Made by a program: the position numbers and the translations under genes | Notes under the pieces: generated by a model | Database searches by the model: none | Seen by the model: the letters and a program-made list of their open reading frames with translations, nothing else | What the model was told of the DNA's origin: nothing | In this document: in pieces, positions 1 through 64,000 of the stretch | Layout of the letters: each line of letters opens with the position of its first letter | Numbering within the stretch: position 1 is the stretch's first letter | From: an uncultured Clostridia bacterium | GTDB taxonomy: Bacteria; Bacillota; Clostridia; Christensenellales; Borkfalkiaceae | Direction of reading: 5' to 3' | Assembly: GCA_944330115.1 (NCBI GenBank) | Contig: CALVIN010000003.1 | Span: forward strand, 186,001 to 250,000 | DNA: 64,000 bases

Positions 1-59
1 TTAGTTTTGCCCGACTCTAAAAAGCCGAGGAACATGTAGACTGAAATTTCTTCCGACAC
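1..59 (-). CDS. CobW-type GTPase, N-terminal fragment (cut by window edge)
   Basis: Only the first 19 codons are present. The start is a GTG at 57-59 preceded by an AAGGAGC ribosome site. The readable peptide contains VYMFLGFLESGKT, which has the form of a COG0523/CobW Walker A loop (compare GFLGAGKTT in the upstream gene). It lies downstream of and co-directional with another CobW-type gene. In Clostridia such GTPases often occur in tandem pairs, and the second member typically begins with a VYLFTGFLESGKTK-like motif. The rest of the protein, and so its metal-binding features, cannot be seen. Confidence 0.7.
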   Translation of the reverse strand, partial: MSEEISVYMFLGFLESGKT

Positions 60-143
60 GAAAGCTGCTCCTTAAAATAAAAACGCGCAAAAAATATAAA
101 TTTATTTGCCGTTTTTATAAAAATATTTTATTTATTTTTTTGA

Positions 144-183
144 GTATTTGCGGCATATTGCCGCGGCAATATGCCGCAAATAC
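144..183. repeat. 40-bp perfect palindrome
   Basis: Two 20-bp arms, the left one reading GTATTTGCGGCATATTGCCG, form a gapless perfect inverted repeat. It sits between the two CobW-type genes. It is a head-to-head pair of the short GCGGCATAT-type palindrome that recurs in many spacers of this window. No T-run follows on the minus strand, so a classical terminator is not obvious. Confidence 0.85.
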
Positions 184-257
184 AGTTACTTTTGCGTATA
201 TTTAAATAATTTATTTTTAAATTATTTTTTAATTTTTTGCACCAATTTATTGCGCAT

Positions 258-1346
258 TTAATTTACGCCGAAGAGCTCGGCAAGCTCTTCCTTTTGCAGC
301 TTGCTGCCTATTACGCACAGCTTGCCGGTGTATGCCGCCGCACCCTCGTGAACGTCGGGCTCGCCGGGGTTGTAGTCGAAGTGCAGCCACTTGCCGTCTT
401 TGCCGGCAACTATGCCCTTTGCGCGCAGCACGATGCCGTATTCCACCGCGTTGCCCAGCTGCGAGAGTATGGCCTTGAGCTCGTCGGCGGAGTACGTCTT
501 TGCCGTCTCCGTGCCCCAGCTCTCGAATACCTCGTCGGCATGGTGGTGATGGTGATGACCGCAGCCGCACTCGCCGTCGTGGTGGTGATGCTCGTGTTCG
601 TGCTCGTCCTCGTCGTCATCATCATGGTCGTGATGGTGGCAGCAATGGCCGTGCTCATGCTCGTCCTCGTCGTCGTCATCCTCGTCGTCATGATCGTGCT
701 CGTGGCGCTCCATGGCGTCCTTCTTGAGCTGCTCCATCTGGTCGGCGAGGGTGTCGCTGTGCTCCATTGCGGCGAGTATCTCGGCGCCCGAAAGCTGCTG
801 CCAAGGCGTGGTTACGAGCGTTGCCTTGGTGTTGTGCTCGCGCACAAGCGCTACGGCATTTTTGAGCTTTTCCTCGCCCGCGATATCGGCATGAGTGAAT
901 ATTATGCAGTTGGCAGTTTCTATCTGGTCGTTGAAAAACTCGCCAAAGTTCTTCATATACATCTTGCACTTGGCGGCGTCGACTATGGCCGTGTAGGTGT
1001 TTATAACGCAGTCCTCAAGTTCGGCGCTGTATACGGCGCGGATGACGTCGGAGAGTTTACCTACGCCCGAGGGCTCGATAAGGATCCTGTCGGGGTGGTA
1101 TTCGGCGCACACCTTTTTGAGTGCCTTTGCGAAGTCGCCCACGAGCGAGCAGCATATGCAGCCCGAGTTGAGTTCGTTTATCTTTATGCCCGCGTCGGCC
1201 AGAAAGCCGCCGTCGATGCCGATGTCGCCGAACTCATTTTCGATGAGCACGAGCTTTTCGCCGGCATACGCCTCTTTTATCAGCTTTTTGATGAGCGTGG
1301 TCTTGCCAGCGCCGAGGAAGCCCGAAAAAATATCTATCTTGGTCAT
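258..1346 (-). CDS. CobW/COG0523-family metal-chaperone GTPase with His/Asp-rich segment
   Basis: 362 aa. G3E-family P-loop GTPase of the type that delivers metals, often zinc, to client proteins. Walker A is GFLGAGKTT (residues 9-17), followed by ENEFGDIGID and the family metal motif GCICC (residues 62-66). The G4 position reads THAD, where NKxD is typical. Residues about 215-270 are an extreme His/Asp/Glu run with embedded Cys residues, a probable metal-binding linker. The CobW C-terminal domain follows (residues 275-362). The chosen ATG (1344-1346) has AGGAAG upstream; an in-frame extension to 1424 would run through the promoter. The metal cannot be told from the sequence; zinc or nickel are the usual candidates for His-rich members. 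Confidence 0.9.
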   Translation of the reverse strand: MTKIDIFSGFLGAGKTTLIKKLIKEAYAGEKLVLIENEFGDIGIDGGFLADAGIKINELNSGCICCSLVGDFAKALKKVCAEYHPDRILIEPSGVGKLSDVIRAVYSAELEDCVINTYTAIVDAAKCKMYMKNFGEFFNDQIETANCIIFTHADIAGEEKLKNAVALVREHNTKATLVTTPWQQLSGAEILAAMEHSDTLADQMEQLKKDAMERHEHDHDDEDDDDEDEHEHGHCCHHHDHDDDDEDEHEHEHHHHDGECGCGHHHHHHADEVFESWGTETAKTYSADELKAILSQLGNAVEYGIVLRAKGIVAGKDGKWLHFDYNPGEPDVHEGAAAYTGKLCVIGSKLQKEELAELFGVN

Positions 1347-1388
1347 GTAAATCACTTCCTTAAAAAGTTTTATTTTATTCCGTACAGT

Positions 1389-1417
1389 ATTATATAAACC
1401 TTTATATAAAAAAGCAA
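1389..1417 (-). promoter_or_regulatory. Predicted sigma-A promoter of the CobW-type gene
   Basis: On the minus strand TTGCTT and TATAAT are separated by 17 bp, about 45 nt upstream of the start codon. I see no clear Zur-type operator around it. Confidence 0.6.
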
Positions 1418-1479
1418 ACCGCACTTAAAAAAATTTTTAATTTTAAGGTATTGTGTCCGCACCGCGCCGCCATTTGAAG

Positions 1480-2288
1480 CGGAAAAGCGGCTGCGCCGCG
1501 TGAAACCCCTCCTTTAATTCCGTCTTGCAGTGCGTGCGGTAAATAAACCGCACTGCGGCGGTCACCGCTCGCGCGCTGACATATGCGCTCGCTCATCTCA
1601 CTGCGGCACGCACAGCGGGTGTCCGCTGTGCTATGAAATGCCTCGCTCGTCCCTCAAAGGGGAGGTGAATAATAAGGTGAAAATGCCGTGCGCAAAACGC
1701 ACGGCATTAAACTTTTCAAAATAAATAATGGCGCGAGGCTGAATTTATTTCAGCCGTTAAGCGCAACGAATTTACGCCGCCATTTTTGAGCGGTGAAACC
1801 CCACCGAGTTTCGCTATGCTCAACCCACCTCCCCTCGAAGGGGAGGTAAGCCGAAGGCGAAAGAGGGGTAATTCAAAACAAATAATGTTTCAAGCAGGGG
1901 TCTCAAGCAATGTAAGGACAACATTGCTTTCGGTCACCGTTCGCGCTTTTGTCTATGCGCTCACTCATCTCATTGCACACGAAAGGCGGGTGTCCGCCTT
2001 TCTATGAAATGTGCAATTCGTCCCACCGCAGCAGGACTCAATTTGCGCCGAAAGGCGGCTCATCTGCCGTTTCCCTTCGGGAGCCTCGGCAGAGTGTCGT
2101 CGCTTGCGCTCCTCGCTGGAGGTGAATGGCGGCATTTCTGATAATTGTGGGCCCTTAAAAAATGCCGCCAGAGGAACTTAGTTCCTCAAAATCACGGAAA
2201 ATTCCGCTATCTGCCGTTTCCCTTCGGGACCTCGGCAGAGTGTCGTCGCCTTCGCTCCTCGCGCGGCCCGCGCAAAAAATTTGTGAAC
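1480..2288. repeat. Mosaic hairpin-repeat block
   Basis: This 0.8 kb spacer has no credible gene. It holds, in order: AAACCCCTCC; a GTCACCGCTCG unit; a hairpin CACAGCGG-GTGT-CCGCTGTG (1611-1630); an AGGGGAGGT motif (1660); a GCCGTGCG hairpin (1682-1707); the GGCTGAA/TTCAGCC module ending GTTAAGC (1737-1760); an ACCTCCCC...AGGGGAGGT palindrome (1827-1848); a second GTGT hairpin with stem GAAAGGCGG (1981-2002); and two CTGCCG/CGGCAG units (2065-2100, 2212-2240). A stem TGGCGGCATT pairs with AATGCCGCCA (2127-2170). The block ends with GTGAAC at 2283-2288, 4 bp from the next gene's stop codon. The same modules recur elsewhere in the window. Confidence 0.85.
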
Positions 2289-2292
2289 CCTC

Positions 2293-2895
2293 TCACTTAT
2301 CATATCTCAATTTTCTGAAGGTGCCGTCGGCCTTATGTATTATTATGCTGGCCTCCTGGTTTTGCGCGAGCGCCTTGGCGTAGTCGATCGCCTGCGCCTG
2401 CGTATCGAACAGCTTTATCGCCTTTTTGCCCTTGTTGAACTTGACCTGCCACTTGCCGTCGGACGTGCGCTTGGTTATGTGATATACCTTGGGCCCCGCC
2501 TTTGCCTCGGTTGCCTCTTCGGCAGCAGTATCTTCGGCAGGCGCCGCTTTTGCCGTCTTGGCCGTTTTATCGGCCTTTACCGCCGTCTGAGCGGACTTCT
2601 GCTCCTTTTTCTGTTCCTTATCATCTGTATTTTTCACGGTATTTTCCTCCTTGGTATCGGCTTTTTGCTTATCATCCTCTTCAGGCTGCTCCGCGGTCTG
2701 CGCAGGCTCCTCTTCAGACAGCTCATCTTCGTCCTCGCCGCCTTGAGCATCTTCCGCGCCCTCCTGATTTTTGGCGCGCATCATTTTTAAACCGACAACT
2801 AACGCGACGATGGCGAGCACCACAAATACGGCAATTACTATCCACGCCCAAAGGGGCACGCCCGCCGCACCGTCGGCAGACAACAAATAATTCAA
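2293..2895 (-). CDS. Membrane-anchored DUF2188 protein
   Basis: About 200 aa. A short N-terminus leads into one membrane segment (WAWIVIAVFVVLAIVALVVG). A long acidic, Glu/Asp/Lys/Ala-rich low-complexity linker follows. The C-terminal domain of about 60 residues (YHITKR...GKWQVKF...KAIKLFDTQAQAIDYAKALAQNQ) matches the DUF2188 pattern. The start is set to the TTG at 2893-2895 because AAGGAGGGAC lies directly upstream; an in-frame ATG at 2940 lacks such a site. Function unknown; the layout suggests a cytoplasmic domain tethered to the membrane. A repeat element begins 4 bp after its stop codon. Confidence 0.75.
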   Translation of the reverse strand: MNYLLSADGAAGVPLWAWIVIAVFVVLAIVALVVGLKMMRAKNQEGAEDAQGGEDEDELSEEEPAQTAEQPEEDDKQKADTKEENTVKNTDDKEQKKEQKSAQTAVKADKTAKTAKAAPAEDTAAEEATEAKAGPKVYHITKRTSDGKWQVKFNKGKKAIKLFDTQAQAIDYAKALAQNQEASIIIHKADGTFRKLRYDK

Positions 2896-2963
2896 CTTTA
2901 AGTCCCTCCTTATACGGTTTAAAGCGGCGCTTGCGTGCAATATGCGTGCCGCCGCTTATAAAA

Positions 2964-2991
2964 ATTATAGCAGAAAGTTGAGTTTTGTCAA
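2964..2991 (-). promoter_or_regulatory. Strong predicted sigma-A promoter of the DUF2188 gene
   Basis: Both hexamers match consensus: TTGACA and TATAAT on the minus strand with a 16-bp spacer, about 65 nt upstream of the TTG start. Confidence 0.75.
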
Positions 2992-3054
2992 GTGCGCTTT
3001 TTTTAATTGAATTTGCGCCGCCGCATTTTATACGCGAAAAAGCGGGAAAAATAT

Positions 3055-3246
3055 ACAAAAATACAGAATTGCCCCGCACATATGCCGCAACTAACGGGGG
3101 GGGTGCTTTAGAGAGCATTTGCAATTCGTTTATATAAGTAGGTGAAACCCCTCCGTCACGCTCCGTTATACTGCGCGTGCCACCTCCCGCTCGAAGGGGA
3201 GATACTGACGACAATAAAAATGCCGCGCGGAGGCGCGGCATTTTTT
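3055..3246. repeat. Short repeat cluster between DUF2188 and EF-G-like genes
   Basis: Contains a GCCCCGCACATATGCCGCAA copy of the short palindrome family (about 3069-3090), a GTGAAACCCCTCCGTCACGC unit (3142-3162), a CCTCCCGCTCGAAGGGGAGA palindrome (about 3182-3202), and a GCCGCGC...GCGCGGC hairpin (3220-3242) ending in T residues. That hairpin lies 10 bp beyond the stop of the EF-G-like gene and may terminate it. Confidence 0.7.
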
Positions 3247-3252
3247 GCTACC

Positions 3253-5298
3253 TTATTTATTTATTATTGATTGCACCACATTTTCGGGAGCGAGTTCGAA
3301 GCGCTCGAACGTTTCGATGAACTTGCCCCTGCCCTGCGTGATAGAGCGGAGGGCGGTGGCATATGTGAGCAGCTCCGACTTGGGCGCTTCGGCGGTTATC
3401 ACCTGCAGCTCGTCCTGCGCGTCCATGCCTATTATCCTGCCGCGGCGCTTGTTCAAATCGCCGAGCACGTCGCCCAAATACTGCTCGGGCACGCCTATCC
3501 TCAGCTTGGAATAGGGCTCTAAAATGGCAGGTTTGGCGGCCTTCATGCCCTCTTTGAATGCAATCTCTGCGGCAGCCTTGAATGCCGCCTCGGAGCTGTC
3601 TACCTCGTGGTAGCTGCCGTCGACGAGCACGGCCTTCATCTTTATTACGGGATAGCCCGCGAGCACGCCGTGGGGCAGGCACTCCAAAAGGCCCTTTTCG
3701 ACGGCGGGTATATACTGCTTGGGCACCGAACCGCCCACTACCTCCTCGGCGAACTCGAAGTCCTGCTCGGAGGGCTCGAAGCGGATCTTGCAGTGGCCGT
3801 ATTGACCGTGGCCGCCCGACTGTTTTTTATACTTGCCCTCGGCAACGGCCGTGCCGAGAATGGTCTCTTTATAGTTTATCTGCGGCGTGCGCAGGTCGGC
3901 GTCGGCGCCGAACTTTGCCTTTAACTTCTTATTTATAATGTCGAGGTGCACCTCGCCCTGGCCGCCTATCAGCGTTTCGCCCGTGTCGGCTATCTTGCGG
4001 ACGCCGAACGACTTATCCTCCTCCTCTAACCTGGCGAGGCCGGAGAACACCTTGTCTTCGGTGCCCTTCACCTTGGCATATACCGCCATGAACAGCACGG
4101 GGCGGGGGAAGAGTATGGGGTCGAACTTTACGGGCGCAGACTCGTCGCACAGCGTGTCGCCCGTGTTGGTGTTCGAGAGCTTGGAGACGGCGCCTATATC
4201 GCCCGCGGTGAGCTCGGATACGGGCTCCTGCTTTTTGCCCTTTAAAAGGTATATGGCGTTTATGCGCTCGGTCTGGCCGGTGGTGGCGTTGAGCACTGTC
4301 ATGCCCGTCTTTAACACGCCGCGGCACACCCTTAAATAGTTCATCTTGCCCACGAAGGAATCGACGGCCGTTTTGAACACCTGCGCCGCGAAGGGCTGAG
4401 TGTCGTCACACTCGATGTCTATAAGCTCGTCCTTATTTAAATCGGTCGCGAGCAGGTCGCCGCGCTCGGAGGCATCGGGCATGTACTTTACGATCTCGTT
4501 CATGAGGTTGATGACGCCGCGGTTGTTGAGCGCGCTGCCCGCCATGACGGGTATGGTATTTATGTTCTGTATGCCCTTGCGTATGCCGTGAATTATCTCG
4601 TCGCGGGCAAGTTCGCCCGTTTCGAAGTACTTTTCAAGCAACACGTCGTCGTTTTCGGCGGCCGTTTCGGTGAGGGAGAGCTGCATGGCGGTGAGCTCTT
4701 CGCGCTTGTCCTCGGGAATGGGTATCTCTTCGGGGCCCATGCCTGTGAAGTGGTAGGCGCGCTCGGTGAGGGCGTTTACAAAGCCCGCCATCTTATTGCC
4801 CTCCATTATGGGTATCTGTATGGGCGCAATTTTGCCGTGATACTTCTCTTCAAGCGCGGCAACGGTGCCGTGGTAGTCGGCGTTCTCCTTGTCCATGCCG
4901 TTTATGAAAATTACCATGGGCTTTTTGGCCTTTAAGCAGGCGTTTATCGCCTTTTCGGCGCCTACGGTAACCGTGCCGCTCGCGCCCATTACGACGAGAG
5001 CGCCGCCGCAGGCGCGCATGGCCTCGTTGAACTCGCCCTCGAAGTCGTAAAAGCCGGGCACGTCGATGAGATTTATCTTGGTCTCGCGCCAGATCGTGTA
5101 GCTGACGGAGAGCGATACCGACATTTTGCGGGCTATCTCCTGCTCGTCGTAGTCGGAGACGGTGGTGCCGTTATCCACCTTGCCCATGCGGTCGATAGAG
5201 CGGCCGTTGAAGAGTATGGCCTCGCAGAGGGTGGTCTTGCCCTCGCCGCTGTGGCCGATTATGGCGATGTTGTGAATGTTTTTAAGTTTGATGCTCAT
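3253..5298 (-). CDS. EF-G-like translational GTPase (second EF-G type)
   Basis: 681 aa, the full length and domain order of elongation factor G: G domain, domain II, and domains III-V with the EF-G-type C-terminus (GVLAGYPVIKMKAVLVDGSYH). G1 is GHSGEGKTT. G3 reads DVPGF where canonical EF-G has DTPGH, so the catalytic histidine position is Phe. G4 reads NGMDK where NKxD is usual. These changes fit the EF-G-like paralogue group, not the fusA that sits with rpsL/rpsG, and no ribosomal operon is nearby. The precise role of this group is unsettled. Preceded by its own promoter; no operon partner. Confidence 0.85.
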   Translation of the reverse strand: MSIKLKNIHNIAIIGHSGEGKTTLCEAILFNGRSIDRMGKVDNGTTVSDYDEQEIARKMSVSLSVSYTIWRETKINLIDVPGFYDFEGEFNEAMRACGGALVVMGASGTVTVGAEKAINACLKAKKPMVIFINGMDKENADYHGTVAALEEKYHGKIAPIQIPIMEGNKMAGFVNALTERAYHFTGMGPEEIPIPEDKREELTAMQLSLTETAAENDDVLLEKYFETGELARDEIIHGIRKGIQNINTIPVMAGSALNNRGVINLMNEIVKYMPDASERGDLLATDLNKDELIDIECDDTQPFAAQVFKTAVDSFVGKMNYLRVCRGVLKTGMTVLNATTGQTERINAIYLLKGKKQEPVSELTAGDIGAVSKLSNTNTGDTLCDESAPVKFDPILFPRPVLFMAVYAKVKGTEDKVFSGLARLEEEDKSFGVRKIADTGETLIGGQGEVHLDIINKKLKAKFGADADLRTPQINYKETILGTAVAEGKYKKQSGGHGQYGHCKIRFEPSEQDFEFAEEVVGGSVPKQYIPAVEKGLLECLPHGVLAGYPVIKMKAVLVDGSYHEVDSSEAAFKAAAEIAFKEGMKAAKPAILEPYSKLRIGVPEQYLGDVLGDLNKRRGRIIGMDAQDELQVITAEAPKSELLTYATALRSITQGRGKFIETFERFELAPENVVQSIINK

Positions 5299-5372
5299 AT
5301 TTTAGGTCCCTTATCATAAATTTGCGCCGCAAATGCGCGCCCGAGCGCACACTTGCGGCCGCGTACAATACA

Positions 5373-5401
5373 ATTATACAGTATGTCCGCGCAAAAATCA
5401 A
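5373..5401 (-). promoter_or_regulatory. Predicted promoter of the EF-G-like gene
   Basis: Minus strand TTGATT, 17-bp spacer, TATAAT, giving a leader of about 70 nt before the ATG at 5298. Confidence 0.7.
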
Positions 5402-5497
5402 TACCCAATTTTTTAAACAGGCCGCCCCTATGGCAATTGCCCCGCACATATGCCCCAACTAACGCCATAAATTTATGCCGCGTGCGGCTATAAGGTA

Positions 5498-5530
5498 TGC
5501 CGCCGCGCGGGAAAATCCCGCGCGGCGGCA
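5498..5530 (-). terminator. Hairpin after the lipoprotein gene
   Basis: A perfect 15-bp stem (TGCCGCCGCGCGGGA) with a 3-nt loop, 19 bp past the stop of the frameshifted lipoprotein gene. The following U-tract is weak, so termination is likely but not textbook. Confidence 0.55.
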
Positions 5531-5548
5531 CTTGAAATTTTGAACAGC

Positions 5549-6105
5549 TCAAGTAGTTTTTTCAGGTCTTGTTATCGTTATTTCGCCGTCACTTTTTTTA
5601 TAATCGATGGCGGCCATAATGGCATACTTTACGCAATCGCCAAAGTATTCTTCGTCATCGGAAGATGAAGCATACAGGGAACAATAGAACCTGCCGCTGT
5701 CTTCGGCATAAAATTGGTCGGGGACGACGACCTGCTCCGAATATTCATACTGTGCTTCACCGTCAATCACCTCGCATACATACGAAGTAAAATCGTTTGT
5801 TTTTTAACTGTATAATATTGTTGCGGCTGTTCATTTATCGATGTCAATTTATTGGTGATAACTATTATGACTTTACGGGTAAGATCAGGCATACCGCCGG
5901 CGCCGTATGCCATACTATTCGGACTGCCCAACAATACCGAAAAAGTTACATCTTCGTCGTCATTAAAATGCTCGCGCGGCAACTCGATATTCATATACAG
6001 CGGAAATTGCGGCGGTAGCATCTGACCCGGCTGCCAGCCGCACGCACACAGCAAACAGCACAACATACAAAGCACGCTGCACACAGCACTCAATAATTTT
6101 TTCAT
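5549..6105 (-). pseudogene. Lipoprotein gene interrupted by a -1 frameshift
   Basis: The first frame (6105 to 5767) starts MKKLLSAVCSVLCMLCCLLC, a signal peptide with a plausible lipobox (LCAC), and ends shortly after ..YYTVKKQ. The second frame (to 5549) continues as NDFTSYVCEVIDGEAQYEYS.. and reads like normal protein before its apparent GTG start. The two overlap, and one extra A in the run of six A (minus strand, around 5805-5812) would join them into one protein of about 185 aa. So this is a real frameshift, a sequencing error in a homopolymer, or slippage. No family recognised. The gene follows an XRE regulator on the same strand. Confidence 0.65.
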
Positions 6106-6205
6106 GCGCCCTCCTTATTGTTTTAGCGGCAATCCATAGCGTAACAATAACAGATGGATAATATGCAATAATATGCCTATTTTATTTTATACGACCGTGC
6201 GCCGC

Positions 6206-6448
6206 TCAATCTGTTTCGAGCTCTTCGGAGGTGAACAGCTCATCGTTTAAAAATTCGACGAGCGTCATATCAAACCCGCGGGCGAGCATTATCACCGTGC
6301 TTAAAGTGACGGTTTTGTTGCGCCCCTTTATTATGCACTCCATGCTGCCGTGCTGTATGCCGGAGTTCTGCTCCAACCGGTATAAAGACATATTACGTTG
6401 TTTCAGCAAGCCCTCTATCCGCTTTGCCACCGCTTGATTTACCGTCAT
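6206..6448 (-). CDS. Small XRE-family HTH regulator
   Basis: 80 aa, essentially one helix-turn-helix domain: VAKRIEGLLKQRNMSLYRLEQNSG (helices 1-2) then HGSMECIIKGRNKTVTLSTVIMLARGF (recognition helix and core), ending in an acidic tail. Cro/C1-type, DNA-binding, probably dimeric. A near-palindrome overlapping its predicted transcription start suggests autoregulation. The frameshifted lipoprotein gene downstream may be in the same transcript. Target genes are not evident. Confidence 0.85.
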   Translation of the reverse strand: MTVNQAVAKRIEGLLKQRNMSLYRLEQNSGIQHGSMECIIKGRNKTVTLSTVIMLARGFDMTLVEFLNDELFTSEELETD

Positions 6449-6456
6449 ACAAACAC

Positions 6457-6510
6457 CATACAGGCAGTTATGCCTATGTGTAGTGTATCATAGCCGCCGC
6501 AAAAATTCAA
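6457..6510 (-). promoter_or_regulatory. Predicted promoter and operator of the XRE gene
   Basis: Minus-strand TTGAAT (6505-6510), 17-bp spacer, TACACT (6482-6487). An imperfect inverted repeat CATAGGCA-TAAC-TGCCTGTATG (6457-6478) lies over the expected start of transcription, the usual place for an autorepressor site. Confidence 0.45.
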
Positions 6511-6560
6511 GTACCCGTTTTAAATAGCGGCGGCATATTAAAATGAGAGCGGTATGATAT

Positions 6561-6603
6561 AAGGCGGGGCGGCGCGGGAAAAATTCCCGCGCCGCCCCGC
6601 CTT
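6561..6603 (-). terminator. Strong hairpin after the ATP synthase operon
   Basis: A perfect 20-bp GC-rich stem (AAGGCGGGGCGGCGCGGGAA) with an AAA loop, 113 bp past the atpC stop codon. No long U-tract follows, so it could also act as an RNA-stabilising 3' end. Confidence 0.6.
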
Positions 6604-6715
6604 ATGCGCACTATGCACATTATTTACTTTATGCGCAATGTGTGCCTTTATTTTTACAAATAATATTTAAAATAAATTATTAAATAATTAAAATTGCATT
6701 TATTTTTTGCCGCAA

Positions 6716-7141
6716 TCAGCTGCGGCGGCCGCCGCGAAGGTACGAGCGGCGTATCTTTAACTTGCTTACGGCGCGGGCGAGCTGAGCCTGGGCGGAATAG
6801 TATTCCTGAATGCTCAGCTTTTGCGTCATGGCCTCCTTGGCCTCGGCGGCCTCGCGCTCGGCGCGCTCTTCGTCGATCTCCTCGGGGCGCAGAATGGAAT
6901 CGGCGAGCACGAGCACTTCGCCGTCTTCTATCTTCATGATGCCGGCGGAAACCGCGGCCTCCTGCTCCTCCTCGCCGGGGGCGCGGAAGGTGAGCTTGCC
7001 GGGAACTATCGCCGTAATTGTGTTGCTGTGCCCCGCCAACACGCCGTATTGCCCGTCGACCGCGGGCACGACGAGGCTTTCGCACTCGCCCTCGTAAAAG
7101 GTGCGGTTGGCGCTTAAAAGATGCACGTTAAATGTGTTCAT
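6716..7141 (-). CDS. atpC: ATP synthase F1 epsilon subunit
   Basis: 141 aa. N-terminal beta-sandwich (FNVHLLSANRTFYEGECESLVVPAVDGQYGVLAGHSN) with the family GxxGVLxGH signature, then the C-terminal helical pair (EIDEERAEREAAEAKEAM..). It links the central stalk to the c-ring and can inhibit ATP hydrolysis through the C-terminal helices. It is the last gene of the atpBEFAGDC cluster and is separated from atpD by a 338-bp repeat-filled gap, where operons normally have a short spacer. Confidence 0.95.
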   Translation of the reverse strand: MNTFNVHLLSANRTFYEGECESLVVPAVDGQYGVLAGHSNTITAIVPGKLTFRAPGEEEQEAAVSAGIMKIEDGEVLVLADSILRPEEIDEERAEREAAEAKEAMTQKLSIQEYYSAQAQLARAVSKLKIRRSYLRGGRRS

Positions 7142-7149
7142 ATCAAATT

Positions 7150-7465
7150 ACCTGCCATATATGCCGCAACTAACGCATATTTTGCGGCGCTTGACCGCGT
7201 ATCTTGCCGTCCCTGAAGATAAGTGACGGCCACTTTGTCGCCTTCTCTTTAATTGGAAAATTCTTCCGATTTTACCTCCCCTTTGAGGGGAGGGTAGGGT
7301 GGGGTTTCATGCGGCACAACATATTCGCTTGCCCACTATTCACAGAGCGATAAGTGAAACCCCTCCTTTAATTCCTCCCCTCGAAGGGGAGGTATATAGG
7401 TAGAGTAACCTCCCTCAAAGGGGAAGGTAAATTTTAGGCTATTCATCCCTCGAAGGGGAGGTGAA
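7150..7465. repeat. Repeat block inside the atp operon (atpD-atpC gap)
   Basis: Holds a CATATATGCCGCAACTAACG palindrome-family copy (7156-7175), then four CCTCCCC/AGGGGAGG palindromes (about 7276, 7374, 7409, 7445) with GAAACCCCTCC/GGGTTTCA flanks. All lie inside what should be a continuous polycistronic message. Confidence 0.75.
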
Positions 7466-7479
7466 TTAGTAATGGCATA

Positions 7480-9769
<2,290 letters not shown>

Positions 9770-9983
9770 AAAAAGACCTGCCCCGCTGTTATTTTTTATA
9801 TTTTTTTGCGGTAATTTTTTAGTATTTTTTTAGTATTGTTTTTGCCGTCTGCCGCTCTTTTGCGGCTGATTTTGCGCGGATATTGCGCAATTTTTATTTG
9901 CGTCCCGCGCAAAAATTCAATAATTTATTTTATTTATTTTAAATTAAAAAATAAATTAAATTTAATTTAAATAAATATTATTT

Positions 9984-12017
9984 TTATTCGCTCTTGATCT
10001 TGCCGAGATTGTATTGCGCCGCAAATTTGCGCGCGGCCTCCACTATCTTTGCCTTGAGCTCGTCGGATACCTTTGCGCCCTTTTTGACCTCTTCGCAGAT
10101 ATCGGGGCAGGCCTCGTCGAAATAGGCGAGCAGCTTATCCTTGAAATCGGGCACGTCGTTTGCATCGACTTCGATGATGCCGTGGCCGAGCGCGGAGGCA
10201 AGCAGCAATACCTGCTGATACATCTGCAGCGGGCGCGACTGCGGCTGGCGCAGCAGCATCATAAGGCTCTTGCCGTACATGAGCAGCTTTTTGGTGGCGT
10301 CGTCGAGGTCGGAGGAGAACTGCATGAACACCTCCATCTCCCTGTACTGCGCGAGGTCGAGGCGCAGAGGGCCGGCTATCGACTTCATGGCCTTGGTCTG
10401 CGCGTCGCCGCCCACACGCGACACCGATATGCCGACGTTTACCGCGGGGCGCTGGCCCGAGAAGAACAGGTCGCTCGCGAGGAAGATCTGGCCGTCGGTT
10501 ATTGAAATTATATTCGTAGGGATATATGCCGAGATGTCGCCCGCCTGCGTTTCGACTATGGGCAGGGCGGTTATCGAGCCGCCGCCGTTTTCATCCGAGA
10601 GATGCGCGGCGCGCTCAAGAAGGCGGGAGTGCAGATAGAATACGTCGCCGGGGTATGCCTCACGGCCGGGCGAACGGCCTAAAAGAAGGGAGAGCGCGCG
10701 GTATGCCACGGCGTGCTTTGAAAGGTCGTCGTAGATAATGAGCACGTCCTTGCCCTGGCGCATGAAGTATTCGCCCATGGCGCAGCCCGAATAGGGGGCT
10801 ATATATTGCAGCGAAGCACTGTCGCTGGCGAAGGCGCACACTATTATAGTGTATTCCATGGCGCCGCGGCGCTTGAGCATTTCGGCAAGGCGGGCAACCG
10901 AGCTGGCCTTCTGGCCTATGGCTACGTATATGCAGATGACGTCCTTGCCCTTTTGGTTGAGTATGGTATCGGTGGCGATGGCCGTTTTACCCGTCTGCCT
11001 GTCGCCTATTATAAGTTCACGCTGGCCCCTGCCTATGGGGAACATCGAGTCGATGGCGAGTATGCCCGTTTCGAGCGGCCTGTTTACCGGCTGACGGTCG
11101 ACAATGCCGGGCGCGGGGTTCTCTATGGGCATGTAGGCCTTGGCCTCTATTTCGCCGCCGCCGTCGATGGGCGAGCCGAGCGCGTCCACCACCCTGCCTA
11201 TCAGTCCTTCGCCCGCGGGCACGCCCGCAGTTTTGCCGGTGCGGTATACGGCGCTGCCCTCTTCGACCTCTCTGTCGTCGCCGAAGAGTATGGCGCCCAC
11301 GCCGTCCTCGCCGAGCTCCTGCACCATGCCCTTTATGCCGCATTCAAAGGTGACTATCTCGCCGTATTCGACGAGGTCGAGCCCGTCGATGCGCGCAATG
11401 CCGTCGCCCACGGAGAGCACTTTGCCCGTCTCGTGCGCGGTAAGAGGCATCGACCAGTTATCTATGGCGCTCTTTAAGCCCTCCACCGATTCGCGGAGGA
11501 GCGTGGTTACGTTTGCCGAGGCCTTTATGTCCTCTTTGAGGCGGTTTATCCTGCCCTGCGCCGACCAGTCGAACACGTTGTCGCCGTATTCAAGGCGGAA
11601 GCCGCCCACAACGGCCCTGTCGATCACTATCTCTATCTCGGGACGCACGCCGTAGGTCTTTTGCAAAAAGTCGGCAATGCCCCTGCGCTGTTCGGCCGTG
11701 GGGGGCGTTACGCAATAGAGGCGCGCCGAGGGAGTCTCGGCGGTAATTTCCTGCTGCCGGGCGGGCGAGGGGACTGTGCCCGTCAAGTCGTCCTTTATCT
11801 TCTGTACGCTGCCGCGCGCCGACCAGTCATACACGTCGCCGCCGCACTCGAGGCGGAAGCCGCCCACGAGGGAATTATCTGTTATTATCTCCATCTGCGG
11901 GCGGGAGCCGTATTTGCCCTCGAGGAAGGAGAGTATCCCCTCCCTCTGCCCGGCCGTGGGGGGTGTTACGCAATATAATTTTGCCGTGAGGGCGGCAGGT
12001 TTTTTATTGTTTTCCAT
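9984..12017 (-). CDS. atpA: ATP synthase alpha subunit fused to two delta/OSCP C-terminal domains
   Basis: 677 aa, about 165 residues longer than usual. Residues about 168-677 are a complete alpha subunit ([10 protein letters not shown]-loop, [15 protein letters not shown]). Residues 12-79 and 97-165 are two tandem copies of a domain matching the C-terminal half of the delta subunit (compare E. coli MAGVIIRAGDMVIDGSVRG with [19 protein letters not shown] here). By hand alignment the copies agree at about 38 of 65 positions. A Pro/Gln/Glu linker joins them. No atpH exists: atpF overlaps the atpA start by 14 bp, leaving no room. In ordinary enzymes the delta N-terminal domain docks on the alpha N-terminus, so the fusion may replace that docking. 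The start has GGAGGC upstream. Confidence 0.95.
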
Positions 12018-12708
12018 CGCTGCCTCCGCTCACGCTCTTTAAGAATTCGTCGTATACGGCGCCGTCGCTCTCCGCGGAGTGTCCGCGCTCGATAGCCGCA
12101 AGCGCCGCGTCGCCCACCGCCTCGGCGACCTTGTCGGAGGGGGCAGAAGGCTGCTGAGCGCTGCGCGCAAGGCGGGAAGCCATGGAGGCGCGCGCCTCGT
12201 TTGAAACGCCCTTCACCGTTATGTCCTTATCGGCAGTTTTGAGGTAGCTGTCGTAGAGGGCCCTGTCGCTCTCGGGAGTGCTGCCCACGGCGAGCAGTTT
12301 TTCGGCGGACTTTACGACCATGTCGGCTATCTCATCGCCCGCGCCCGCTATGTATGCGGCGCGCTCGTCCTCAGAGCGCTTTCTGCCTGCGGCGAGTATG
12401 CTCTTGGCCTCCTCTTCGGCATCGGCAACTATCTGACGGCTGCGCTTTTCGGCCTGAGCGAGCACCTCCTTGCGGTGCGCCTCGAGCTCTGTATCGAGCC
12501 CGGCGAGCTTTTCGGTGCGCTCCTTTTCGAGCTGCTCGATCTCGGCTACCTTTTGGGCATGCTCTTCGGCGGCCTTTTTATACTTTTCCTCGCGCTCGCG
12601 CATGAATTTGCGCACGGGCTTGAAGAGGATGAATGTGAGGCCGACGGCAAGTATTATAAAGTTGAAAGCATGCAGCAATATCTGCTGCCAATCGATATTC
12701 AAAGGCAT
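12004..12708 (-). CDS. atpF: ATP synthase b subunit with duplicated C-terminal tail
   Basis: 234 aa against about 160-170 usual. One N-terminal membrane helix (residues 10-30), a long charged helix (35-125), then a typical b C-terminus (about 126-160: [27 protein letters not shown]). After a linker comes a second similar segment (about 194-228: [27 protein letters not shown]). The b tail normally binds the delta C-terminal domain; here both partners are doubled. This is peripheral-stalk architecture, with the membrane end in Fo. The GGAG site lies between a repeat element's end (GTGAAC) and the ATG. Overlaps atpA by 14 bp. Confidence 0.93.
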
Positions 12709-12719
12709 AAAAAAACTCC

Positions 12720-13056
12720 GTTCACAAATTTTTTGCGCGGACCGCGCGCAAAAAATATCGTGAGATTTTGGGGAGCCAGCTCCCCCTTGATACGCGCGGC
12801 TGAAAACATTTCAGCCGTTAAGCGTGACCATATTTGCGCCGCCATAGGCGGCAGAGGGGTTTCATTTCTAAAACAAATAATGTCGCAAGGCGGGTTTCCC
12901 GCCGCCGCAGGACCCAATTTGCGCATACCTGCGCCTCAGCAGGGTGAATTCGCGCGACTATACGCTCCGTGGGCCCTTAAGGTCGCGCGAAGAGGGGCAG
13001 CGCCCCTCAAAATCACGAAATTTTTTGCGCGCGGCCCGCGCAAAAAATTTGTGAAC
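12720..13056. repeat. Complete 337-bp hairpin element filling the atpE-atpF gap
   Basis: Bounded by GTTCAC (12720-12725) and GTGAAC (13051-13056). The terminal inverted repeats run at least 20 bp (GTTCACAAATTTTTTGCGCG on both sides), and each end also folds into its own hairpin. Inside lie GGCTGAA/TTCAGCC with GTTAAGC (12798-12820), the GGCGGGTTTCCCGCC hairpin (about 12887-12902), and the TTCGCGCGAC/GTCGCGCGAA stem with GGGCCCTTAA in its loop (12949-12991). The right end touches the atpE stop codon; the left end touches the atpF ribosome site. Confidence 0.9.
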
Positions 13057-13482
13057 TTACAGTACGAAAATCAAAAGTACCGAAACTATCAATGCGTAAA
13101 TTACTACCGTTTCGATGAACACAAGTCCGAGCATCATCGTCGAGCGGATGTTGCCCGAGGCCTCGGGCTGGCGGGCTATGCCCTCCGACGCCTTGGCTAT
13201 GGCAAGGCCCATTCCTATCGCGCCGCCGAGTGCGGCGAGACCTATTGCTATGCCTGCGGCGATCGCCTTGCCGCTGGTGGCCTGCGCCTCGGCTTCTTCG
13301 GCAGAGGTATCCGTTTCGTAATCGGGAAGCACCTCGTTTTCGTCCGCGCTGGCTGCAACATACGTATCGGCAGCGGCGGGGAGCGTATCGGCCGGCTGCA
13401 CCGCCGACATTATCACCAGACCTGCCGCAAGCGCGATGAGCGCAGCTATCACTATACCGGTTATTCTCTTTGCAATTTTCAT
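13057..13482 (-). CDS. atpE: ATP synthase c subunit with N-terminal extension
   Basis: 141 aa; the usual c subunit is 70-90. Residues about 70-141 are the two-helix hairpin with polar loop ARQPEASGNI and the ion-binding carboxylate Glu124 (FIETVVIYAL). The position matching Gln32 of the Na+-binding Ilyobacter c subunit is Met91, which argues for protons. Residues 1-30 are a hydrophobic signal-like or membrane segment, followed by an acidic Ala/Asp/Glu stretch (about 31-68). The extension may be a cleaved signal peptide or a third helix; the sequence does not decide. A repeat element starts directly after the stop codon. Confidence 0.93.
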   Translation of the reverse strand: MKIAKRITGIVIAALIALAAGLVIMSAVQPADTLPAAADTYVAASADENEVLPDYETDTSAEEAEAQATSGKAIAAGIAIGLAALGGAIGMGLAIAKASEGIARQPEASGNIRSTMMLGLVFIETVVIYALIVSVLLIFVL

Positions 13483-13627
13483 AACATTTCCTCCGAAATT
13501 GCCTGTGAAAAAATTATTTTTTATATCAAGCCCGTGCGGGCGAATTTTTTATATTTTATATATTTTAATAAATTGGTATTAAATAAAAAATAAATAAAAT
13601 TAAATTTAAATTATTTTTAATTTATTT

Positions 13628-14485
13628 TTACGCCGCCTGCGCAGCCTTTTTTGCCTTTTTTACTTTGGGCTTTTTTGCGTGCGGCTCGGTCACCTCGCCG
13701 AAGTAGGTGGCGGTAAGCACCACGAGCACGTACGTTTGAATGAGCGCGTGCAGCAGCGTGAACAGCACGCCGACGATTACGGGCAGCACTATGCTGAGCG
13801 AAATTGTGTAATACACGAGCTCGGTGACGAGCAGGCCTGAAAGCAGCGCGCCGAAAAGACGGAAGCTCATGGATATGGGCAGCGAAAACTCCTTTAATGC
13901 AAGGCCTAAGCCGCGGGCACCGCTCTTTACTATGCCGCCGACGAGAATGACTATGTAGCTCATAAAGCCCATGGCGATGGCGGCGTTTATATCGGAGAGG
14001 GGCGCGGGCAGGCTTACTATCTCGCCGTTGGCGGCCGTAACCTGCACGCCCAAAAGCTCGAACAGCGTGCCTATACATATGTAGCAGCCCGCCGCAAAGA
14101 TGTAGCAGCCCAAAAAACCGTTGGAGTGGGGGCTGTTGGTCTTTGCCATATTGTCGAAGAAGTCGACGAGCTTTTCGATGAGAAGCTGGAACTTGCCGGG
14201 CACCTCTTTGAAGCGGGGCACGGCAAATATGCGCACGCAGATGGCAAAGATGAGCAGTATGGCCGTGACGATAAACGCCGATATGGCGGCGGGATTGACC
14301 AGCCAGCCGAACAGGCTTATTTGCTTTTCTTCGTGCAGAACGGCGTCGGTGAGTTCATCAGAAACGCTGCCCGACTTTTCAACGCCGCCCACAAGGAAGG
14401 CGCCCACGAGCAGCGCCACAAGCACGAGCACCACCGCCGCTATTATAAATATTTTTTTGTTAATGCCCTTTTTTACAGTCTTCAT
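13628..14485 (-). CDS. atpB: ATP synthase a subunit
   Basis: 285 aa multi-pass membrane protein, stator half of the ion channel. The essential arginine is in SMSFRLFGALLSG, and the last helices contain LLHALIQTYVLVVLTATYFGE. An N-terminal membrane segment precedes the usual fold, and the C-terminus is a Lys/Ala-rich tail (KKPKVKKAKKAAQAA). It is first in the operon; no atpI is seen upstream. About 145 bp of AT-rich spacer separates it from atpE. Confidence 0.95.
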   Translation of the reverse strand: MKTVKKGINKKIFIIAAVVLVLVALLVGAFLVGGVEKSGSVSDELTDAVLHEEKQISLFGWLVNPAAISAFIVTAILLIFAICVRIFAVPRFKEVPGKFQLLIEKLVDFFDNMAKTNSPHSNGFLGCYIFAAGCYICIGTLFELLGVQVTAANGEIVSLPAPLSDINAAIAMGFMSYIVILVGGIVKSGARGLGLALKEFSLPISMSFRLFGALLSGLLVTELVYYTISLSIVLPVIVGVLFTLLHALIQTYVLVVLTATYFGEVTEPHAKKPKVKKAKKAAQAA

Positions 14486-14911
14486 ACCTCACCGTATACG
14501 GATATATTTTCTGCAAATTTCTGCATATGCCGCGCGCAAAATGCGCATAAAATAAGCCGCAAATCGCCGATAAAATAAAAATAAATTCAATTAAATTAAA
14601 TGCAATTTAAATACAATTTATTTTATAATTTTTTTGCAATTTAACTGCCGATTTATTGCGTATTATTTATGCGGCAGCCGCCCGTTGCAGAGGCATACCC
14701 GCCCTTTTCGGCAAAAAAATAAACGCGCGCTGCGGCCAAAGGCCTGCATACGGCGTTCACCGAGAGGGCGCACAAGCGTGCCTCAAAATTGTGTGCACGG
14801 GCAAAACAGCCCGCGCCAAAAACCGAACGCCGCTCCCATCATGCCGCGCAAAAACTACACCTGAGTTCAGCGTATAGCCGCCGCACGGCGTCATTTCCCC
14901 CATTGAAATTC
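14486..14911 (-). other. Long 5' leader of the ATP synthase operon
   Basis: About 425 nt between the predicted transcription start and the atpB ATG. The promoter-proximal half is GC-rich; the gene-proximal 120 bp is almost pure A/T. No coding sequence on the minus strand is convincing. Length and composition would allow a regulatory RNA, but I recognise no known riboswitch. Confidence 0.35.
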
Positions 14912-14917
14912 ACGGTT

Positions 14918-14946
14918 ATTGTACGACAAAGTTTGCACGCTGTCAA
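14918..14946 (-). promoter_or_regulatory. Predicted sigma-A promoter of the atp operon
   Basis: Minus-strand TTGACA (14941-14946), 17-bp spacer, TACAAT (14918-14923). It is the best promoter match upstream of atpB. Confidence 0.7.
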
Positions 14947-15087
14947 ACATTAGAGCGCAGCAAAAGCTTAATTATTTCTTATACCCATATACCTTATACT
15001 TATGTTTTATATACAAGCTGTGCTTATAGCTGCGCGCAATTCCGGCGGCTTTGGGGCGCAAAAATATATATTATATGGTAATAAAAG

Positions 15088-15124
15088 GTATGCCGCCGCG
15101 CCTTTTTGGGGCGCGGCGGCATAC
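15088..15124 (-). terminator. Terminator of the membrane XRE gene
   Basis: Hairpin with arms around GCCGCCGCGCC / GGCGCGGCGGC, 21 bp past the stop codon, followed on the minus strand by TTTTAT. Confidence 0.65.
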
Positions 15125-15144
15125 AATAATTCTTATTTTTTAAA

Positions 15145-15636
15145 TTAAAATATGCGCACGAGCTCGTAGACGATAATGCCGACGACTATTGCGAGCACTA
15201 TCGCGCGCGAGGCGATGTAGCGTACGAACTGACTGCGCGGCATGCCCGAGAGGGTGGGCTTTGAGGCGAATGCGAAGCCCACATAGCCGAGCACGCCTGC
15301 GGCGCCCGGGATGAACAGCCATGGCACGGACGACAGCCCCGCCGCCAGAATGAACGCCACGGCGAACACCAGGCAGCCCACAGCGCACCAGTAAAAGGTG
15401 CGCGAGCGCTTTATTTTTGCGTTGCGCGCGGCGACCACGTCGTCATCGGAGATGAGCTCGTCGAGGCTGACGTTATACACCTTTGAGAGCAGTTTTAAAC
15501 TGTCTATCCCCGGGTAACTCTTGCCGTTCTCCCACTTTGAAATTGCGGTGCGGGTGACATATATCTTTTTTGCGAGCTCGTCCTGCGTGAGGCCGCTCTC
15601 CCTTCTTAAATTGGTAAGTTTTTCGCCGAGTTGCAT
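15145..15636 (-). CDS. XRE-family regulator with C-terminal membrane helices
   Basis: 163 aa. Residues 1-60 are a Cro/C1-type helix-turn-helix (LTNLRRESGLTQDELAKKIYVTRTAISKWENGKSYPGIDSL). About 20 charged residues follow, then three predicted membrane helices (FYWCAVGCLVFAVAFILAA, WLFIPGAAGVLGYVGFAFA, AIVLAIVVGIIVYELV). Such fusions are frequent in Firmicutes and may sense membrane signals. Single gene with its own terminator; target genes unknown. Confidence 0.85.
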   Translation of the reverse strand: MQLGEKLTNLRRESGLTQDELAKKIYVTRTAISKWENGKSYPGIDSLKLLSKVYNVSLDELISDDDVVAARNAKIKRSRTFYWCAVGCLVFAVAFILAAGLSSVPWLFIPGAAGVLGYVGFAFASKPTLSGMPRSQFVRYIASRAIVLAIVVGIIVYELVRIF

Positions 15637-15892
15637 GATAAAAAAATTGCGAAAAAATAATATTTAATTTAATTTTTATTTTTTATTTTATTTTTTCGCG
15701 GGAAGGCATTTGCCCGCGCCGCGGCGTTGCGGCGGTTTAAATACCCTTCCCTTTCCTCCTTGACTGCATTATACCACAAAACGCCGCCACAGCACACATT
15801 TTGAGCGACACCGCCGCTCACACCCGCCCGATTTTTTCTCTACCGTTGGTAGAGTGCGCTTATTTTGGGGAAAAAAATGCCGAATTGTTGTA

Positions 15893-16548
15893 GTTCTCTC
15901 GTTTCCCCTTCGAGGGACGAGCAAGGCATTTCATAGCACAATGGACACCCATTGTGCGTGCCGAGCGAGATGAGCGAGCGCATATGTAAGCGCGCGAGCG
16001 GTGACCGATGCAGTGCGGTTTATTTACCGCACGCACTGCAAGACGGTGGCATATACGAGCACCGCGAGTATATGACGGAGGGGTTTCACTTGCCGTCCCT
16101 TATAGGGAAGGTGGCGCTAATGAGCATAGCGAATTAGCGACGGAAGGGTTTTTATAGTCGCTTTTTTAACCCTTTCGGCAGGAACTTGCAACTGCAAGTT
16201 CCTGCCACCTCCCCTTCAGGGGAGACAAGGGTGTATTCACACCGCTTCCCTTTATTTGCTTTCAATAGTCGAGCAAATGAAACCCCTCCGTCTTTGCCTC
16301 GCTCCGCTCGGCAAATCCACCTCCCGCTCAAAGGGGAGGTACTTAATGCGGTAAAAAATCACCTCCCCTTTAAGGGGAGGTAAATAATGTAACACGAAAT
16401 ATTCCGCTATCTGCCGTTTCCCAAAGGGAGACATCTGCCGTTTCCACCCTGCGGGCGGAGCCACGGCAGAGCAGCGGCTTTAAAGCCTCGCGCGGCAGAG
16501 TGTCGTCGCCTTCGCTCCTCGCGCAGCCAGAGCGGAATTTTTGTGAAC
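15893..16548. repeat. Mosaic hairpin-repeat block downstream of tRNA-Arg
   Basis: No credible gene. Modules include the GTGT-type hairpin in reverse (GCACAATGG-ACAC-CCATTGTGC, 15936-15957), a GAGCGGTGACCG unit (15996-16010), GACGGAGGGGTTTCA (16075), CCTCCCC/AGGGGAG palindromes (16207, 16319, 16362), and stacked CTGCCG/CGGCAG units (16408-16500). It ends with GTGAAC at 16543-16548, 8 bp from the tRNA 3' end. The 250 bp to its left (15637-15892) is AT-rich, with nothing I can name. Confidence 0.85.
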
Positions 16549-16556
16549 TTCTTTTT

Positions 16557-16632
16557 TGGTGTGCCCGGAGAGGCTCGAACTCTCAACGAGGGCGTCGGAG
16601 GCCCTTGTTTTATCCAATTAGACTACGGGCAC
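16557..16632 (-). tRNA. tRNA-Arg (CCG anticodon)
   Basis: Cloverleaf read by eye: acceptor GTGCCCG/CGGGCAC, anticodon stem AGGGC/GCCCT with loop CTCCGAC (anticodon CCG, reads CGG), T stem GAGAG/CTCTC with loop TTCGAGC. The 3' CCA is encoded (16557-16559). The D stem has one C-A mismatch. A short T-run follows. Confidence 0.93.
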
Positions 16633-16789
16633 ATTGCATGGCATAGCTCGGCCGCACACCCATGCGGCCTTAATCAACAATATATTATAAGGTACTGCGC
16701 TTGCCTGCGGCTTCTCGCTCCCCTACAGCTATGCGCAAATTTATACAAGCCCTGCGCTCGCTTATCGCCCTGCGCAGACCTGTGCGTCC

Positions 16790-16966
16790 TTACGCAAACC
16801 TGTTCTTTTCTTCGTCGTATGTGCAGCCGAGCGCGCCCAGCCTTTTATACAGCTCGGAGACGTCCCAGCCGAGCTGCTCGCACAGTTCCTCGGGAGAGGA
16901 AACGCCGTCGCGCAGCTTCATGTTCACCATAGACAAAAGTATGGCTCCGTCCTGCGGCATCTGCAT
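16790..16966 (-). CDS. DUF4250 small protein
   Basis: 58 aa. The sequence MPQDGAILLSMVNMKLRDGVSSPEELCEQLGWDV...YDEEKNRF fits DUF4250, a short family common in Clostridia and of unknown function. The start is the ATG at 16964-16966, which has GGAGGTGA upstream; a longer in-frame reading lacks a ribosome site. It lies between tRNA-Arg and the divergently oriented mnmA. Confidence 0.8.
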   Translation of the reverse strand: MQMPQDGAILLSMVNMKLRDGVSSPEELCEQLGWDVSELYKRLGALGCTYDEEKNRFA

Positions 16967-17187
16967 ATCGTCACCTCCGCGCAGCCGCCCTGCCCGCCCC
17001 CCGCCAAAGCGGCGGCAAAAGCGCGGCATACCTGCGCTTAAAATATTATAGCATATTGCAAATACGTTTGCAATCACTTTTATTTGTGTTATAATTGATA
17101 AAAATAGCAATATATCGGTAATTTTGCGGTGCGCCGCGCAAAACATCGCGCAAAACGCCGCGCAAAAATGTATTTTAAAGGTATTTT

Positions 17188-18294
17188 ATGAACAAAAAGA
17201 CTGCCGTGGTCGGCCTGAGCGGCGGGGTAGACAGCTCCGTCGCCGCGCTGCTTTTAAAGGAGCAGGGCTACAACGTGATAGGGCTGTTTATGCTCAACTG
17301 GGAGGAGGAGGGCGAAAACGGCGCTTGCACCGCCGAGGAGGACTTCGACGACGTGAAGCGCGTGTGCGCAACGCTGGATATACCCTATTACAGCGTGAAC
17401 TTTGCCAAACAGTATTACGAGCGCGTGTTTGAATATTTTTTGCGCGAATATAAGGCCGGACGCACGCCCAATCCCGACGTTTTATGCAACCGTGAGATAA
17501 AATTCGGCCCCTTTAAGGAGTACGCCGAACACCTCGGCGCAGACGTGATAGCCACGGGGCACTACTGCGGGATAGCGCACGAGGGCGGGCGCAACTACCT
17601 TTTAAAGGCCAAAGATACAGGCAAGGACCAGACCTATTTTTTGAACCAGGTGCGCGAGGAGCAGCTGAATAAGATAGAGTTCCCGCTCGCCGCGCTCACC
17701 AAGGCCGAGGTGCGCGAGATCGCGCAAAAGCATGGGCTTGCCAACGCCAAAAAGAAGGACAGCACGGGCATATGCTTCATCGGCGAGCGCAACTTCCGCG
17801 CATTTTTAAAAAATTATCTGCCCGCGCAGCCGGGAGAGATACGCACGCTCGAGGGCGAGCGCGTGGGCGAACACGAGGGGCTGATGTATTACACCCTCGG
17901 CCAGCGCAAGGGGCTGGGGCTGGGCGGCATGCACGGCGAGGACGGCCGCTGGTTTGTGGTAAAAAAGGACCTTGAACACAACATACTGTACGTTTCGCAC
18001 GGGGACGAGGGGCCGCTCTATTCGGCGGCGTGCATCGCCGAGGAGTGCAATTTTATCGGCTTCGAGCCGCCCGCGGGCGAATTTGAGTGCACGGCAAAGT
18101 TCCGCTACCGTCAGCCCGAGCAGAAGGTGCTGGCAAAGTATGAAAACGGGCAGCTGAAAATAGAGTTTGCCGAGAAGCAGCGCGCCGTCACCGAGGGGCA
18201 GTATGCCGTTTTATACGACGAAAAGCGCTGTTTGGGCGGCGGAGTGATAACAGAAACTTATTCACGAAATTCTTCGGCTGGTGCCGCCGAATAA
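17188..18294 (+). CDS. mnmA: tRNA-specific 2-thiouridylase
   Basis: 368 aa. It makes the 2-thio group of U34 in Lys/Glu/Gln tRNAs using ATP and relayed sulfur. ATP-binding loop SGGVDSSVA (residues 10-18); catalytic cysteines in NPDVLCNREIKF and STGICFIGER; GHYCG and AKDTGKDQTYFL motifs follow. The C-terminus is odd: the last ten codons (SRNSSAGAAE) and the stop codon lie inside a repeat element that starts at 18261, so the original end was replaced or extended by insertion. The core enzyme looks intact. Stands alone on the plus strand. Confidence 0.95.
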   Translation: MNKKTAVVGLSGGVDSSVAALLLKEQGYNVIGLFMLNWEEEGENGACTAEEDFDDVKRVCATLDIPYYSVNFAKQYYERVFEYFLREYKAGRTPNPDVLCNREIKFGPFKEYAEHLGADVIATGHYCGIAHEGGRNYLLKAKDTGKDQTYFLNQVREEQLNKIEFPLAALTKAEVREIAQKHGLANAKKKDSTGICFIGERNFRAFLKNYLPAQPGEIRTLEGERVGEHEGLMYYTLGQRKGLGLGGMHGEDGRWFVVKKDLEHNILYVSHGDEGPLYSAACIAEECNFIGFEPPAGEFECTAKFRYRQPEQKVLAKYENGQLKIEFAEKQRAVTEGQYAVLYDEKRCLGGGVITETYSRNSSAGAAE

Positions 18295-19085
18295 TTTCCG
18301 TGATTTTGGGGGAGCCCTTCTCGCGCGGCGAGCGGTATAGTACCGCCGCGCTCGGTCACCGCTCGGGCTTGCGTTTGCCCTCGCTCATCTCACAATGCGC
18401 AAACAGCGCGTGTGTGCTGTTTGCAGAAATGCATTGTTCGACCCCCTTGCCCCGATTTTAGGGGGGCTCTCATATCATATAATCGGGGCAATTCCCCCTT
18501 TGGTGCGCGAGCGAAGCGCTGCCCTGCCGAGGCTCCCGAAGGGAAACGGCAGATGCGCAGGTATGCGCAAATTGAGACGAGCGGCACATTTCATAGAAAG
18601 GCGGACACCCGCCTTTCGTGTGCCGCGGAGAGGCGAGCAACACACTTCTTCAAACAGTGGACACCCACTGTTTGAGTGTTGCGAGGTGAGCAAACACTCT
18701 ACTTGTGTTTGCGGTGACCGAGCCGATGGCTGCCCTTACCATCGGCGAGAAGTGACATGCCGAGCGAAGCGTGAGGCGTCTCGGGGACGACCAACGAGGC
18801 ACGAGGCGACCCTGCTGCGGCGGGAAACCCGCCTTGCGACGTTATTTTATTTTAGAATTTAATGCCGTGCAGTCGCACGGCATTTTCACCGCAAGGGTGT
18901 AGATGGTGGGTATCGGAGAGAGCGGCTTAACACATTCCCTCGTCTCCCCTTCAGGGGAGGTGGCGCGACGAGCTACGCAAGGAGCGACGAAAGGGTTTTG
19001 AAATTTGCGGCGCATTTTAACCCTTCTGTCGCAGTTGCGCTATAGCGCAACTGCGACATCTCCCCTATAAGGGGAGACGAGAAGG
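18261..19085. repeat. Large mosaic hairpin-repeat block after mnmA
   Basis: Begins with the terminal hairpin TTCACGAAATTCTTCGGC...GCCGAA..TTTCCGTGA, which overlaps the mnmA 3' end. Then follow GGTATAGTACC, CGGTCACCGCTCG, a GTGT-type hairpin (stem GCAAACAGC, 18399-18424), the TTGCCCCGATT/AATCGGGGCAA stem (18447-18491), a CTGCCG/CGGCAG unit (about 18528-18550), two more GTGT-type hairpins with different stems (GAAAGGCGG 18596-18617, CAAACAGTGG 18651-18674), a GCGGGAAACCCGC hairpin, a GCCGTGC hairpin (18862-18883), and CTCCCCTT palindromes (18945, 19060). A long reading frame here is repeat-derived, not a gene. Confidence 0.88.
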
Positions 19086-19171
19086 CGGCACAAATCTAGG
19101 TTGCAAATTTTATATAAGATGCGATAATTGCGGCATATTGCCGTGCCAATTTTAATATTCGGCATATAAAA

Positions 19172-19208
19172 GCGGGAGCGGGGCACAAATTTTGCGCCCC
19201 GCTCCCGC
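19172..19208 (-). terminator. GC-rich hairpin after the GNAT gene
   Basis: Stem GCGGGAGCGGGGC / GCCCCGCTCCCGC, with a second smaller GCCGCCGC/GCGGCGGC hairpin at about 19221-19241. Both lie downstream of the acetyltransferase stop at 19277. The U-tract is weak. Confidence 0.5.
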
Positions 19209-19276
19209 GTTGCTCTTTCCGCGCCGCCGCACAAAATGCGGCGGCGCGGCCCGTTAAATTCCCGTAAAATTTACAT

Positions 19277-19696
19277 TCAGTCGGCCATATCGGTGAAATA
19301 CATGGTTATGCCCTCGGCGTCCTTAAAGCCGAACTGCGCATAAAAGCTCTCCCTGCCCGGGTAGCGGGTGGAGGAATCGACGAGCACTATCTTTAAATAA
19401 TCTTTATAGTGCGCCTTGACCTCCTCCACGAGGCGCGCGCCTATGCCGTGCGCGCGGTAGGCGGGCAGCACGAGCAGGTAGTGCACATATGCCGTCATCA
19501 CGCCGTCGTCCATGGCGCTTGCAAGGGCGACGAGCTTGCCGCTTGCCTCATCGCGCACCGATATTACGTAGTTATACCCGCGCATGGCGCGCACCAGAAG
19601 TTCGGGATACTCGCCCGACGACCACCCCGCAGATAAAAACAGTTCCTTTAATTCCTCGGGAGCAAATTCGTGCTCCTCTCTATAAATTAACCCCAT
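19277..19696 (-). CDS. GNAT-family N-acetyltransferase
   Basis: About 139 aa, single GNAT domain. The core motif VHYLLVLPAYRAHGIGARLVEEVKAHYKD contains the acetyl-CoA-binding pattern (R/Q)xxGxG/A, and the last strand contains SFYAQFGFKDAEGI. Start placed at the ATG 19694-19696, with GAGG seven bases upstream. Substrate unknown; the length and the late FYxxFGF motif resemble small-molecule or protein N-terminal acetyltransferases. Possibly co-transcribed with the DUF697 gene, whose stop is 56 bp upstream. Confidence 0.85.
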   Translation of the reverse strand: MGLIYREEHEFAPEELKELFLSAGWSSGEYPELLVRAMRGYNYVISVRDEASGKLVALASAMDDGVMTAYVHYLLVLPAYRAHGIGARLVEEVKAHYKDYLKIVLVDSSTRYPGRESFYAQFGFKDAEGITMYFTDMAD

Positions 19697-19751
19697 AATA
19701 TGCCTCATTCAACGCAGTTTTTAAGTATTTTTGCCGCCGCCCTGTGCGCAG

Positions 19752-20783
19752 TTACACGGCGGTCTTTCCCGCCTCGCGCGACTTTTTGGGGCGCTTTTTG
19801 AGCTCCTCCTCTATGTCTTCGCACGTCTCTTTCAGCTCCTCCTCGGTGCCCGAAACTTCCACGCCGTCTAAAATGTCCTGCAGGCGGTATTCCTTGTTCA
19901 AATACCTTATCGTCTGAAAGCCTATGACCGCGGTGAGCGTGCCGTTGGTCAGCCCCTGCACAGAGCTGTCGACGAGGGCAGATATGGCCGAGCCGAGGAA
20001 GGGAATGCCCTTTGCAGCATCGCCCATCGTCTTTACTATGCCGTTGCCTATCTTCACCGAGCCGAGGCCGTAGGATATCAGCGAATTGCGCACCACTGCG
20101 CCGAAAATTTTGACGAGGCGCGTATCGGACGGGCGGAAGCCGTATAAAAAGACTATGTCCTTTATAAGCTGTAAATTTACCACTGCGACGAGCGCCGCGT
20201 CGGTGCGCGACTGCTGCGATATGGCCGAGTATGCCGCCGATTTGAGCGCGTAGCGGAATATGTAGTCCTTGGCCGTCTTTTTCACCCTGCCCGAATAGAG
20301 GGCGGTGAGCGAGCGCTTTATGCCCTCGTCGTCGTTTTCGGCAAGGCGGGTGGCGAGCTCGGCAAGTATTGCGTCGTCGTACCAGCCGGCGTTATCCACG
20401 CGCGTGCCGAAGTCGACCATGCGCTCGGCGATAGAGCGGCGCAGCCGCCTGTTGTGCCGCTGGGCCGAGGCCGCGTGCGCGGCGTTTACGTTGGTTTTGA
20501 AGTAGTCCAGCCTGAATATCTTTACGAGCGGCACGATAAAGAGCAGTATGAACAGAATTACCGAAATCCCCGCGGCGGCGTAGCCGGCGTATTCGTTGAT
20601 ATTCCACACCTGCAGAGTTATCGAGAGCAGGCACCACGCGAGGAAAATGCCCACGACGGCGGCTATCACCTTTATCAAAAGGCGCGCGCCCCGCGCATTG
20701 CGGCTTTTGACATATTTTTCTTCGTATTCGTAGATAGTCATCTTGCGTTCTTCACTTCCGCTTGTCTTGCGTTCTTCATTCAT
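19752..20783 (-). CDS. DUF697-type membrane protein
   Basis: About 343 aa. Two adjacent membrane helices near the N-terminus (LLIKVIAAVVGIFLAWCLLSI, YAAAGISVILFILLFIVPLV). A mostly helical region follows, ending in a DUF697-like segment (DAALVAVVNLQLIKDIVFLYGFRP...AVVRNSLISYGLGSVKIGNG..AKGIPFLGSAISALVDSSVQGL). The C-terminus is acidic then Lys-rich. DUF697/YcjF proteins are membrane-associated and of unknown function. The ATG at 20781-20783 uses a GAGGTG site that is itself the end of a repeat element. Confidence 0.7.
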   Translation of the reverse strand: MNEERKTSGSEERKMTIYEYEEKYVKSRNARGARLLIKVIAAVVGIFLAWCLLSITLQVWNINEYAGYAAAGISVILFILLFIVPLVKIFRLDYFKTNVNAAHAASAQRHNRRLRRSIAERMVDFGTRVDNAGWYDDAILAELATRLAENDDEGIKRSLTALYSGRVKKTAKDYIFRYALKSAAYSAISQQSRTDAALVAVVNLQLIKDIVFLYGFRPSDTRLVKIFGAVVRNSLISYGLGSVKIGNGIVKTMGDAAKGIPFLGSAISALVDSSVQGLTNGTLTAVIGFQTIRYLNKEYRLQDILDGVEVSGTEEELKETCEDIEEELKKRPKKSREAGKTAV

Positions 20784-20784
20784 A

Positions 20785-20942
20785 AAACACCTCACGAAAA
20801 TGTCGCGCAGGGAAACCCTGCTTGCGCAAAGTATTTATTTTTTAAATATTCGCCTTATCGGGTACCTCCCCTTTGAGGGGAGGTACTTTGACCGATTGCC
20901 CTCACACCTCGTTAGTTGGGGCATATATGCGGGGCAATTACA
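20785..20942. repeat. Short repeat fragments upstream of the DUF697 gene
   Basis: CTCACGAAAATGTCGCGC joins a GCAGGGAAACCCTGC hairpin (20808-20822). An ACCTCCCCTTTGAGGGGAGG palindrome (20864-20883) and a GTTAGTTGGGGCATATATGC palindrome-family copy (about 20910-20940) follow, the last running up to the rsmI stop codon. Confidence 0.7.
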
Positions 20943-21738
20943 GATCTATGCCGAATTTATACAGTTCGCTCTTTGTCACGCCCCTGTCTTTGGCGGCGCG
21001 CTTTATGGCCTCCTTTTTATCCAGCCCCTGCGCCATGTAGTGCTTTATGTGCTCCACTTCGGTGAGGGAATTGAGCTCGTTGTGCGCCTCGGCCCCGCCG
21101 ATGATCAGCACATACTCCCCCCTCTTTTCGCCGGGCAGCCCCTCCTTTAAGGTGAAGGGCAGCGCCTCTTCGTGTATCTTTGTTATCTCGCGCACGGCGC
21201 AGGCGGGGCGGTCGCCGAACACGGCGTACATATCGGCTATGTACCTGTCGACGTCCTGCGGGGCGGCATGGAAGATGAGCGTTAAGTCGAGCGCGGCGTA
21301 TTTTTCGAGCAGACGGCGGCGCTCGCCCTGCTTATCGGGCAGAAAGCCGAGAAAGGCAAACCGCTCGGAGGGCATCGCCGAGAGTATCAGCGCCGAGAGC
21401 GCGGCATTTGCGCCCGGCACCACCGTATAGGGCACGTCCGCCTCTTTGAGCGCGGCGCACACCTGCCCGCCCGGATCGGATATGACGGGCATGCCGGCAT
21501 CGGATATCACCGCCACCTCGCGCCCCTCGCGCGCCTCGGCAATTATCCGCTCTGCCGCCGAACGCTCGTTGAACTTGTGGCAGGCGACGAGCGGCTTTTT
21601 TATCTCGTACGCGTTGAGCAGTTTGAGCGAGTGGCGCGTGTCCTCGCAGAATATCACGTCGGCCGCACGCAACGTTTCGAGCGCGCGCAGCGATATATCC
21701 TTTAAATTGCCGATGGGCGTTGCAACAAAATATACCAT
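20938..21738 (-). CDS. rsmI: 16S rRNA 2'-O-ribose methyltransferase RsmI
   Basis: 266 aa. It methylates the ribose of C1402 of 16S rRNA. SAM-dependent tetrapyrrole-methylase fold: VATPIGNLKDISLRALETLRAADVIFCEDTRHS at the N-terminus, then the VISDAGMPVISDPG motif, and a small C-terminal helical domain (KKEAIKRAAKDRGVTKSELY). It follows trmN6 with 114 bp between, in the Firmicutes yabB-yabC order. Confidence 0.95.
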   Translation of the reverse strand: MVYFVATPIGNLKDISLRALETLRAADVIFCEDTRHSLKLLNAYEIKKPLVACHKFNERSAAERIIAEAREGREVAVISDAGMPVISDPGGQVCAALKEADVPYTVVPGANAALSALILSAMPSERFAFLGFLPDKQGERRRLLEKYAALDLTLIFHAAPQDVDRYIADMYAVFGDRPACAVREITKIHEEALPFTLKEGLPGEKRGEYVLIIGGAEAHNELNSLTEVEHIKHYMAQGLDKKEAIKRAAKDRGVTKSELYKFGIDL

Positions 21739-21852
21739 ATGTCAGACCAAAAAATATGCGTTAGTTGCGGCATATTGCCGCACCAATTATCTATTCCGCC
21801 GCCCTTGCGGCGTACTTTAATACCGTATTTTACGGCGCGCCGTTTAACTGCC

Positions 21853-22575
21853 TTACGCGCCGCCCGTCGTGCCGCCCGTCGCACCCTCGTTTACGGCAAG
21901 AGGGAGCACCTCCACGCCCTCGCGTCCGCCCTTGGCGGCCTCCACCATGACGAGGTAGGGCTTGCCGCCCTGCCTGCCGCACACAAATTGCATGCGCTTG
22001 GGCTCGAGAGAGCGGCTCTTTAAGCCGTATACCAGTTCGGCCACGCGGTCGGCGCGGTTGATTATGGCGATCCTGCCGCCGAACTTTAAAAGGCGGGCCG
22101 CAACGTCCAGAATTTCGGCGAGGGTTATGGTTATCTCCTTGCGGCAGATTGCCTTTTCGTACGAAATATTTTCAAAGCCGCCGCGCTCATAGGGCGGGTT
22201 GCACAGCACGAGCGAATATCTGCCGTTATATTCCGCGCCTATGTCCTGCACGCGCGCGCACACGGCCGCGGCCTTTGCAAAATTATTGTATTGTATGGTG
22301 CGGGCGCTCATATCGGAGAGGGCGGGCTGCATTTCGTACAGCGTGACCGAGGAGATGTGAGTATTCAGGCACATAAAGTGCAGCCCCACTATGCCGCTGC
22401 CCGCGCAAAAGTCGGCCACGACGTCCCCCTTTTTGCCCTTCACGAATTTTGAGAGCAGCACGCTGTCGGACGTGAAGCGGTAGAGCGAGGTGTTCTGTAT
22501 TATCTTTTTGTCGCCGAAGAGCTCCTCGAGCACTTCGCCCTCTTTGAGCGCGATTTCCATGAGCTCATTATACAT
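21853..22575 (-). CDS. TrmN6-type tRNA/adenine-N6 methyltransferase (YabB-like)
   Basis: About 240 aa. SAM-binding Rossmann methyltransferase: motif I VVADFCAGSGIVGLHF, and the catalytic amino-methylation motif VLCNPPY. The opening (YRFTSDSVLLSKFV) is typical of the TrmN6/YfiC/YabB group that methylates A37 of tRNA-Val; the exact target is inferred. Starts at 22575 (MYNELMEIA) or 22560 (MEIA) are both possible, neither with a strong ribosome site. The C-terminus ends in a Gly/Thr-rich tail (ATGGTTGGA). A short palindrome copy (21757-21790) lies between it and rsmI. Confidence 0.85.
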   Translation of the reverse strand: MYNELMEIALKEGEVLEELFGDKKIIQNTSLYRFTSDSVLLSKFVKGKKGDVVADFCAGSGIVGLHFMCLNTHISSVTLYEMQPALSDMSARTIQYNNFAKAAAVCARVQDIGAEYNGRYSLVLCNPPYERGGFENISYEKAICRKEITITLAEILDVAARLLKFGGRIAIINRADRVAELVYGLKSRSLEPKRMQFVCGRQGGKPYLVMVEAAKGGREGVEVLPLAVNEGATGGTTGGA

Positions 22576-22787
22576 TATGGCGCGCCATTTTGCAACGCAA
22601 ATTTTGTTGGCGGCAGGTGAAAATACGGCAGAGCCGATGTATTTTATCCGCCGCAAATAAATTAACCACATTTTATTTATTTAAAAAAATGCAAATTCCC
22701 ACTTTTTTTATGGGATTTTTTGAGGGGCAAAAGGCAGAAATTTACTCAAAAAACAGGGGCTTGCAGCAAAAAAATGTAATTTTCCCC

Positions 22788-22816
22788 TTTACTTTGCAAA
22801 GCCGGTGTGCTATAAT
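22788..22816 (+). promoter_or_regulatory. Predicted promoter of the ferredoxin gene
   Basis: TTTACT (22788-22793), 17-bp spacer, TATAAT (22811-22816), giving a leader of about 35 nt. Confidence 0.65.
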
Positions 22817-22856
22817 AAATTCACTAAAAGCGTATTATTTAACATGGAGGTATATT

Positions 22857-23030
22857 ATGGCACATGTGATCTCTGACGAATGCGTAATGTGCGGTGCTTG
22901 CGCAGCTACCTGCCCCGTATCCGCCATTTCCGAAGGCGACACCAAGTATGTTGTTGACGCCGATGTTTGCATCGATTGCGGCGCATGCGAAGACGGTTGC
23001 CCCACCGGCGCCATCAAAGCTGCTGACTGA
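22857..23030 (+). CDS. 2[4Fe-4S] ferredoxin
   Basis: 57 aa clostridial-type ferredoxin with two CxxCxxCxxxC motifs: CVMCGACAATC and CIDCGACEDGC. Small soluble low-potential electron carrier of anaerobes. Strong GGAGG site before the ATG, its own promoter and terminator: a single-gene unit, probably highly expressed. It is embedded on the opposite strand between trmN6 and ricT. Confidence 0.97.
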   Translation: MAHVISDECVMCGACAATCPVSAISEGDTKYVVDADVCIDCGACEDGCPTGAIKAAD

Positions 23031-23044
23031 TTTTTGAACAGAAG

Positions 23045-23077
23045 AACGGCGGAGCCATTCGGCTCCGCCGTTTTTTT
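23045..23077 (+). terminator. Rho-independent terminator of the ferredoxin gene
   Basis: ACGGCGGAGCC-ATT-CGGCTCCGCCGT stem followed by seven T, 15 bp after the stop codon. Confidence 0.9.
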
Positions 23078-23085
23078 GTGAAAAA

Positions 23086-23306
23086 ATGCCGTGCGACTGC
23101 ACGGCATTAAGTTTAAAATAAATTAACGTTTCAAGCAGGGTTTCCCTGCGCCGAAAGACCCTATTTGCTGCGGTCAGCAGGCTCACCAAAGGGGGAATTG
23201 CCCCGATTATATGATATGAGAGCCCCTAAAATCGGGGCAAGGGGGAGCTGGCTCCCCAAAAATCACGGAAATTGTTCGGCGTCACCAGCCGAAGAATTTC
23301 GTGAGC
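23086..23306. repeat. Hairpin element downstream of ricT (reverse copy of the 30267 element)
   Basis: Contains a GCCGTGCGACTGCACGGC hairpin, GCAGGGTTTCCCTGC, the TTGCCCCGATT/AATCGGGGCAA stem with GAGAGCCCCTAA in its loop (23198-23240), GGGGGAGCTGGCTCCCC, and a terminal hairpin ending GTGAGC (23301-23306), 3 bp from the ricT stop codon. Closely related, in opposite orientation, to the element at 30267-30551. Confidence 0.88.
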
Positions 23307-23309
23307 CCC

Positions 23310-24179
23310 TTAGTCCAGCAGTTTCTTTATTTCGTCGTCGATGGGTTCGTCGTCCTTTTGTTTTTCGCCGCGGCGCTTGAACTTTAAGTCCTCTACCTTA
23401 TAGTCGCGGTAGGCGGAGTTATCGCCCTTATCTATGCGCACCTTGGCCTCCATTTTGAGCATATTCACGTTTACCACCGTGCCGTCGCCGTCGGGCGTGC
23501 CGACTATGCTGCCCACCTTGGGCATCTTTTTGTATGCCTCGGCATAATACTCGTTTTCGTACGAGAGGCAGCACATCAGCCTGCCGCACAGGCCGGATAT
23601 CTTGCCGGGGTTGAGCGAGAGCCCCTGGTTTTTTGCCATTTTTATGGATACCTTTTTAAAATCGGGCAGGCAGCTTGCGCAGCAGCACTCTCTGCCGCAC
23701 GGGCCGAGGCCGCCTATCATCTTGGTTTCGTCGCGCACGCCTATCTGCCTTAATTCTATCCTTATTCTGAACACCGCCGAGAGATCCTTTACCAGCTCGC
23801 GGAAGTCCACCCTGCCGTCGGCGGTGAAGTAGAATATCACCTTGGTGCCGTCGAAGGTAAATTCGCAGTCGACGAGCTTCATGTCCAGCCCGCGGGCGGC
23901 TATCTTTTCGGCGGCCGTCTTCATGGCGGGGGCGCGCCTCTCCTCGTTGCGGCGCACGGTCTCCTCGTCGCGCTCGGTGGCGGCGCGGAGCACGGGCTTT
24001 AAGGGGGCGACGAGCTCGCTTTCGGGCACTTCGCGCACGGGCATGTGCACCTTGGCGTATTCGACGCCGCGCGCCGTCTCCACCACCACGCCCGAGCCCT
24101 TTTCGAACGTCTTGTCGCCCGGGTCGAAGTAGTAGAGTTTGCCGTTATCTTTAAATTTTACACCGATAATTTTTGCCAT
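23310..24179 (-). CDS. ricT: RicT (YaaT), PSP1-domain Fe-S regulator of RNA maturation
   Basis: 289 aa. The conserved PSP1 core includes the cysteine signature GPCGRECCCASCLPDF and GLCGRLMCCLSYE. In Bacillus, RicT with RicA and RicF forms an Fe-S complex that promotes RNase Y cleavage and affects sporulation and competence. The C-terminus carries an acidic, Lys-rich extension. Its start overlaps the holB stop by 22 bp, so the pair is translationally coupled, as in the Bacillus holB-yaaT order. Confidence 0.93.
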   Translation of the reverse strand: MAKIIGVKFKDNGKLYYFDPGDKTFEKGSGVVVETARGVEYAKVHMPVREVPESELVAPLKPVLRAATERDEETVRRNEERRAPAMKTAAEKIAARGLDMKLVDCEFTFDGTKVIFYFTADGRVDFRELVKDLSAVFRIRIELRQIGVRDETKMIGGLGPCGRECCCASCLPDFKKVSIKMAKNQGLSLNPGKISGLCGRLMCCLSYENEYYAEAYKKMPKVGSIVGTPDGDGTVVNVNMLKMEAKVRIDKGDNSAYRDYKVEDLKFKRRGEKQKDDEPIDDEIKKLLD

Positions 24180-25099
24180 TTATTGTTCTCCTGTATGAGT
24201 GTGAGCATGGCGCCAAATAGCAGCGCCGTAAAGTAAGCATTAAATTTTAAATTGCGCATGGCGGAAGAAAAAACTTCGGCCCCGCGCAGAAGGGCGGGCA
24301 CGCCTTTTGAGGCAAGTATGGTGCTGTTTTCCCCGTCCGCCTTTCCGCACGCACCTGCGCGCGCCGCGGCAAGGCACAGGCGCTGCAATTCGGCAAGCAG
24401 CTGGCGCTTATACTTGCTGCCGCCGTATTTTTGGGATATCAGCCCCGCCTCGCCCTCGTTTTTTACGCACAAAATTTCGAGCGCGGCGGAGTGGATCTCG
24501 GAAAACTGTCCGCGGCAGAGCGCCTCGGCGGTACTGAGCACGCCCCCGCAACTTTCGGCGGCCCTGCGGTTGAGAGCGGCGCCCGGCTGTACTCTTTCGA
24601 GCGCGGCAAATATCTGTTCGGCCGAAAAGAGGGGAATTTCCAAAAGGCGCACGCGCGAGAGTATGGTGGGCAGCACGGGCGAGAGGGTGGTCGCGCCCAA
24701 TATGAACGCCACGCCCTGCGGCGGCTCCTCTATCACCTTTAAAAGCTTGTTCTGCACTATCGCCGTGCACTCTTCAAACGAGCTTATGATATACAGCTTT
24801 TTGTCGCCTGCGGAGGGGCGCATGGCGCAGTCCTCTATCAGGGCCACGGCCGCCTCGGCGTTGAATTTTTTGCCCGGCTCGGGGTATACCTTGCAGTCGG
24901 GATAAGTCCCGCGCAGTATCTGCCCGCCGAGTTTGCTCTCCCTTTCGGCGCCGAAGTAGCGCAGCGCGAATATCATGAGCGCGTCGCGAAGGTAAACATC
25001 GTCCTCAAACGCAACCATGTATGCGTGCGCCAGCCTGCCCGCCTCGGCCTCGCGGCAGAAAATTTTGTATGCAGTTGTGCCCTTTATAAGCTCTTCCAT
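24158..25099 (-). CDS. holB: DNA polymerase III delta' subunit
   Basis: 313 aa. Clamp-loader AAA+ family: RLAHAYMVAFEDD near the N-terminus, YIISSFEECTAIVQNKLLKVIEEPP (Walker B-like and sensor region), TTLSPVLPTILSRVRLLEIP (sensor 1 and SRC-like motif). No classical Walker A loop is seen at the N-terminus and the zinc cysteines are reduced, as in many delta' proteins that do not hydrolyse ATP. Upstream of ricT and downstream of tmk. Confidence 0.88.
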   Translation of the reverse strand: MEELIKGTTAYKIFCREAEAGRLAHAYMVAFEDDVYLRDALMIFALRYFGAERESKLGGQILRGTYPDCKVYPEPGKKFNAEAAVALIEDCAMRPSAGDKKLYIISSFEECTAIVQNKLLKVIEEPPQGVAFILGATTLSPVLPTILSRVRLLEIPLFSAEQIFAALERVQPGAALNRRAAESCGGVLSTAEALCRGQFSEIHSAALEILCVKNEGEAGLISQKYGGSKYKRQLLAELQRLCLAAARAGACGKADGENSTILASKGVPALLRGAEVFSSAMRNLKFNAYFTALLFGAMLTLIQENNKWQKLSV

Positions 25100-25258
25100 G
25101 CCGCTTTTTACGGCGCAGGCGCGCCGCCCGTTTTTTTGATTTTTATTTTTTTATTTTTGCCGCAATTTATTTTATTTATTATTTATTTTTTAATTAAAAA
25201 TAAAATTAAAATTAAAATTAAAATAACAGCAAAATATAAAATAAATTAAAATATAAAT

Positions 25259-25882
25259 TTAAATAAGTTTTTTATTTTTTAATATTTTATATATATTTTC
25301 GGCGGTGTCCCACTTGCTGCCGCCGCACTCCACCTTTACTATCCTTTCGGGGTAGCGCTCGGCAAGTTTAAGGTAGCCCTCATACACCTTTTGGTGAAAC
25401 CCAAGGCCGAGCTGCTCTATCCTGTCGCCGCGGTCGGCGCCGTGCTTGCGCTCGAATGCCGCCTTTGGCGAGATATTCAGAAACAGCGTTATATCGGGGC
25501 GGAAGTCGCGCAGGGCGAAGCTGTTTATGTTGTTTATAAATTCCATGCCCAGCCCCCTGGCGTAGCCCTGATAGGCGAGGGAGGAATCGACGAACCTGTC
25601 GCACAAAACGAGCTTGCCGCCCTCAAGTTCGGGCTGCACTTTTTCGCGCAGGTGCTGCGCGCGGGCGGCGGCATACAGCAGCGCCTCGCACTCGTCGCAC
25701 ATGGCGGTGTTTTTGCCGTTTAAAATTATGGCGCGTATCTGTTCGGCGATGTCGCTCCCGCCCGGTTCGCGCGTGACTATGTGGGAAATACCCTCTTTTT
25801 TGAGCCGCTCGGAGAGCAGCCTTATCTGCGTGGACTTGCCGGAGCCCTCGCAACCTTCAAAAGTTATAAATCTGCCCTTCAT
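25259..25882 (-). CDS. tmk: Thymidylate kinase
   Basis: 207 aa. dTMP to dTDP phosphorylation. P-loop FEGCEGSGKST, the DR motif LCDRFVDSSLAYQG, and the lid/substrate region TREPGGSDIAEQIR. Its ATG overlaps the stop of the upstream PLP-decarboxylase gene by 4 bp (ATGA), implying coupling. A 160-bp, nearly pure A/T spacer separates it from holB, where Firmicutes usually have yaaQ and yaaR. Confidence 0.96.
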   Translation of the reverse strand: MKGRFITFEGCEGSGKSTQIRLLSERLKKEGISHIVTREPGGSDIAEQIRAIILNGKNTAMCDECEALLYAAARAQHLREKVQPELEGGKLVLCDRFVDSSLAYQGYARGLGMEFINNINSFALRDFRPDITLFLNISPKAAFERKHGADRGDRIEQLGLGFHQKVYEGYLKLAERYPERIVKVECGGSKWDTAENIYKILKNKKLI

Positions 25883-27216
25883 GAGCGCCTTACCACCTTT
25901 ATATTGCCGTTTTCGACGCCGAACGTGTGGGGCGCCGTGATGAGGGCGCGCACGGCGTCCTCGGTTATTATTTCGCCCGCCGCCACTACCGGTATGCAGG
26001 GGGGCATGACGCCGGCGTTGCAGGCACTCATGCGGCCGATGCTCGCCTCGAGCGACACATATTCGCAGGGTTGCGCGAGGGCGTACAGATAGCTGTACGT
26101 GCGCGCGGGCGCGGGGAAGGCGGCGCGGGGAACGTATGTTGAGCGCAGCTTTTTGTTGCGCACGGCCATGGCAAGGGCGGAGCGTAGCGCGTTCAGATCG
26201 GAGGGCGTGGTGCACGGCGAGAGGTAGAATACCACATACCTGCCGTCGGCAAATTCGGGATATATGCGCCTCTTTTCCAGCCTTTCGGCAAGCAGGGCGG
26301 AGTTTATGTTGAGGGGCGCGCAGTCAAGGCACAGCTTTGTCCAGTCGTCCGACGGGCGGAAGGTGAGCTTGGGCAGGCTGCGCTTCAAGTTGCTGACGGC
26401 GGCCTTTACCCGCTCGATATAGCCGATATTTTCGGCGGTATATTTATAGCCGTATTCCACCGATGCCATAACGGGGAAGGAGGGCGACGTGGTGCGGAAT
26501 ATGTTTAACCCCTCGCTTAAAAAGCCGTCGAATAAGAGGTTATTCGAGAATACCACGGCGCCCTGCGTGAGCGTGGGCAGCGACTTGTGCGCGCCGTCCA
26601 CCCACATATCGGCATAGCCCGCGGCATACATGGGCCTGTCGTCGCCGAACGCAAGGTGAGCGCCGTGCGCGCCGTCCACCATCATCAGCCTGCCGTAGGC
26701 GTGCAGCGTTTCGCAGTACTTTTTTAAGGGCGCGACGTTGCCGTAGTAGTCGGGCGACACCGTTATCATGCCGCATATGTCCTCGTCGACGGCGAGCAGC
26801 GAGGCAATTTTTTCCGCCTCGGGGAAGGAGAGTATGCCGTCCTTCTCCTCGCCCTGCACGATGACCGGCTCGAGGCCGACTATGCGGCAGGCATTCCACA
26901 CGCTCTTGTGGCTGTTGCGCGGAACTATCACCTTTCCGCCCGCCCGCCTGGCGGCGTACAGCATAGCAAATATGCCGCTCGACGAACCGTCGGTGGTTAT
27001 GTAGGCGCGCTTTGCGCCGCAGATATCGGCTATGTCGCGCTGGGCGGCGGCGATGGGACCGGTGGGGCTGCCGAGGTCGTCGGTAGCCGAGAGCTCGGTG
27101 AGATCGAGGTCGCTGCTTTTGAGCAGTTTTTTCAGCCCCGTGCCCTTATGCCCGGGAGTGTGAAAGCTGATGTGCCGCCTGCACTTTTTTAAGGCGTTGA
27201 AGATGTGATATTCCAT
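25879..27216 (-). CDS. Orn/Lys/Arg decarboxylase-family PLP enzyme (YaaO-like)
   Basis: 445 aa, fold type I. Opening FHTPGHKG is the family signature. The PLP lysine is in WVDGAHKSLPTLTQGAV and the cofactor Asp in VDGAHGAHLAFG. It is the short form, without the wing domain of the large inducible decarboxylases, and occupies the position of Bacillus yaaO next to tmk. The substrate (arginine or lysine) is not decided by sequence. Coupled to tmk by an ATGA overlap. Confidence 0.9.
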   Translation of the reverse strand: MEYHIFNALKKCRRHISFHTPGHKGTGLKKLLKSSDLDLTELSATDDLGSPTGPIAAAQRDIADICGAKRAYITTDGSSSGIFAMLYAARRAGGKVIVPRNSHKSVWNACRIVGLEPVIVQGEEKDGILSFPEAEKIASLLAVDEDICGMITVSPDYYGNVAPLKKYCETLHAYGRLMMVDGAHGAHLAFGDDRPMYAAGYADMWVDGAHKSLPTLTQGAVVFSNNLLFDGFLSEGLNIFRTTSPSFPVMASVEYGYKYTAENIGYIERVKAAVSNLKRSLPKLTFRPSDDWTKLCLDCAPLNINSALLAERLEKRRIYPEFADGRYVVFYLSPCTTPSDLNALRSALAMAVRNKKLRSTYVPRAAFPAPARTYSYLYALAQPCEYVSLEASIGRMSACNAGVMPPCIPVVAAGEIITEDAVRALITAPHTFGVENGNIKVVRRS

Positions 27217-27394
27217 GGCAATATTCTTTTGTATAACTTATTTTGCACCCCGCCGAGGGGAGTATGCGCGCAACGATTTATTGTTACAGAGTTATTATAG
27301 CACAAAAAACGGGCGTGCACTACTGCCCGCCCGCACTTTTTTTAAAAAAGCGAAAAGAATTTGCAAAATTGTAGTTTGGCGATGGGCAAGCAAG

Positions 27395-27979
27395 GTTCCC
27401 CCGCGCCAAAAGGCCACACTTGCGCCGCCCTTCCCACCCTTACACCTCCCCTTCGAGGGGAGGTGGGTTGAACGAAGCGAAACCCGAAGGGGTTTCACTC
27501 GCCGTCCCTATAGGGAAGGTGGCACGCCTTTCTTCTTTATACCTCCCCTTCGAGGGGAGGTGGCATATACGAGCACCGCGAGTATATGACGGAGGGGTTT
27601 CATATCGAGCACGTGAAACCCCACCCTACCCTCCCCTCGAAGGGGAGGTAAAGAAGTAGGATAGCCGCCCGCTCAAAGGGGAGGTACCTAATAAAGCAAA
27701 AAATGCCGTGCGCAAAACGCACGGCATTAAATTTAAAAATAAATTACGTTTCAAGCAGGGTTCCCCTGCGGAAGAGCAAAATTCCCAAACAAATAATGTG
27801 CGCAAGGCTGAATTTAGTTCAGCCGTTAAGCGCGACTCAATTTGCGCCGTCAGGCGGCTCACCGGAAGTGAATGTCGGCGATTATATAATATGAGAGCAC
27901 TTAAAAATCGCCGACAGAGAAACTTGGTTTCTCAAGTCACGAAGATTTTTCGCTGTCACCAAGCGAAAAATCTGTGAGC
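27395..27979. repeat. Mosaic hairpin-repeat block downstream of lysS
   Basis: Four ACCTCCCC/AGGGGAGGT palindromes (27446, 27541, 27628, 27667) with GGGGTTTCA units. Then a complete element: GCCGTGCGC-AAAA-CGCACGGC hairpin (about 27706-27725), GCAGGGTTCCCCTGC, GGCTGAA/TTCAGCC plus GTTAAGC (27806-27832), the GTCGGCGATT/AATCGCCGAC stem (27874-27915), and a terminal hairpin ending GTGAGC (27974-27979). It touches the lysS stop codon with no gap. Confidence 0.88.
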
Positions 27980-29497
27980 CTATTTCTTGGGTTTCATCGT
28001 CGGGAACAGAATTACGTCCCTTATCGTGGGGCTGTCGGTGAGGAGCATCACCAGCCTGTCGACGCCCATGCCGAGGCCGCCCGTGGGGGGAAGGCCGTAT
28101 TCGAGCGCCGTGATGAAGTCCTCATCAACCTGCGCGTTGCAGCCGGGCTCCTGCGCCCTCTTTTCCCTTACCTGCCTTACGAACCTCTCCTTCTGGTCGA
28201 TGGGGTCGTTGAGCTCGGAGAAAGCGTTGCCGAATTCGTGGCGGCATATGAAGTATTCAAACCTCTCGGTAAAGGCGGGATCGCTCGGCTTGCGCTTGGC
28301 AAGCGGCGAATTTTCGACGGGGTAGTCGTAGATTATGGTGGGCTGAACGAGCTTGTCCTCTACAAATGCCTCGAAGAGCGCGATGAGCACATGCCCCTTG
28401 GTGGCGTGCTCGCCCTCCTCTACCTCCACGCCGAGCTTTTTGGCAACTTCGCGCGCGGCGGCGTCGTCCGCCCACTCGTCATAGTCGGCGCCGCAATACT
28501 TCTTTACGGCCTCCTTCATGGTATGGCGCGCCCACGGTGCGCCCATATCTATCTCGGTGCCCTGATAGGTTATCTTAGTTGTGCCGCACACGTTTTGCGT
28601 TATGGTGCGGTACATGTCCTCGATGAGGTCCATCATGCCCTTATAGTCGGTATATGCCTGATACATCTCCACCGAGGTGAACTCGGGGTTGTGGAAGGCG
28701 TCCATGCCCTCGTTGCGGAATATGCGGCCCACTTCATACACGCGCTCCAGCCCGCCGACTATCAGCCTCTTCAAATAGAGTTCGGTCTCTATGCGGAGGT
28801 ACATGTCGATATCGAGGGTGTTGTGGTGCGTTTTAAAGGGGCGCGCCGCCGCGCCTATCTCCAAGGTGGTGAGTATGGGGGTATCCACCTCGAGGTAGCC
28901 CAAATTATCGAGGTACTGCCTTATCTCCTTTATTATCTGCGAGCGCTTTACGAAGGTGGAGCGCACTTCGGGGTTTACGATGAGGTCTAAATCGCGCTGG
29001 CGGTACTTTAAGTCCATGTTTGTGAGGCCGTGCTGCTTTTCGGGCAGGGGGCGGAGCGACTTTGAAAGCATCTCGATATGCGTGCAGTGCACGGAGATCT
29101 CGCCCGTCTGCGTTTTGAACACAAAGCCCCTTACGCCCACGATATCGCCTATGTCGTAGTCCTTTTTATAGGACATGTAGTCCTCTTCGCCCACGTCGTC
29201 GCGCTTTACGTATATCTGTATTAGGCCGTCGCGGTCGGAGATATGCGAAAAGGAGGCCTTGCCCATTATGCGGCGGCTCATCAGCCTGCCCGCTATGGAG
29301 ACCTCTTTGCCCTCGAGCGTGTCGAAGTTGTTCTTTATGGAGGACGAGTTGGCGGTAACGTCGTACTTTACCTTCTCGTAGGGGTTTTTGCCCTCGGAAA
29401 CAAGTTTTGCCAGCTTTTCCCTTCTTATGCGCGCCTGTTCGGCAAGCCTTTCGGCCTCCTCCTCTTCGGTGAGGAGCTCGTTGTTATTTTCTTCCAT
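27980..29497 (-). CDS. lysS: Lysyl-tRNA synthetase, class II
   Basis: 505 aa. OB-fold anticodon-binding domain (about residues 60-160: VSIAGRLMSRRIMGKASFSHISDRDG), then class II motifs: motif 2 VYEVGRIFRNEGMDAFHNPEF and motif 3 GGLGMGVDRLVMLLTDS. Charges tRNA-Lys. The extreme N-terminus is an acidic helix. Directly downstream of greA (9-bp gap), a classic Firmicutes greA-lysS pair. Confidence 0.97.
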   Translation of the reverse strand: MEENNNELLTEEEEAERLAEQARIRREKLAKLVSEGKNPYEKVKYDVTANSSSIKNNFDTLEGKEVSIAGRLMSRRIMGKASFSHISDRDGLIQIYVKRDDVGEEDYMSYKKDYDIGDIVGVRGFVFKTQTGEISVHCTHIEMLSKSLRPLPEKQHGLTNMDLKYRQRDLDLIVNPEVRSTFVKRSQIIKEIRQYLDNLGYLEVDTPILTTLEIGAAARPFKTHHNTLDIDMYLRIETELYLKRLIVGGLERVYEVGRIFRNEGMDAFHNPEFTSVEMYQAYTDYKGMMDLIEDMYRTITQNVCGTTKITYQGTEIDMGAPWARHTMKEAVKKYCGADYDEWADDAAAREVAKKLGVEVEEGEHATKGHVLIALFEAFVEDKLVQPTIIYDYPVENSPLAKRKPSDPAFTERFEYFICRHEFGNAFSELNDPIDQKERFVRQVREKRAQEPGCNAQVDEDFITALEYGLPPTGGLGMGVDRLVMLLTDSPTIRDVILFPTMKPKK

Positions 29498-29506
29498 AAA
29501 ACTTCC

Positions 29507-29980
29507 TTATGCGATGGAAACTATCTTGAGCTTGTATGACGAACCGTCGGGGCAGCTTACCGTCACCACGTCGCCCGCCTTGTGGCGCATGAGCGCGGAG
29601 CCCACGGGCGATTCGCTGGAGATGCGGTTTGCCATAACGTCTACGTCGGTGACGCTTGTCACGGTGTAGGTCTCGGTGTCGCCGAATTCCTCGTCCTCTA
29701 CCGTCACCTTGCTGTTGAGGTGAACGTAGGAGTTATCGGTGACCTCGGCGATTATTACGGCGTTCTTGATCTGATACTCGAGTTCGGCTATCTTGCCCTC
29801 GTTGGAGCGCTGCTCCTCCCTCGCCGCGTCGTACTCGGCGTTCTCCGAAAGGTCGCCGTGGCTGCGCGCTTCGGCTATGCGCTCGATTATTTCGGGGCGC
29901 TTTTCCTTTACGAGGTAGTCGAGCTCCTTTTTTAAATCGTCATAGTTCTTTTGCGTCATTTCAAAAACTTGATCTGCCAT
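29507..29980 (-). CDS. greA: Transcription elongation factor GreA
   Basis: 157 aa. N-terminal coiled coil with the acidic tip (EARSHGDLSENAEYDAAREEQ), which inserts into the RNA polymerase channel to stimulate transcript cleavage, and a C-terminal FKBP-like domain (SSESPVGSALMRHKAGDVVTV). The ATG at 29978-29980 has AAGGAGAT upstream; an in-frame extension to 30073 lacks a site. Precedes lysS. Confidence 0.97.
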   Translation of the reverse strand: MADQVFEMTQKNYDDLKKELDYLVKEKRPEIIERIAEARSHGDLSENAEYDAAREEQRSNEGKIAELEYQIKNAVIIAEVTDNSYVHLNSKVTVEDEEFGDTETYTVTSVTDVDVMANRISSESPVGSALMRHKAGDVVTVSCPDGSSYKLKIVSIA

Positions 29981-30266
29981 GATTATCTCCTTGCCGCATT
30001 TTTTTGCGGCATAAAAATAACTGATATTTTTTACGGAATTTTTTGCAGCATTTTTGCAGCATTTTTGCGGCAATTATTTTGCCTTTTTATGCCGCGCCCG
30101 TGCGCAATTATTCCGCTTGTTTTTATGTCCCCCGCACCGACGGAAGCTATTTAGCCCGCGCGGCGCAAATTAAATAACAAAAGTGATTCCGGCAATGCTG
30201 CGGAACCACGTTCAACGTTAGCTATTATATAATTATGCGGCAAATTTGTCAAGAAAAACAAAAAGA

Positions 30267-30551
30267 GTTCACGAAATTCTTCGGCTGGTGCCGCCGAATA
30301 ATTTCCGTGAGTTTTGGGGAGCCAGCTCCCCCTTGCCCCGATTTTAAGGGCTCTCATATCATATAATCGGGGCAATTCCCCCTTTGGTGAGCCTGCTGAC
30401 CGCAGCAAATAGGGTCTTTCTGCGCAGGGGAACCCTGCTTGAAACGTTAATTTGTTTAGAAATGGAACCCCTCCGCCGCCTGCGGCGGCACCTCCCCTCA
30501 AAGGGGAGGTACAAGTGCGGCAAAAATGCCGCGCGCAAAAAATTTGTGAAC
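30267..30551. repeat. Complete 285-bp hairpin element after the aminotransferase gene
   Basis: Bounded by GTTCAC (30267-30272) and GTGAAC (30546-30551); the last base is shared with the alaT-like stop codon (TAG). Modules: terminal hairpin with TTCGGC/GCCGAA, GGGGAGCCAGCTCCCCC, the TTGCCCCGATT stem (30333-30375), GCTGACCGCAGC, GCAGGGGAACCCTGC, GCCGCCTGCGGCGGC, a CCTCCCC/AGGGGAGG palindrome (30491), and the distal ATGCCGCGCGC end. The roughly 280 bp between the element and greA is AT-rich, without a gene. Confidence 0.9.
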
Positions 30552-31711
30552 TACTTTATAAAGGCTGTTATCCTTTCTATCGCCTCGGCGAGCTGCGACA
30601 TTGATGTGGCGTAGGAGCAGCGCACGTGCATCTTGCCCGCCTCGCCGAAGGCCTCGCCGGGCACTACCGCCACCTTCTTTTCGGCGAGCAGCTTGTTTGC
30701 AAACGCCTCGCCGTCCATGCCCGTGCTCTCCACCGAGGGGAACACATAGAACGCGCCCTTGGGCTGAAAGCACTTTAAACCCAGCGAGTTGAAGGCGTTT
30801 ACCATAAACCCGCCGCGCTTTTTATACTCCTCGCGCATCTCCTCCACCGTGGCGAAGCCGTCGGAAAAGCCCTCGGCAAGGGCGGCGTTGGCGGCGTGCT
30901 GGCTCATGCGGGGAGCGCACATTATCGAATACTGGTGTATTTTAAACATGGCCTCGTCGATCTCGGCGGGGGCGCATACAAAACCTATGCGCCAGCCCGT
31001 CATGGCGAACGCCTTTGAAAAGCCGTTTATGAGCACGGTGCGCTCTGCCATGCCGTCAAACGAGGCTATCGAGCAATGCCTGCCCGTGTAGGTGAGTTCG
31101 GCGTATATCTCGTCGGAAATTACCAACAGGTCGCGCGAAACTATCTCGGGAATTATCGCCTCAAGCTGCTCCTTCGTCATTATGGCGCCCGTGGGGTTGT
31201 TGGGGTAGGCGAGAATTATCGCCTTTGTTTTGGGCGTGGCGGCAGAGGCGATGAGTTCGGGCGTAACGATAAATTCGTTTTCGGCAACGCAGTTTAAGGG
31301 CACGGGTACGCCGCCCGCCATGAACACGAGGGGGGCGTACGACACATAGCAGGGCGAGGGAACGAGCACCTCGTCGCCCGGGTCGCACACGGCGCGGAGA
31401 ACCAGATCGATGCCCTCGCTTGCGCCCACGGTGACTATGGTATGCTCGGGGGAGTATTTCACGTTGAAGCGCTCCTCCAGATACCTGCATATGTTCTGCC
31501 TGAGTTCGGGCAGCCCGCGATTGCCCGTATATTGCGTTAAGCCGCGCTTTATCGAGCGCACGGCGGCGTCGCGTATGTTCCAGGGCGTGACGAAGTCGGG
31601 CTCGCCCACGCCGAGGGAGATGGCGCCCTTCATTTCGGAAACTATATCAAAAAATTTGCGTATGCCGCTGGGCTTTAACTCGGCGGCGCGCCTGTTTACA
31701 AAATCTCTCAT
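30551..31711 (-). CDS. Class I aminotransferase (AlaT/PatA-like)
   Basis: 386 aa, PLP fold type I. SLGVGEPDFVTPWNIRDAA at the N-terminus, AYPNNPTGA, the Asp/Tyr pair ISDEIYAELTY, and the PLP lysine in NGFSKAFAMTGWRIGF. Likely moves amino groups between alanine or aspartate and 2-oxoglutarate. Its immediate neighbour is an Lrp/AsnC regulator 14 bp upstream, the same arrangement as Bacillus alaR-alaT, which favours an alanine-type role. Start at 31711 chosen because upstream sequence belongs to the regulator. Confidence 0.88.
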   Translation of the reverse strand: MRDFVNRRAAELKPSGIRKFFDIVSEMKGAISLGVGEPDFVTPWNIRDAAVRSIKRGLTQYTGNRGLPELRQNICRYLEERFNVKYSPEHTIVTVGASEGIDLVLRAVCDPGDEVLVPSPCYVSYAPLVFMAGGVPVPLNCVAENEFIVTPELIASAATPKTKAIILAYPNNPTGAIMTKEQLEAIIPEIVSRDLLVISDEIYAELTYTGRHCSIASFDGMAERTVLINGFSKAFAMTGWRIGFVCAPAEIDEAMFKIHQYSIMCAPRMSQHAANAALAEGFSDGFATVEEMREEYKKRGGFMVNAFNSLGLKCFQPKGAFYVFPSVESTGMDGEAFANKLLAEKKVAVVPGEAFGEAGKMHVRCSYATSMSQLAEAIERITAFIK

Positions 31712-31725
31712 AGGGCAATGACACG

Positions 31726-32214
31726 TTACGGCTGGATGCTCAGCCTGCCGCCCTCCTCGTCCTCCATGAGCGCGCCCTCCACCTTGTATTTCTTCAAGAT
31801 GAAGTGCGTGGCGGTGGAAATTACGCTCTCGTATGTGGATATGCACTCTGAAACGAAGCGCGAAACGCTTTTAAGCGACGAGCTCTCCACTATCACCGCG
31901 AGGTCGTAAGCGCCGCTCATGAGGTACAGATTTTTCACCTCGGGGTGGGCGGCTATCTCGGCGGCTATCGAGTCGAACCCGTGGCCGCGCTGGGGAGTTA
32001 CCTTCACCTCGATGAGGGCCTCCACCTTCTCCTCGTCGGAGATATTTTCGTTGACTATCGCGGTATATTTTACTATTATGCCCTCCTGCTCGAGCTCGGA
32101 AACGGCCTTGGCCGCCTCATCTTCGGTAACGCCGAGCATGGCCGCGAGCGTGGCGGCCGAAAGCCTGGAATCTTCGGTGAGAAGGGTGAGTATGTCCTTT
32201 TTTATCTTATCCAT
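31726..32214 (-). CDS. Lrp/AsnC-family regulator (AlaR-like)
   Basis: 162 aa. N-terminal winged helix (KIKKDILTLLTEDSRLSAATLAAMLGVTEDEAAKAVSELEQEGII) and a C-terminal RAM/ligand-binding domain (ALIEVKVTP..YLMSGAYDLAVIVE). Feast/famine-type, probably octameric, amino-acid responsive. It precedes the aminotransferase in a two-gene operon and probably controls it. ATG at 32212-32214 with GGGGGT upstream. Confidence 0.9.
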   Translation of the reverse strand: MDKIKKDILTLLTEDSRLSAATLAAMLGVTEDEAAKAVSELEQEGIIVKYTAIVNENISDEEKVEALIEVKVTPQRGHGFDSIAAEIAAHPEVKNLYLMSGAYDLAVIVESSSLKSVSRFVSECISTYESVISTATHFILKKYKVEGALMEDEEGGRLSIQP

Positions 32215-32354
32215 TATGATACCCCCGTTGGCTTTAAAGCGCAGTTTTTTGCGTATTGCGTATGTGCGGCGCATATTTATGCAGCCCGCCCCGCGCATTT
32301 AAAGCAGACTATAGTAATAAATATACTAAAACTTTATAAACATTTTGTCAAGGA

Positions 32355-32545
32355 GTTCACGAAAATCTCGCGCATGTTACTCTTCCCTCGTTTCCCCTTA
32401 AGGGGAAGTGGGTTTGCCGAAGCGTAAGCAAGGCAAAGCCGAAAGTGTTAAAAATAAGCGGCGCTATAAATAAAACCATTCCGCCCCGCCTGCATACGCA
32501 TACGGGGCACCTTCCCTATAGGGACGGCAAGAAGTGCCGCTGTTG
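32355..32545. repeat. Repeat fragment upstream of the alaR-like gene
   Basis: Starts GTTCACGAAAATCTCGCGC, then TTTCCCCTTAAGGGGAAGTG (32393-32412) and a CCTTCCCTATAGGGACGGCA unit (about 32510). The remaining 32546-32638 is AT-rich without recognisable content. Confidence 0.65.
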
Positions 32546-32638
32546 CGCTACCCTCTGCGAGTACGGGCAAAGTGCCGCATGAATTTTTTATCGACAATAA
32601 ATTTTACCTCGCCGACACAATTTTTGAGGCGATAATTC

Positions 32639-32667
32639 TTGCGATTTTTTTGAGTGTATAGTATAAT
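32639..32667 (+). promoter_or_regulatory. Predicted promoter of the LRR lipoprotein gene
   Basis: TTGCGA, 17-bp spacer, TATAAT (32662-32667), about 110 nt before the ATG. Confidence 0.5.
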
Positions 32668-32776
32668 TTAGCAAGGCCGGACGGCGGCATTTTGCGCCGC
32701 GCGGCATAAAAACAAATATGCGATGAGGGCGGGCTGCCGTGCGGACGCGCGCTCCATTTGATAGACGGAGGACATC

Positions 32777-33406
32777 ATGAAAAAGACTTTACCCGCAATA
32801 ATACTTGCCGCGCTTGCGGCGGCGAGCATACCGTTCACCCTGGCGGCGTGCGGCGACGACGAGAGGTCGGCCACCGAGGGGCTCTCTTTCACCCTTTCGG
32901 CAGACGGCGAATATTACGTAGTGAGCGGCGCCGAGGAGGGAACGGAGGGCGACATAGTGATACCCGAAACGTATAACGAGCTGCCCGTGACGCAGATAGC
33001 GCAGTTTGCGTTCAGCGAGCAACACATAACTTCGGTAGTGGTGCCCTCGAGCGTCACCGTTATAGGCACGGCGGCGTTCAACAGCTGCACGGCGCTTACG
33101 AGCATAACCTTTGAGGGCAGCCTTGAGAGCATAGGCCAGGTGGCCTTTGCCAACTGCGGCGCGCTTACCGAGGTGGTGCTGCCGAACGGCTTGACGGCCA
33201 TACAGTCGAGCACCTTTATGGGCTGCTCGGCGCTTACCGACATAACCATTCCCGCGAGCGTGACGGCCGTGGAAGACAGGGCGTTTTACGGCTGCAACGC
33301 GCTTACCACCGTGCACTACAGGGGCAGCCGCACGGCGTGGCTGGGCATAGACATAGCCGCAAACAACGATCCGCTCACCTCCGCAGAGGTGGTATTCAAC
33401 AGCTGA
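32777..33406 (+). CDS. BspA-type leucine-rich-repeat lipoprotein
   Basis: 209 aa. Signal peptide with lipobox LAAC (Cys about residue 25). An LRR_5/BspA-type repeat array follows, with units such as FNSCTALTSITFEGSLESIGQVAF, FANCGALTEVVLP and FMGCSALTDITIPASVTAVEDRAF, each roughly 23 residues. The C-terminal cap is WLGIDIAANNDPL. Probably exported and anchored to the outer face of the membrane; such proteins mediate binding to host or matrix in gut bacteria. Ligand unknown. GGAGG site present. Confidence 0.88.
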   Translation: MKKTLPAIILAALAAASIPFTLAACGDDERSATEGLSFTLSADGEYYVVSGAEEGTEGDIVIPETYNELPVTQIAQFAFSEQHITSVVVPSSVTVIGTAAFNSCTALTSITFEGSLESIGQVAFANCGALTEVVLPNGLTAIQSSTFMGCSALTDITIPASVTAVEDRAFYGCNALTTVHYRGSRTAWLGIDIAANNDPLTSAEVVFNS

Positions 33407-33546
33407 GCGAATAGCTGTGTTTAAAATTAAGTTTGCCGCGGCATAAAAAAACCGCGGCAAAAAAATACCGAAAAATTCCAAAAAAATAAAAATAAATTAT
33501 TTTAACAGATTTTTTTTATCTGATTTTTGATTTACGGAGCCGCTCG

Positions 33547-33807
33547 ATGTTTAAAATTTGGGGCAGGATAGAGAAAAACCACAAGATAATAAGGCAGGTT
33601 ACCTACGAGAGCGACAGAAAGTTTGAGTGGAGCGATTTTTTTAGGTACCTCGCCGACATCTGCGAGGAGCTGGACGTTGCCACGCCCATACTTTTAAAGA
33701 CGCACATATTCAACTATGCAAAGTTCAACCGCGTGACATTTATCCCGCGCGACTTTGCCGAACCGGTCAAATTCGACAAATTGGTCCTTGAAAATATTTT
33801 GCGGTAA
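33547..33807 (+). CDS. Hypothetical protein, 86 aa
   Basis: No family recognised. The sequence (MFKIWGRIEKNHKIIRQVTY...DFFRYLADICEELDVATPILL) is balanced and charged, without membrane segments, and looks like a genuine small globular protein. It has GGAG before the ATG. Content such as KTHIFNYAKFNRVTFIPRDF suggests an alpha/beta fold. It lies 140 bp after the LRR lipoprotein on the same strand. Confidence 0.65.
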   Translation: MFKIWGRIEKNHKIIRQVTYESDRKFEWSDFFRYLADICEELDVATPILLKTHIFNYAKFNRVTFIPRDFAEPVKFDKLVLENILR

Positions 33808-33894
33808 ATTATTTTTGATTTTTTTATTTATTTTTATAAGAGCGGCAGGCGCGCGCAAAATGCGCCTGCCGCTCTTTTTATATACATTTTTGCG

Positions 33895-34104
33895 CTATTT
33901 GAGCCCCCTGAACGGTTTGAACGCGATGAGGGCATACAGCGAAAAGAGCGCCGAAACGAAGCACACGCCGAGCACGGCGCGCACGGCCACGGCGCTTTCA
34001 AAGCACAGAAAATACAGCAGGTCAAAGCCCGAAAAGGCATAAATACCCCCGCATATGCCCAAAATAATGAGGTTTGCGAGGCAGATAGTGGCGGATAATC
34101 TCAT
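33895..34104 (-). CDS. Small two-helix membrane protein, DUF378-like
   Basis: 69 aa with two hydrophobic segments (ICLANLIILGICGGIYAF and AVAVRAVLGVCFVSALFSLYALIAF), ending FKPFRGLK. The spacing and aromatic/Gly pattern resemble DUF378/YuzA proteins, but the match is by eye only. No clear ribosome site upstream, which lowers confidence. Confidence 0.5.
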   Translation of the reverse strand: MRLSATICLANLIILGICGGIYAFSGFDLLYFLCFESAVAVRAVLGVCFVSALFSLYALIAFKPFRGLK

Positions 34105-34201
34105 ACAGAGAGTATGGGCAATTTTTTAATTTTTGCGCGCCCTTTTGCCGCCCGCCGTCATTTTTTTGAGCGCCGCCCGCGGCATTTTTTGCGCGCAAAA
34201 A

Positions 34202-35371
34202 TTATGCCCCGCCGAGCTTTACCGAGGCGCCCGTGCGCGCGTCCTGATACATCACCCAATAGCCGCTGTTCTGGCTGCGCGCTGGTATGAAGCCCGCCAT
34301 GCCCGCAAGGCTTTCGGGGCACAGCGCGGCCTCGCCAGGCACGCCGTAACATATGTATGCGGGCGAGCCGTCCTCGTAGATGACGCCGAACACATAGTGC
34401 AGCCTGCCGTAGTTTACGCGCACCCAGCGCGAGTTTTCGACGGCGGCCTCCAGCAGCTGCTCGCGCGGGTGAGTGGAGAGCAGGCGCTCTATCTCGCCGC
34501 TCATGCGGCTGTAAAACTGCGCCGCGCTGCCGGCTATTTCCACATTATTTTTGGCATATTGCCGCCCCTTTTTCCCATCTGCGGCGGAAAAGGCGCCCTC
34601 TTTTGCCGGGTTTTTTGCATGCGCGCCAAAACTTCCGCTTGCTGCGGAAAATTTTTTTGCGGGGTTATCGACATTTCCAACGGGGATATCCACTCCGCTC
34701 TCCGCCGCCCCTGCGGCAGTCATCTGCGCGGCATTTGCGGTGCCGTTGCCCCCTCCGTCGGCACTGTTTTCTTCGGCGTCTCCGCCGTCGGCGCGGCCTG
34801 CTGCCGTGTGCCCGCCGGAGCGTCCTCCCTCTGCAGGCGCAGGCTCTTTGAGTATGCCGCCAGCATCTTCATTTTGGCGAGCGCCGCGCCCGTCCGCCGC
34901 TTTGCGGCCCGCGCATACAGCGCCCTGCCCTTTATTATCAGGTGGATATTCATAATAATTTTCCTCCGCGATGGCCTCGTCCTCATAGCCCGCGGCAAGA
35001 TCGGCCTTTTCGGCGCGCTCTATGGCGGCGGCGCAGGCGGGAGTTGCCCAGGCGAAATTTCCGCACACCGCCGAAGCCACGGGCAGCACCTCGTTGCCGA
35101 CGTGGCAGACGAGCGCGGCAAAGCCGTAGGAGGTATCGATATCGCTCTCCCCCTCGAAGGACGTGCCGTTTAAAACGACGGTATGCTCGCCGTCGGTGAC
35201 GGCGGCAACGTACCTTCCGAAATCGAGGGGCGCGAAATTTATATACGACACCTCCGCGCGGAAATAGGGGCCGTATTTTTCGGTTTTTACCAGCCCCGAA
35301 AGCGCCCCGCCGTTCGACGAAAAGCCGCTCTTTATGCCCTTAATTACGGCGATATTTTTTATGTAGCCCAT
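34202..35371 (-). CDS. Hypothetical two-part protein with low-complexity middle
   Basis: About 389 aa, not recognised. The N-terminal part (about 1-125) is structured (GYIKNIAVIKGIKSGFSSNG..LVKTEKYGPYFRAEVSYINF..ALVCHVGNEVLPVAS). The middle (about 130-270) is Ala/Gly/Glu-rich with no predicted fold. The C-terminal part (about 275-389) looks like one domain (FYSRMSGEIERLLSTHPREQ..RWVRVNYGRLHYVFGVIYED..YWVMYQDARTGASVKLGG). The two ends may act on a shared partner. No signal peptide. The start is the ATG at 35369-35371, shortly after the end of a repeat array. Confidence 0.6.
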   Translation of the reverse strand: MGYIKNIAVIKGIKSGFSSNGGALSGLVKTEKYGPYFRAEVSYINFAPLDFGRYVAAVTDGEHTVVLNGTSFEGESDIDTSYGFAALVCHVGNEVLPVASAVCGNFAWATPACAAAIERAEKADLAAGYEDEAIAEENYYEYPPDNKGQGAVCAGRKAADGRGARQNEDAGGILKEPAPAEGGRSGGHTAAGRADGGDAEENSADGGGNGTANAAQMTAAGAAESGVDIPVGNVDNPAKKFSAASGSFGAHAKNPAKEGAFSAADGKKGRQYAKNNVEIAGSAAQFYSRMSGEIERLLSTHPREQLLEAAVENSRWVRVNYGRLHYVFGVIYEDGSPAYICYGVPGEAALCPESLAGMAGFIPARSQNSGYWVMYQDARTGASVKLGGA

Positions 35372-35387
35372 ATGCCACCCAAGTGCG

Positions 35388-35690
35388 TTCACGAAAAATC
35401 TTTTGGCTTTGCCAAAATCTTTTTCCGTGAGTTGCTGCGGTATTAAATCGGCTTAACGGTGGAAGTAAATTCCACCTTGCCGACTTTCATATTCACGCGA
35501 AATCTTTTGCTGCGCAAAATCTTTCGCCGTGAGGTTGCTGCGGTCGTAAAAATGCTTAACGGCGAAAATAAATTCCGCCTTGCAAGTTTTAGTTCACGCG
35601 AAATCTTTTGCTGCGCAAAATCTTCCGCCGTGAGGTTGCTGCGGTATTAAATCGGCTTAACGGTGGAAGTAAATTCCACCTTGCCGATTT
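35388..35690. repeat. Three tandem ~102-bp copies of a hairpin repeat
   Basis: Copies start at 35388, 35492 and 35593 (periods 104 and 101 bp). Each holds a TTCACG...CGTGA terminal hairpin and a GCTTAACGG...TTCC.CCTTGC hairpin (GGTGGAA/TTCCACC in copies 1 and 3, GGCGAAA/TTCCGCC in copy 2). To the right, 35691-36110 contains further small inverted repeats and AT-rich sequence but no gene. Spacer regularity is not that of a CRISPR array: there is no unique spacer between identical repeats. Confidence 0.88.
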
Positions 35691-36118
35691 TTTGACCTTT
35701 TTTATTTTTAAACTTTGCTGCGGTGAAAAGTTTTTTGTGCCTTGCAAAGTTTTTAACGCTCGCGCCGGCTCGCTTAACTTTTCAAGGCGGAAACGATATT
35801 TTTCGTGCCGCCCATTCGGGCGGTTTACATTAAATAATATATTAAAAAACTTGGGGCGCATAATAAAATTTTTGCTCGCATTTTGCCGCATAAATGCGAA
35901 AGATATTGCCGTATATATATTTAAAGGCGCGCCGTGGCGGCCGTCTTTTGCCGTTATGCGTAAGGGCGCAGAGCGCCGCGCGGGCGGCGGAGCGCAGATT
36001 TTTTAAATATTTTAACAAAATTCGTTAATTTATTTCATTCAGCATTTTTATGCGGCAAAATTAAATAAAAAAATCGCCGTTTATTTATTTTACATAAGAT
36101 TTTTTATGTTTAAAATAA

Positions 36119-36147
36119 TTGCCTTTAAATATTTTTTGAAGTATAAT
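36119..36147 (+). promoter_or_regulatory. Predicted promoter of pckG
   Basis: TTGCCT, 17-bp spacer, TATAAT (36142-36147); leader about 40 nt with AAAGGAG before the ATG. Confidence 0.65.
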
Positions 36148-36195
36148 TGAAATGAACAGAAATTTATTTTTGTGTATTAAATAAAGGAGTAAAAA

Positions 36196-38208
36196 ATGGC
36201 ACTTACGAGAAATAAAAAAATTCTCTCCTTCGTTGAAGAGAGCGCCGACCTTGCACAGCCCGATTATATCGTGTGGATCGACGGCAGCCAGAAGCAGATC
36301 GACGAGTTGAGAAAAGAGGCCGTATATTCCGGCGAGCTTATCAAGCTGAACGACAGCCTTCTCCCCGATTGCTACCTTCACCGCACCAAGGTGAACGACG
36401 TTGCGAGGGTGGAAGACAGGACCTTTATTTGCACAGCCAACCGCGACGACGCGGGCCCCAACAACTATTGGATGGACCCCAGGCAGGCGCACGAGCTTGC
36501 AAACGAGATCGCACGCGGCTCCATGCACGGCAGGACGATGTATGTAATACCCTATTCCATGGGCGTTATAGGCTCGCCCTTCGCGCGCTACGGCATTGAA
36601 GTCACCGACTCCATCTACGTAGTTTTAAACATGAGCATAATGACGCGCGTGGGCAAGAAGGTGCTCGAGGCAATAGGCCCTCACGGCGACTTTATAAAGG
36701 GCTTCCACGCAAAGTGCACCGTCGACGCCGAAAAGAGATACATAATGCACTTCCCCGAGGAGAACTCGATAATTTCGGTCAACTCGGCATACGGCGGCAA
36801 CGTGCTCTTGGGCAAAAAGTGCTTTGCGCTGCGCATTGCCTCCTACCTCGGCAAGAACGAGGGCTGGATGGCAGAGCACATGCTGATATTAGGCGTGACC
36901 TTCCCCGACGGCGAAAAGAAGTACGTTGCGGCGGCATTCCCCTCGGCATGCGGCAAAACCAACCTTGCCATGCTCATTCCCCCCAAACACTACCTTGAAA
37001 AGGGATATAAAGTTGAGTGCGTCGGCGACGACATCGCGTGGATACGCGTGGGCGACGACGGCAGGCTGTGGGCGGTAAACCCCGAAAACGGCTTCTTCGG
37101 CGTGGCTCCCGGCACCAACGACCACTCCAACCCCAACGCCCTTGCAACCACCAAGCGCGGCACCATATTCACCAACGTGGCACTCAACACCGACGACATG
37201 ACCGTTTGGTGGGAGGGCCTCACCAAGGAGCTTCCCGAGCACGTTATTGACTGGACGGGCAAGCCCTGGGATCCCGCTAAATTCAACAAGAAGGATAAAT
37301 CTACCTGCGCCGCTCACCCCAACAGCAGATTTACGGCGCCCGCGCAGAACTGCCCCTGCATCTCGCCCGAGTTCGAAAGCCCCAAGGGCGTGCCCCTTTC
37401 GGCAATAATATTCGGCGGCAGAAGGGCCACCACCACTCCCCTCGTATATCAGTCGAGAGACTGGAACCACGGCGTGTTCGTAGGTTCGGCAATGTCGTCT
37501 GAGACGACCGCCGCAGCCACCGGCGCGACCGGCGTGCTCCGCCACGACCCCATGGCGATGAAGCCCTTTGCAGGCTACCACATGGGCGACTATTGGCAGC
37601 ACTGGATAGATATGGGCAAGATAGTTAAAAACCCGCCCAAGATATTCAACGTAAACTGGTTCCGCCAGGACAAAGACGGCAACTTCATCTGGCCGGGCTT
37701 TGGCGACAATATGCGCGTGCTTGAATGGATATTGAAGCGCTGCGAAGATTCCGTAGGCGCAAAGGAGACGGCCATAGGCTACGTTCCCAACGCCGAGGAT
37801 ATAGATATCTCCGAGCTCGACTATGAAATAGCTCCCGGACACAAGTTCGGCATCGAGGACTTAAAGAGCATACTCGAAGTCGACGAAGCGCGCTGGGGCT
37901 TTGAGGCCGACGAGCTTGAAGGCTATTACAACAACTCTATAGGCAGCAGAATACCCAAGGAACTTTGGGACTGCCTTGAAACTTTGAAGAGCAACTGCGC
38001 CGAGGCCAAGGCCAAGGCAGAGGCCGAAATGCCCGCAGCTCCCGCACCCGCACCTGCTCCCGCAGCGGAGGGCGCAGAGGTTAAGCCCGCATATACGGGC
38101 AAGAAGCGCGGCAGAAAGCCCGGCTCGGGCAAGAAACAGCAGCAGCCCGACGAGCCTAAGGTAAAGCGCGGCAGGGGCCGTCCCCGCAAAAACCCTCTTC
38201 CCCAGTGA
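36196..38208 (+). CDS. pckG: GTP-dependent phosphoenolpyruvate carboxykinase with AT-hook-like tail
   Basis: 670 aa. It converts oxaloacetate and GTP to PEP, or runs in reverse as the CO2-fixing step in anaerobes. Hallmarks: FPSACGKTNLAML (P-loop with the active-site Cys), VGDDIAWIRV, NPENGFFGVAPGT, and the PEP-site motif FGGRR. The family is about 600-620 aa; here about 70 extra C-terminal residues form an Ala/Pro linker plus two basic AT-hook-like motifs (KKRGRKPGSGKK and KRGRGRPRKN). That is unexpected for a metabolic enzyme and might mediate nucleic-acid or polyanion binding. Own promoter and terminator. Confidence 0.95.
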   Translation: MALTRNKKILSFVEESADLAQPDYIVWIDGSQKQIDELRKEAVYSGELIKLNDSLLPDCYLHRTKVNDVARVEDRTFICTANRDDAGPNNYWMDPRQAHELANEIARGSMHGRTMYVIPYSMGVIGSPFARYGIEVTDSIYVVLNMSIMTRVGKKVLEAIGPHGDFIKGFHAKCTVDAEKRYIMHFPEENSIISVNSAYGGNVLLGKKCFALRIASYLGKNEGWMAEHMLILGVTFPDGEKKYVAAAFPSACGKTNLAMLIPPKHYLEKGYKVECVGDDIAWIRVGDDGRLWAVNPENGFFGVAPGTNDHSNPNALATTKRGTIFTNVALNTDDMTVWWEGLTKELPEHVIDWTGKPWDPAKFNKKDKSTCAAHPNSRFTAPAQNCPCISPEFESPKGVPLSAIIFGGRRATTTPLVYQSRDWNHGVFVGSAMSSETTAAATGATGVLRHDPMAMKPFAGYHMGDYWQHWIDMGKIVKNPPKIFNVNWFRQDKDGNFIWPGFGDNMRVLEWILKRCEDSVGAKETAIGYVPNAEDIDISELDYEIAPGHKFGIEDLKSILEVDEARWGFEADELEGYYNNSIGSRIPKELWDCLETLKSNCAEAKAKAEAEMPAAPAPAPAPAAEGAEVKPAYTGKKRGRKPGSGKKQQQPDEPKVKRGRGRPRKNPLPQ

Positions 38209-38343
38209 TCTTGCGTAAGTTTCCGCCGGAACCGCAGGGCGCGGCGGCGGTGTGTATGGAAAAAATATAATTTAAAATATATATTATGGGCTATAATAGT
38301 GCGGCCTTAAAAGGTCTTTCACTATAAACAATTGGCAAAGTTG

Positions 38344-38382
38344 ATGCGCCCGCGCGGAAATTCCGCGCGGGCGCATTTTTTT
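38344..38382 (+). terminator. Rho-independent terminator of pckG
   Basis: TGCGCCCGCGCGGAA stem with its complement ATTCCGCGCGGGCGCA, followed by seven T. Located 135 bp after the stop codon. Confidence 0.85.
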
Positions 38383-38500
38383 ATGGAATGTGCAATGCTC
38401 TGCCGTTTTATGCCGTTATTTGAGGCATATTACGGGGGTAATTTGGTTTTTACCGCATTTTACCATATATATGTACCTCCCTCAGGGGCGGCATATTAAA

Positions 38501-38534
38501 AAGCGCCCGCGCGGAAAATTCCGCGCGGGCGCTT
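38501..38534 (-). terminator. Terminator of the small membrane protein gene
   Basis: 16-bp perfect stem AAGCGCCCGCGCGGAA with a 2-nt loop, followed on the minus strand by TTTT. It shares its stem core with the pckG terminator. Confidence 0.75.
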
Positions 38535-38600
38535 GTTGTAAAATGCACATATTGCTTGCATTCGACAGAATTTAAAAATTATAAAAACAGAGTTTATTTA

Positions 38601-38873
38601 TTACTCTTTATCGTCGTCCTCTTTATCATCGTCTTTCTTTTCTTCGGGCTCTTCATCTTTTTTATCGCCGCCCATAGTTATTCTGAGCGACTTGAGCTCG
38701 GAGAGGGAATCGCCTACCAAAAGGCCTACAACCATCAGGCCGAGGCCCAAAACGAGGAAGAGCACGCCGAATATAATGCCTACGATATAGTTGCCGTAAG
38801 GGCCGGCAATGACGCAGAAGAGCGCCACGATGAGCAGGCCGAGGCCGCACAGTAAAATTTTAAGTCCCTTCAT
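38601..38873 (-). CDS. Small two-helix membrane protein with acidic tail
   Basis: 90 aa: MKGLKILLCGLGLLIVALFCVIAG then IVGIIFGVLFLVLGLGLMVVGLLVG, two membrane helices separated by a tight turn. A tail of Lys/Asp/Glu repeats (about residues 66-90) follows. No family recognised with confidence. The start at 38873 has AAGGAGAG upstream; a longer reading to 38903 does not. Own promoter. Confidence 0.75.
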   Translation of the reverse strand: MKGLKILLCGLGLLIVALFCVIAGPYGNYIVGIIFGVLFLVLGLGLMVVGLLVGDSLSELKSLRITMGGDKKDEEPEEKKDDDKEDDDKE

Positions 38874-38920
38874 AAAATCTCTCCTTACAGGAGGACGCCG
38901 CACGCCCCTCCCTTATTTAT

Positions 38921-38949
38921 ATTATAAATGCAAACGGGCAACAATGCAA
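38921..38949 (-). promoter_or_regulatory. Predicted promoter of the small membrane protein gene
   Basis: Minus-strand TTGCAT, 17-bp spacer, TATAAT. Confidence 0.6.
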
Positions 38950-39070
38950 TAGTTAGGGCAAAATTTGTTACAAAATTTTTTATATTGCGCCATAAATCGG
39001 CATAAAATGGGCGCCGCGGCAAGTTTTGCCGCGGCGCCCCGCCGTTTATTTAACTTGACTTATAAACAAT

Positions 39071-39727
39071 TCAACGGGCGTTATCCCCGTTTTCTTTGGG
39101 CAGTCCGCCGCCATTTTGCGCTCCTCCCATATCTGCCTGAGCGCTTACGCCGGTGCTCTGCACGGCATGGACGGGCGAGGTGAACACGCGCACGCCGCGC
39201 TTGCGGAGGTTGTATATGGCGATGTAGAGAGGTATGCCGAGGGCGTACACCCACACGCTCTGCGTGATTATCATTGAGGCGAATTGGTACCAATACACGA
39301 CGTCGGGCGTGCCTGCGAGTATCCACACGGCGGGTACGATGAAGGCGTTTAAAATTACCGGCCAGATGCCGCCTACAACCACCTGCAGCACCCTGTTTTT
39401 GAATATTTTGCCGCACAGGTATGTCAAAAATGCGGCAAACAGCGTGGCAAGGCTGCCGAGAAAAATATCATATACGTTGTAAATGGATATTATGTTTGCC
39501 AGCATACAGCCTATGTACAGCGCGGGGATGCTTTCGGGAAAGAAGAGGGGCAGTATGGTGAGCGCCTCGGTGGGCCTTATCTGAAAGGGGCCGTAGGCAA
39601 GCCCGCCGCCCAGGCCGAACGCCCACGTTAAGGCGGCGTACAGCGCGGCGATAACGCCGGCGCGGCAGATCATCTTTGTGTTCCAGTGCGAAAAATCGCT
39701 TGCAATGCTTTTGAGTAAATTTTTCAT
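39071..39727 (-). CDS. queT: QueT-family transporter (ECF S component)
   Basis: 218 aa, about five or six membrane helices. The signature FQIRPTEALTILPLFFPESIPALYIGCMLAN is characteristic of the QueT family, predicted substrate-binding component for queuosine precursors coupled to a shared ECF energising module (not in this window). After the last helix there is a soluble Gln/Gly-rich tail of about 40 residues. I found no preQ1 riboswitch in its 5' region, which would have strengthened the substrate call. Confidence 0.88.
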   Translation of the reverse strand: MKNLLKSIASDFSHWNTKMICRAGVIAALYAALTWAFGLGGGLAYGPFQIRPTEALTILPLFFPESIPALYIGCMLANIISIYNVYDIFLGSLATLFAAFLTYLCGKIFKNRVLQVVVGGIWPVILNAFIVPAVWILAGTPDVVYWYQFASMIITQSVWVYALGIPLYIAIYNLRKRGVRVFTSPVHAVQSTGVSAQADMGGAQNGGGLPKENGDNAR

Positions 39728-39915
39728 TCTCTTTTACAGGCCACGGCGCAGTATTTTTGCGCGCATTTTATTGCATTTTAAACTGCATATTGCCTTATAA
39801 TTTGCTTAAAATGCGCACGGCATGTATTTAAAATAAATAAAAAATAAATTAAAAATATAATTAAAATAAATTATTTAATTGCAATTTAATTGATTTTTTA
39901 ATATAAAAAATACAT

Positions 39916-39944
39916 AAAAAAGGACGGCAAAAAACCGTCCTTTT
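39916..39944 (-). terminator. Terminator of the rpmH-jag operon
   Basis: AAAAGGACGG / CCGTCCTTTT stem followed on the minus strand by T residues, 158 bp past the jag stop. The gap 39945-40101 and the AT-only stretch 39780-39915 hold no gene that I can see. Confidence 0.75.
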
Positions 39945-40101
39945 AAAATACTTGGTCTGTATTTCTCCTTCGGTTTTTTTAAGGAAGTGTTGAGCCGAAA
40001 ACCTTCCTGACAAACTATTTTATTTTTGCGCCCGCCTGCCGTATGTATCAAAATCGGCGCGCTGCGGGCATGCGGGCATTGCCGCCCGCCGCAACACGGC
40101 A

Positions 40102-41040
40102 TTACTGCTCGTTATTGTTGTTATTGGTGCTGTTGGTATTATTGGTGCCCTCGGCCTCTTTACCTGCACCGGAGTTACCGAGATAGGTGCCGAGGTATAT
40201 CTGCTTTTTGCCGCGGGGCGCAGAGCTGCGGGGAGCCGAACTGCGGGGTGCGGAGCTGCGGGGAGGACGGGAGGAACGGTCGCCGCGGTCGCGCCTGTCG
40301 CCGTCGCGCCTGTCGCGGTTAAACTTTCTTTCGCCGTACTTTTTCTCGCCGCGGTCGTCGCGCTTGTCGCGGTTGAACTGCCTGCCGCGGTTGAACTTTT
40401 CTTTGCGCTCGAAGGGAACTTCGTTTTTAGGTATTATTACCACCCTGCGCGTGGGCTCCTTGCCCTCGGAAACGGTGGTAACTTCCTCGTTGGAGGCGAG
40501 CACGGAGTGCACCACGCGGCGCTCGTAGGGGCTCATGGGCTCCAAAGCAACGCGCCTCTTCTTTTCTACGGCCTTTGCCGCCTTGGCGATGGCCACGTTT
40601 TTGAGCTTCTCCTCGCGCTGGGCGCGGTAGTTTTCGCAATCGACCGAAACCCTGCGGTATTCGTCCCTGCCGATGTTGGCAACGGCGCCCGCAAGGCACT
40701 GAATGGCGTCGAGCACCTCGCCCCTGCGGCCTATGACTGCCGAGGTATTGGTGGTTTCGATTTTGATCTCTATCTTTTCGCCGTCGGATACCACTTCGGT
40801 CACTGCGGTTATATTTAAAATTCCCATGAGGCCGTCGATAAAGTTTACGGCGCGCTCGCTGTCGGTAGCCTTTTTGACCACCTTTACCTTTGCCTTTACC
40901 GAGCCGAAGAGTTTGCGCTTGCCCTCTTCCAAAACCTCTATCTCCGCCTCGTCCGCGGTGATTCCGAGGGCTTTAAGCCCCTCTGCGGTGGCCTCTTCCA
41001 CCGTTTTCCCGGTAAAAATGTTTTCCATATTTTCTTCCAT
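40102..41040 (-). CDS. jag: KhpB/Jag RNA-binding protein
   Basis: 312 aa. Jag-N domain (FTGKTVEEATAEGLKALGITADEAEIEVLEEGKRKLFG), KH domain (about 85-150: TTNTSAVIGRRGEVLDAIQCL), then R3H (PMSPYERRVVHSVLASNEEVTTVSEGKEPTRRVVI). The C-terminal 100 residues are an Arg/Asp/Gly-rich tail with RSSAP repeats, longer than usual and typical of disordered RNA-binding regions. KhpB binds many mRNAs with KhpA and affects elongation and division. Follows yidC in the usual order. Confidence 0.93.
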   Translation of the reverse strand: MEENMENIFTGKTVEEATAEGLKALGITADEAEIEVLEEGKRKLFGSVKAKVKVVKKATDSERAVNFIDGLMGILNITAVTEVVSDGEKIEIKIETTNTSAVIGRRGEVLDAIQCLAGAVANIGRDEYRRVSVDCENYRAQREEKLKNVAIAKAAKAVEKKRRVALEPMSPYERRVVHSVLASNEEVTTVSEGKEPTRRVVIIPKNEVPFERKEKFNRGRQFNRDKRDDRGEKKYGERKFNRDRRDGDRRDRGDRSSRPPRSSAPRSSAPRSSAPRGKKQIYLGTYLGNSGAGKEAEGTNNTNSTNNNNNEQ

Positions 41041-41070
41041 TATATACTCCTTATCACCTGTTGACGGCGA

Positions 41071-42342
41071 TCACTTTTTAGCCTTTTTTTCCTTTACCGG
41101 CTTTCTTAAATACCTGTCGAGCTCCTGTCTCTCCTCAAGTTTTTTGAACTTGGCGTCGAGCACCTTGTTCACTATGAGCGAGGTGAGCAGGCTGTATGTG
41201 GTGTTTACTATCATGTATATAGAGAACGCCGCGCTGTAGAAGAACGAGAAGAAACCGTAGATGACGGGCATCAGAATGAGCATCCACTTGTTTGTGCGCT
41301 TGCCGCTGCCGTCGACCGTGCCCAGCTCGTTCATGCCCTTCTGCATGCGCATGGATATGAACTGCGAGAGGAACATCATGCCTATCGCAAGCACTATCAG
41401 CACGAAATAGCCGTTGTAGGTATTCTTTTCGCTTGTTAAGTTTGCCGTTACTTCGTTATACGAATCTTCGTAGTTTGCAAGGTTGGTTGCCCTGTTCAGA
41501 GTGGATACGAATTTATCGAAATCGGGCACTTCCTTGTTGAGCATAGAGTCGGGATACCAGATGCTGCCTACCCATATAAAGCCCTGCTTGTTTTCGCGGT
41601 AGTAGGCGGCCGATGCGGCGCGCGCGTCCTCGGCGATATAGTTCTTTATTATGATGAACATATCGTTTTCCGTCTCGACGTCTGCCGTGAGCTCTTCATA
41701 GGTGGGATCGTTGTATACGTCCCCCCTGCGGTGGTCGTTGTAATAGTTCTCGAACCTGCCGAAATCTACCTGATATACCGTCTGATTTTCGTAGTCGGTA
41801 TCCTCGATGAGGAAGCCGTAATTTTCGTTGCTGTCATAGGGTGCGTTTTCGTCGACGCACACATACTGCTCGACCACGTCGTTATAGGCCTTCACCATGC
41901 CGCGGTAGAGCTCTAAATTTGCATACTGAGAATAGGTAGAGAACTGGCTGAACACTACCATGAATATTACAAGCGATATAACGGTGGGCAGGCATATGCC
42001 CATCATGGAGTAGCCGTTCTTTTTATACAGCTCCATGACCTTCTGGTTATACATCTGCTTGTCGTTGGCGTACTGCTTTTGCAGCTTTTCCATCTGCGGG
42101 CGCATGCGCTCCATTATGAGCGACTGCTTCTTCGTCTTGTATTTTGAAAATACGTCGAGAGGCATTACTATCGTCTTTAACACGAGAGTAAATATGATTA
42201 TGCCTATGGCTGTGATCGGCACGCAGGTGATTATCGCCTGGATCACTTCGCCTATCCAGTTCAATGTTATGGGGTCGATGTCTTTAACGCCGAATTCGAA
42301 CCACGTTTGCGACAGACCGGTAAGTGTTGCCAATAAATTCAT
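41071..42342 (-). CDS. yidC: YidC/OxaA membrane insertase with large extracytoplasmic insert
   Basis: 423 aa; Firmicutes YidC proteins are usually 220-290. The insertase helices are present (IGIIIFTLVLKTIVMPLDVFSKYKTKKQ; MMGICLPTVISLVIFMVVFSQFS; YFVLIVLAIGMMFLSQFIS; WMLILMPVIYGFFSFFYSAAF), with Lys56 where the groove Arg normally sits. Residues about 145-250 form an unusual charged insert before the GFIWVGSIWYPDS motif. No lipobox is seen at the N-terminus. It works with SRP/Sec or alone to insert small membrane proteins such as the ATP synthase c subunit. Confidence 0.93.
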   Translation of the reverse strand: MNLLATLTGLSQTWFEFGVKDIDPITLNWIGEVIQAIITCVPITAIGIIIFTLVLKTIVMPLDVFSKYKTKKQSLIMERMRPQMEKLQKQYANDKQMYNQKVMELYKKNGYSMMGICLPTVISLVIFMVVFSQFSTYSQYANLELYRGMVKAYNDVVEQYVCVDENAPYDSNENYGFLIEDTDYENQTVYQVDFGRFENYYNDHRRGDVYNDPTYEELTADVETENDMFIIIKNYIAEDARAASAAYYRENKQGFIWVGSIWYPDSMLNKEVPDFDKFVSTLNRATNLANYEDSYNEVTANLTSEKNTYNGYFVLIVLAIGMMFLSQFISMRMQKGMNELGTVDGSGKRTNKWMLILMPVIYGFFSFFYSAAFSIYMIVNTTYSLLTSLIVNKVLDAKFKKLEERQELDRYLRKPVKEKKAKK

Positions 42343-42363
42343 TTTAAAAATTTTAAGCTGGGT

Positions 42364-42654
42364 TTAGAGCACCCACCTCACCTTAAAAAAATTTTCAGGA
42401 ACGGGATCGTACCCTCCCTTCGTTAGGGGGTTGCAGCGCAGTATGCGCCATGAGCCTAAAAGTATGCCTACTATCACCCCGTGGTTGTTTATGGCGCGCA
42501 GCATATACTCTGAGCATGTGGGCGTGAACATGCACGTCCCGTGCGAAAAATAGCGCTGATAGAAGATTATAAGGCGCATGCATGCCGTCTTTATAAAGGG
42601 TTTGAATACCGTGCGCCTCAGCTTTTTATATACCGCCCTCAAACGCGCCATCAC
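42364..42654 (-). CDS. yidD: Membrane protein insertion efficiency factor YidD
   Basis: 96 aa. Family signature [28 protein letters not shown] with the conserved cysteines, then [18 protein letters not shown]. Amphipathic, membrane-associated helper of YidC. ATGA overlap with the rnpA stop codon. Confidence 0.96.
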
Positions 42655-42965
42655 TTCATCCTCTTAAAACAGCTTAAAAGCGAGCGCTCGAAGGCCGCAA
42701 GCGAATACTCCTCGCTCACCTTGGGAAGCAGCGCTATGCTGCACGCAAAGGGCGCGCGCTCGCAAGTTAAAAAGAATGCGCGGCGCACCAGCCTCTTTAT
42801 TCTGTTGCGCTTTACCGCCTTGCCGTGCTTTTTTGAAACGATGACCGCCATTTTAAGCTCGTCCGACGGCATATATACCGCCGTGAGCGCGTTTGAATAC
42901 GCCCTTTTGCCGCGTTTGAACAGCTTTTGTATGTCGGTGTTTTTTTTAAGACGAAGATATTTCAT
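42651..42965 (-). CDS. rnpA: RNase P protein component
   Basis: 104 aa. The RNR motif ([21 protein letters not shown]) binds RNase P RNA and pre-tRNA leader; the N-terminal [16 protein letters not shown] is typical. Between rpmH and yidD as in most bacteria. The RNase P RNA gene itself is not in the window. Confidence 0.97.
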
Positions 42966-43121
42966 AAAAACACCTCTCTTTTACGGCAAAGGGAAAAAAT
43001 ACTGAAAATTGCGGGCAAAATTTAAAAATGGGGCGCATATATGCCTTGAATAACGCCCGCGACGGCACCGCTTGCAGGGCAGAAAAGTATTTTGTGCGGC
43101 ACGCGGAAACGCATCTTCCCC

Positions 43122-43256
43122 TTATGCGGAGAGATGCTTCCTGCCCTTGTTTCTTCTTCTCTTCAGAACCTTCCTGCCGGCATTTGACGCCATGCGCTTT
43201 CTGAAACCGTGAACCTTGCTTCTCTGTCTTTTCTTGGGCTGATAAGTCCTTTTCAT
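43122..43256 (-). CDS. rpmH: Ribosomal protein L34
   Basis: 44 aa: [20 protein letters not shown]..., then [17 protein letters not shown], the invariant L34 sequence. First gene of the rpmH-rnpA-yidD-yidC-jag operon. In most bacteria dnaA is the neighbour on the other side; here it is dnaN. Confidence 0.98.
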
Positions 43257-43411
43257 TTCTTTTTCTCCGTAAATTTTATTTTTTAAATAACTACACAGCA
43301 CGGACTTGCCGCCCGTGCCGTATTTTTTTATTGAATTTCTTTATATTTATGTATAGCAGCGGGCGACTTACATAAAAAAGCCGCACATTTAGTCCCACTA
43401 TGCTATTTTTT

Positions 43412-43441
43412 ATTATACAATCAAATTTAAAGTTTAGTCAA
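43412..43441 (-). promoter_or_regulatory. Predicted promoter of the rpmH operon
   Basis: Minus-strand TTGACT, 18-bp spacer, TATAAT; leader about 150 nt before rpmH. Confidence 0.7.
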
Positions 43442-43469
43442 GCGTTATTGCCCCGAATTTGCCGTTAAA

Positions 43470-44573
43470 TCAGCCGTTTGACGACGTTCTTACCGGCAGA
43501 ATGAGGTATAATACGTCTTTATTTTCGGCATTGCAGCAGATGAAGGGCTGCACGCCGCTGTTGAAGGAGAGCGTTACGGTGTCCTCTTCGAGCGCGCCTA
43601 TCGCCTCGGTGATGAACTTCGAGTTCATGGCGATCCTCACGTCCTTGCCCTCCACTTCGGCCTTTACCGGCTCCTGCACGTTGCCTATCTCGGAGTTGGA
43701 GGATATCTCTATCCTGCCCGCGGAAATATCGAAGATAATAAGGCTGTTTTTATCGGAGCGGACGAGAATGGCCGCCCTCTCTATGCTGTTTTTGAGCGCG
43801 TTTTTATCCACAGTGACCACCGTGGAGAAGGTGCGGGGTATAATGTTTTCCTTCTTTATAAATTCGCCGCCGTACAGCCTGGAGGTGAGCACGGTGTCGT
43901 CGACGGAGACGAGTATCATGCCCCTCGCCACGAACACCTCGGTCTCGCCTTCGGCGGGGATCATCTTCTCTATCTCGTTGAGCGTGCGCGCCGGGCAGAT
44001 TATATCCAGATCGGCGGTGGCCGAAGTAACGGGCGCCGTGATGGTCGCCAGCCTGAAGCCGTCGAGCGCGGTGACGCACACCTTGCCGTCGGAGATCAGA
44101 AACTGGCAGCCCTTCAGATTGGGGCGCGAATCGTCGGTGGCACAACAAAATGAAGTGGCATTTATGACTTTTTTGAGGTCTTCAGCCTTCATTTTGAAGG
44201 AATTTTCGCTTATATCCGTGCTTATCTTGGGGAAGTCCTCGGCGGAGAGCGTCTGCAGCTCCGACTGGGAGTCGGCATATATTATCTCCATGCGGTTGCC
44301 GTCTACCGAGAGCGTTATCTGCACGTCCTCGAGCTTTTTGATGAAGTCGGAAAAATATCTGCCGGGGACGCAGGTCTCGCCCTCCTCATATACCTCCGCC
44401 TTTACAGTCTTCTGAATGGATATTTCGCCGTCGGTGGCGGAAAGGGTGAGCCCGTCGTTGTGCGCGGTAAGTTTGATGCACTCCAAAAGGGGCACGGTGG
44501 TGCGCACGGCGCAGGCCTTTACCACCTTTAACACGGCCTCCGACAGGTTGATTCCTTCGCAAACAACTTTCAT
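43470..44573 (-). CDS. dnaN: DNA polymerase III beta sliding clamp
   Basis: 367 aa, three-domain clamp: MKVVCEGINLSEAVLKVVKACAVRTTVPLLECIKL.., the central FSSNSEIGN-like motif here IEISSNSEIGNVQEPV, and the C-terminal hydrophobic-pocket end YLILPVRT. Forms the ring that holds polymerase on DNA. It points towards rpmH on the minus strand with no dnaA between, which is not the usual dnaA-dnaN operon. Confidence 0.97.
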   Translation of the reverse strand: MKVVCEGINLSEAVLKVVKACAVRTTVPLLECIKLTAHNDGLTLSATDGEISIQKTVKAEVYEEGETCVPGRYFSDFIKKLEDVQITLSVDGNRMEIIYADSQSELQTLSAEDFPKISTDISENSFKMKAEDLKKVINATSFCCATDDSRPNLKGCQFLISDGKVCVTALDGFRLATITAPVTSATADLDIICPARTLNEIEKMIPAEGETEVFVARGMILVSVDDTVLTSRLYGGEFIKKENIIPRTFSTVVTVDKNALKNSIERAAILVRSDKNSLIIFDISAGRIEISSNSEIGNVQEPVKAEVEGKDVRIAMNSKFITEAIGALEEDTVTLSFNSGVQPFICCNAENKDVLYLILPVRTSSNG

Positions 44574-44978
44574 ATCGTCCCTCTCACTTTCAGTTAATTA
44601 TATTAAAAGATTTATATAGTAATAGTATTATTAGGGGGCTGTGGAAATATGGATAACTCCGTTTATCCACTCCCCAAAACTGCGTTTACAGCAATATAAT
44701 AGCAAATGCGGCGGCAAAAAGCAAGTAAATGAGCTTTTTTTAAAGGTGTTAATAACTTAAAATTTTGGGTGGATAACCGTGTAGATAACTTGTTGATAAA
44801 CTTTTGCCGCGGTGGATAAAATTTACCCTCTCAACCTGCCGTTTTTTTGAAAAAATTTGTGAAAAAAACCTTGATTAAGCAAAATTTTTGAGGTTATCCA
44901 CATTTCAATAGCCGTGTTGAAAAAGTTTTATACAATTTCACCTGCGGCCGTTACGGCGCAAAAAATGGCCGTTTTGGG
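44574..44978. other. Origin-type intergenic region with DnaA boxes
   Basis: AT-rich, gene-free. Perfect DnaA box TTATCCACA at 44894-44902. One-mismatch boxes are TTATCCACT 44663-44671 and, on the other strand, GGTGGATAA at 44768-44776 and 44811-44819. Related TAGATAAC and TTGATAAA words lie near them. It separates minus-strand dnaN from plus-strand rsmG, exactly where the strand bias of the genes switches. Candidate oriC or part of it. Confidence 0.7.
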
Positions 44979-45007
44979 TTGAAAAGGCGGCAAAAAAGTG
45001 GTATAAT
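44979..45007 (+). promoter_or_regulatory. Predicted promoter of rsmG-ypsA
   Basis: TTGAAA, 17-bp spacer, TATAAT (45002-45007). Confidence 0.65.
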
Positions 45008-45061
45008 CTTAAAGACGAAAAAATTTTTTCAACAAAGTTATCAACTTTTTGGAGCGGAAAA

Positions 45062-45739
45062 TTGCTTTTTAAGGACGATTTTACACCTCCTCCCGGAGCG
45101 GAGGAGCGGCTCAACAGATTTTACGAAGTGTTGACAGATTATAACGAGAAGGTAAACTTAACTTCCATAACCGGGCGCGAGGACTTCTTCACAAAGCACA
45201 TCTGGGACAGTGTTGCAGGGCAAAAATATTTTGCCGCGGGCGCGAACGCCGTCGAAGTAGGCTCGGGCGGGGGCTTCCCCTCCCTTCCACTCAAAATTTG
45301 CCGCTCCGACCTGAAGTTTACCCTCATCGAGAGCGTGGCAAAAAAGTGCGCCTTTTTGCGGTATGCCGCCGAGGAACTCGGGCTTTCCGACGTAAAAGTT
45401 GTAAATATGCGCGCCGAGGAGGCCGGCAGGGGCGATCTGCGCGAAAAATTCGACGTATGCTGCGCCCGCGCCGTGGCGCGGCTGAACACGCTGCTCGAAT
45501 ATTGCGCTCCGTTAGTCAAAGTCGGCGGGCTGTTCGTCGCATACAAGGGCGAGGCCGGCGAGGAGATCGAAGAGGCAAAACATGCCGAAAAGGTGCTGGG
45601 CATGCAGCTTGTTTCGGCGGAAAAATACAATTTGCCGGGCGACGCAGGCGCGCGCACGCTGGCGGTATATAAAAAAACAGCCCCCACTCCCGCAAGATAT
45701 CCGCGCGGGCAGGGCAAAGAGAGGAAACAGCCGCTGTGA
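45062..45739 (+). CDS. rsmG: 16S rRNA (guanine-527-N7) methyltransferase
   Basis: 225 aa. SAM-dependent: NAVEVGSGGGFPSLPLKI is motif I, preceded by KVNLTSITGREDFFTKHIWDS and followed by LIESVAKKCAFLRYAAEELGL. Methylates G527 of 16S rRNA. The start is TTG at 45062 with GGAGCG upstream. Normally it follows mnmG; here mnmE and mnmG are absent and it borders the origin. Confidence 0.95.
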   Translation: MLFKDDFTPPPGAEERLNRFYEVLTDYNEKVNLTSITGREDFFTKHIWDSVAGQKYFAAGANAVEVGSGGGFPSLPLKICRSDLKFTLIESVAKKCAFLRYAAEELGLSDVKVVNMRAEEAGRGDLREKFDVCCARAVARLNTLLEYCAPLVKVGGLFVAYKGEAGEEIEEAKHAEKVLGMQLVSAEKYNLPGDAGARTLAVYKKTAPTPARYPRGQGKERKQPL

Positions 45740-46188
45740 GAGAGAACGCTTGCGCCTTCACCGGGCACAGAGAACTTGGCGGCGACTTCGACGTGCAACT
45801 TTTGGAGCGCGTCGTCGAAAGGCTGGCAAAAACGGGCACCGTCACATTTTTATGCGGCATGGCGCGGGGATTCGATCTCGTTGCGGCCGAGGTTACACTT
45901 AAATTTAAGTTGAAGTATAATTTAAAACTTGTGGCGTGCGTACCTTACGAGGGGCAGGCCGACTATTTTTCTGCGTCCGACAAGGAGCGCTATGAAAATA
46001 TAATGGCTCATTGCGACGAAAAGCGCGTCTTTGCCGAAAGTTACAACAGATATTGCATGTTCGCGCGCGACAGATACATGGCTGAAAATTGCTCGGTGAT
46101 GGTGTGCTATCTCAGAAAGACTAGCGGCGGGACGTATTATACGGTAAACTGCGCCAAAAAGCTGGGCGTGAAGGTCATCGAACTGTAA
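45736..46188 (+). CDS. YpsA-like SLOG-family protein (DUF1273)
   Basis: 150 aa. Rossmann-like SLOG fold: CAFTGHRELGGDF at the N-terminus, FLCGMARGFDLVAAE (glycine-rich ligand loop), LVACVPYEGQADYFSASDKERYENI, and MVCYLRKTSGGTYYTVNCAKK. YpsA affects cell division in Bacillus; SLOG proteins are thought to bind nucleotide-like ligands. GTG start overlapping the rsmG stop by 4 bp, so the two are coupled. Confidence 0.85.
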   Translation: MRENACAFTGHRELGGDFDVQLLERVVERLAKTGTVTFLCGMARGFDLVAAEVTLKFKLKYNLKLVACVPYEGQADYFSASDKERYENIMAHCDEKRVFAESYNRYCMFARDRYMAENCSVMVCYLRKTSGGTYYTVNCAKKLGVKVIEL

Positions 46189-47498
46189 ATTTTGCCTTAT
46201 TTGCGGCATATATGCGGATATCTGCGGCATATTCAGGCAATTTTTGTAGAAATGAAGCTCCGCGGCGCGAAAAATGTTTAATGTGAAACATTTGCCATAG
46301 TTTAAGATATTTTAAGCAAAAGGGCGCCGCATAATGGCGCTTTTATTGTGCTTTTTATATTAAAAAAATGAAACTTTGTGGAGCTCAATAACGAGGTCTG
46401 ATTAGTAAATATTTGATTGCGGCGAGAAGCTTTCCCCTCGTCTCCCCTTCAGGGGAGGTGGCTTTGCCGCAGCATCGGCAAGGTACAGCCGGAAGGGTTT
46501 ATGTGATCCGCGAACTGCATTTATTATAAAACACGTTCCCTTCAGCACAAATATTGAATATTTTGCATATAGTCGGGACTTTATTTTTAAATTACTGCAA
46601 CTTTTTAAGCAAATAGCCGTCTTTCGCCTGCAACTCAATTAAAGTTAAATTTAAGTTATAGTTTTATAATTAGGCATCGTGTAATTGCCGTCAAAATGCC
46701 GGTAATTCGGCCATATATCGGGGCGTTTTAATAATTTTATGTGATTTTGCGGCTGCTGCTCCCGCCGCTTAACATAATGATCGGCCTTCCTTCATGAATG
46801 AAAATATATTTCCCTAACAATTCCTCCTCTCCTCATAACGGCCTTTGCCGTTTTAAGTCTTGAATTTACTTTTGAAGTTAAATTAAACTTATATAATGGA
46901 ACGGCTTAACACCATAAAACTGCGTATAGTGCTCAGTTTTCAACGGCGGAATTTGTGAATTTGTTAATATTGTTAATTTAATTGAGCCTAATATATGCCA
47001 AAATTATTACAAAATAGTAAATTTAATTTATCCGATTTTATCATAAATGTTCAGAAATTTTGTTGTAAAATTTCATTTTGCGCCTTAAAGGTGCTTTTTC
47101 AGGCTAATATGTGGATATCTCGGTGCATAACCGCAAATATTTACCTGATTTTTTGCTTAAAATCTGCTGATTGACCCGCATATATGGCCGATTTAATCGG
47201 AGTTTTCAACATTTCCACAGTGTTATCCACATTTGGTGAATTACTAAAATCTATTCCTTTTGAGCAGGCGCAGCGCTCTGCTTCATTCAGCCTGCATACC
47301 AACGGAATTTTATTGGCAAAAATTTAAATTGGTGCCGCAATATGCCCGATCTGACGGCAATTTTGCATATATATGAAGAAATTATAAGTATGCCGCCGGT
47401 AACTCGCCTTTAAACATACCTACTCTCTGCCGCCATGCGGGATCTGGCTGCGTAGAAAAAATAAATTGTCCTTTGCAAAATAACTATTCGTAAAATAT
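46189..47498. other. 1.3 kb intergenic region with DnaA box and repeats
   Basis: No credible gene. It contains two GCGGCATAT-type palindrome copies (about 46201-46235), a parS-like site (46275-46290), one CTCCCCTTCAGGGGAGG repeat with its GGAAGGGTTT tail (46434-46500), and a TGTGGATAT near-box (47110-47118). It also holds a perfect DnaA box TTATCCACA (47223-47231) and another palindrome copy (about 47329-47350). The rest is AT-rich. Probably part of a broad origin region. Confidence 0.6.
46275..46290. promoter_or_regulatory. parS-like site (2 mismatches)
   Basis: TGTTTAATGTGAAACA, compared with TGTTNCACGTGAAACA, the ParB-binding consensus. One of five such sites near parAB. Confidence 0.45.
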
Positions 47499-48083
47499 TT
47501 ACGCCTGCTTCTGGTCAAAGTCTGAGAGCGCATTGTTTGCTATGTCGTCGCAGATATACGTGGCGACGCCCTCGGCAATAATATTTGCCATGCGGTAGAC
47601 GATATTCAGGCGCGTTGAGGACAAAATCGAGAAGTTAAACACGGACTTTTCGGCAACGATGCCGAGAATGGATATATCCCCCACTTTGCCAAGCTTTTTG
47701 TTCGTGCCGCTCCCCGGCTTTACGCCGTGTCCTGCAATTTTGATAAGGCCGATATCGCCTGCCGCTCCGACCGCCGCATCTATGGCGATAAGCGGACTGT
47801 TCGGGTGCGTGCTTCTCACAAATTTATCGATATACCTGATCTCATGCGCTGTTATCGGCTTTTGCAGCGTGCCGTAGATGTAGCAGTTTGTGAGCCGCAG
47901 TTTTTCTTTGAGCAAAGTGCCGACCAACGGGCCGAGACTGTCACCCACCGAAAGATCGCTGCCGATGCATACAATAGCGGGAGTGGAGTGGGGCATTGTT
48001 ATCAGTTTTTTGAGCGCGATCACCGTCCCGCTCGGCGCAAGGCTGTTGTATAGGTTGAAGCAATATTCTGTATTCATCGGCAT
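47499..48083 (-). CDS. yyaC: YyaC-family sporulation protein (DUF1256)
   Basis: About 194 aa. Core motifs IVCIGSDLSVGDSLGPLVGTLLKEK, YIYGTLQKPITAHEI, IAIDAAVGAAGDIGLIKI and KPGSGTNKKLGKVGDISILG are those of the YyaC/GPR-like peptidase-fold family, made in the forespore or mother cell of endospore formers. Start uncertain: ATG at 48083 or a TTG at 48104; neither has a strong ribosome site. In Bacillus, yyaC also lies close to parAB and the origin. Confidence 0.88.
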   Translation of the reverse strand: MPMNTEYCFNLYNSLAPSGTVIALKKLITMPHSTPAIVCIGSDLSVGDSLGPLVGTLLKEKLRLTNCYIYGTLQKPITAHEIRYIDKFVRSTHPNSPLIAIDAAVGAAGDIGLIKIAGHGVKPGSGTNKKLGKVGDISILGIVAEKSVFNFSILSSTRLNIVYRMANIIAEGVATYICDDIANNALSDFDQKQA

Positions 48084-49420
48084 TTTTACGCTAAAATACT
48101 TCAATTTTCGGCTTATTTTAATCCTCAGATTTTAAGTTTTAGCGAGGTTCTCCTTTATAAATTTTGGTATGATTTTTGCCGAAATTTTGCGTTTTTATAC
48201 CTGATTTTGTTAAGTTTTATTGATACTTATAACAAGTATGTTACTCATCTAATGCAATGTTATATATGCAAAATATGTCTGAATATGCCATATTTTGCAT
48301 AGTTATATTGTAATTTACGGTTTGATTTTTACTTAACTGTAATTTTTGCGAGTTTACGGATAGTTAGCTGCCGTTTTTGCCGCTTTCAAGCCATGTAGAT
48401 TGCATTTTTTATGTGTGCAGCCAGGTTGCAGTTATTGCGTCGTCTGCCTGCCATAATGCCGTATTTGCGGGCTGTTTTGCTCATTTATGGCGTATTTGGT
48501 CTGCTTGTATGGTCTGGGGCTTAGCTCTCAATTTTCACGCTTCCTGGCATTTTAAGCCGTTATTCTTTAATGCAAGCTCTGCCTTTTATCTGGTCATTTC
48601 AGGCCTTTCAGGCAGAATTATATGCCGTTGCGTGTTTTTTATGGGTATTTTATTCTGTATGAGCGGCTCGTATCGTTCCCGGGTTCACTATGGCTTTTAT
48701 GGAAAGATCCAGATAGGCGAAGTTCATCACTTTTATATGTTATGCCTCGGAATATGGGTATATTTGGTGCATTGTCCGTCATCCGGCAATTTTGCTTTGT
48801 ATTATATATCCGTTTTGAGGTAGTGGAGGGGGAGGTTGTCAACAATTTCGTTGTTGATATGTGGATAACTTTTTAACATTTATACCGTTGAATTGTCAAC
48901 AACTCGGGCTTTTCGGGGTTGTTTTGCACATAACTTTTAGCAGTTTTCAAAAAAGTTATCCACATTTTTGTATCGCTTTAACTGTTGTTTTATTCGTCCT
49001 CGTAAGACTTAATTTTTCTTTGCGCCACATAAAATTGCTGGCGCAAAACGCATTTAATACATAAATTTTGTGTCTGCGCCCATAGATTTTTTTAATTTTA
49101 TTCTGCTGCCGGATTTGAGTCTATTTGCCGGATCACTTCGCATTTTTTATAAAATACTGTCAAAATTCAAAAACTTTATCCACAATTATACAATTGTTTT
49201 GGTTAGTTTATCAACAATTCAACCTGATGCCTGCTAACTGCTGCGCTACATACCTTGTTCTATCCTGCTCAGATAGATGGGGTGGAGGGGGAGGAATAAG
49301 GTTATGCTTGCCTGCACTTGTTTTATATTCGTTTTAACTATGTTGTAATCGGATAAAATTGCGTCTGTAACCGGGCCTCTGTTCCATTTATCAGCGTCGA
49401 GGAAGATTTTTTGCGTTTTG

Positions 49421-49436
49421 TGTTTCACGTGGAACA
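49421..49436. promoter_or_regulatory. parS site
   Basis: TGTTTCACGTGGAACA, one mismatch to the ParB-binding consensus TGTTTCACGTGAAACA. Confidence 0.8.
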
Positions 49437-49462
49437 TTTCAAAGCGAAAAAAATCTGGAAAA

Positions 49463-49478
49463 TGTTTCCCGTGAAACA
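49463..49478. promoter_or_regulatory. parS site
   Basis: TGTTTCCCGTGAAACA, one mismatch to consensus, 26 bp after the previous site, so a closely spaced pair. Confidence 0.8.
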
Positions 49479-50424
49479 CAATTTTTGCCAAAAATTCCAT
49501 AAGCGCAATCAATTTTATCCGCCCAAAATCGAATTTTACGAAGTGTTTTTCTCCGTTTAAAGGCCTGTGATAACACTATAAAATTTGAGTGAAGTGCATC
49601 TAAAATATCGCCAAATACTTGAAAAACTTGCAACAATATGCTAAAATTATAATCAAGCAGTAATATTATATCTATATAGTCGCGCATTGCTGCTTAGCGC
49701 TATCAAATTTTTGTGGCGCTATCTATATTATTGCGCCATGGAAGCGCCGTTTCTGCGGCAACTTCAGTCAAAATTTTAGCGTCGTATCGGCGCTATATTA
49801 GCTGAAATTTGCAAGCCTTTATCATATAAGAACGGCCGCCTTTGGTGGCGGTGGTCGGTCTGCATTTGGCCTATGCTTCGGCCGTGTTTGGCTGTTCCCG
49901 GGGCTCTGTAAGCCGCGTTGCATCTTTGTATAGCGGGCAGATTTTGACCCGCTGAGGCAGAATTATTAGAGCAAAATACAAGATTTTACGCCTTATTCTG
50001 TGTGAGAGGCTTAAAATCGGCTTTCTGTGTTCGCCCTGAATTGGCCCTTAAAGGCCCAAAATTTGCTCTGTAACGCCTGCTGTCGGCCAACGTGCAGTTG
50101 TGTTCGGGCAGCCGGCTTGTGGCGGCGTTTTTACGGCCATTAAGGCCCCGTTGCCGTGCCTACGCTCGGTTTTCTGTTAGGGCTCTGCTGCCTCTCGGAA
50201 AGCATTAAACGGCTCTGGGCTTTAATAGCGGTTCATTATCGGCAAATGCCTTACAATGGCAAATATGGCCGCTCTGTGCGGCGTAAGGCCGCTTACAGCC
50301 AAATTATAAGATAAGCCCGCAAGGGCGCCTATATTAGACTGAGAGCTGCTAAAAAGGCCGTAACTTTGTCCAACTATTGCCAAAGGCAAATATGCGGTCA
50401 GACAGGGTCTGTATGCGCAATTTT

Positions 50425-50453
50425 TTTACGCGCGCGCGACATAATAATATAAT
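50425..50453 (+). promoter_or_regulatory. Predicted promoter of ftsH
   Basis: TTTACG, 17-bp spacer, TATAAT (50448-50453); leader about 135 nt. Confidence 0.5.
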
Positions 50454-50593
50454 AAGGGAGTTATTGCGGCGCATTTTGCGCCCATTAAACCGCCTGGCGC
50501 AAAGCTAAATCTTCTGCGGGCAGAGCAAGAGAGCGCTGCGCCAAGCCAAATAATGCAAAATTTTTGGAAGAATTCTTCCCAAAGGAGCTTAAT

Positions 50594-52579
50594 TTGAGTA
50601 AGAAAAGCAAAATTATCATGTGGGTGATCATTGCGCTGCTCGTGATTGCGGTCATCGTGGTGGTCATCGTCACCAGTCTCGACAGAGGTACTCAGCTCAA
50701 TGATCTCACGAAATTTGATAAGTACGTCGAGAACTACAGCTACGCCCAAAAGAATGACGGCGAAGTGGTGGTGGAGGGGCAAAATGTCGCGCTCGATACT
50801 GACGGTGACGGCAGCTTTGAAACGACTGTGCCCGCAAGCGAGGTGATCACGCGCGTTGAAATAAATCAGTATGCGCTCACCGGCTACGCTGCGAGCGGCA
50901 CGGTATATTCGCTCTACGGCGCGTCGCTCTACGGTTCCGAGGCGCTCAGCGAAAACGGCATAGTTGCCCGCTGGATGAACTATGGCGTACAGATCGAATA
51001 CGCCAACCCCAACTCGGGCAGCTATTGGTCGTCGATAATAACCGTCGGCGGGCTGGTGCTGCTGTGCGTGGTGTTCTGGCTGATCATCCGCTCCACCGCG
51101 GGCGGCACGGGGCGCACGATGTCGTTTGCAAAGAGCAAGGCGCGGATATCCACTAACATAAAGGTGCGCTTCACCGATGTGGCGGGCGCCGAGGAAGAAA
51201 AGCTGGAGCTTGCCGAAGTAGTTGAGTTCTTAAAGCAGCCCAAAAAGTTCTCCGACCTGGGCGCAAGGATACCTAAGGGCGTGCTGCTCGTAGGCCCTCC
51301 CGGAACGGGTAAAACGCTGTTTGCAAAGGCAGTCGCCGGCGAAGCGGGCGTACCCTTCTTCTCGGTATCCGGTTCCGACTTCGTCGAGATGTATGTAGGC
51401 GTGGGTGCATCGCGTGTGCGCGACCTCTTCGATATGGCAAAGAAAAACCAGCCCTGCATAATCTTCGTAGACGAGATAGACGCGGTCGGCAGGCACAGGG
51501 GCGCAGGTCTCGGCGGCGGCAACGACGAGCGCGAGCAGACGCTCAACCAGATACTCGTTCAGATGGACGGCTTCGAATCTAACGAGGGCGTCATCGTAAT
51601 GGCGGCGACCAACCGCGCAGATATACTCGACCCCGCGCTGATGCGTCCGGGCAGGTTTGACAGACAGATTTACGTAAATTTACCCGACGTACGCGGCAGG
51701 GAGCAGATACTCAAAGTGCATGCCCGCAACAAACCGCTCTCGCCCGACGTCAACTTCAAGACCATTGCAAGAATTACGAGCGGCTTTTCGGGTGCAGACC
51801 TTGCCAACCTTTTGAACGAGGCCGCAATACTTGCCGCAAGGGCAAACAAGAAGTTTATCGGCAATCAGGAGCTCTATGAGGGCGTAAATAAGGTGCTCAT
51901 GGGTCCCCAGAAGAAGAGCAGGATAGTCACCGAGAGCGACAAGAGGATAACCGCCTATCACGAGGCCGGCCACGCCATCGTCGCCCGCAAGTGCAAGCAC
52001 TGCGATCCCGTACAGGAAGTTTCGATAATTCCCCGCGGCAACGCGGCCGGCTACACCATGACCCGCCCCGACAACGATGATTCGCATATGTCGCGCGAGA
52101 AGATAAAGGACTTTATCTGCATGGCACTCGGCGGCAGAGCGGCGGAGGAGCTTGTTATAAAGGATATTACCACGGGCGCGTCGAACGACTTGGAGCGCGT
52201 TACCGAAATGGCTAAAAAGATGGTGACCGAATGGGGTATGTCGGAAAAGCTGGGCCTTATGACCTACGGCAGCAACTCCCAGACGGTGTTCCTCGGCAAG
52301 GATATGGAGACGCACAATACCTACAGCGAAGAGACCGCAAAGCTCATCGACGAGGAGATGCACTCCATAATCAACACCGCGCACGACCGCGCTGTGAATA
52401 TCCTCACTGAAAACCGCGCCGTGCTCGACAACATGGCGAGGGTGCTCATCGAAAAGGAGACCATCTACGCAGAGGAAGTTGACCTTCTGATGGAGGGCAA
52501 GAGCTACACCGAAGTTATTGATTTCATGAACGAGCAGGATTCTTCGAGAGCGGAAAATCCATTTAAGAGATACGAGTGA
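50594..52579 (+). CDS. ftsH: ATP-dependent zinc metalloprotease FtsH
   Basis: About 661 aa. Two membrane helices ([41 protein letters not shown]) flank an extracytoplasmic domain. Then AAA+ domain: Walker A GPPGTGKT, Walker [30 protein letters not shown]. Protease domain: zinc motif HEAGH. It degrades misfolded membrane proteins and regulators. Start taken as TTG at 50594 because AAAGGAG precedes it; a TTG at 50564 has none. First gene right of the origin segment. Confidence 0.96.
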
Positions 52580-52597
52580 TGTCGTATGCGGCGGAAG

Positions 52598-52613
52598 TGT
52601 TTCACATGAAACA
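52598..52613. promoter_or_regulatory. parS site between ftsH and parA
   Basis: TGTTTCACATGAAACA, one mismatch to consensus and itself a perfect palindrome around CATG. Located 28 bp before parA. Confidence 0.8.
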
Positions 52614-52640
52614 TTTTCGCCGCCTTAAAACGGGGGTAAT

Positions 52641-53402
52641 ATGGCTAAAGTAGTTTCGTTTACAAACAAAAAGGGCGGCGTCGGCAAAACGACGACTGTT
52701 GTAAATATGGCTGCATACTGTGCCGACTTCGGTAAGCGCATGCTGCTCATTGACCTCGATTCGCAGGGCAATGCAACTACTGGCATGGGCTTTTCGAAGA
52801 GCGCGCTCAAAAAATCGGTATATAATGTGCTCATTGAGGACGAAAAGGTTTCGGCAAATATCCTGCCAACGCAGGTGCCGCTTTTAGACATACTTCCCGC
52901 CAACGTCGATTTGACGGGGGCGGAGGTGGAGCTTGTGTATAAGCGCAACCGCGACCGTATTTTAAAGACTGGACTCGAAGAGGTGAAGGACAAGTATGAT
53001 TACATATTTATCGACTGCCCGCCGTCGCTCGGGCTGCTCACGATAAACGCCTGGGCGGCTTCCGATTCGCTGATAATCCCGCTGCAGAGCGAGTATTACG
53101 CCCTGGAGGGCGTCAGCCAGCTGATGAACACCATATCGATGGTGAAGCAGCACCTCAACCCGCAGCTGACTATCGAGGGCGTGGTGATAACCATGTACGG
53201 CGGCAGGGCGACGGTATCAAAGCAGATCGCCGCCGAGATAAAGAAGTTCTTTAAAAATAAGTTATACGAAATAATAATACCGCGCAACGTGCGCCTTTCG
53301 GAGGCGCCCAGCCACGGTAAACCGATACTTCTGCACGATCCAAAGTGCATAGGCGCGCGTGCATATAAGGCGCTGACCGAAGAATTTTTATCAAAGCAGT
53401 AA
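52641..53402 (+). CDS. parA: Chromosome-partitioning ATPase ParA (Soj)
   Basis: 253 aa. Deviant Walker A KKGGVGKTTT (residues 9-18), switch motif LLIDLDSQGNATTG, Walker B YIFIDCPPSLG. ParA dimers bind DNA nonspecifically and drive origin segregation with ParB; in Firmicutes it also influences DnaA and sporulation. Directly upstream of parB and downstream of a parS site. Confidence 0.97.
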   Translation: MAKVVSFTNKKGGVGKTTTVVNMAAYCADFGKRMLLIDLDSQGNATTGMGFSKSALKKSVYNVLIEDEKVSANILPTQVPLLDILPANVDLTGAEVELVYKRNRDRILKTGLEEVKDKYDYIFIDCPPSLGLLTINAWAASDSLIIPLQSEYYALEGVSQLMNTISMVKQHLNPQLTIEGVVITMYGGRATVSKQIAAEIKKFFKNKLYEIIIPRNVRLSEAPSHGKPILLHDPKCIGARAYKALTEEFLSKQ

Positions 53403-53525
53403 ATTTAAGCTGAAGCGCCGCTGTGCGCGGCGGAATTTGGTACATATAATATAGCGGTAATATGCGGGCAAACTTCGGTGCGCCCGGGTGAATGAGCGAT
53501 TTTTAAGCAAGGAGTTTAAAAGAGT

Positions 53526-54440
53526 ATGGCAAAAGGATTAGGTAAGGGGCTCGAGGCGCTGTTCCAAGACACAAACGAGGCTTTTGAGCATATATACGAA
53601 AGCGGAAAGCCGTTTGAATACACCGAAGAGGAGCGCAAGAATGCGCAGGATATGCCGCTCGACAAAATAAAGGCAAACCCCAATCAGCCGCGAAAGAACT
53701 TCGACGAGCAGGCGCTTAAAGAGCTTGCCGATTCGATAAAGAAGCACGGCGTGATAATGCCAATCGTCGTGAACGATAACAACGACGGCACCTATATGAT
53801 AATTGCGGGCGAGCGCCGTTTCAGGGCGTCGAAACTTGCCGGCAACACGACGATCCCGGTAATTATCAGGCGCTACAACGAGCGGGAGATAAAGGAGATA
53901 TCCCTTATCGAGAACTTGCAGCGCGAGGACCTCAACCCGATAGAGGCCGCCACGGCGATGAAGCAGCTCATGACCGACTATAAGCTGACGCAGGACGAGC
54001 TGGCTGAGCGCATCGGCAAATCGCGCCCCGCAGTTGCAAATACGTTGCGCCTTCTGACGCTTGCGCCCGAAGTTATAATGATGGTTTCGGAGGGCAAGCT
54101 CTCCGCTGGCCATGCAAGGACGCTCGTCCCGCTCTCGCCCGAGGACCAGGTGACGTTCGCAAAGGACGTTGTAAAGAACGCCTCGTCGGTGCGCGAGCTC
54201 GAAAAGAAGGTGCGCGCCTATAACATGCCTCCGGAGATGCAGGAGGAGCGCAAAAAGAAGAAGCGTGCGCTCGCCTCAATCGAACTCAAAGATTTGGTCG
54301 ACAGAATGCGCTTCACCTTCCGCACAAAGGTCAGCCTGATCGGCAACGACAAGAAGGGCAGGATATACATAGACTATTATTCGCGCGACGATCTCGACAG
54401 GATCTCCGAGATACTCGACATTGTCGATAAACAGAAGTAA
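53526..54440 (+). CDS. parB: Chromosome-partitioning protein ParB (Spo0J)
   Basis: 304 aa. N-terminal CTPase/ParBc domain (MPLDKIKANPNQPRKNFDEQALKELADSI..; CTP motif AGERRFRASK; IEENLQRE-like IENLQREDLNPIEAA), central HTH (LTQDELAERIGKSRPAVANTLRLL), and a C-terminal dimerisation domain. It loads as a clamp at parS and spreads. Five parS-like sites lie within about 8 kb. AAGGAG before the ATG. Confidence 0.97.
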   Translation: MAKGLGKGLEALFQDTNEAFEHIYESGKPFEYTEEERKNAQDMPLDKIKANPNQPRKNFDEQALKELADSIKKHGVIMPIVVNDNNDGTYMIIAGERRFRASKLAGNTTIPVIIRRYNEREIKEISLIENLQREDLNPIEAATAMKQLMTDYKLTQDELAERIGKSRPAVANTLRLLTLAPEVIMMVSEGKLSAGHARTLVPLSPEDQVTFAKDVVKNASSVRELEKKVRAYNMPPEMQEERKKKKRALASIELKDLVDRMRFTFRTKVSLIGNDKKGRIYIDYYSRDDLDRISEILDIVDKQK

Positions 54441-54464
54441 AAGTATCAGTAACATATCACATAT

Positions 54465-54505
54465 ATATATTTCGGCCCGAGCCTTCGTGCCGAAATATAT
54501 TTTAC
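54465..54505 (+). terminator. Hairpin after parB
   Basis: ATATATTTCGGC / GCCGAAATATAT stem followed by TTTTA. The rest of 54506-54800 is AT-rich with recurring GGTAAAATT words and no gene. Confidence 0.55.
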
Positions 54506-54800
54506 CAAAAAAAAGTCACGATCGGCATAAATTTGCCGGAAATCGGGTAAAATTCAGTTTAAAAATTCGGCAAAAATCAGGTAAAATTTATAAAAATTCT
54601 GTCTCAGAGGCTTTAAACGGGAAAATTTGACCGGATTTTAAGGTGAATTTTGGCAAAATGGGTAAAAATTTTGGCTCATTCTGTTATAGCGGCTTCAAAT
54701 TTTCGGCATTTTAATGCCGGGTTCAGGACAATTTTGTGGTGCAACTTTAAAAAATTAAAATATTTACCCCGCATTTAATTGCCGGGATCGATAAATTATT

Positions 54801-56219
54801 ATGCTTGAATTTAAAAAACTTACGCTTGACGACATAATTGAAAATCTGCAATATTTCAGCGGCTACGGCTTTTACATCAGCGACAACTCGGCCGCATTTA
54901 AGTATATGTGGCAGGAGTACTTCACCGAGTACTTCGCCAAGATAGAGGACTGCCTTATATTCAAGGAATATTTCCAGGGCAGGGTGTTCTTTCATTACCC
55001 CATCTGCCTGCACCAGGAGCAGGACGAGGACGTGGCGCTCGACGCGATAGAGGAGTATTGCCGCGAAAATAATGTGCGCCTGCACTACACCTCGGTGCCC
55101 AAAGAGAAGATCACAAAGTTAGTTATGCGCTACTGCTCTGAAATGCGCCTCAACAACAAGAGGCGCTGGCGCGACTATCTGTATAATGCTGAGGACTTTG
55201 TCAAGTACGAGGGCAAGAAGTTTTCGGGGCAGCGCAACCATGTAAACAAATTTAGAAAGCTATATCCTGACTATGAATTCTGCGCCCTGTCATCTGCCGA
55301 CGCAGAAGAGATAAGGGAGTTTTTAAAGGAATTTGCGCGCCGACAGATAGCCAAGGGCACCACGATAGCGCGCGAGGAGCTGCAATCGGTGTATAAGCTC
55401 ACCGAAGTGCTTGAAAAGCTCAATTTAAAGGCTGGCGGCATACGCATCGGCGGAAAGCTCGTATCCTACTCGGTGGGGGAGGTGTGCGGCGACCAACTGA
55501 TAATTCATGTTGAAAAGGCGCTCACCCAGTTCGAGGGCATATATGCCACCACGGCGCATGAGTTTGCCCGCCATTACGTCGACGGCAGCATAAAGTATAT
55601 CAATCGCGAGGACGATTCGGGCGATTCTGGCTTAAGAAAGAGCAAATTGCAGTATAACCCCGTCGAACTCGTCGATAAATTCAATGTTTATCCCCACCGC
55701 GCCATAGACAGCATACCGCACTACCCCGAGCTTTCGAGCGAGCGGCTTATCCTTCGCGAGATCACCGATTTCAACGCAAATGAGCTGTACAGGCTGGAAT
55801 TTGACGAGGAGCGCAACAAATATTGGGGTTATAATTGGCGGGAGCACTACTCCGGCGAGCCTACGCCCGAGTACTTTCTCAGTAATATCCGCGCTGACTT
55901 TAAAAATAAGGAGGAGATGCCCTTCGGCATATTCTTTGACGGTATGTTTGCCGGCGAGGTGGTTTTGCACAACTTTGGCTACAGAAACGACTGTGAAATA
56001 GGCGTTCGCCTGTTGCCGGAGTTCGAGGGCAAGGGCATTGCCAGGGAGGCCCTGCTCACGCTCATGCACTACGCCTTCTTCACCCTCGATATCGATGTGG
56101 TGCTCGCAAAATGCTATAAGCCCAACGAAAGGAGCCGCAAGTGCCTGCTCTCCGCGGGAATGAAGGCATGCGGCGAGGACGAAACCTATTATCACTTCAA
56201 AAAGACCGCCGCAATGTAA
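54801..56219 (+). CDS. Fusion of a DUF2156 (LPG synthase-like) domain and a GNAT acetyltransferase
   Basis: 472 aa. N-terminal half (about 1-300): DUF2156-type tandem-GNAT fold as in the catalytic domain of phosphatidylglycerol lysyltransferases, with KKFSGQRNHVNKFRKLYPDYEF, GGIRIGGKLVSYSVGEV, HVEKALTQFEGIYATTAHEFAR and INREDDSGDSGLRKSKLQYNP. C-terminal half (about 310-472): RimJ/RimL-type GNAT (LSSERLILREITDFNANELYR, IGVRLLPEFEGKGIAREAL, KCYKPNERSRKCLLSAGMKA). No membrane segments. Probably transfers an aminoacyl or acetyl group; substrate unknown. Confidence 0.82.
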   Translation: MLEFKKLTLDDIIENLQYFSGYGFYISDNSAAFKYMWQEYFTEYFAKIEDCLIFKEYFQGRVFFHYPICLHQEQDEDVALDAIEEYCRENNVRLHYTSVPKEKITKLVMRYCSEMRLNNKRRWRDYLYNAEDFVKYEGKKFSGQRNHVNKFRKLYPDYEFCALSSADAEEIREFLKEFARRQIAKGTTIAREELQSVYKLTEVLEKLNLKAGGIRIGGKLVSYSVGEVCGDQLIIHVEKALTQFEGIYATTAHEFARHYVDGSIKYINREDDSGDSGLRKSKLQYNPVELVDKFNVYPHRAIDSIPHYPELSSERLILREITDFNANELYRLEFDEERNKYWGYNWREHYSGEPTPEYFLSNIRADFKNKEEMPFGIFFDGMFAGEVVLHNFGYRNDCEIGVRLLPEFEGKGIAREALLTLMHYAFFTLDIDVVLAKCYKPNERSRKCLLSAGMKACGEDETYYHFKKTAAM

Positions 56220-56229
56220 CCGTTTTTTA

Positions 56230-56245
56230 AGTTTCACGGGAAACA
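56230..56245. promoter_or_regulatory. parS-like site (2 mismatches)
   Basis: AGTTTCACGGGAAACA just after the acetyltransferase stop. The outermost parS-like site on the right arm. Confidence 0.5.
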
Positions 56246-56295
56246 TAATGTGCAACATGCATAAAATTTATGTGGCGCAGAGGTATTTTTAATAT

Positions 56296-56586
56296 ATGGA
56301 CAAGAAGTTTTTAGTTAAGGCGATAATATTCAATACCTGCTGGATATTCTGGATAGCGCTTTCGGTGGTGTTCGGCTACCTCATCGCAAGGAGCGCCTTT
56401 CCTGACAATATTTTAACGTTTATCCCGTTCAGCCTCATATTTATGGCGATAGGCGGCGTCGCGGCATTTCTTGTATATCGCAGGTTGTTTAAGCGTGAAA
56501 AGGGGAACAGCCCCGCAGCCAAGACGAAAGCCGACGATATGTGTGAGAGTGAAGGTAATGATGGCGGCGGCAATATCAGCAAATAA
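56296..56586 (+). CDS. Small two-helix membrane protein
   Basis: 96 aa. Two hydrophobic segments (IIFNTCWIFWIALSVVFGYLIA and ILTFIPFSLIFMAIGGVAAFLVYRR), then a hydrophilic tail rich in Lys, Asp and Glu. No family recognised. Weak ribosome site (AGAGGT). It lies 76 bp after the two-domain acetyltransferase on the same strand and may share its transcript. Confidence 0.65.
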   Translation: MDKKFLVKAIIFNTCWIFWIALSVVFGYLIARSAFPDNILTFIPFSLIFMAIGGVAAFLVYRRLFKREKGNSPAAKTKADDMCESEGNDGGGNISK

Positions 56587-56697
56587 AACTTTACAATTAT
56601 AGCAATATGCTGCCTGCAAGTAATTTTATTGTTATATTGTCAAAAAATCGACAAAATTCATAGTTATATTTGCAAAAATTAAAACAGCAAAAAACAT

Positions 56698-56729
56698 GGG
56701 CGGCGGCTTGTTAAATCAAGCCGCCGCCC
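56698..56729. terminator. Hairpin between convergent genes
   Basis: Perfect 13-bp stem GGGCGGCGGCTTG / CAAGCCGCCGCCC with a 6-nt loop, in the gap between the plus-strand membrane protein gene and minus-strand ypeB. No T-run directly after it on the plus strand; it could serve as a bidirectional 3' end. Confidence 0.55.
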
Positions 56730-56867
56730 TCTAAATATATCATTGCTCTTTCTGTTCGCCTGCGCATCGCCGCAGGCTATTTTGCAGAAATTGGCTTTTC
56801 TTCGTGTCCTCGCGCGCCGGCACATTCCCGCGCCTCGGCCGTCCGAACGCCCGAACGTCCGCGGCTT

Positions 56868-58559
56868 TTACATCAGCTGCGAGCCGACTACCGTGAACAC
56901 GTTGAGCTCCGTCCCCGTGTTTGCGTCGAGGTAGACGTAGTACGTCCTGCCGCCGTAAGTTCCGCAGAACTCATAGGCTAGCGCCTCGCCGCCGTCCTTG
57001 GGGATAACCGCCAGGCGCGACGTGCGCACTTCCAGCATGCCGCCCAGTTTTGCCTCGGCCTCGCTCATGCTCAGCGCCGGCTTTGCTATGCTGCGCTCGG
57101 TGTGGTTGAGCACATAGGGCAGCGCCTCCACGCCGGTCACGATGCCGCGCTCTTCGCACACCTTCACCTTTATCATGTCGGGATATACGGCCGCGCCGTT
57201 TTGCTCATACACAAAGTTCAAATCGCACGTCGTGCCGCTCTCGCTCTCCCACACGCACATAAGGTCGCCGTACCCCGCCGATTTAAGGAAGTTCTGCGCG
57301 ATCGCCCTGCAATTTTCGCCCGTCACGTTGTGCTCGGTGCACTCCTTAAAACTGTCGAACATCACAAGCTTGCCGCCCGACTTAGAGATCTGCGCAAAAT
57401 ACTCGTCGCCGTCCTCGCTTCTCATCTTCACGTTATAAACGGTGAGTTGCGCCGCTTCGGCCTCGCCGCTGCACCCAACTTCGGCAATGCCGTAGTCTTC
57501 AAACAGCTGCCTGCAAATTTCCTCGGCGCGCTCCGCCGATACCTCTTCCAAATTCTTTATATCTTTTGCGCCTGTCTTTTGCGTATTTTCGGCAAACGGC
57601 CCGTCGTATATCTCCTTGGGCACGTCGGCGGCGGGGTCGACGTATCCCTCAAACCCCTCGAACATCATGCCCTTGCCGGCGAGCGCGTCGAGCACGTCCT
57701 TGTTGGTGCAGTCGGCCGCAATGCCGTTCAAAAATTCCTTCAACTGACGGTTACACCCGTACATATACTCGATCGAAGCCCTCTGCGAGGTGCTCAGGTC
57801 GTTGCCTGCGGCAACGGTAGTAAGCATGCCGCGCGCGCTTTCGCCCACCTTATTTATAAAGGCCGTCATGCTGCGCGTAAGGTCGCCCGCCACGGGCAGG
57901 TGCTCTATCGCGCTCTCGGCGAGCTCGCTCTCTATGGCGATGTCTGCAAAAATTTCCGCCCTGTCGGCCGCGGATGAGGATATCCTCGCCTTGGCCAGGT
58001 TTGCGTCGAGGTTGTCGACGATGGAGTTGAGCTCGTAGAGGGAGTGGGTGGTGTCGGCGGCCATGTCGGCCTGCATGCCGTTCATGTTCAGCCAGCCGAA
58101 TGTGAGCATGGTGCCCAGCGCCAGGGTGGTCACGCCCAGCGCTATCACCGCCGCCAGCCATCCGCCGAACCCGGGCGTGCGCCCGTTCTTATCGTTTTTA
58201 TGCCTTTCGGCCTTCCTTTCCGCCCGCTCTCGCTCCTCGCTCTCGTGCTTTGCGAGCTTTGCGTTATACTTTGCCTCGCGCTTTGCCTTAGCAGCCTCGG
58301 CCCTTGCTATGCGCGCCTGCTTCCTCTCTTCGGCGAGCTCGTCCGCCGTACTTGCGGTGCTTTCGCCGCTCGTTTTTACGGCGCCCCTGCCCCTCGATTT
58401 GCCGCCGTTTTTTGCGTTCGTTGAGGCATATGTGCCGCCCTTTTGCTCTTTTGCGGCCTCGGTAAGCTTATATCCGTCGTCGTTTGCCGCGTCTGTCATC
58501 GCCTTATTTTCAAGGCTCTCGGCCTTCTCGGCCCCGCTCGAAATATTCTTTTCGCTCAT
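56868..58559 (-). CDS. ypeB: Germination protein YpeB with long N-terminal extension
   Basis: About 563 aa; Bacillus YpeB is about 450. Residues 1-130 are a hydrophilic extension, including a highly charged Ala/Lys/Glu/Arg helix (about 75-125). Then one membrane segment (about 133-155) and the YpeB body with PepSY-type C-terminal repeats (NLEEVSAERAEEICRQLFEDYGI.., ISKSGGKLVMFD, CRAIAQNFLKSAGY, GRTYYVYLDANTGTELNVF). YpeB holds SleB in the spore and keeps it inactive until germination. 10 bp downstream of sleB. Start at 58559 has AGGAGGGG upstream. Confidence 0.93.
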   Translation of the reverse strand: MSEKNISSGAEKAESLENKAMTDAANDDGYKLTEAAKEQKGGTYASTNAKNGGKSRGRGAVKTSGESTASTADELAEERKQARIARAEAAKAKREAKYNAKLAKHESEERERAERKAERHKNDKNGRTPGFGGWLAAVIALGVTTLALGTMLTFGWLNMNGMQADMAADTTHSLYELNSIVDNLDANLAKARISSSAADRAEIFADIAIESELAESAIEHLPVAGDLTRSMTAFINKVGESARGMLTTVAAGNDLSTSQRASIEYMYGCNRQLKEFLNGIAADCTNKDVLDALAGKGMMFEGFEGYVDPAADVPKEIYDGPFAENTQKTGAKDIKNLEEVSAERAEEICRQLFEDYGIAEVGCSGEAEAAQLTVYNVKMRSEDGDEYFAQISKSGGKLVMFDSFKECTEHNVTGENCRAIAQNFLKSAGYGDLMCVWESESGTTCDLNFVYEQNGAAVYPDMIKVKVCEERGIVTGVEALPYVLNHTERSIAKPALSMSEAEAKLGGMLEVRTSRLAVIPKDGGEALAYEFCGTYGGRTYYVYLDANTGTELNVFTVVGSQLM

Positions 58560-58569
58560 CTCTCCCCTC

Positions 58570-59331
58570 CTATATGGCAAATACGTGCCTGCCTATCGTC
58601 GTCACCGTCTGCCGCGTGAATATCCAGCTGCTCGTCGCGGTGGCGGGGTTGTAGTAATACAGGCAACCGTATGTCGGATCCCAGCCGTTGAGCGCATCCT
58701 TAGCGGCGTTTATTGCCGTCTGGTTGGGCGTAAGGTTTATCTGCCCGTCGTCCACGGCGGTAAAGGCGCCCTTTTGATAGATAACGCCCGAAATGGTGTT
58801 GGGGAACTGCGATGATTTAACTCTGTTCAGCACCACCGCGCCCACGGCCACCTGGCCGGTATAGCTCTCGCCGCGCGCCTCGCCGTATATGCACCGCGCC
58901 AAAAGGTTCAATTCGGAACTCGTATAGTCGGAACTTCCGCCCGAACTATTGCCCGAACTGCCGCCCGAACCCGAGTCGCTCGAGCCGTTTTCGAGCACGC
59001 GGACGGAGTCGTTCATGCCGAGCGCCGCATAGGTGGCCTTGCCGCATATGCCGTCGGCCGTGAGCTCGTTTTTCTGCTGAAAGTATTTCACCGCCTTGAC
59101 GGTGGCGGGACCGTATATGCCGTCGACCGAGCCGCTGTAATAGCCCCAGTTTTTAAGCCTGCGCTGTACTTCCTTCACCTCGCCGCCGCGCGCTCCCTGG
59201 CGCAGGACGGCCGCATACGCCGCAGGCTCCGCATAATAGTTTACGCCCGTGCGTGCCACAATGGCAGCGCCGCCCGCGCACATCGCCGCCGCTGAAAGCA
59301 CGGCGGCAACTGTTTTTAGTGCCTTGTTCAT
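58570..59331 (-). CDS. sleB: Spore cortex-lytic enzyme SleB
   Basis: 253 aa. Signal peptide (MNKALKTVAAVLSAAAMCAGGAAIV), N-terminal peptidoglycan-binding repeat (RQGARGGEVKEVQRRLKNWGYYSGSVDGIYGPATVKAVKYFQ), a Ser/Gly-rich linker, and a hydrolase_2 lytic transglycosylase domain with the catalytic Glu in ARCIYGEARGE. It degrades muramic-lactam cortex peptidoglycan at germination. Start at 59331 chosen for GGAGGAAG; sequence upstream of it is repeat-like. First gene of sleB-ypeB. Confidence 0.95.
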   Translation of the reverse strand: MNKALKTVAAVLSAAAMCAGGAAIVARTGVNYYAEPAAYAAVLRQGARGGEVKEVQRRLKNWGYYSGSVDGIYGPATVKAVKYFQQKNELTADGICGKATYAALGMNDSVRVLENGSSDSGSGGSSGNSSGGSSDYTSSELNLLARCIYGEARGESYTGQVAVGAVVLNRVKSSQFPNTISGVIYQKGAFTAVDDGQINLTPNQTAINAAKDALNGWDPTYGCLYYYNPATATSSWIFTRQTVTTIGRHVFAI

Positions 59332-59344
59332 CCTTCCTCCCGTT

Positions 59345-59680
59345 AAATGTAAACGCAATAGTTGCGCCATATATGCGCCTCTTTTTATATATATGTCAAA
59401 TATTTGCGGCATATATGTAGGGTATCTGCAAAAGGGTGTTATTTGCGGCATATGTGCGGGTGTTTTAAGGGCGGAGGGAGTGTTTGCGGCATATGTGCCG
59501 CCCTTTTATAAATGTATGTAATAGTTCGGGCATATATGGGGGTATTTTGATTATAGCGGCAGGTCATTTGCCTCCAAAACTCCGTTATTTGCGTAATATA
59601 TGCGGGGCAATTTAAAAATACGTTAATTCCGCCATATATGCGTGCGTTTTTTGCATATATTTAAATAGTCGGGGCATATG
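59345..59680. repeat. Cluster of GCGGCATATATGC-type palindromes
   Basis: At least seven degenerate copies of TTTGCGGCATATATGCGGG in about 330 bp (around 59363, 59410, 59450, 59488, 59530, 59590, 59632, 59673), separated by 20-40 bp of varied sequence. It fills the space between sleB and spoIIR. Copies vary mainly outside the CATATATG core. Confidence 0.75.
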
Positions 59681-59685
59681 CGGCC

Positions 59686-60228
59686 TCATTTTGCAAAAAA
59701 GCGCTCTATTATGTCGTATATAAGCGAGCGGTATTCAACGTTTTGCGTGGCCGAGGTAAAGCACAGCGGCGGATACAGCACGCACCACCAGTTGTCGCCC
59801 GTGCCCGAGCCCAGCTCTATTATCAGCGCGTCGTACACGCCGCTTGCAAGCGTCACGTCGCCGTATACGCGCGTGGGGAACTCTTCGCGCCTTATCTCGG
59901 CGTTTGCGCCGTAATAATAGCCGTTTGCGCGCAGCGTGCTCTCGCACACGCTCTCGATGCCGTCGAGGTTTGCGCCCACAAGCGCCATGGCCTCGCTCTT
60001 GGTGTCGCACTGCGCGGCGAGGGGAGTGATGAACTCCACCACGGCGTCCTTCACCTTATATTTAACGCTCTGGTCGGCTTCGGAATTGGAGTTGGCGCGC
60101 ACGTGTATGCGCAGATATTCGCTCGTTGCGCCCGCCTCGTCCTGCGCGCCCGCACCGCCGAGCACGGCAAATATCGCCGTTGCAATTATTATGAAGAATA
60201 CAAAAAAAGTTATACCAAAATTTTTCAT
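59686..60228 (-). CDS. spoIIR: Stage II sporulation protein R
   Basis: 180 aa. One N-terminal membrane or signal segment (FGITFFVFFIIIATAIFAVLGG), then the SpoIIR signature LRIHVRANSNSEADQSVKYKVKDAVV and GDNWWCVLYPPLCF. In Bacillus it is made in the forespore and triggers SpoIIGA to activate sigma-E in the mother cell. Start at 60228 with GGGGGT upstream; a longer reading adds a second hydrophobic stretch without a better site. Confidence 0.95.
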   Translation of the reverse strand: MKNFGITFFVFFIIIATAIFAVLGGAGAQDEAGATSEYLRIHVRANSNSEADQSVKYKVKDAVVEFITPLAAQCDTKSEAMALVGANLDGIESVCESTLRANGYYYGANAEIRREEFPTRVYGDVTLASGVYDALIIELGSGTGDNWWCVLYPPLCFTSATQNVEYRSLIYDIIERFFAK

Positions 60229-60288
60229 ACCCCCGTTATTGCCCGCAGGGAGAAGATTTATACAGTAATAAATGAGGTTCACAAAGAA

Positions 60289-60715
60289 GTTCACAAATTT
60301 TTTGCGCGGGCCGCGCGCAAAAAATTTCGTGAGTTTGAGGGGCGCGTCTCACGCGGCGGGCGGTATAGTACCGCCGCGTTCGGTCACCGCTCGGGCGTGC
60401 ATATGCCCTCGCTCATCTCACAATGCGCAAACAGCGCGTGTGTGCTGTTTGCAGAAGTGCATTGTTCGTCCCTCTTCGCGCGACCTTAAGGGCCCCCGAA
60501 GCGTATAGTCGCGCGAATTCACCCTGCTGCGCGAGCGAAGCGCTGCCCTGCCGAGGCTCCCGAAGGGAAACGGCAGATGCGCAGGTATGCGCAAATTGTG
60601 TCCTGCGGCGCAGGGAAACCCTGCTTGCGACGTTATTTATTTGGAAATAACCCCTCCGCCGCGGCCTCGCTTCGCTTGTCCGCGTCACCTCCCCTTTGAG
60701 GGGAGGTATAGGAAA
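60289..60715. repeat. Mosaic hairpin-repeat block upstream of spoIIR
   Basis: Starts GTTCACAAATTTTTTGCGCG with its paired GCGCGCAAAAAATTTCGTGA (60289-60332). Then GGTATAGTACC, CGGTCACCGCTCG, the GTGT-type hairpin with stem GCAAACAGC (60427-60452), the TTCGCGCGAC/GTCGCGCGAA stem (60475-60517), a CTGCCG/CGGCAG unit (about 60543-60572), GCAGGGAAACCCTGC, and an ACCTCCCC/AGGGGAGGT palindrome (60686-60708). About 260 bp of it (60346-60600) is nearly the same as 18335-18600. Confidence 0.88.
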
Positions 60716-60763
60716 AAATTGGCAGTGCCTTTAACGGCAAATTTTGCCGTTTAAAGATTTTTC

Positions 60764-60792
60764 TTGACGAATTTGCACAAATGCTTTAAAAT
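60764..60792 (+). promoter_or_regulatory. Predicted promoter of the 715-aa protein gene
   Basis: TTGACG, 17-bp spacer, TAAAAT; leader about 30 nt. Confidence 0.7.
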
Positions 60793-60825
60793 GTTAAGAG
60801 AGAATATGTAACGGGGGAATATTTT

Positions 60826-62973
60826 ATGGACGATCTTGCCGACTATGAGCCGCTGGAATACTACGAAAAGCAGCTCAAGGCCGAGTTTGAAAACAGCGCA
60901 AGGCAATATTTCGACGAGCTTGTAAAGCGCTCGGGCGTGGACGAGGCGCAAAACGCCGCCACGGTAAAAAAGTATAAGGCCGCCGAAAAAAAGGCGGAGG
61001 AGGCCGAAAAGAGGCTGTCATCCGGCAAGGCGCTGCGCGGTTTTTTGATATTTCTGGCGGTTGTCGCCCTCATCGCCGCGTTCGCGCTCATCATCTTCTA
61101 TCTCGACGGCGACGGCTGGCTGTATCTGTTTTTCAGCATACTGTGCGCCGTGCTCGGCGTCGCCGCGATAGTCCTCATCTGCACCAAGATGAAGCAGATG
61201 ATCGCCGCGCGGCAAAAAAAGTATGAAAAGGCGCGCGCCGCTGCCGAGAGCATAAAGGCGCAGGCCTACGATCAGCTCCGCCCGCTGCACGCATTATTCA
61301 CGTGGAACATGACGCGCGAGCTCGTGCAAAAGGCGCTGCCCTACGTCACCTTCGACGACAGGTTAGACGTAAAGCGGCTCGACCTGTTTATAAATAAATA
61401 CGGCTTCCGCCGCGCAAACGCCGATGCCGACAGCTCCACCGTATATCTTCTCTCGGGCACGATAGGCGGCAACCCGTTCTTGTTCGAGCGCAAGTTCCGC
61501 CATACCACGATATCTAAAACATATTCGGGCTCGATAACCATTCATTGGACGACGTATACCGTCGATTCAAAGGGCAACGGCCGCACGGTGCACCACAGCC
61601 AGGTGCTCACCGCCACGGTGAGCAAGCCCGCCCCCTCATACGACTACGAAACGTGCATGTATTACGGCAACGAGGGCGCGCCCGACCTCACCTTCTCACG
61701 CACGCCCAAATATTCGCACATGCAGGACGAAAAGGAGAGGGAGAAGTTCATAAAGAGCGGCAGCAAGCGCCTCGCCGAGATGAGCCGAAAGGCCGTAGAG
61801 AGCGGCTCGCGCGGGTTCACCGAGATAGCAAATACCGAGTTCGAAGTACTCTTCGGCGCCACCAACCGCACCAACGAGGTGCAGTTCCGCCTCATGTTCA
61901 CGCCCCTCGCGCAGAACAATATGGTCGATTTGATGACCTCGGGCGTGGGCTATGGCGACGACTTCGCCTTCAGCAAGGCCGGCATGCTCAACTGCATCCG
62001 CTCCGACCACGCCCAGACCTGGCAGACCGATACAAACCCTTCGCGCTATAAGAGCTATGACCTCGCTGCCTCGCGCGCGGCCTTCCTCGCGTTCAACACC
62101 GAGTATTTCAAATCGCTTTATTTCGACCTCGCGCCCGTACTCTCCGTGCCGCTGTACCGCATGACCGAGCCGCACGAATACATATACCGCGACGTGTACC
62201 CCTCGAACTACACCGAGTACGAGGCGGAGGTGGTGGCAAACACCTTCAACCCCGCGCAGTTCGCGCCCGCGGAGGCCAAAACAAACAGCATTTTAAAGGC
62301 GTCGTTCGCGCAAAAGCAGGGCGGGGCCGACACGATGGAAGTTACGGCTTATTCATTTGACACCGTCCCGCGCGTCGATTACGTCGACGTATTCGGCGGC
62401 GACGGCAGGGTCCACGCCGTGCCCGTGCCGTGGACGGAGTATATACCTGTCTCGCGCACCAGCCAGATGGCGGTGAAGGCGGTGGACGGCTCGCGTGAAA
62501 ACTATAATAAACTCAGCGCCGAGTCGGCGCTCGCCTCCTTTGTGCATAAGTTCTCGCCCGGCGGCGCCTCGGCCTTCAAAGACGGGCTTGTGGGCATACC
62601 CCTCGGCGCCACTTTCACCGCGGGTGACGACAGGGAGCTCGGCAATATATTCGGTTTAAAGGCCGCGGCGGCAGGCACGGCGGCATTTATAGCGGGCGCA
62701 GAGGCAGTCCGCGCCGCAGCAGATATGCTCGATAAACAGGATATGGAGAGGGCGGCAAAAGCGGCGGACGAAGCCGCAAAAGCCACAGATAAGGCCGCAA
62801 AGGCGGCGGACGAAGTTGCCAATGCGACAGACGAAGCTGCCAAGGCGGCGGATAAGGCGGCAAGAGCTGCTGATGAAGCCGCAGCCGACGAAACGACAAC
62901 GGATGAGGCCGCCGGCGAAGACAACTCGGCCGTCACCCCTCCCGCCGACAATTCCGGCAACGAAACCAAGTAA
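60826..62973 (+). CDS. Large membrane protein adjacent to LemA, family not recognised
   Basis: 715 aa. Residues 1-65 form a charged helix (YKAAEKKAEEAEKRL). Two membrane helices follow (about 70-95 FLIFLAVVALIAAFALIIFYL and 98-120 LYLFFSILCAVLGVAAIVLIC), then a large soluble region (about 125-620) with beta-rich segments (TVYLLSGTIGGNPFLFERKFRHTTI..; FEVLFGATNRTNEVQFRLMFTPLAQ). The C-terminus (about 635-715) is an Ala/Asp/Lys heptad-like repeat (KAADEAAKATDKAAKAADE) ending Thr/Glu-rich. GGGGG before the ATG and own promoter. The LemA-family gene follows on the same strand, suggesting a shared membrane function. Confidence 0.75.
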   Translation: MDDLADYEPLEYYEKQLKAEFENSARQYFDELVKRSGVDEAQNAATVKKYKAAEKKAEEAEKRLSSGKALRGFLIFLAVVALIAAFALIIFYLDGDGWLYLFFSILCAVLGVAAIVLICTKMKQMIAARQKKYEKARAAAESIKAQAYDQLRPLHALFTWNMTRELVQKALPYVTFDDRLDVKRLDLFINKYGFRRANADADSSTVYLLSGTIGGNPFLFERKFRHTTISKTYSGSITIHWTTYTVDSKGNGRTVHHSQVLTATVSKPAPSYDYETCMYYGNEGAPDLTFSRTPKYSHMQDEKEREKFIKSGSKRLAEMSRKAVESGSRGFTEIANTEFEVLFGATNRTNEVQFRLMFTPLAQNNMVDLMTSGVGYGDDFAFSKAGMLNCIRSDHAQTWQTDTNPSRYKSYDLAASRAAFLAFNTEYFKSLYFDLAPVLSVPLYRMTEPHEYIYRDVYPSNYTEYEAEVVANTFNPAQFAPAEAKTNSILKASFAQKQGGADTMEVTAYSFDTVPRVDYVDVFGGDGRVHAVPVPWTEYIPVSRTSQMAVKAVDGSRENYNKLSAESALASFVHKFSPGGASAFKDGLVGIPLGATFTAGDDRELGNIFGLKAAAAGTAAFIAGAEAVRAAADMLDKQDMERAAKAADEAAKATDKAAKAADEVANATDEAAKAADKAARAADEAAADETTTDEAAGEDNSAVTPPADNSGNETK

Positions 62974-62974
62974 T

Positions 62975-63160
62975 TGCGCCATATTATGGCACTAATTCAA
63001 ATAAACGCGCCATAGTAGGGCACTAATTGCAGTTGATTGCGGCATATTACCGCTCCAATCACAAATAATTGCACTATCACACCCGCAACATCAAATAATT
63101 GCAGCATATTGTGGCACTAATTGCAAGTAATTGCGGCATATTACCGCTCCAATTACCCTA
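62975..63160. repeat. Second cluster of GCGGCATATT-type palindromes
   Basis: Degenerate copies of ATTGCGGCATATTACCGCTC or ATTGCGCCATATTATGGCAC in quick succession (about 62975, 63003, 63037, 63067, 63099, 63130), between the 715-aa protein gene and the LemA-family gene. Confidence 0.75.
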
Positions 63161-63163
63161 TTT

Positions 63164-63329
63164 ACCTCCCCTTCGAGGGGAGGTGGCACGACGAGTGGCG
63201 ACGAGGAGTGACGGAGGGGTTTCATTACGCGCACTGCAAGACAGGCAGGATGTGCTTCCGCTTACCAAATAACTCACGTTAAACTCACGGAAAAATGTCG
63301 CGCACGGCTTGCGCGGGGTTTTCGTGAAC
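63164..63329. repeat. Hairpin repeats upstream of the LemA-family gene
   Basis: ACCTCCCCTTCGAGGGGAGG palindrome (63164-63184), GACGGAGGGGTTTCA, then a CTCACG...CGTGAAC terminal hairpin (63283-63329) ending 28 bp before the LemA-family start. Confidence 0.75.
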
Positions 63330-63357
63330 ATATAATTTTTTAAGGAGGAATTTTCAA

Positions 63358-64000
63358 ATGGCAAACGAGCTTGACGAACTCACCGGTCCCGTGAATAACG
63401 CCGGCCGCGACGTAGCCGTCATCGAAAAGCAGCTCCCCATAAAAGTGGGAGTAGGCTCAAAGATCTTCGAGGTGCTGCTCTGGATATTGGGCATAATACC
63501 GGGCGTTGTGTTCCTTTTCATGAAGATAAAGGCGGGCAACTACCTCTCCCAGCTGCAGCAAAAGCTCCAGCACGACGCCTCGCAGATAGATAACTACCTC
63601 GAGCAGCGCGTAGTCATCCTTCAAAACTGCGCAAAACTGCTCGACAAGGCCATCGACCTCGACAAAACGACTATGACGCAGATAGCCGCCTATCGTTCGG
63701 GCGCAAACCCCGCCGATGGCGAGCGCAACGCCATAGCGCAGCAGATCGATTCGGTAGGCCGCAGCATCAACCTCGCGTTCGAGGCCTATCCCGACTTAAA
63801 GGCGCACGCCGAAATCGCCGACGCAATGCAGCAGAACGCCTATTTGCAGAAGGAGATAACGGCCGCGCGCGAGCTCTATAACGACACGGTGAACATCTGG
63901 AACAGGGACATATACGCATGGCCCACCAAGATGATAGTTGCGGCCAAGCGCGGCTACACCACGCGCATACCCTTCACCACCTCGTCCGAAATCAAAGAGC
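63358..64000 (+). CDS. LemA-family protein (cut by window end)
   Basis: At least 214 aa visible. An N-terminal hydrophilic stretch leads into a membrane helix (FEVLLWILGIIPGVVFLFMKI). A helical-bundle domain follows, with the LemA-like pattern YLSQLQQKLQHDASQIDNYLEQRVVILQNCAKLLDKAI, AYRSGANPADGERN and AYPDLKAHAEIADAMQQNAYLQKEITAARELYNDTVNIWN. LemA proteins are membrane-anchored helical proteins of unclear function. AAGGAGG before the ATG. The 3' end is outside the window. Confidence 0.88.
   Translation, partial: MANELDELTGPVNNAGRDVAVIEKQLPIKVGVGSKIFEVLLWILGIIPGVVFLFMKIKAGNYLSQLQQKLQHDASQIDNYLEQRVVILQNCAKLLDKAIDLDKTTMTQIAAYRSGANPADGERNAIAQQIDSVGRSINLAFEAYPDLKAHAEIADAMQQNAYLQKEITAARELYNDTVNIWNRDIYAWPTKMIVAAKRGYTTRIPFTTSSEIKE

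Follow-up and report, generated by a model that had tools for sequence, protein, structure and literature searches.

The stretch analysed here, referred to as the window, comprises 64,000 nucleotides and corresponds to positions 186001-250000 of contig 3 in a genome of 1,765,568 bases in 15 contigs. Within its ATP synthase operon, between the stop codon of atpE (13057-13059, minus strand) and atpF (12004-12708, minus strand), lies c2, a copy of a dispersed intergenic repeat of about 190 nt which is made up of five hairpins, H1 to H5. The hairpin described in the earlier note is H3, the third of the five, and is not the self-standing unit that it was taken to be. Alignment of the copies with their flanks gives the order, 5' to 3', of an AT-rich start (TTTTAAAATAAnTnACG), H1, H2, a short segment X, GAA, H3, H4, a short A-rich linker, H5 and GTGAAC. 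The H4 duplex has a purine 5' arm and a pyrimidine 3' arm, and it is to this duplex that X corresponds. Versions of H1 elsewhere in the genome are GCAGGGTTTCCCTGC, GCAAGGTTTCCTTGC and GGCGAATTTAGTTCGCC, and the H2 loops of other copies are tetraloops of the GNRA type (GAAA, GCAA, GTAA, GAGA and GGAA). Tandem copies have a period of about 191-193 nt. The features are listed in Table 1.

Table 1. Positions in the window of copy c2, its parts, the piece opposed to it, and H3 of the other copies.
Feature	Position	Strand	Description	Basis
Complete element, copy c2	12866..13054	+	~190 nt	copy alignment, boundary profile, Pfam of neighbours
H1 of c2	12889..12903	+	GGCGGG TTT CCCGCC	copy alignment
H2 of c2	12921..12934	+	GCGCA TACC TGCGC	
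X of c2	12942..12946	+	proposed third (reverse-Hoogsteen) strand, GGGT+G; mirrors H4 5' arm	
H3 of c2	12949..12991	+	variable stem, loop TATAnn..GnGrGCCCTTAA	
H4 of c2	12992..13008	+	GAGGGGC AGC GCCCCTC	
H5 of c2	13013..13054	+	long terminal hairpin TCAC[G]...GTGA, one unpaired base on 5' strand	
Partial element (H5+H4)	12720..12790	-	orientation opposite to c2; ends ~11 nt before atpF start codon	
H3 of c1	2127..2170	+	stem TGGCGGCATT	
H3 of c3	18447..18491	-	stem TTGCCCCGATT	
H3 of c4	23198..23240	+	TTGCCCCGATT	
H3 of c5	27874..27915	+	TGTCGGCGATT	
H3 of c6	30333..30375	-	TTGCCCCGATT	
H3 of c7	60475..60517	-	TTCGCGCGAC	

In some of the aligned copies other palindromic modules replace H1, and in some they interrupt H4, H5 or the junction of H2 and H3. 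Copy c1 carries one such module inside its H5 loop (about 2208-2264) and another in place of H1, and in c3, whose H5 is at about 18262-18302, H4 is interrupted by a palindromic module of about 130 nt which also interrupts H4 of c7. This module, GGTCACCG..CGCTCATCTC..CTCGTCCC, occurs at 1545-1660, 1905-2024, 15904-16030, 18320-18460 and 60340-60490, has nested variable stems, and either replaces H1 or sits in H4 of the element. Another module, ATCTGCCGTTTCCC..GGGA(G)CCTCGGCAG, is found at 2058-2110, 2208-2264, 18524-18560 and 60548-60584, where it has entered either the H2-H3 junction or the loop of H5. Module insertions seem to prefer the hairpin loops of other repeats. At 35389-35691 there are three tandem units of about 102 nt. 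In every unit a TTCACG..CGTGA hairpin resembling H5 comes first, and behind it stands a GCTTAACGG..CCTTGC hairpin in which the stem changes.

The seven H3 copies reported for the window were all found where the earlier note had placed them, with arms of 10-11 bp that are perfectly complementary in 7/7 and with four stem sequences among them (TGGCGGCATT, TTCGCGCGAC, TTGCCCCGATT and TGTCGGCGATT). The TATA said to be common to their loops is lacking in the copy at 2127, which has TGATAAT instead. For the whole genome, the stretches around pattern matches were used; the pattern, GNGRGCNCYTAA, was taken from the loop only and carries no stem information, and the reversed pattern served as the control. 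There were 50 matches in 1.77 Mb compared with 4 for the control. Inspection of the arms showed that 6 of the 50 were chance matches with no surrounding element, leaving approximately 44 element copies, of which about 40 have a perfect H3 stem and four have one to three mismatches; unpaired arms in most copies, which the note had named as the outcome that would count against it, did not occur. Further stems in this genome are TTTGCGCAAT and TTGCCGCGAC, and one copy with a mismatched H3, L051, resembles a chimaera of two subfamilies.

Over 34 copies from this genome, 96.4% of cells were paired, compared with 78.8 ± 0.8% after shuffling and 37-50% on sliding, and the covariation score was 0.489 against 0.182 ± 0.010 after shuffling. 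In H3, H4 and H5 of these copies, 23 of 35 pairs have changed on both sides. The four stems of the window had been presented as independent of one another, and about four are, but the seven copies belong to amplified subfamilies and the independence comes mainly from the genus as a whole, where there are 38 different 8-nt H3 5' arms, 15 of them mutually different at no fewer than three positions. H1 and H5 vary as H3 does, with pairing kept, and dozens of sequence replacements are seen across H1, H3 and H5. Of 110 distinct H5 hairpins, 106 retain one unpaired base in the 5' strand, close to the foot of the stem. The claim of a conserved structure with variable sequence was right, and is stronger than the window alone could show.

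Mutual information, calculated over 102 full copies, singles out not only the helices but also X, the segment immediately 5' of H3. Column 86, which lies in X, co-varies with both halves of the H4 pair 138-148. The base before GAA (x1) is T where the second H4 position (h2) is A, and G where h2 is G (T/A in 91, G/G in 29). For the layer x3-h4 the counts are G/G 83, A/A 24 and T/C 13, and for x4-h5, where x4 equals h5, they are G/G 76 and A/A 42. X is thus the mirror of the H4 purine arm, with the layers G*G·C, A*A·T, T*A·T and T*C·G, T opposite C·G being part of the purine-motif triplex code. Over 80 distinct combinations of X and H4, an average of 3.70 out of 4 layers agree with this code, compared with 2.46 ± 0.09 in permuted combinations and a maximum of 2.84 in 5000 permutations; since the copies are related and their kinship was not modelled, this comparison does not provide an exact p-value. 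The coupling persists while H3 is exchanged: nine different H3 arms accompany the pair AGGGT/GAGGGGC, and ten X/H4 pairs are combined with the H3 arm TTGCCGCG. The layer x2-h3, otherwise a constant G*G·C, is T*A·T or else A*A·T, X and H4 having changed in step, in three genomes (G335, G316 and G210), and in distant copies of G335 and G316 the mirror extends to 7-9 layers, eg GGTAAAAGAAT..H3..GAAAGAAAAAAC. All seven copies of the window fit the code. There is also a hint of a contact between x6 and the H4 loop (columns 83-143, 91% complementary in the 102 full copies).

X might instead pair with the H4 3' arm in parallel Watson-Crick fashion, but this was rejected, since x1 would have to be A where it faces A·T, and x3 would have to be C where it faces C·G, and both are T. 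The layers G*G·C, A*A·T and T*A·T are those of the antiparallel purine-motif triplex, for which classes have been defined (PMC4666352). The coupling of X and H4 follows the code for an intrastrand triple helix of the purine motif, class I, and it is from covariation that the triplex is inferred. The strand order is that of class I, with X as the reverse-Hoogsteen strand, the H4 5' arm as the purine strand and the H4 3' arm as the pyrimidine strand, in an antiparallel mirror code; relative to the ITxF search definition of the class (loops of 1-6 nt, stems of 6-15 nt), the first loop is too long, being the H3 of about 43 nt, and the stem is too short, with mostly 4-5 layers per copy. Stems which change while remaining paired, together with a neighbouring strand which co-varies in the way a triple helix would demand, suggest that what selection maintains is the shape of the folded DNA and not its sequence.

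The position of the element relative to genes was determined with simple longest-ORF gene calls. In 57 of 86 cases a stop codon is found at a distance of 0-12 nt from the 3' end of H5, compared with 2 of 67 for the 5' end of the element (p = 2e-17). Where H5 faces a start codon, it is 5-30 nt away in 19 of 46 cases, with a cluster at 9-16 nt. Both orientations of the element relative to the adjacent gene are found. In the window, H5 of c2 ends 2 nt from the atpE stop codon, H5 of c5 ends just past the stop codon of lysS, c4 lies between a ferredoxin-like gene, which is convergent, and a gene with a PSP1 domain, and c6 is upstream of a greA-like gene. Between atpE and atpF (12720-13058) there are two opposed pieces of the element, with arms of 57 nt which are 88% complementary, and by its sequence the operon transcript could fold there into a very long hairpin. 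At c3, H5 overlaps the 3' end of the mnmA reading frame, which enters the hairpin and stops within it, as if the native stop codon had been removed by the insertion. At the 3' boundary of lysS the element is present 2-8 nt past the stop codon in 6 of 30 genomes and absent from the other 24, and the stems at this site differ between species; presence and absence were compared between species, with one genome for each, and the congeners have diverged too far around the empty lysS site to display an exact empty site or a target duplication. The lysS pattern may have arisen by insertion at this site more than once, or by one old insertion that some lineages lost and whose stems were replaced.

This genome gave 59 strong full-length matches to a covariance model of H3 to H5. 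The model also matched 34 of 61 related genomes, every one of them in the same genus, in which copy number varies from 0 to more than 60 per genome. A second model, built from the relatives, matched 9 of 297 genomes across the order, eight from the same genus and one from a sister genus, and the public contigs with pattern matches have titles naming Candidatus Coproplasma. Among the 40 pattern matches, one that fits the loop pattern exactly (L207, 2092-2130) lies in a MAG labelled Alicyclobacillus sp. and may reflect a mislabelled bin, chance or transfer. That match aside, the element is restricted to Candidatus Coproplasma, a genus of gut bacteria, and a single sister genus. It was not found in the phages, plasmids and viral contigs searched, and at the Rfam gathering score the sole match in the window was to tRNA. 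A mobilising enzyme was sought among Y1 transposases, reverse transcriptases and tyrosine recombinases, and none could be linked to the element. The Y1 transposase (PF01797) is present in 11 of 41 genomes of the genus but in none of the copy-rich ones, being absent from this genome and from G005, G013, G015 and G029. Reverse transcriptase is missing from four of five copy-rich genomes and does not track copy number. Tyrosine recombinases are uninformative, as each of the eight genomes tested has them, those in which no element was detected included.

The reading that we favour, with a probability of roughly 0.55, is that of a non-autonomous mobile element which is recognised by its folded single-stranded DNA, triplex included. 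The conserved feature would be the fold of the single strand, comprising five hairpins, a class I purine-motif triplex of 4-5 layers, and the terminal H5 with its one-base bulge. The segment 5' of H3 would lie in the major groove of H4, with H3 extending between them. Such a fold would form in single-stranded DNA and be recognised by a putative structure-reading recombinase or transposase, and recognition of this type would explain why stems drift freely while pairing is kept. The 3' end of the element would then direct insertion to places beside stop codons or immediately before ribosome-binding sites. The more specific proposal, that the substrate is a three-dimensional single-stranded DNA fold in which the triple helix is itself selected and which a putative enzyme reads by shape, is put forward tentatively.

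Could the folded molecule be RNA instead? On that account transcripts of the plus strand, either small RNAs or UTRs, would form the five hairpins and R·R-Y triples and serve regulation or RNA stability, and dispersal would be secondary. The segment folds well as RNA (predicted -85.6 kcal/mol, z = -5.0), the proximity of H5 to stop codons or start regions would suit such a role, and in E. coli an effect on translation is reported for REPs that have a stop codon within 15 nt (PMC12306157). Selection on RNA would, however, make G·U mismatches in the sense strand exceed A·C, and this wobble asymmetry, the expected marker of a transcribed strand, was not clearly seen; there are 6 G·U and 6 A·C in H3, 18 and 13 in H5, and 8 and 9 in H1, with no significant excess, compared with 8 G·U among 129 pairs in six tRNAs from the same loci (where A·C is hidden by the format of the program). 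Structure at the level of DNA is therefore more likely than RNA. Short R·R-Y triples occur in tRNA, and these together with the GNRA-like loops of H2 would be compatible with an RNA fold. Against it, the predicted DNA fold is at least as significant (z = -6.0), the element is found in both orientations relative to the neighbouring gene, Rfam offers no match, and according to a published study purine-motif triplexes cannot form in RNA (PMC4666352). The RNA structure implied in the earlier note is not favoured, G·U and A·C being similar in frequency and the additional covariation being of the purine-motif triplex type, and we regard it as rather unlikely.

The correction of palindromes without selection, by template switching or gene conversion between arms and between copies, would account for perfect stems with no G·U bias, for stems at orthologous sites that differ between species, as copying between loci would give, and for the chimaeric copy L051. 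It is nevertheless improbable; the copying of stem arms gives direct or inverted repeats and not mirror repeats, so that template switching cannot produce the coupling of X and H4, and correction would also erase the H5 bulge. Very improbable is the suggestion that H5 is a bidirectional transcription terminator and that the element spreads or stays by supplying terminators at gene ends. The location of H5 next to stop codons, and the A-tract, GC stem and T-tract of some versions, are as expected of a terminator, but many versions have no clean 3' T-tract (eg GCGCAAAAAATTTGTGA), in other copies the end is followed by a start codon about 12 nt on, a place where efficient termination would do harm, as it would inside the ATP synthase operon, and X and H1 to H4 are left unexplained. 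As an efficient terminator in general, H5 was rejected on account of copy c2.

Recognition of a folded single strand, as favoured here, may be set beside several known repeats. BoxC, PIT and TMECO are multi-copy intergenic repeats with three mirror segments, capable of forming a purine-motif triplex in one strand, and no link to the function of neighbouring genes was reported for them (PMC4666352). Like TMECO, the present element is multi-copy and intergenic, with mirror-related segments giving G*G·C, A*A·T and T*A·T in one strand. TMECO is, however, a 37-nt class II motif with segments of 9 nt and near-identical copies (PMC4666352), whereas here the order is that of class I, there are 4-9 layers, a variable hairpin of about 43 nt occupies the first loop, four further hairpins are present, and the third-strand bases co-evolve with the duplex. 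With REP/BIME and their RAYT it shares high copy number, intergenic palindromes, tandem or inverted arrays and a preference for the 3' ends of genes (PMC3733652, PMC12306157). A REP is a palindrome of 20-40 bp with a GTAG or CGTC tag (PMC3733652, PMC12306157); the element has about 190 nt, five hairpins, an AT-rich 5' end and a 3' end of GTGAAC, so that it differs in both size and tag, and copy-rich genomes have no Y1/RAYT gene. MITEs, ERIC/IRU and BOX are likewise non-autonomous, dispersed intergenic repeats of 100-200 nt, and BOX elements are modular, but the stem sequence of the present element is not conserved and, in contrast to a MITE, it has no terminal inverted repeats, its conserved ends (TTTTAAAATAAnTnACG and GTGAAC) not being complementary. 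Integron attC sites and the ends of IS200/IS605 are single-stranded hairpins recognised by shape and unpaired bases and not by stem sequence. The element would work like these without being a member, no integron or Y1 enzyme being linked to it, and in our analysis the most economical reading would be that an enzyme recognises the folded single strand, much as happens with attC or IS200/IS605. It is a new variant of the interspersed palindromic and triplex repeats, unlike REP, MITE and TMECO.

A second repeat family in the window, CCTCCCC-loop-GGGGAGG-T-[variable hairpin]-GGAGGGG, occurs at 16045-16088, 27444-27498, 27559-27602, 1793-1847, 30460-30512 and other positions. Its three segments mirror one another in the manner of a class II triplex motif, similar to TMECO, with the variable hairpin in the second loop, and the variant TCTCCCC/GGGGAGA/AGAGGGG mirrors as well. 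The mirror permutation test on this family was not significant (p = 0.23), with little variation and duplicated frames. Other repeat families of this genome may use the same principle of reading a fold.

Whether intrastrand DNA triplexes form in cells, and what their role is, are open questions, and because the copies of the known bacterial triplex repeat are near-identical little can be learned from their variation. A third strand that changes with its duplex, in a natural data set covering a genus, is evidence that selection sees the triple helix, and the element gives a handle on a mobile element that would be recognised by its fold and not by its sequence.

Follow-up and report, generated by a model that had tools for sequence, protein, structure and literature searches.

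Gene content of the dnaN locus

The window analyzed here is a stretch of 64,000 nucleotides (G000:C3:186001-250000) from the 265-kb contig C3 of a Clostridia genome, G000. The assembly is a draft of 1,765,568 bases in 15 contigs, with a completeness of 95.6%. G000 is kin to Candidatus Coproplasma: judged by DnaN, its closest named relative is Candidatus Coproplasma stercoravium (92% identity), and identity to the DnaN of named Borkfalkia species is 54 to 57%. NCBI taxonomy places Borkfalkia in Christensenellales and Coproplasma in Eubacteriales incertae sedis.

With angle brackets giving the direction of transcription, the genes around dnaN are arranged as <jag <yidC <yidD <rnpA <rpmH <dnaN, gap, rsmG> DUF1273> <yyaC, gap, ftsH> parA> parB> (Table 1). 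DUF1273 is the label that we presume to fit the small protein encoded after rsmG. A preliminary description of the window had placed dnaN on the minus strand beside rpmH, and matches to protein family models confirmed this. It had also stated that the 64 kb encode no DnaA-like protein and lack recF, mnmG, mnmE, gyrB, and gyrA. These absences held when we searched the window by tblastn with the genome's own proteins: DnaA gave a best E value of 0.21, RecF and GyrB gave no match at all, and the missing genes were located elsewhere, with gyrB and gyrA on contigs C1 and C6, mnmE on C14, and recF and mnmG beside dnaA (see below).

Table 1. Features of the dnaN region (window coordinates; a point marks features without a strand)
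Feature	Position	Strand	Basis or remark
jag	40102..41040	-	protein family match
yidC	41071..42342	-	protein family match
yidD	42364..42654	-	protein family match
rnpA	42651..42965	-	protein family match
rpmH	43122..43259	-	TIGR01030
dnaN, sliding clamp; proposed origin directly upstream	43470..44573	-	TIGR00663, E 3e-83
Proposed oriC, dnaN-rsmG intergenic gap, 34% GC	44574..45061	.	DnaA boxes
Putative basal unwinding module (DnaA box, degenerate second box, C-rich patch, six DnaA-trios)	44616..44657	-	trios at 44616-44633, directed at dnaN
rsmG, divergent from dnaN across proposed origin	45062..45739	+	protein family match
Small protein, DUF1273 label	45736..46188	+	weak match to NF010181
Two outlying DnaA boxes (47110, 47223)	47110..47231	.	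box scan
yyaC, spore protease family	47499..48104	-	TIGR02841
Second DnaA-box cluster: 48860, 48956, 49176, 49208	48860..49216	.	box scan; kept in relatives
parS doublet, sites 49421 and 49463, 42 bp apart	49421..49478	.	spacing kept in relatives
ftsH	50564..52579	+	
Third parS-like site, one mismatch	52598..52613	.	parS scan
parA-like ATPase, ParA superfamily	52641..53402	+	scores under curated cut-offs
parB	53526..54440	+	TIGR00180

The ParB protein scored higher against the Noc model TIGR04285 (under the cut-off of that model) than against the general ParB model. parB shared a contig with dnaN in G000 and in three further genomes (G014, G042, and G064). Elsewhere on C3, the stretches at 110 to 115 kb and 135 to 140 kb have a GC content of 37 to 40% and a strongly negative GC skew, the rest of the contig having mostly 50 to 58% GC; they are possibly mobile elements.

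DnaA boxes, DnaA-trios, and GC skew at the dnaN-rsmG gap

The preliminary description had reported DnaA boxes upstream of dnaN, and we found seven at no more than one mismatch in the 488-bp gap between dnaN and rsmG (44648, 44663, 44768, 44780, 44791, 44811, and 44894). Two hundred dinucleotide shuffles of the gap gave a mean of 0.10 boxes, and none of them reached seven. When C3 was divided into 1-kb bins, no bin but the one at this gap had three or more boxes. Across nine genomes of the family, the gap was 371 to 496 bp long and carried 5 to 13 boxes at two mismatches; at one mismatch, G064 had no box upstream of dnaN.

Read towards dnaN, the gap of G000 presents a box, a degenerate second box, five C residues, and then the trios TAA TAA TAC TAT TAC TAT. 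This arrangement is known from incC of Bacillus subtilis and oriC2 of Clostridioides difficile (PMC6669920, PMC7561715). We scored as a module any box at no more than two mismatches that was followed, after 0 to 14 nt, by at least four TAN trios. Such a module lay upstream of dnaN in 8 of the 9 family genomes, in 23 of 60 sequences overall, and in 6 of 2,400 shuffles. The remaining 37 sequences did not have it, and the family genome without a four-trio module was G145. These 60 sequences comprise the nine family genomes and 51 of 54 dnaN loci from relatives; at least L095 and G145, being equal in length, are apparently the same contig, so that the sequences are not all independent, and the survey of the yyaC-ftsH gap described below also includes both.

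The cumulative GC skew of C3 reached its minimum at 229,691, about 0.9 kb from the dnaN-rsmG gap. This contig has a weak skew, with the best two-level break at 50.9 kb, away from the proposed origin. Most of the skew argument is borne by the relative G084, in which a sharp minimum (178,357) lies inside the dnaN-rsmG gap. Contig C15 of G042 has its minimum at 30.0 kb; dnaN lies 13 kb away from this point and the parS pair of that genome 3 kb away.

A second box cluster and a parS pair between yyaC and ftsH

The gap between yyaC and ftsH in G000 held four boxes against 0.51 expected, and in 32 relatives the same gap held 128 boxes against 11.1 expected, often perfect and mostly in one orientation. 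All 32 relatives had a parS-like site there, and 27 of them had a pair of sites 30 to 60 bp apart, with a spacing that was mostly 42 to 43 bp. Only three parS-like sites at no more than one mismatch occur in the whole of C3, all of them inside the window. In B. subtilis, parAB and parS likewise lie near the origin.

Given this box excess, the constancy of the parS sites, and the position of the G042 skew minimum, the true origin might be the yyaC-ftsH element, the boxes at dnaN serving only to regulate dnaN. We consider this unlikely. The skew minimum of G084 falls 7 kb from its parS pair, the trio module sits upstream of dnaN, and three family genomes (G042, G064, and G118) retain the parS pair between yyaC and ftsH but have no box at one mismatch there.

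dnaA lies about 226 kb from dnaN

The preliminary description had suggested that dnaA and its neighbors be sought in the rest of the genome. The sole DnaA of G000 is encoded at C3:4165-5520, on the same contig as dnaN, and the midpoint of the gene lies 225,975 bp from the midpoint of the dnaN-rsmG gap. The protein is intact (451 amino acids), scores above the cut-off of TIGR00362, and contains Walker A, Walker B, and GGRDHTT motifs, all of which we take to be DnaA signatures. Its gene stands in the order <recF, dnaA> mnmG>: the upstream neighbor recF is transcribed divergently, and on the downstream side mnmG is followed by a spoIIE-like gene. The unit of recF, dnaA, and mnmG was present in all nine family genomes examined, G000 included.

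We found no sign of an origin at this site. In G000 there was no DnaA box in the recF-dnaA or dnaA-mnmG gap and no box excess over chance within 2 kb of dnaA. None of the nine family genomes had a box in the 600 bp upstream of dnaA, their recF-dnaA gaps held zero or one box at two mismatches, and a trio module upstream of dnaA was found in none of the nine. A promoter scan at dnaA was uninformative, giving nothing better than a weak match (9 of 12) on the strand of dnaA. The cumulative skew of G084 falls almost steadily and passes dnaA (35 kb) without a turn, and contig C1 of G042 shows no turn at dnaA either. With no boxes, no trios, and no skew turn, we rejected an origin at dnaA. The preliminary description had named, as a finding that would refute it, a GC-skew minimum elsewhere beside a dnaA gene; there was none at dnaA, and the minimum lay at the dnaN-rsmG gap.

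Since boxes, unwinding module, and skew all point to the dnaN-rsmG gap and none of them to dnaA, it appears that the origin stayed and dnaA left. Judged from sequence, the dnaN-rsmG gap is very probably the replication origin, dnaA having departed in the ancestor of the family, with the loss of oriC1 as a likely permissive step. Where the preliminary description had left open whether the origin was rearranged or dnaA relocated, the second would then apply: dnaA was moved and the origin kept its place at dnaN, although the genes around it were inverted.

The new neighborhood of dnaA would also be expected if the old gene had been lost and a horizontally acquired copy elsewhere had taken over, but this is highly improbable. 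In a tree of DnaA alone, the family forms one clade (support 99) inside the same 30-genome clade (support 100) that a tree of DnaN alone recovers. This agreement indicates that dnaA was inherited vertically, and we rejected horizontal replacement on the strength of the single-gene trees. In families f28, f8, f3, and f6, which have kept dnaA linked, recF lies beside dnaA as well. Less probable again is a pair of origins, at dnaN and at dnaA; the skew of C3 is mildly positive from 5 to about 60 kb, as a second origin might produce, but the lack of boxes and trios at dnaA and the unturned skew of G084 and G042 speak against it.

Distribution of the dnaA-dnaN split

dnaA and dnaN were split in all nine sampled genomes of the family, and dnaA was absent from all 54 further dnaN loci of relatives, which come from many projects. 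rsmG was divergent upstream of dnaN in 51 of these loci; in the remaining three, the sequence stops within 250 bp upstream of dnaN. G000 is an incomplete draft, but an assembly artefact or contamination, with dnaA belonging by dnaN and having been misjoined or lost, is scarcely credible when the two genes share one contig in both G000 (265 kb) and G084 (192 kb), sequence reads through on both sides of dnaN, and the layout recurs in so many loci and, on the dnaA side, throughout the family sample.

We then scored 141 of 151 genomes of the order, dropping 10 without a listed dnaA or dnaN. The two genes lay within 2.5 kb of each other in 80, 2.6 to 13 kb apart in 7, on one contig at a distance of more than 15 kb in 9, and on different contigs in 45. 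Contig breaks were rejected as the cause of the split: 35 of the 45 passed an edge test in which 2 kb of contig could be read beside one gene, or that sequence was retrieved; 10 were unsure. From other orders of the class, 121 of 132 genomes were scored (11 were left unscored). dnaA and dnaN were adjacent in 114 of them and on different contigs in 7, of which five belong to family f48 and two have dnaA within 700 bp of the contig start. The five f48 genomes, which show a split outside the order, are G174, G208, G234, G261, and G283; in G283, dnaA is at a contig start.

On a DnaA-plus-DnaN tree of 52 genomes, in which many deep forks are weak, the split or linked label needs at least 11 changes. 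The link seems to have been broken several times in the order, and an order with repeated breaks and with both linked and split sister lineages offers a natural experiment on what holds dnaA at the origin. The breaks differ among families. G012 (f13; L170 and L171) shows the opposite split: dnaN left and dnaA stayed by rpmH, with dnaN-recF gone and boxes at both places. In G018 (f18; L174 and L175), parA, parB, yyaC, rsmG, and mnmG are on the contig of dnaA and dnaN keeps rpmH, which suggests that the origin need not always go with dnaN. A beta-clamp search of G113 (f3; 97% complete) gave no DnaN match.

Possible course of the departure of dnaA

The dnaN-rsmG gap would represent the oriC2/incC half of the ancestral Firmicute origin, which was once situated between dnaA and dnaN. 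The gap still has the boxes and the DnaA-trios that DnaA is expected to melt, and DnaA would act on them in trans. dnaA, having left in the family ancestor, would now be expressed from a promoter of its own that lacks boxes. Direct autoregulation of DnaA and origin-level dosage of dnaA have probably been lost.

A likely starting point is the order found in family f28, <rsmG <mnmG <mnmE <jag <yidC <yidD <rnpA <rpmH <dnaN (boxes) <dnaA recF>. An inversion with one end between the origin and dnaA and the other between rsmG and mnmG would yield <rsmG (boxes) dnaN> rpmH> rnpA> yidD> yidC> jag>, which is exactly the dnaN side seen here. We rejected a single simple inversion as the full account: it covers the dnaN side only, and further moves are needed to account for mnmG, mnmE, and the 226-kb distance. 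A later move would have separated dnaA, recF, and mnmG.

Box counts bear on why dnaA could move. Linked genomes (n = 23) had on average 2.17 boxes per 600 bp upstream of dnaA and 2.52 upstream of dnaN. Split genomes (n = 29) averaged 2.31 upstream of dnaN, 0.41 upstream of dnaA, and 0.10 downstream of dnaA. At least two boxes upstream of dnaA were present in only 1 of 19 linked genomes inside the 30-genome clade versus 18 of 22 outside it, two outgroup rows with too little sequence upstream of dnaA having been dropped; the Fisher test (p = 7e-7) ignores relatedness, and a single event on the tree accounts for most of the contrast. Since linked members of the clade mostly lack upstream boxes, the upstream cluster was apparently lost early in the clade, before dnaA left the origin in several families. 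This loss of oriC1 was likely the permissive step: once dnaA was no longer enclosed by the origin, it could move. It would be permissive at most, as f16, f24, and f28 have no upstream boxes, yet their dnaA and dnaN are still linked. Of eight split genomes outside the clade, three still have at least two boxes upstream of dnaA.

More tentatively, the bipartite origin may have been rebuilt, the half at the dnaA promoter being replaced by a composite of same-strand boxes and two parS sites, spaced by about four helical turns, in the yyaC-ftsH gap. One element would then serve both the start of replication and centromere loading, dnaA would be free of origin structure and autoregulation, and oriC1 loss would be a general condition for initiator genes to leave the origin. 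We think this possible rather than likely; the element does suggest a physical link of segregation to the start of replication, one that can be tested.

Comparison with known origins

The linkage of dnaA and dnaN is used for finding origins and is thought to be important for initiator autoregulation and dosage. Its loss disrupts a gene order that is among the best preserved in Gram-positive bacteria, and it is a warning that origins in these gut bacteria should not be placed by the position of dnaA. Among open-licence papers, searched by titles and the starts of abstracts, we found no report of a Clostridia genome with dnaA away from the origin and nothing on dnaA in Borkfalkia or Christensenellales. 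An origin beside dnaN with a distant dnaA thus appears to be new for Clostridia; it is already known in Synechococcus elongatus.

The literature gives the Firmicute origin context as a conserved rnpA-rpmH-dnaA-dnaN (PMC7561715). G000 resembles B. subtilis and C. difficile in having boxes and DnaA-trios immediately upstream of dnaN and facing it, and in the rpmH-rnpA-yidC block that adjoins the origin (PMC6669920, PMC7561715). Those species have oriC1 upstream of dnaA and incC/oriC2 between dnaA and dnaN; G000 differs in the distance of dnaA, in lacking oriC1 upstream of dnaA, in the inverted block beside the origin, and in a parS/DnaA-box element about 4 kb off. The bipartite Firmicute layout, with dnaA between two box clusters, one of them upstream of dnaA, was not found in G000. 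Among the Mollicutes, considered as possible precedents, Mycoplasma haemofelis retains the order rpmH-dnaA-dnaN, and dnaAN is intact in phytoplasmas.

The oriC of Escherichia coli is not beside dnaN. It resembles the origin proposed here in no longer adjoining dnaA (PMC6669920); unlike that diverged origin, G000 keeps the Firmicute unwinding module beside dnaN. The origin of S. elongatus PCC 7942 lies beside dnaN, with many DnaA boxes and with dnaA 1.1 Mb away (PMC3480399, PMC7198777). G000 shares with it an origin in the intergenic region by dnaN and a dnaA elsewhere but, unlike this member of another phylum, keeps the Firmicute neighbors rpmH, rnpA, yidC, jag, and parAB, together with the trio module.
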